Source of the DNA: Anaerolineales bacterium
Lineage (GTDB): Bacteria; Chloroflexota; Anaerolineae; Anaerolineales; UBA6663
Assembly: GCA_017999235.1 (NCBI GenBank)
Contig: JAGOBN010000064.1
Location: forward strand, 1-10,967
Direction: 5' to 3'
DNA length: 10,967 bases
The position numbers and the translations under genes are program-made. Shown in pieces: positions 1-10,967 of this stretch (the stretch's first letter is position 1; each line of letters opens with the position of its first letter). A model generated the notes under the pieces. The model made no database searches. It was given only the letters and a program-made list of their open reading frames with translations, and was not told the origin of the DNA.

Positions 1-2
1 GC

Positions 3-2246
3 TTTGTGGTGGCCGGCCTGCTCACCAAGCTGCTGGGCGTGATGCCGTCCCTGGCCTACAATCTGATCCTGCCCATGCTGTTCTCGCTGGTGGGCGTGAA
101 CGCGTTTGGCGTGGCGTATAACCTGGTGGCGGGGGCGAATGTAGGGGTGAGGGGGCTGGGGATTAGAGAGTCAGGGGTTAAGGGGTTAGGGGTCCCTAGC
201 GCCGTTGCCGAAGCCCAGCTGGATGACCGTGCCGTCGGTGAAGCGCAGACGGCCGGCGATGAGGCGGCGCCCGAGTCGCTGATCCCGAATCCCTCCGCCG
301 ACTCCAGCACCGCGCCGGAGCCGCTCATCTCGGATCTCTCCGTTGCGCCAGCCGCGTCCTCCCAGCTCCCAATCACCCAATCACCAATCACCAATCACCC
401 AATCCCCCCTTCTCCCCTCCCCAACGCCTACCTGGCCGGCGTGGCCGCGGCGCTGTTGATCGTGGTCCTCGGCAACCTGGGGCAGGTGCGCACCTACTTG
501 TCCGGCTTCCAGAAAGCGGCGGATCGCCCGGCGTTGGCCGGCACGGTGCTGGGCGACAACGACTTCTCCGCCACGCTGAACGGGATGGTGCGGGTGTTGA
601 CCGGCCGGACCGAGATGCCGGTGGGGCTGGGCTCCTGGTATTGGGACGCCACCCGCATTGTGCCGAACATCAACGGCAGCGGCTCCGAGATCGCCGAGTT
701 CCCGTTTTTCACATTCCTGTACGCGGATCTGCACGCGCACATGATCGTCATGCCCTTCACGGTGCTGGCGATGGGCTGGGCCGTGGCGTATCTGCAGGGC
801 TTTGGCCGGCGGCGGCGCTGGTGGGAGTCCCTGGCGCTGTGGCTGCTGGGCGGGCTGGCCATCGGCGTGACGCGCCCTTCCAACACCTGGGATTACCCCA
901 TGTATCTGGCGCTGGGGAGCGCGGCGGTGCTGGGCGCGCACTGGCTGGCCGATCCGCGCCTGACGCGCCAGAACCTGCTGGCGGCCGGCGGCCGGCTGGC
1001 ACTGCTGATTGGTTTGACGCTGCTGCTCTACCGGCCCTTTGACCAATGGGTGGTGGTGCCGCTGACCGAGCTCAAGCTGTGGACGGGCGAGCGCACCTCG
1101 TTTGAAGCCTATTTCTACATCCACGGTCTGTTCTTGTTCCTGCTGGTGAGCCTGCTGGTGATCGAGGCCCGCCGCTGGCTGGCGGACACGCCGGCCACGG
1201 TGCTGCGCGAAGCCCCGGACTGGCTGGGGACTCTGGCGCTGGTGGGCGTGGCCTTCCTGGCTGTCCTGGGCGGCTTGGTGTATCTGGGCGTGAACGTGGC
1301 CTGGGTGGCGCTGCCGCTGCTGGCCTGGGCCGGCCTCCTGCTCTTACGCCCGCGCCTGGCGCCCGAGAAGCGCGTGGTCTTCTTCCTGCTCGGCACCGGC
1401 CTGGCGGTGACGATGTTTGTGGATCTGGTCACCCTGGGCGGCGACCGCATGAACACGTTCTTCAAGCTGTACATGCAGGTGTGGATGCTGTTCAGCGTGG
1501 CGGCCGGCGCGGCGCTGGCCTGGGTGTGGGCCGATCAGCCCCGCTGGCCCGGGAACTGGCGCAGCGGCTGGACCATCGCCTTGATCGCGCTGGCCGGCGC
1601 GGGCGCGCTGTACACGGTGACCGCGGCCTCGGCCAAGATGCGTGACCGGTTCGTGCCGTACGCGGTCTCCGGCGCCGGCGGCGGGTGCGAACCGCTGCCG
1701 GGCGTGCCGCTGCCGTATGACCGCGGCCGGGAGCCGGCCCAACAGCCGGCTGGCCTGGACGGCCTGCAATACCTCACCTGGAGCGCGTACTGCGAGCAGG
1801 GCTATTTCCTGCCGCTGGTGTACGACTATGACGCCATTCGCTGGCTGCAGGCCAACGTGGCCGGCTCCCCCGTCATCGCCGAGGGCCAGACCTTTGACCT
1901 GTATCGGATATCCAGCCGCTATGCCTGGAACACCGGCCTGCCGGATGTGGTCGGCTGGGACTGGCATCAGCGTCAGCAGCGCGGCGCCCTGCCAACCGAA
2001 TTCATCACCCAGCGCGGCCTGCGGGTCTCGGAGTTTTACGCCACCCTCGATGTGCCAGCGGCCGAAGCCTTCCTGCGCCGCTACGACATCGGCTATGTGA
2101 TCGTGGGGCCGTTTGAGCGCGCGCACTACGAGGCCGCCGGCCTGGCGAAGTTCGAGCAGCTGACGGCCGCCGGCCGGCTGAGGGTGGCGTATCAGAACCC
2201 GGGTGTGACGATCTACGCCGTCAATCCGCCGGCCGCCGGGCAATAG
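3..2246 (+). CDS. DUF2298 (Chlor_Arch_YYY family) multi-spanning membrane protein, 5'-truncated by the window edge
   Basis: Polytopic membrane protein of the DUF2298 / YYY family, thought to be related to GT-C glycosyltransferases; the reaction is unknown. The frame is open to the left edge, so the GTG at 6 is not taken as the start. Aligning the first residues (VAGLLTKLLGV) with the paralog at 4062-6764 (LLIAALIKVTGV) puts the left edge at the end of the family's YYYFGY motif, so about 166 N-terminal residues are missing. Numbering from position 6, conserved parts shared with the paralog are DLHAH (241-245), NTWDYP after RPS, DRMNTFFK (480-487), WLQANVAG with PVIAEG, and a C-terminal soluble part with YDIGYVIVG and a GLPDVVGWDWH segment. 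Residues about 42-139 form a hydrophilic loop absent from the paralog and built partly from short repeats (see repeat entries). The next gene begins 80 nt downstream. Family membership is secure; function is not. Confidence 0.88.
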   Translation, partial: FVVAGLLTKLLGVMPSLAYNLILPMLFSLVGVNAFGVAYNLVAGANVGVRGLGIRESGVKGLGVPSAVAEAQLDDRAVGEAQTAGDEAAPESLIPNPSADSSTAPEPLISDLSVAPAASSQLPITQSPITNHPIPPSPLPNAYLAGVAAALLIVVLGNLGQVRTYLSGFQKAADRPALAGTVLGDNDFSATLNGMVRVLTGRTEMPVGLGSWYWDATRIVPNINGSGSEIAEFPFFTFLYADLHAHMIVMPFTVLAMGWAVAYLQGFGRRRRWWESLALWLLGGLAIGVTRPSNTWDYPMYLALGSAAVLGAHWLADPRLTRQNLLAAGGRLALLIGLTLLLYRPFDQWVVVPLTELKLWTGERTSFEAYFYIHGLFLFLLVSLLVIEARRWLADTPATVLREAPDWLGTLALVGVAFLAVLGGLVYLGVNVAWVALPLLAWAGLLLLRPRLAPEKRVVFFLLGTGLAVTMFVDLVTLGGDRMNTFFKLYMQVWMLFSVAAGAALAWVWADQPRWPGNWRSGWTIALIALAGAGALYTVTAASAKMRDRFVPYAVSGAGGGCEPLPGVPLPYDRGREPAQQPAGLDGLQYLTWSAYCEQGYFLPLVYDYDAIRWLQANVAGSPVIAEGQTFDLYRISSRYAWNTGLPDVVGWDWHQRQQRGALPTEFITQRGLRVSEFYATLDVPAAEAFLRRYDIGYVIVGPFERAHYEAAGLAKFEQLTAAGRLRVAYQNPGVTIYAVNPPAAGQ
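131..192 (+). repeat. G-rich low-complexity repeat block inside the first DUF2298 gene (quadruplex-prone)
   Basis: Seven runs of four or more G lie at 131-135, 144-147, 151-155, 158-161, 174-177, 182-185 and 189-192, separated by short spacers such as TTA and TTAA. Read on the minus strand this is a CCCCTAA/CCCTTAA-type repeat resembling the units at 8577-8597. It is translated in frame as a Gly/Val/Leu-rich stretch in an inter-helix loop. The G-run pattern would allow intramolecular G-quadruplexes in the non-template strand and the mRNA; that is inference. Confidence 0.7.
273..341 (+). repeat. Imperfect in-frame direct repeat within the loop insertion of the first DUF2298 gene
   Basis: Two 24-nt copies, 273-296 and 318-341, start 45 nt apart and match at 19 of 24 positions by eye. 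They encode ESLIPNPS and EPLISDLS. The 45-nt period keeps the frame. A weaker relative encoding QPLIPDL lies at 5319-5342 in the second DUF2298 gene. These may be degenerate members of the same repeat family as the heptamers; the relation is inferred from AATCCC/GATCTC-like cores. Confidence 0.5.
368..422 (+). repeat. CC(C)AATCA tandem heptamer/octamer block plus C-runs, in frame
   Basis: Units are CCCAATCA (368-375), CCCAATCA (376-383), CCAATCA (384-390), CCAATCA (391-397) and CCCAATCC (398-405), followed by C-runs at 414-417 and 419-422. It encodes a Pro/Ile/Thr/Asn-rich stretch (PITQSPITNHPIPPSP) just before the next transmembrane helix. It closes the insertion that opens with the G-rich block at 131-192. 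On the minus strand the C-runs from 398 to 422 give four G-runs. Confidence 0.85.
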
Positions 2247-2315
2247 CCAAGCCTCGCGGTGCTGGAACCCGGACCCATCATCCGGCTGGCCGGCCCGCTT
2301 TTACTTATCGATGCC

Positions 2316-2319
2316 AGGA
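2316..2319 (+). promoter_or_regulatory. Shine-Dalgarno site (AGGA) for the M14 peptidase gene
   Basis: AGGA lies 7 nt before the ATG at 2327 and supports that start. The preceding 80-nt gap (2247-2326) contains no other clear signal. Confidence 0.6.
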
Positions 2320-2326
2320 CTTCTGT

Positions 2327-4033
2327 ATGCCTGAACTGCGTTTTGACACTTACTACAAGTACGCCGACCTCACCGCCCTGCTTCAGGACTTCGCCGCCCG
2401 CTACCCTGCGCTGTGCCGGCTGCAGTCCATCGGGCGCAGCCATGAGCAGCGCGAGATCTGGCTGGTGACCCTGACCAACACCGCCGCCGGCCCGGATACC
2501 GCCAAGCCGGCCTTCTGGGTGGACGCCAATATCCATGCCACCGAGGTGTCGCCCTCCGCCTGCGCGCTCTACACCATCGCCAAGCTTCTGCGGGGCTACG
2601 GCCAGGACCCGCGGCTCACGCGCCTGCTGGATACGCGCGTGCTCTATATCGTGCCGCGTTTCAACCCGGATGGCGCCGAGCTGTATTTGGACGGCCGCCA
2701 CCGCCGCGTCCGCTCGAGCACGCGCCTGTACCCGTTCCCCGAGCCGCGCGACGGCCTGCACGAAGAGGATGTGGATCAGGACGGCCGCGTGCTGTTGATG
2801 CGCGTGCCGGATGCCAACGGCCCGTGGAAGGTCCACCCGGATGAGCCGCGCCTGCTGGTGCCGCGCGCCGCCGACGGCTCGGACAGCGGCCCGTACTATC
2901 GCGTCCTGCCCGAAGGCGCCATCCGCAATTACGACGGCGTGCAGATCAAGGTGGCGCCCAAACCGGAGGGCCTGGATCTCAACCGCAACTTCCCGCTGGA
3001 GTGGGCGGTGGAGAGCGAGCAGCCGGGCGCCGGCCCGTATCCCGTCAGCGAGCCCGAGGTGCGCGCCGTCGTCCAGTTCATCGTGGATCACCCGAACATC
3101 ACGGGCGCCATCGCTTTCCACACGTGGAGCGGCGTCTACCTGCGCCCGTATGGCACCCGCGCGGATGAAACCTTCCCGGCCGAGGACTTGTGGACGTTCC
3201 AGGAGATCGGCAAGCAGGCCACCAAGCTCACCGGGTATCCGGCCATCTCGGTGTATCACGAGTTCCGCTACCACCCCAAAGAAACCATCAAGGGCGTTTT
3301 CGACGACTGGTTGTACGACCACCTGGGCCTGTACGCCTGGACGTGCGAGCTGTGGAACCCGCAGCAGCAGGCCGGCATTGACCTCAATACCGGCCCGGAC
3401 GGCAAGGGCGCCTCGCGCCATATCGAGTGGTCGCGGATCCACCCGGTGGAAGAAGACCTGAAGATGCTGAAGTGGAACGATGAGGTCCTGGCCGGCCGCG
3501 GCTTCGTGCGCTGGTATCCCTTTGACCATCCGCAGCTGGGGCCGGTGGAGCTGGGCGGCTGGGATCTGGAGTATGCCTTCCGCAACCCGCCGCCGCACCT
3601 GTTGGAGAAGGAGATCGCGCCGCACGCCGATTTCATCATCTGGCACGCCCTGATCTCGCCGCTGCTGGAATTCCAGGCTGTGACGGTGACGCCGGTGGGG
3701 GAGGGCGTGTACCGCGTGCGCGCGGTGGTGGAGAACACCGGCTGGCTGTCCACGGCCATCACCGCCCGCGCGGTGGAGAAGAAGCTGGTGCGCCCGCTGG
3801 AGCTGGAGCTGACCCTGCCGGCCGGCGCCGCGCTGGTGAGCGGTGAGCGCAAGGTGGAAGCCGGCCAGCTCGCCGGCCGCGCCCTGAAGCTGTACAGCGA
3901 CGTCTGGGCGTACGATCCCACCGATGACCGCGCCAAAGCGGAGTGGGTGGTGCACGCCCCGGCCGGCGGCGAGGTCACCGTCACCGCCCGCCATCCGCGC
4001 GCCGGCCAGATCACGCGCGCCATTTCTCTTTAA
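2327..4033 (+). CDS. M14-family zinc carboxypeptidase-like metallopeptidase
   Basis: A 568-residue enzyme predicted to hydrolyse C-terminal residues or related amide bonds of peptides; the substrate is unknown. The carboxypeptidase A-type active site is visible. Zinc ligands are H70 and E73 in NIHATE, and H265 in AFHTWSG. Asn219-Arg220 in LNRNF match the substrate-carboxylate-binding pair, and the Arg-rich RHRRVRSS segment could supply the other arginine. Glu341 in WTCELW is the expected catalytic glutamate, preceded by DDWLYDHLG as in the family. Residues about 8-400 form the catalytic domain. The last ~130 residues look like an all-beta accessory domain (VYRVRAVVENTGWLS, EVTVTARHP). No signal peptide or membrane helix is visible, so it should be cytoplasmic. 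It starts at ATG 2327 after an AGGA, and its TAA stop is the first triplet of the heptamer repeat at 4031. It sits between two DUF2298 paralogs, which hints at a shared role but does not show one. The minus strand of this gene is also open over a long stretch; that is a high-GC shadow. Confidence 0.9.
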   Translation: MPELRFDTYYKYADLTALLQDFAARYPALCRLQSIGRSHEQREIWLVTLTNTAAGPDTAKPAFWVDANIHATEVSPSACALYTIAKLLRGYGQDPRLTRLLDTRVLYIVPRFNPDGAELYLDGRHRRVRSSTRLYPFPEPRDGLHEEDVDQDGRVLLMRVPDANGPWKVHPDEPRLLVPRAADGSDSGPYYRVLPEGAIRNYDGVQIKVAPKPEGLDLNRNFPLEWAVESEQPGAGPYPVSEPEVRAVVQFIVDHPNITGAIAFHTWSGVYLRPYGTRADETFPAEDLWTFQEIGKQATKLTGYPAISVYHEFRYHPKETIKGVFDDWLYDHLGLYAWTCELWNPQQQAGIDLNTGPDGKGASRHIEWSRIHPVEEDLKMLKWNDEVLAGRGFVRWYPFDHPQLGPVELGGWDLEYAFRNPPPHLLEKEIAPHADFIIWHALISPLLEFQAVTVTPVGEGVYRVRAVVENTGWLSTAITARAVEKKLVRPLELELTLPAGAALVSGERKVEAGQLAGRALKLYSDVWAYDPTDDRAKAEWVVHAPAGGEVTVTARHPRAGQITRAISL

Positions 4034-4058
4034 CCACTAACCACTACTCACTCATCAC
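4031..4058 (+). repeat. Intergenic tandem heptamers (TAACCAC-type) spanning a stop codon
   Basis: Four 7-nt units run without a break: TAACCAC (4031-4037), TAACCAC (4038-4044), TACTCAC (4045-4051) and TCATCAC (4052-4058). The first triplet is the TAA stop of the M14 peptidase gene. Only TGA separates the array from the ATG of the next gene, so the repeat fills essentially the whole 28-nt gap and leaves no Shine-Dalgarno sequence. Confidence 0.85.
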
Positions 4059-4061
4059 TGA

Positions 4062-6764
4062 ATGTCCGACTTCGCCGCCTTTGCCCTCTGGTATCTCGCC
4101 GTGAGCGCTGCCGGCCTCCTGGCCCTGCCGCTGGCTTTCCGGCTGTTTCGGGCCCTGCCGGAGCGCGGCTATGCGCTGGCGCGGCCGCTGGGCCTGTTGG
4201 CGGCCGGCTATGTGTTCTGGGCGCTGGGCTCGCTGGGGTTTCTGCGCAACGAGGCCGCCAGCGTCTGGGTGGCCGCCGGCCTGGTGTTGGCGGCCGGCCT
4301 GGTCTGGCTGGGGCGCGCCGGCCTGGGGGAGCTGCGCGGCTGGCTGCGCGCCCAGGCCGGCTACGTGCTGCGCGTGGAAGCGCTCTACCTGGCGGCCTTC
4401 GCGCTGCTGGCGGTGGTGCGGGCGTATAACCCGGACATCGTCAGCACCGAGAAGCCCATGGAGTTGATGTTCATCAACGCCATTCTGCGCAGCCCGGCCT
4501 TCCCGCCCAACGATGCCTGGCTGTCCGGCCACGCCATCAGCTACTACTACTTTGGTTATCTGCTGATCGCGGCGCTGATTAAGGTGACCGGCGTGGCCTC
4601 GGCCGTGGCCTTCAATCTCGGGCTGGCCATGCTGTTTGCGCTGACCGTCACCGGCTCCCTGGGCGTGGCCGTCAATCTGCTGGCGCTCACGCAGACGCCG
4701 GACGCCGGCCGCCCGCCGGCGGTCGTCCAAAAAGTGTTTTGGCCCGCGCTGCTGGCCCCGCTGATGATTGTGGCGGCCGGCAACTTCTACGGCGTCGTCC
4801 GGCTGGCCCACGCCAACGGCTGGCTGGCTGATCTCGCGGTGCCGGCCGTGTATTACCATTTTGGCGACGCGGCCCTGGGCGAGCCGGCCGGCCTGCGCGC
4901 CGGCCTGGTGAATGTCTGGACCTGGCTGGACCTCAAAGGCGCGAATACCCCGCCGGCGCCGCCGGCCCAGCCCGGCTTCAACTGGGACCCCGGCTTCTGG
5001 TGGTGGTTCAACGGCGCGCGCATCACCCATGACCGCAATCTGGTGGGCCAGGAAACGGAAGCCATCACCGAAGTGCCGGCCTTCTCGTTTGTGCTGGGCG
5101 ATCTGCACCCGCACGTGCTGGGCCTGCCGTTTGTGTTTGTGGCGCTCGCCCTCGGCTTGAACTGGCTGCTCTGGGCCGCCGGCCTGGCCCGCCCGCCGGT
5201 GCGGACTCAAGCCGCAGCTCAATCGGCCGCCGACGTTCAAAGTGAGTTCAGCGCGGCCGCTGAACCCCGCGTTCCCTCGGCGGCGGGCCGCCGGTCCTGG
5301 GATCCGGGTTTTCCGGTCCAGCCTCTCATCCCGGACCTGTTCGTCTCCGCGCTGATTCTGGGCGGCCTGTCGTTTCTCAACACCTGGGATTTCCCCATCT
5401 ACCTCTTCGTGGTGGTGATGGCCCTGGCGCTGGGGTTGGGGCTGGCTTGGGGCTGGGATGAACTGTGGCGCCGATGGACGGTCGTGGCCGCCTTCGCCGG
5501 CGCGCTGGTGGGGCTGGGGTTCGGCCTGTATCTGCCGTTTTACTTCACGTTCCAATCCCAGGCCGGCGGGCTGCTGCCCAACCTCATCTATCCCACCCGT
5601 CTGCCGCAGACGGTGGTGCTCTTCGCGCAGGTCCTGCTGGCCTCCCTGCTGTATGTGGGCTGGCTGGCGGTGCGCGCGCGGCGCAGCCTGGATTGGCGCG
5701 CGGCGCTGTGGACCGGCGGCGGGCTGCTGGGCTTCCTGATCCTGGCGGTCGCCGCGCTGTCCGTGGGCGCGTGGCTCAACCCGCAGCTGGCCTCCTTCAT
5801 TGATGGCTTTATCGCGCCCCTGAGCCGCACTGAGGCGCTGGCTTTATTGTTCCAGCGCCGGCTGGTGGATTCGCTCACCTCGCTGCTGGCGGCTGGGCTG
5901 ATTGGGCTGTGCGCGGGTTTGGCCGTGGGCGCCCTGCGCCGGCCCACCACCAATCTCCAATCCTCCAATCTCCCAATCCCTAACTCCCTCACCCGCTCGC
6001 CCGCCGTCCTCTTCACGCTCCTGCTGGTCCTCACCGGCGCCCTCCTCTTGCTGGGGCCGGAGTTTGTGTACCTGCGCGATAACTTCGGCACGCGCATGAA
6101 CACGATCTTCAAGTTCTATTTCCAGGCCTGGGTGTTGTGGGGCCTGGCCGGCGCGTTTGGGATCTGGCTGATCCAACGGGAGGCGCGGCCGGGGGTGGGG
6201 CGCGCGGCCGGGATGCTGGTGGGCGTGGCGCTGGCGGCCGGCCTGCTGTACACCGTGCCGGCCGTGTGGAGCAAGGCCAATCACTTCAGCGGGCCGGCCA
6301 CGCTGGATGGGCTGGCGTACTTCGCCCAGCAGCACCCGGACGATTGGGCCGCCATCCAGTGGCTGCAAGCCAACGTGGCCGGCGCGCCCGGCGCGGCTTC
6401 TGCGCCCGTCATCGCGGAGGGCATTGGCGGGCAGTATTGGATTGAAGGCCGCTTCTCGCGTATCGCCATGGCCACCGGCCTGCCCACCGTCATGGGCTGG
6501 CCCGGCCATGAGGCCCAGTGGCGCGGCCGCGCCTTCGACGCGGTGAGCGAGCGCGAGGGCCAGATCCAGCAGTTGTATCAGGTGCGGGATTGGACCGTCA
6601 CGCAAGCCATCCTCACCCGTTACAATATCGAGTACGTCGTCGTCAGCGGCCTGGAGCGCCAGAAATATGGCGTGATCTATCAGGCCAAGTTCGACGCCTA
6701 CATGCGCCCGGTCTTTCAGTCCGGGGATGTGACCATCTATCAGCGCCTGGCCGGCGCCCCCTAA
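4062..6764 (+). CDS. DUF2298 (Chlor_Arch_YYY family) multi-spanning membrane protein, full length
   Basis: A 900-residue integral membrane protein, paralogous to the gene at the left edge, with about 16 likely helices. N-terminal helices lie near residues 9-29, 42-61, 66-86 and 103-121. Family motifs are NPDI (123-126) with EKPME (130-134), SYYYFGY (160-166), GDLHPH (346-351), NTWDFP, and GTRMNTIFK (676-684). A soluble C-terminal part follows, with WLQANVAG, PVIAEG, a GLPTVMGWPGH segment and YNIEYVVVSG. The conserved acidic and His residues would suit a GT-C type active site facing the outside, but no activity is established. Compared with the paralog it carries two extra loops: residues about 380-427 (hairpin-rich DNA) and about 628-648 (CCAATCT repeats). 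Start ATG 4062 directly follows the heptamer array and has no Shine-Dalgarno site. It is followed 18 nt later by another GT-C-like gene. Confidence 0.9.
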   Translation: MSDFAAFALWYLAVSAAGLLALPLAFRLFRALPERGYALARPLGLLAAGYVFWALGSLGFLRNEAASVWVAAGLVLAAGLVWLGRAGLGELRGWLRAQAGYVLRVEALYLAAFALLAVVRAYNPDIVSTEKPMELMFINAILRSPAFPPNDAWLSGHAISYYYFGYLLIAALIKVTGVASAVAFNLGLAMLFALTVTGSLGVAVNLLALTQTPDAGRPPAVVQKVFWPALLAPLMIVAAGNFYGVVRLAHANGWLADLAVPAVYYHFGDAALGEPAGLRAGLVNVWTWLDLKGANTPPAPPAQPGFNWDPGFWWWFNGARITHDRNLVGQETEAITEVPAFSFVLGDLHPHVLGLPFVFVALALGLNWLLWAAGLARPPVRTQAAAQSAADVQSEFSAAAEPRVPSAAGRRSWDPGFPVQPLIPDLFVSALILGGLSFLNTWDFPIYLFVVVMALALGLGLAWGWDELWRRWTVVAAFAGALVGLGFGLYLPFYFTFQSQAGGLLPNLIYPTRLPQTVVLFAQVLLASLLYVGWLAVRARRSLDWRAALWTGGGLLGFLILAVAALSVGAWLNPQLASFIDGFIAPLSRTEALALLFQRRLVDSLTSLLAAGLIGLCAGLAVGALRRPTTNLQSSNLPIPNSLTRSPAVLFTLLLVLTGALLLLGPEFVYLRDNFGTRMNTIFKFYFQAWVLWGLAGAFGIWLIQREARPGVGRAAGMLVGVALAAGLLYTVPAVWSKANHFSGPATLDGLAYFAQQHPDDWAAIQWLQANVAGAPGAASAPVIAEGIGGQYWIEGRFSRIAMATGLPTVMGWPGHEAQWRGRAFDAVSEREGQIQQLYQVRDWTVTQAILTRYNIEYVVVSGLERQKYGVIYQAKFDAYMRPVFQSGDVTIYQRLAGAP
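5246..5292 (+). repeat. Two adjacent inverted repeats (hairpins) in an in-frame loop insertion
   Basis: The first is a perfect 8-bp stem, GTTCAGCG (5246-5253) with CGCTGAAC (5258-5265), closed by a CGGC tetraloop. The second is GGCGGC (5279-5284) with GCCGCC (5287-5292), with only two bases between the arms, so its real stem would be shorter. Both lie inside the 5200-5340 segment that encodes a hydrophilic Ala/Ser/Arg/Pro-rich loop absent from the paralog. This could be a remnant of a small structured repeat such as a REP or MITE; no direct target duplication was found. Confidence 0.5.
5950..5990 (+). repeat. CCAATCT-type tandem heptamer/octamer block, in frame
   Basis: Units are CCAATCT (5950-5956), CCAATCCT (5957-5964), CCAATCTC (5965-5972) and CCAATCCC (5973-5980), then a TAACTCCCTC run-out. 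It encodes a TNLQSSNLPIPNSLT-like polar loop between two transmembrane helices, where the paralog has only a short APEKR loop. The unit is nearly the same as in the block at 368-405. Confidence 0.85.
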
Positions 6765-6769
6765 CCCGC

Positions 6770-6773
6770 AGGA
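6770..6773 (+). promoter_or_regulatory. Shine-Dalgarno site (AGGA) deciding a GTG start
   Basis: AGGA lies 9 nt before the GTG at 6783 and is the main reason for accepting that GTG as the start of the Agl23/GT39-like gene. Confidence 0.6.
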
Positions 6774-6782
6774 CAATCGGCT

Positions 6783-8579
6783 GTGACACTGACACGCGAG
6801 ACTGACCTTTCCTCCCCGGCGGCGGACACCCCGCGCCTCGGTCTGAGCGTCGAGGCCGCGCTTTATCTGGGCCTCTTTGGCCTGGCCCTCTGGCTGCGCC
6901 TGGACGGGCTGGGCGCGGCGCCGCTGAACGACCCGGAAGCGCGGGCGGCTCTGGACGTCTGGCGCTTTGTGCGCGGCGCGCCGGAGGCCGGCCTGCCGGC
7001 CAGCCCGCTCTACTTCTTCTTCACGGCCGTGGCCTTTCTGGTGCTCCCCGCCAGCGATGCCCTGGCGCGTCTGGCGCCCGCGCTGGCCGGCGCCGGCCTG
7101 ACGTGGCTGCCGTGGTTCTTCCGGCGTGAACTGGGCCGCGGGCCGGCGCTCCTCACCGGCGGGCTGCTGGCGGTCTCCAGCACCCTGCTGGCCGCGGCGC
7201 GCAGCGCGGACGGGGCCACGCTGGTGCTCCTGACGTTCGGGGTCGCGTTGGGGTGCCTGCGCCGGTATCAGGCCGGCGGCTCAGCGCGCTGGCTGATCGG
7301 CGCGGCGGCGGCTTTGGGCGCGGCTTTGGCCGGCGGCCGGGACGGCCTGATCGGCCTGCTGCTGCTCGGCCTGGTGGCCGGGGTGGCGGCGCGCTCCCGG
7401 CGCGCGGCTGACGAGGCCGGGCCGGCGCTCCGCACCGCGGTGGCGGCGGAGCGCTGGGCGGTGCTGACGGCGCTGGCGCTCAGTCTGATTCTGGTCGCCA
7501 CGTTCGGGCTGACGTATCGGTCCGGGTTGGCGGCCGTGGGGGCGGGCTGGCTGAACGCGCTGACTGGGTTTGGCCTGGCGGCCGCCGGGCGCTCGCCTTT
7601 CGTGGTTCCCGTTTTCTTGACCGCTTACGAGCCGCTGATCCTGGTATTTGGCCTGGCCGGCGCTGTCCGGGCTTTCCGCACCGGCCAGGCGGCTGGGCGA
7701 GTGTTGGCCGGCGCCGCCCTGCTGGGGCTGATCTTCACGCTGCTCTATTCGGGACGTGAGCTCCGCGATGCGGCCTGGGTCGTGATCCCGCTGACCGCCC
7801 TGGCCGCGCAGGCGCTGTTGGCGTCCGTGGACGCGCCGCGCGAGGAGTGGCTGCAGGCCGGCGCGTTGGCGGGTCTGCTGCTGGCGCTGCTGGTCTTCGC
7901 CGGCCTCAACCTGGCGCGCTATTTTGATCAGGTCACGCTCAACGCCGCGGCCTGGCCGCCCACCTTCAGCACCGCGCCCAGTTTCTGGCTGGCGCTGATG
8001 ACGCTGGTGGTGGCCGGCCTCATTACGTTTCTATTTGGGGTCACCTGGTCGCCGCGCGCCGCTCAGCTGGGGCTGCGGCTGGCCGGCGCCGCCGCTTTGC
8101 TGGCGGTCACCGTCAGCGCCGGCTGGGGGCTGACCCAGTGGCGGGCCGCGGAGCCGGCCGAGGTGTGGTGGCCGCGTCCCACGGCGCTGGATGTGCGCCG
8201 CCTGGTGGCCACGCTGCAGGCGGTCTCCAACTTCAGCGTTGGCCAGGAGACCGAGATTGCGGTGACCGTGGCCGCCAGCCCGGACGGCGCGCTGGCCTGG
8301 GCGCTGCGTGAGTTTCCGCAGGCCGCGTTCACGCCCAGCCTGGACGCGTCCATCGACAGCCCGGTGGTGATCGCGCCGGCCGGCGAGCAAAACCCCGCTC
8401 TGGGCTCGGCCTATGTCGGCCAGGGCTTTACCGTCTATCGCCAGTGGCGTCCTGAGAATCTCTTCACCCACGAGCAAGTGCTCTGGTTCTTCACCCGCCA
8501 GGCGCCGGATGAAGCGGAACTCTATATCCTCTGGGTCCGCCAAGACATCCAGCAGCCCCGGACAGTTATCCAGCCTTAA
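6783..8579 (+). CDS. GT-C fold membrane protein, GT39/Agl23-like (TIGR03663-type) putative glycosyltransferase
   Basis: A 598-residue polytopic membrane protein likely to transfer a sugar from a lipid-linked donor to an external acceptor, or to support that process; donor and acceptor are unknown. The N-terminus has a short cytoplasmic tail, a first helix around residues 22-40 (YLGLFGLALWLRLDGLG), then a first outer loop with NDPEA (49-53). Its D50 and E52 match the acidic pair that GT-C enzymes carry there. Next comes the LYFFFTAVAFLVLP...ALARLAPALAG pattern seen in GT39/Agl23-like proteins, then repeated hydrophobic helices. The last ~130 residues are a soluble region (AWALREFPQAAF, SPVVIAPAGE) ending in ELYILWVRQDI, an ending I associate with the Chloroflexota/haloarchaeal Agl23-like group. 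Start is GTG 6783, supported by an AGGA. Family members often neighbour DUF2298 genes, which agrees with this context. The TAA stop is the first triplet of a heptamer repeat. Confidence 0.82.
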   Translation: MTLTRETDLSSPAADTPRLGLSVEAALYLGLFGLALWLRLDGLGAAPLNDPEARAALDVWRFVRGAPEAGLPASPLYFFFTAVAFLVLPASDALARLAPALAGAGLTWLPWFFRRELGRGPALLTGGLLAVSSTLLAAARSADGATLVLLTFGVALGCLRRYQAGGSARWLIGAAAALGAALAGGRDGLIGLLLLGLVAGVAARSRRAADEAGPALRTAVAAERWAVLTALALSLILVATFGLTYRSGLAAVGAGWLNALTGFGLAAAGRSPFVVPVFLTAYEPLILVFGLAGAVRAFRTGQAAGRVLAGAALLGLIFTLLYSGRELRDAAWVVIPLTALAAQALLASVDAPREEWLQAGALAGLLLALLVFAGLNLARYFDQVTLNAAAWPPTFSTAPSFWLALMTLVVAGLITFLFGVTWSPRAAQLGLRLAGAAALLAVTVSAGWGLTQWRAAEPAEVWWPRPTALDVRRLVATLQAVSNFSVGQETEIAVTVAASPDGALAWALREFPQAAFTPSLDASIDSPVVIAPAGEQNPALGSAYVGQGFTVYRQWRPENLFTHEQVLWFFTRQAPDEAELYILWVRQDIQQPRTVIQP

Positions 8580-8597
8580 TCCCTAATCCCTAACCCC
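8577..8597 (+). repeat. Intergenic tandem heptamers (TAATCCC-type) spanning a stop codon
   Basis: Three 7-nt units, TAATCCC (8577-8583), TAATCCC (8584-8590) and TAACCCC (8591-8597). The first triplet is the stop codon of the upstream membrane protein. The array fills most of the 27-nt gap before cmk, which has no Shine-Dalgarno sequence. Confidence 0.85.
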
Positions 8598-8606
8598 CAA
8601 GCCATC

Positions 8607-9302
8607 ATGTCCCTCCCCTCCATCATCGCCATCGACGGCCCGGTCGCCTCGGGGAAATCCTCCGTCGGCAAGCAGCTCGCCGACCGGCTGGGTTATCTCT
8701 TCTTCGATACCGGCGTGCTCTACCGCGCGGTCACCTACCTGGCGCTGCGGGCGGGGGTGCCGCTGACCGATGCCGAGGCGGTGGCCGAGTATGCCGCGCG
8801 CACGCCGGTGGATGTCCAGCCCCCCACGGTGGCCGATGGCCGGGATTGCACGGTGCTGGCGGCCGGCGCCGAGGACATCACCTGGGCGCTGCGCGCTAAA
8901 GACGTGGAAGACAACGTCTCGCTTGTGGCGGCGGTGCCGGGCGTGCGCCGGGTGCTGACCAGCCAAATGCGCCGCATCGGCCTGCGCGGCCGGGTGGTGA
9001 TGGTGGGCCGCGATGTGGGCACGGTGGTCCTGCCGGAAGCGGACGGCAAGCTGTTTCTCACCGCCTCGGCCGAAGCCCGCGCCCGCCGGCGCTTTGCCGA
9101 AGCCCAGGCGCGCGGCGAGACCCGCACCTTGGCCGAGATCCTGGAAAACCTGCGCGAGCGCGACCGCATCGACTCGTCGCGGCTGACCGCGCCCCTGCGC
9201 GCCGCCGATGACGCCGTGCAGCTCGACACCACCGACCTCGACCTGCCGGGCGTGGTCGCCCAGATCGAAGCCGTGCTGGCCGCCCATGCGCCCGCCGGCT
9301 GA
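8607..9302 (+). CDS. cmk: Cytidylate kinase
   Basis: Cytoplasmic enzyme that transfers phosphate from ATP to CMP or dCMP, recycling the CMP released by phospholipid and glycan synthesis and supplying CDP. At 231 residues it has the usual bacterial length. Visible features are the P-loop GPVASGKS (11-18), the nucleotide-binding FDTGVLYRAV segment with D34 and R40, GRDVGTVV (the GRD[IV]GTVV signature), and the C-terminal RERDRIDSSRLTAPLRAADDAVQLDTT region holding the lid arginines and the conserved Asp-Thr strand. The ATG at 8607 puts MSLPSIIAIDG at the expected distance before the P-loop. The leader is C-rich heptamer repeat without a Shine-Dalgarno site. The 3' end overlaps the pyrophosphatase-like gene by 17 nt, suggesting translational coupling. 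The identification is secure. Confidence 0.97.
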   Translation: MSLPSIIAIDGPVASGKSSVGKQLADRLGYLFFDTGVLYRAVTYLALRAGVPLTDAEAVAEYAARTPVDVQPPTVADGRDCTVLAAGAEDITWALRAKDVEDNVSLVAAVPGVRRVLTSQMRRIGLRGRVVMVGRDVGTVVLPEADGKLFLTASAEARARRRFAEAQARGETRTLAEILENLRERDRIDSSRLTAPLRAADDAVQLDTTDLDLPGVVAQIEAVLAAHAPAG

Positions 9303-9639
9303 GTTCTGGCGCGCGCTGGACGCCTTGGCCGCCGGCCCGGTGGTGGTGGACCGGCCGCGCGGCGCCGCCCACCCGCGCTACCCGGAGCTGATTTATCCCT
9401 TGGATTACGGCTACCTGGCCGGGACGCGCGGCGGCGATGGCGCCGGCGTGGACGTTTGGCGCGGGAGCTTGCCGGAAGCGGCGGTGACGGCTATCCTGTG
9501 TACTGTGGATCAGCATAAACGCGACGCGGAATTGAAGCTCCTGCTGGGCTGCACGGCCGAGGAAGCGCAGCGGCTCTGGCGCTTTCACAACTCCGGCGCC
9601 CAAACCGCTTTACTCATCGAACGGCCGGCCGATGTCTGA
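9286..9639 (+). CDS. Minimal inorganic-pyrophosphatase-like protein
   Basis: A 117-residue cytoplasmic protein of the short inorganic-pyrophosphatase-like family, which would hydrolyse PPi to two phosphates. Conserved blocks are VDRPRGAAHPRYPELIYPLDYGYL (21-44), GDGAGVDVW (50-58), AILCTVDQHKRDAELKLLLGCT (69-90) and FHN (100-102). Against the E. coli enzyme, D51 and D56 match metal-binding D65 and D70, and D75 and D80 match D97 and D102. The middle aspartate of the DxDxxD signature (E. coli D67) is replaced by A53, and the position of K104 is E82. It is much shorter than classical PPases (about 175 residues). The frame extends upstream to 9208, but that part is inside cmk and has no family likeness, so the ATG at 9286 (MRPPAEFW) is chosen. 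It overlaps cmk by 17 nt and the acyltransferase by 8 nt. It may act on another phosphoester or diphosphate. Confidence 0.82.
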   Translation: MRPPAEFWRALDALAAGPVVVDRPRGAAHPRYPELIYPLDYGYLAGTRGGDGAGVDVWRGSLPEAAVTAILCTVDQHKRDAELKLLLGCTAEEAQRLWRFHNSGAQTALLIERPADV

Positions 9640-10384
9640 AATCTCCTCGGTCTCCTCAGCCGCGGCGGACACGGGCCGGCGCCGCTACGACCATGCCCAG
9701 CTGGAACCGGCGCGCCGCCGGCTGCGCTGGCTGCTCACCCATATTGGCTGGCGCTTTTTGGCGCGGGTCGATTACGGCCGGATTGCGGGCCTGGAGCATT
9801 TGCCGGCGCGCGGGCCCGCCATCGTGATGATCAACCACATCGCTTTTCTGGACCCGATTTTGGTGATGGGCAATCTGCCGCGCAACATTGTGCCGCTGGC
9901 CAAGGCCGAGGTCCACCGCCTCCCGCTGTGGGGCTACTTCACCCGCCAGTGGCAGGTGATCTCGGTCCACCGCGACGAGCTGGACCGGCGGGCGGTGGAA
10001 CACGCGCTGGCCGTGCTGGCCGCCGGCGAGGTGATCTTGATCGCGCCGGAGGCCCACCGCCACCCGGCGCTGGGCGAGGCCCGCGAGGGCGTGGCCTATC
10101 TGGGCTACAAGAGCGGCGCGCCCATCATCCCGGCGGCGGTCGAAGACACGCCTGGCTATCCCACCCTGGTCGGCCCCTGGAATGCGCGCCAGCCCGGCGC
10201 CCACTTCCGGCTGGGCCGGCCGTTCCAGTACAAACCGTGGGCCGGCCGTCTGCCCCGCGAACGTCTGCGGCTGATGACGGACGAGGCCATGTACGTTTTG
10301 GCCGGCATGCTGCCCGAGCACCGGCGCGGCCACTACGCGGACTTGACGCGGGCCACCACCGAAACCATCGAGTTCGTCCGCTGA
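9632..10384 (+). CDS. PlsC-type 1-acyl-glycerol-3-phosphate acyltransferase family protein (LPLAT)
   Basis: A 250-residue acyltransferase expected at the inner face of the membrane, adding a fatty acyl chain to lysophosphatidic acid or a related acceptor. Block I is NHIAFLDP with the catalytic HX4D pair H69 and D74; the usual serine after H is A71. Block II is around VISVHRDE with R114. Block III reads APEAHRHP (138-145) where most members have FPEGTRS: E140 and R143 are kept but EGT has become EAH. Block IV is GAPIIPAAV (162-170). The N-terminal ~30 residues are polar and Ser/Arg-rich. ATG 9632 overlaps the previous gene by 8 nt, and the TGA shares one base with the next ATG. PlsC-like genes next to cmk are seen in several bacterial phyla. 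The family call is firm; the acceptor is not. Confidence 0.9.
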   Translation: MSEISSVSSAAADTGRRRYDHAQLEPARRRLRWLLTHIGWRFLARVDYGRIAGLEHLPARGPAIVMINHIAFLDPILVMGNLPRNIVPLAKAEVHRLPLWGYFTRQWQVISVHRDELDRRAVEHALAVLAAGEVILIAPEAHRHPALGEAREGVAYLGYKSGAPIIPAAVEDTPGYPTLVGPWNARQPGAHFRLGRPFQYKPWAGRLPRERLRLMTDEAMYVLAGMLPEHRRGHYADLTRATTETIEFVR

Positions 10385-10923
10385 TGGGCCGCCGCCTGAG
10401 GTGGCTCTGTTGCGCCGCGTGGCTCGCGGCAGGATGCGCGCCGATGTCCGCACCGCCTCAACCGACCCTGCCCGCGGCCCGTCCGGCCGACTTTCAAGTG
10501 ACGTACGATTGGGACAACGGCTCGCTGCCGCCGCCCTATCACTATGAGTACACGCTGACGGCCGGCCCCGGCGAGCAAGGCTCGCTGCGCTACGTGCCGG
10601 GCTACGGCTTTGATGATCCGCCGGTCTGGACCGAGAGCTTCCCGGTTACGGCCGGCGATCTGGACGCCTTGTACGCGCTGGCCGTCAGCGAGAACCTGCT
10701 GCGCGCCGATTGGCCCACGGTCGATAACCCGCCGGTGGGCGGCGAGGTGGGCTACGCCGCGCTGGTCGCGGCGGGGCAGACCTTCCACATCCCCAGCGCG
10801 CTGACCGACGCCGATCAGGCCGCGGCCGACGCGTTGTATTGGCGGCTCACCCGGCTCGCGCCGCCGGCGCTGTGGGACAAGCTCACCGCCCAGCGCGAGG
10901 CCTTCATGGAGGCGCGGCGCTGA
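10384..10923 (+). CDS. Predicted lipoprotein of unknown function
   Basis: A 179-residue protein I do not recognise. The N-terminus MGRRLRWLCCAAWLAAGC has a basic start, a hydrophobic core and a lipobox-like LAAGC, so C18 is the likely lipidated residue and the protein would be anchored on the outside of the cytoplasmic membrane. The mature part starts with a Pro/Ala-rich linker (to about residue 38). It then has a beta-rich segment (YHYEYTLTAG, LRYVPGYGFDD), a helical DLDALYALAVSENLL stretch, and a Trp/Leu-rich C-terminal helix. The frame is open far upstream (from 9928) but there it is an out-of-frame shadow of the acyltransferase. The ATG at 10384, joined to the previous stop as TGATG, gives the signal peptide and is therefore chosen. 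Confidence 0.8.
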   Translation: MGRRLRWLCCAAWLAAGCAPMSAPPQPTLPAARPADFQVTYDWDNGSLPPPYHYEYTLTAGPGEQGSLRYVPGYGFDDPPVWTESFPVTAGDLDALYALAVSENLLRADWPTVDNPPVGGEVGYAALVAAGQTFHIPSALTDADQAAADALYWRLTRLAPPALWDKLTAQREAFMEARR

Positions 10924-10933
10924 CGGCGCCGGC

Positions 10934-10967
10934 ATGACCAGCGCGTTGAATTTCCAAGAGACCGAGC
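10934..10967 (+). CDS. Possible start of a further gene, cut by the right edge
   Basis: An ATG 10 nt after the lipoprotein stop opens a frame reading MTSALNFQETE that has no stop before the window ends. Spacing and strand fit a next operon member, but 11 codons are too few to identify it, and no Shine-Dalgarno sequence is clear. Confidence 0.35.
   Translation, partial: MTSALNFQETE

What the first reader, a model, noticed from the sequence alone, without database searches (positions are those of the whole stretch)
368..8597. A dispersed ~7-nt tandem repeat family in gaps and inside genes
Clear arrays of 7-8-nt units with CCAATCN or TAAYCCC/TAACCAC cores occur at 368-405, 4031-4058, 5950-5980 and 8577-8597, with a related block in the opposite orientation at 131-192. 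All are on one strand-biased theme (C-rich on +, except 131-192). They resemble in kind the short tandemly repeated repetitive (STRR) heptamers described in heterocystous cyanobacteria. A heptamer family of this sort in a Chloroflexota-like genome, invading both spacers and coding loops, looks little described.
Basis: partly seen in the sequence, partly recalled or inferred. Interest (0 to 1): 0.7.

Follow-up and report, generated by a model that had tools for sequence, protein, structure and literature searches.

The report
Facing heptamer arrays in Chloroflexota
Short DNA words of seven to eight letters, repeated head to tail, have grown in gaps and protein loops of this bacterium and many relatives, and neighbouring arrays nearly always face each other with their G-rich strands pointing inward, which is a clue to how such repeats are made.

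Summary
The arrays are real. Two period-7 arrays and the CCAATC triplets were not reached in 1,200 shuffled windows; block 131-192 is a looser G-tract cluster. The window's genome is not held. In the nearest relative found (G001; 76% DNA identity) four of five arrays are absent at the matching place and the fifth is altered. CCAATC triplets occur in 126 of 396 genomes of the class.

Heptamer arrays are already in print for Chloroflexus, cyanobacteria, Xanthomonas and Beggiatoaceae.

What goes further is an order rule. Opposite-sense arrays under 400 bp apart run G-rich then C-rich in 34 of 35 cases in 1.52 Mb, in 8 of 9 in other loci, and in 103 overlapping matches against 0 in one genome. It holds in tandem spacers and inside genes, and where the arms carry different words. 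The window's pair 131-192/368-408 obeys it. Xanthomonas pairs in print do too.

Best reading: words grow by serial copying on G-rich 3' ends that face each other. The order is shown; enzyme and event are inferred.

The parts
131..192 (+). Irregular G-rich array (NNNGGGG-like heptads), inside the DUF2298 frame; left arm of the G-then-C pair
   Evidence: TRF 142-193, period 7, score 35; GGGG-spaced pattern twice, reached by 0 of 600 Markov and 4 of 600 codon shuffles; absent at the aligned loop of G001
368..408 (-). CCAATCAC/CCAATCA array (G-rich strand is -), right arm of the pair, same reading frame
   Evidence: TRF period 8, 5.4 copies, score 61; CCAATC at 369, 377, 384, 391, 399; absent in G001 loop
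193..367 (.). Spacer between the two facing arms, codes for a hydrophilic loop
   Evidence: sequence; the loop (residues 36-148) is 71-134 aa in the eight closest full-length homologues and 24-49 aa in 16 of 17 more distant ones aligned
4031..4058 (-). TAACCAC TAACCAC TACTCAC TCATCAC array; starts with the stop codon of the M14 peptidase gene, ends just before the ATG of the second DUF2298 gene
   Evidence: absent in L005/G001, whose spacer is 21 nt and unrelated
5950..5996 (-). CCAATCT/CCAATCCT array running into CCCTAACTCCCTCACCC, inside the second DUF2298 frame
   Evidence: orthologous loop of L005/G001 has a diverged CCAATC-type array; the loop (residues 618-662) is 36-100 aa among 51 proteins aligned and differs widely
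8577..8597 (-). TAATCCC TAATCCC TAACCCC array; starts with the stop codon of the upstream gene, 9 nt before the cmk ATG
   Evidence: not present in the 130 nt before cmk in 5 of 5 family genomes; the same upstream gene end is recognisable in 4 of them, not in G013
3..2246 (+). DUF2298 membrane protein gene (first copy, 5' end cut)
   Evidence: PF10060, E 1.7e-69
2327..4033 (+). M14 zinc carboxypeptidase gene
   Evidence: PF00246, E 1.7e-51
4062..6764 (+). DUF2298 membrane protein gene (second copy)
   Evidence: PF10060, E 7e-98
6783..8579 (+). open frame of 598 aa, rich in hydrophobic stretches, without Pfam match
8607..9302 (+). cytidylate kinase gene
   Evidence: PF02224, E 5.8e-63

Best explanation
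The arrays are short words of 7-9 nt (mostly 7 or 8) that multiply by unit-by-unit copying at places that tolerate extra DNA: gene ends and protein loops. They are laid down with the G-rich (or purine-rich) strand as the growing 3' strand. Where two arrays lie side by side with opposite sense, their G-rich strands point at each other (G array, short unrelated spacer, C array), as expected if both 3' ends at a break or stalled fork are extended by slipping, template-switching DNA synthesis and then rejoined.

Shown: the arrays, their absence from most matching sites of the nearest relative found, the decay of unit similarity along an array, sharing of words among many loci of a genome, and the G-then-C order independent of gene direction and found also with different words in the two arms. 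Inferred: that the G strand is the growing strand, that breaks or fork stalls start the process, and that words are copied from other arrays. No enzyme is identified. No benefit to the cell is needed.
For: Order: periods 7/8, neighbours under 400 bp apart, G->C 34, C->G 1, same sense 15 (CC 10, GG 5), one with a tie; from 400 bp on C->G 28, G->C 6, so arrays come as G...C units (binomial 34 of 35 about 2e-9). Periods 6-9: 38 against 2. Loci not in that sample: 8 against 1 (the pair loci share no 60-mer with the set). Five opposite-strand CCAATC pairs within 200 bp, read by eye off the listing for the window's nearest family, all G->C (one is again among the 8). Whole-genome pattern GGGGATT x2 then, within 120 nt, AATCCCC x2: 103 overlapping matches, at least 26 distinct places in the capped listing, in G110; the reverse order 0 in G110 and 0 in 10 other genomes.

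Not gene direction: 35 G->C pairs (one exactly 400 bp apart added) lie in tandem spacers 15, inside frames of 120 aa or more 8, convergent 7, contig edges 4, divergent 1 (crude gene calls).

Not always a hairpin: the window's arms match no better than shuffled ones (11 against 12.1); of 20 pairs in G077, G115 and G161, 10 score 8 or less, while the five G110 pairs score 16 or more.

Serial copying: mean unit difference 1.10, 1.34, 1.45, 1.71, 2.10 at lags 1 to 5 in 110 arrays; lag 4 above lag 2 in 79, below in 28.

Turnover: in Herpetosiphon loci whose flanks are 81-94% identical, alignments break off at arrays at three sites, and at a fourth an array differs inside an aligned stretch.
Against: The order rule shows polarity, not the act of 3' extension. 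Arms of one pair are more alike than arms re-paired at random within a genome in 4 of 4 genomes (20.0 against 13.6, 10.4 against 6.5, 10.4 against 7.3, 12.5 against 7.1), and in G110 some are mirrored palindromes, which suits hairpins or fold-back copying. In G115 whole composites with a linker recur, which suits a mobile element. The lag test leans towards serial copying because arrays were detected by self-match at lag one unit. The array-rich genomes were chosen for CCAATC content, so densities are not representative. An extra 45.8 kb from two more such genomes held no array of period 7 or 8, and 105 kb of G001 held none of period 7. One 6-nt array (7371) is kept at the same place in three Herpetosiphon species. 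No strain-level empty site was available.
Confidence: 0.38

Rival explanations
1. Selected hairpins: facing arrays are inverted repeats acting as terminators or mRNA 3'-end stems, and slippage merely changes their length.
For: Many G110 pairs in the listing are inverted repeats with different short loops, some with mirrored unit variants; real arms are more alike than re-paired arms in 4 of 4 genomes tested; 23 of 35 pairs lie in spacers; Xanthomonas pairs were described as possible stem-loops (PMC4692102, passages).
Against: A C-then-G palindrome should fold as well (my reasoning, not computed), yet none was found for the GGGGATT word. The window's arms are not complementary beyond chance; 10 of 20 pairs in three genomes are poorly complementary; 8 of 35 pairs lie inside genes.
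Confidence: 0.2
2. Dispersed composite elements (MITE-like, or like the small dispersed repeats of Nostoc, recalled): arrays are internal parts of a short element copied as a whole by a transposase or reverse transcriptase.
For: In G115 one composite of about 100 bp recurs: the eight copies read are 86-92% identical over 89-106 nt, with linker CGAAGAAC in 5, a variant in 2, none in 1. Herpetosiphon word clusters share partial word order.
Against: Herpetosiphon words recombine in different orders and the same word is found on either side, with few exceptions in G-sense on the left and C-sense on the right. No fixed ends or terminal inverted repeats were seen at the window sites, and the window's arrays show no shared linker by eye. 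Target duplications could not be judged at 76% identity.
Confidence: 0.2
3. Plain replication slippage on chance seeds, with 7 nt favoured by the polymerase footprint (proposal of Mrazek and colleagues 2007, as told in PMC4679880).
For: Periods 7 and 8 stand far above Markov sequences (7 first in G110, 8 first in G077) and unit similarity decays along arrays.
Against: Does not explain G-then-C order, sharing of words across a genome, or composites with linkers.
Confidence: 0.12
4. G-quadruplex or i-motif elements kept for gene regulation.
For: Block 131-192 and words such as GGGGATT can form quadruplexes; GGGNATC-type oligos do in vitro (PMC4692102, abstract and passages).
Against: With quadruplex folding on, 131-192 is no better than base shuffles (22 of 100 reach it), nor is 5950-5996 (27 of 100); 368-420, 4031-4061 and 8577-8600 give no quadruplex. 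Many words lack long G runs (GCGAATG, TCGAGTA, AACATAG).
Confidence: 0.04
5. Telomerase-like reverse transcriptase: words are copied from RNA templates onto DNA ends (compare DRT10, which makes 9-nt repeats).
For: Telomere-fusion-like facing order; bacterial RNA-templated tandem-repeat synthesis exists (PMC12632851, abstract and passages).
Against: Many words per genome would need many templates; decay of unit similarity argues against one fixed template. No reverse transcriptase was sought here.
Confidence: 0.06

Closest known systems
GGGNATC / GGGGA(C/T)T heptamer repeats of Xanthomonas and Nostoc (PMC4692102; abstract, sections 3, 11, 14, 16 and passages seen)
   Same: G-rich heptamers spread over the genome, spacers and some genes; in Xanthomonas 70 and 75 pairs in convergent orientation, the same facing order as here; length variation between relatives
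   Different: One consensus unit per species studied there; here several words per array-rich genome, 7-9 nt, arms often of different words. 83% of Xcc repeats are also found in Xac, whereas 4 of 5 window arrays are absent in G001 (relatedness of the two pairs not compared). The authors found only a few pairs in Nostoc PCC 7120.
STRR heptamers of heterocystous cyanobacteria (recalled; the paper was not read)
   Same: tandem heptamers dispersed in a genome; period-7 arrays found here in Nostocales loci
   Different: window units mix 7 and 8 nt; membership of a defined STRR consensus not tested
TAACTGA repeats of marine Beggiatoaceae (PMC4679880; abstract, sections 3 and 8 seen)
   Same: tandem heptamers between genes, mostly right before a start codon, as at 4031-4058 and 8577-8597
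   Different: a single favoured unit there; related units rarely repeated
Heptamer satellites (GATAGRA) of Chloroflexus aurantiacus (PMC6749651; passages seen)
   Same: same phylum, heptamer-derived tandem repeats
   Different: another unit; facing order not mentioned in the passages seen
Interstitial telomere-fusion tracts of eukaryotes (recalled)
   Same: G-rich repeat followed by C-rich repeat, head to head
   Different: single telomere unit and telomerase; nothing here shows a chromosome end

Membership tests
GGGNATC-type G-rich heptamer repeats (Rehm 2015) | tandem G-rich heptamers, two or more units | tested here: met
   8577-8597 three units of period 7; 368-408 period 7 and 8
GGGNATC-type G-rich heptamer repeats (Rehm 2015) | unit GGGNATC or GGGGAYT | tested here: not met
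   window units on the G strand are GATTGGN(N), GGGATTA/GGGGTTA and GTGGTTA
GGGNATC-type G-rich heptamer repeats (Rehm 2015) | convergent pairing of arrays | tested here: met
   131-192 (G) then 368-408 (C), 175 nt apart; 34 of 35 opposite-sense neighbours in relatives
GGGNATC-type G-rich heptamer repeats (Rehm 2015) | quadruplex formation | tested here: inconclusive
   predicted for 131-192 and 5950-5996 but not beyond base shuffles; not for 368-420, 4031-4061 or 8577-8600
STRR of heterocystous cyanobacteria | defined heptamer consensus dispersed in heterocystous cyanobacteria | not tested
   original consensus only recalled; the host here is Chloroflexota by its nearest named loci
REP / REPIN palindromes | 20-40 nt palindrome with complementary arms | tested here: not met
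   window arms no more complementary than shuffled
MITE-like mobile element | fixed ends, terminal inverted repeats, target duplication | tested here: inconclusive
   none seen by eye at the window sites aligned with G001, too distant to judge target duplications; composite copies exist in G115
Telomerase-like repeat addition (DRT10) | reverse transcriptase with adjacent template RNA | not tested
   no such search made; the eight window proteins scanned show no reverse transcriptase domain and the window has no Rfam match at gathering threshold

The most novel reading that the evidence does not exclude
Chloroflexota and some cyanobacteria possess a DNA end-healing activity that adds 7-9-nt G-rich words to exposed 3' ends, using existing arrays or RNA as a source, and then joins the ends. 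Each facing pair is then a scar of one healed break, a bacterial counterpart of a telomere-fusion junction, and array-rich genomes carry many such scars.
Probability: 0.15. Interest if true: 0.85.

Novelty: new variant of a known kind. Interest (0 to 1): 0.5.

Why it matters
Heptamers have been reported as the commonest long simple repeats of many bacteria (as told in PMC4679880), and their origin is open. A nearly strict inward-facing G-then-C order, seen with many words, in two phyla here and in Xanthomonas in print, in spacers and in genes, is a constraint that plain slippage and hairpin selection do not predict by themselves. It makes the origin testable: a mechanism must have a polarity tied to the G-rich 3' strand. 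It also suggests why loops of these membrane proteins look like low-complexity 'word' peptides: some are translated arrays.

Tried and rejected

Synteny of the M14-DUF2298 junction in the 64 loci: by tblastn at 1e-8 only L005 shows a DUF2298 beside M14 (several loci end close to M14), so most orthologous comparison rests on G001.

Transcription direction (purine loading) as cause of the order: rejected, tandem spacers hold the largest share of pairs (15 of 35). A fixed word grammar in Herpetosiphon: rejected, words combine in different orders.

Quadruplex folding of window arrays: not above shuffles. Known RNA family: none at gathering threshold. A first serial-copying test on adjacent units was biased by the way arrays are detected, so I rest on lags 2 to 5, which are less exposed to it.

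A further word-blind sample from two more genomes was small and empty of period-7/8 arrays. A facing-pair search with the GGGGATT word in two Nostoc genomes, G077, G115 and G161 found nothing: it tests only that word.

Literature searches. I found no report of the facing order in Chloroflexota in those listings and the papers opened; the library lacks most subscription papers.

Mended then: period ranking (8 leads in G077), Herpetosiphon identity range, linker count, cmk spacer orthology (4 of 5), arm-match counts.
Full report
OBSERVATION. The window holds four clear tandem arrays with C-rich units on the + strand: 368-408, 4031-4058, 5950-5980 and 8577-8597, and a looser G-rich block at 131-192. 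The core CCAATC recurs with steps of 7 and 8, TAACCAC and TAAYCCC with steps of 7. Against 600 order-2 Markov windows and 600 codon shuffles, two period-7 arrays, the CCAATC triplets and the TAAYCMC doublets were not reached once; the GGGG-spaced pattern of 131-192 was reached by 0 and 4.

PLACE. Pfam places 131-408 in one DUF2298 membrane-protein frame and 5950-5980 in a second; an M14 peptidase lies between them, and a 598-aa frame without Pfam match and cytidylate kinase follow. The arrays at 4031 and 8577 begin with the stop codon TAA of the gene before and run to just before the next ATG (4062, 8607).

HOST. The M14 protein finds 64 loci in genome contigs. The best matches are mostly Chloroflexota records: L005 (an Anaerolineales MAG) at 89% over residues 162-564, then a 'Candidatus Roseilinea' locus at 70%. 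The genome of the window is not held. L005 belongs to a genome called G001 here.

ORTHOLOGOUS SITES. L005 aligns to 2810-7652 at 76% DNA identity. At the M14/DUF2298 junction it has a 21-nt unrelated spacer in place of the array at 4031. At 5950 it has a diverged CCAATC-type array. The first DUF2298 gene of G001 (73% protein identity, L270) has neither arm of the 131-192/368-408 pair in its loop. The 130 nt before cmk lack the 8577 array in 5 of 5 family genomes; the same upstream gene end is recognisable in 4 of them, not in G013. G001 has another word there, TTTTGTCATTGGTCAT. So 4 of 5 arrays are absent and one is altered in the closest relative found. Family genomes differ greatly in CCAATC doublets (4, 1, 2, 76, 27 and 8 in six genomes); the TAAYCCC doublet occurs in 0 of 6, its backward control 5 times.

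SPREAD. CCAATC triplets with 1-2 nt between occur in 126 of 396 genomes drawn from the class, up to 421 matches in G110. The control there, the pattern read backwards (CTAACC), has matches in 44 of 396 genomes by my count of the listing, for example 80 in G188; CTAACC triplets look like one more word of this kind rather than chance. In 27 of the 64 loci, picked by record titles that name neither Chloroflexota nor Cyanobacteria (459,789 bases), no period-7 array was found; 10 arrays of period 6, 8 or 9 were. Two further such loci that I left out, L010 and L050, had none of period 7 either.

MANY WORDS. Samples of array-rich genomes show several unrelated words per genome: in G110 GCGAATG, GGGGATT, TCGAGTA, GGGTGAAG; in G077 GCGAATCA, GATTGGTA, GTGACAAG, GGGGTCA; in Herpetosiphon CACGAAGGA, AGGATGA, AACATAG. 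Periods 7 and 8 lead in these two genomes (17 and 15 in G110, 22 and 28 in G077; at most 0.3 in Markov sequences), periods 7 and 9 in H. aurantiacus (8 and 7). Sampling note: G110, G077, G115, G140, G395 and G161 were chosen for high CCAATC counts and their lowest-numbered contigs taken; H. aurantiacus was sampled every 300 kb and 20 contigs of G001 were taken.

ORDER RULE. I gave each array a sense by whether G or C is more frequent. In ten groups of sequence (1,518,571 bases: six array-rich genomes, H. aurantiacus, three other Herpetosiphon loci, five Nostocales loci, six loci nearest to the window by M14) neighbouring arrays of period 7 or 8 under 400 bp apart were G->C 34, C->G 1, CC 10, GG 5 and one tie. 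Farther apart the counts were C->G 28, G->C 6. With periods 6-9 and twelve groups: G->C 38, C->G 2, CC 15, GG 8, three with a tie. On 70 other loci: G->C 8, C->G 1, the one exception being 337 bp apart and next to a G->C pair; the loci with these pairs share no 60-mer with the first set. In the listing for the window's nearest family, five opposite-strand CCAATC pairs within 200 bp are all G->C (read by eye; one is also). As an exact whole-genome test, GGGGATT twice followed within 120 nt by AATCCCC twice has 103 matches (overlapping; at least 26 distinct places in a capped listing) in G110 and 0 in five other genomes; the reverse order has 0 in G110 and in ten others.

WHAT THE RULE IS NOT. 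It is not gene direction: of 35 G->C pairs, 15 lie in tandem spacers, 8 in genes, 7 in convergent spacers, 4 at contig edges, 1 in a divergent spacer (genes called crudely as longest open frames of 120 aa or more). It is not hairpin pairing alone: in four genomes real arms match better than re-paired arms, yet of 20 pairs in G077, G115 and G161 10 score 8 or less, while the five G110 pairs score 16 or more. The window's own arms match no better than shuffled ones. In G110 many GGGGATT pairs are inverted repeats with differing short loops, some with mirrored unit variants, so hairpins or fold-back copying may matter there. A palindrome of the other order should fold about as well (reasoned, not computed); its absence needs a polar cause.

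GROWTH AND TURNOVER. Unit differences rise with distance inside arrays (1.10 to 2.10 from lag 1 to lag 5, 110 arrays; lag 4 exceeds lag 2 in 79 and falls below in 28). This points to serial copying, with the caution that detection favours neighbours that match. In Herpetosiphon loci whose alignable pieces are 81-94% identical, alignments break off at arrays at three sites and an array differs inside an aligned stretch at a fourth; one 6-nt array (7371) is kept in three species. In G115 a composite of three words recurs: eight copies read, 86-92% identical over 89-106 nt, linker CGAAGAAC in 5, a variant in 2, none in 1. So whole composites can be copied.

PROTEIN LOOPS. Homologues of both DUF2298 proteins carry other word-like peptides in the same loops. 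P0005 has KPEVRSQKLEAEGQKLEV early in the loop and SSDLRPPTSHLQPPIPN at its end; P0002 has GSQKSEVGGQTEAGEWKLE early and QSPITNYKLPIAN at its end. I read these as G-words then C-words. Of the DNA loops looked at, those of G001, G009 and G010 (L270, L271, L269) show no array by eye.

MECHANISM. I commit to serial word copying on G-rich 3' strands that face each other at tolerant sites, most simply by slipping and template-switching synthesis at breaks or stalled forks (0.38). Polarity, turnover and decay of unit similarity are shown; break, enzyme and source of words are inferred. Hairpin selection and composite mobile elements are the main rivals and may be partly true in particular genomes.

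KNOWN WORK. Heptamers as the most abundant class of long simple repeats in most genomes, and the polymerase-footprint idea, are told in PMC4679880 (section 3). Xanthomonas convergent pairs are in PMC4692102, so the facing order is in print for one unit there. Chloroflexus heptamer satellites are in PMC6749651 (passages). PMC4060949 mentions over-represented mirror and oligopurine repeats in Chloroflexus and Roseiflexus (passages). The H. aurantiacus genome paper speaks of no such repeats in the passages found. DRT10 shows RNA-templated 9-nt repeat synthesis in bacteria (PMC12632851, abstract and passages). STRR, the small dispersed repeats of Nostoc and eukaryotic telomere fusions are recalled.

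VERDICT. Observation confirmed; the interpretation as one little-described heptamer family is only partly right. The facing order across different words is the part that goes beyond what I found in print.

Noticed in passing
L214:15729-15830 and L253, L255, L258, L260, L262, L264, L266, L268: Composite of about 100 bp in G115: (GTAGACAA)n, (ACAGTCA)n/(ACAATCA)n, linker CGAAGAAC, (TGCCACC)n, eight copies read at 86-92% identity.
   Followed up: partly
window 131-420 and 5940-6000; proteins P0002, P0004, P0005, P0016, P0123, P0124: Loops of DUF2298 proteins hold peptides that look like translated repeat words, e.g. PITNYKLPIAN (P0002), SEVRSQKSEV (P0005), LPSPSGRGAGGEGE (P0124), different among homologues.
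   Followed up: partly
L043-L046 (Herpetosiphon), L173 and L184 (G110): 9-nt repeat words such as CACGAAGGA and CACAGAGAT beside the 7- and 8-nt ones.
   Followed up: partly
window 4031-4033, 8577-8579; G110 loci L310, L311: Window arrays start with the stop codon of the upstream gene (TAA in C-words). In G110 a TAG lies at the start of or in G-words (by eye; frame not checked).
   Followed up: no
window 2327-6764 and L005; proteins P0003 and P0135: DUF2298 beside the M14 peptidase was seen only in L005 among the 64 loci; P0003 and P0135 are both listed with a contig of 9,284 bases, perhaps the same one.
   Followed up: no
L269/L303 (G010:C90) and L271/L302 (G009:C364): First DUF2298 gene and cmk lie about 7 kb apart on one contig in G010 and G009, though the M14 search found no or only a weak match in these genomes.
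   Followed up: no
L023:19014-19100 (Nostocales) and L299 (G001, before cmk): The same word, TTTGTCATTGGTCAT, in a cyanobacterium and in a Chloroflexota spacer.
   Followed up: no
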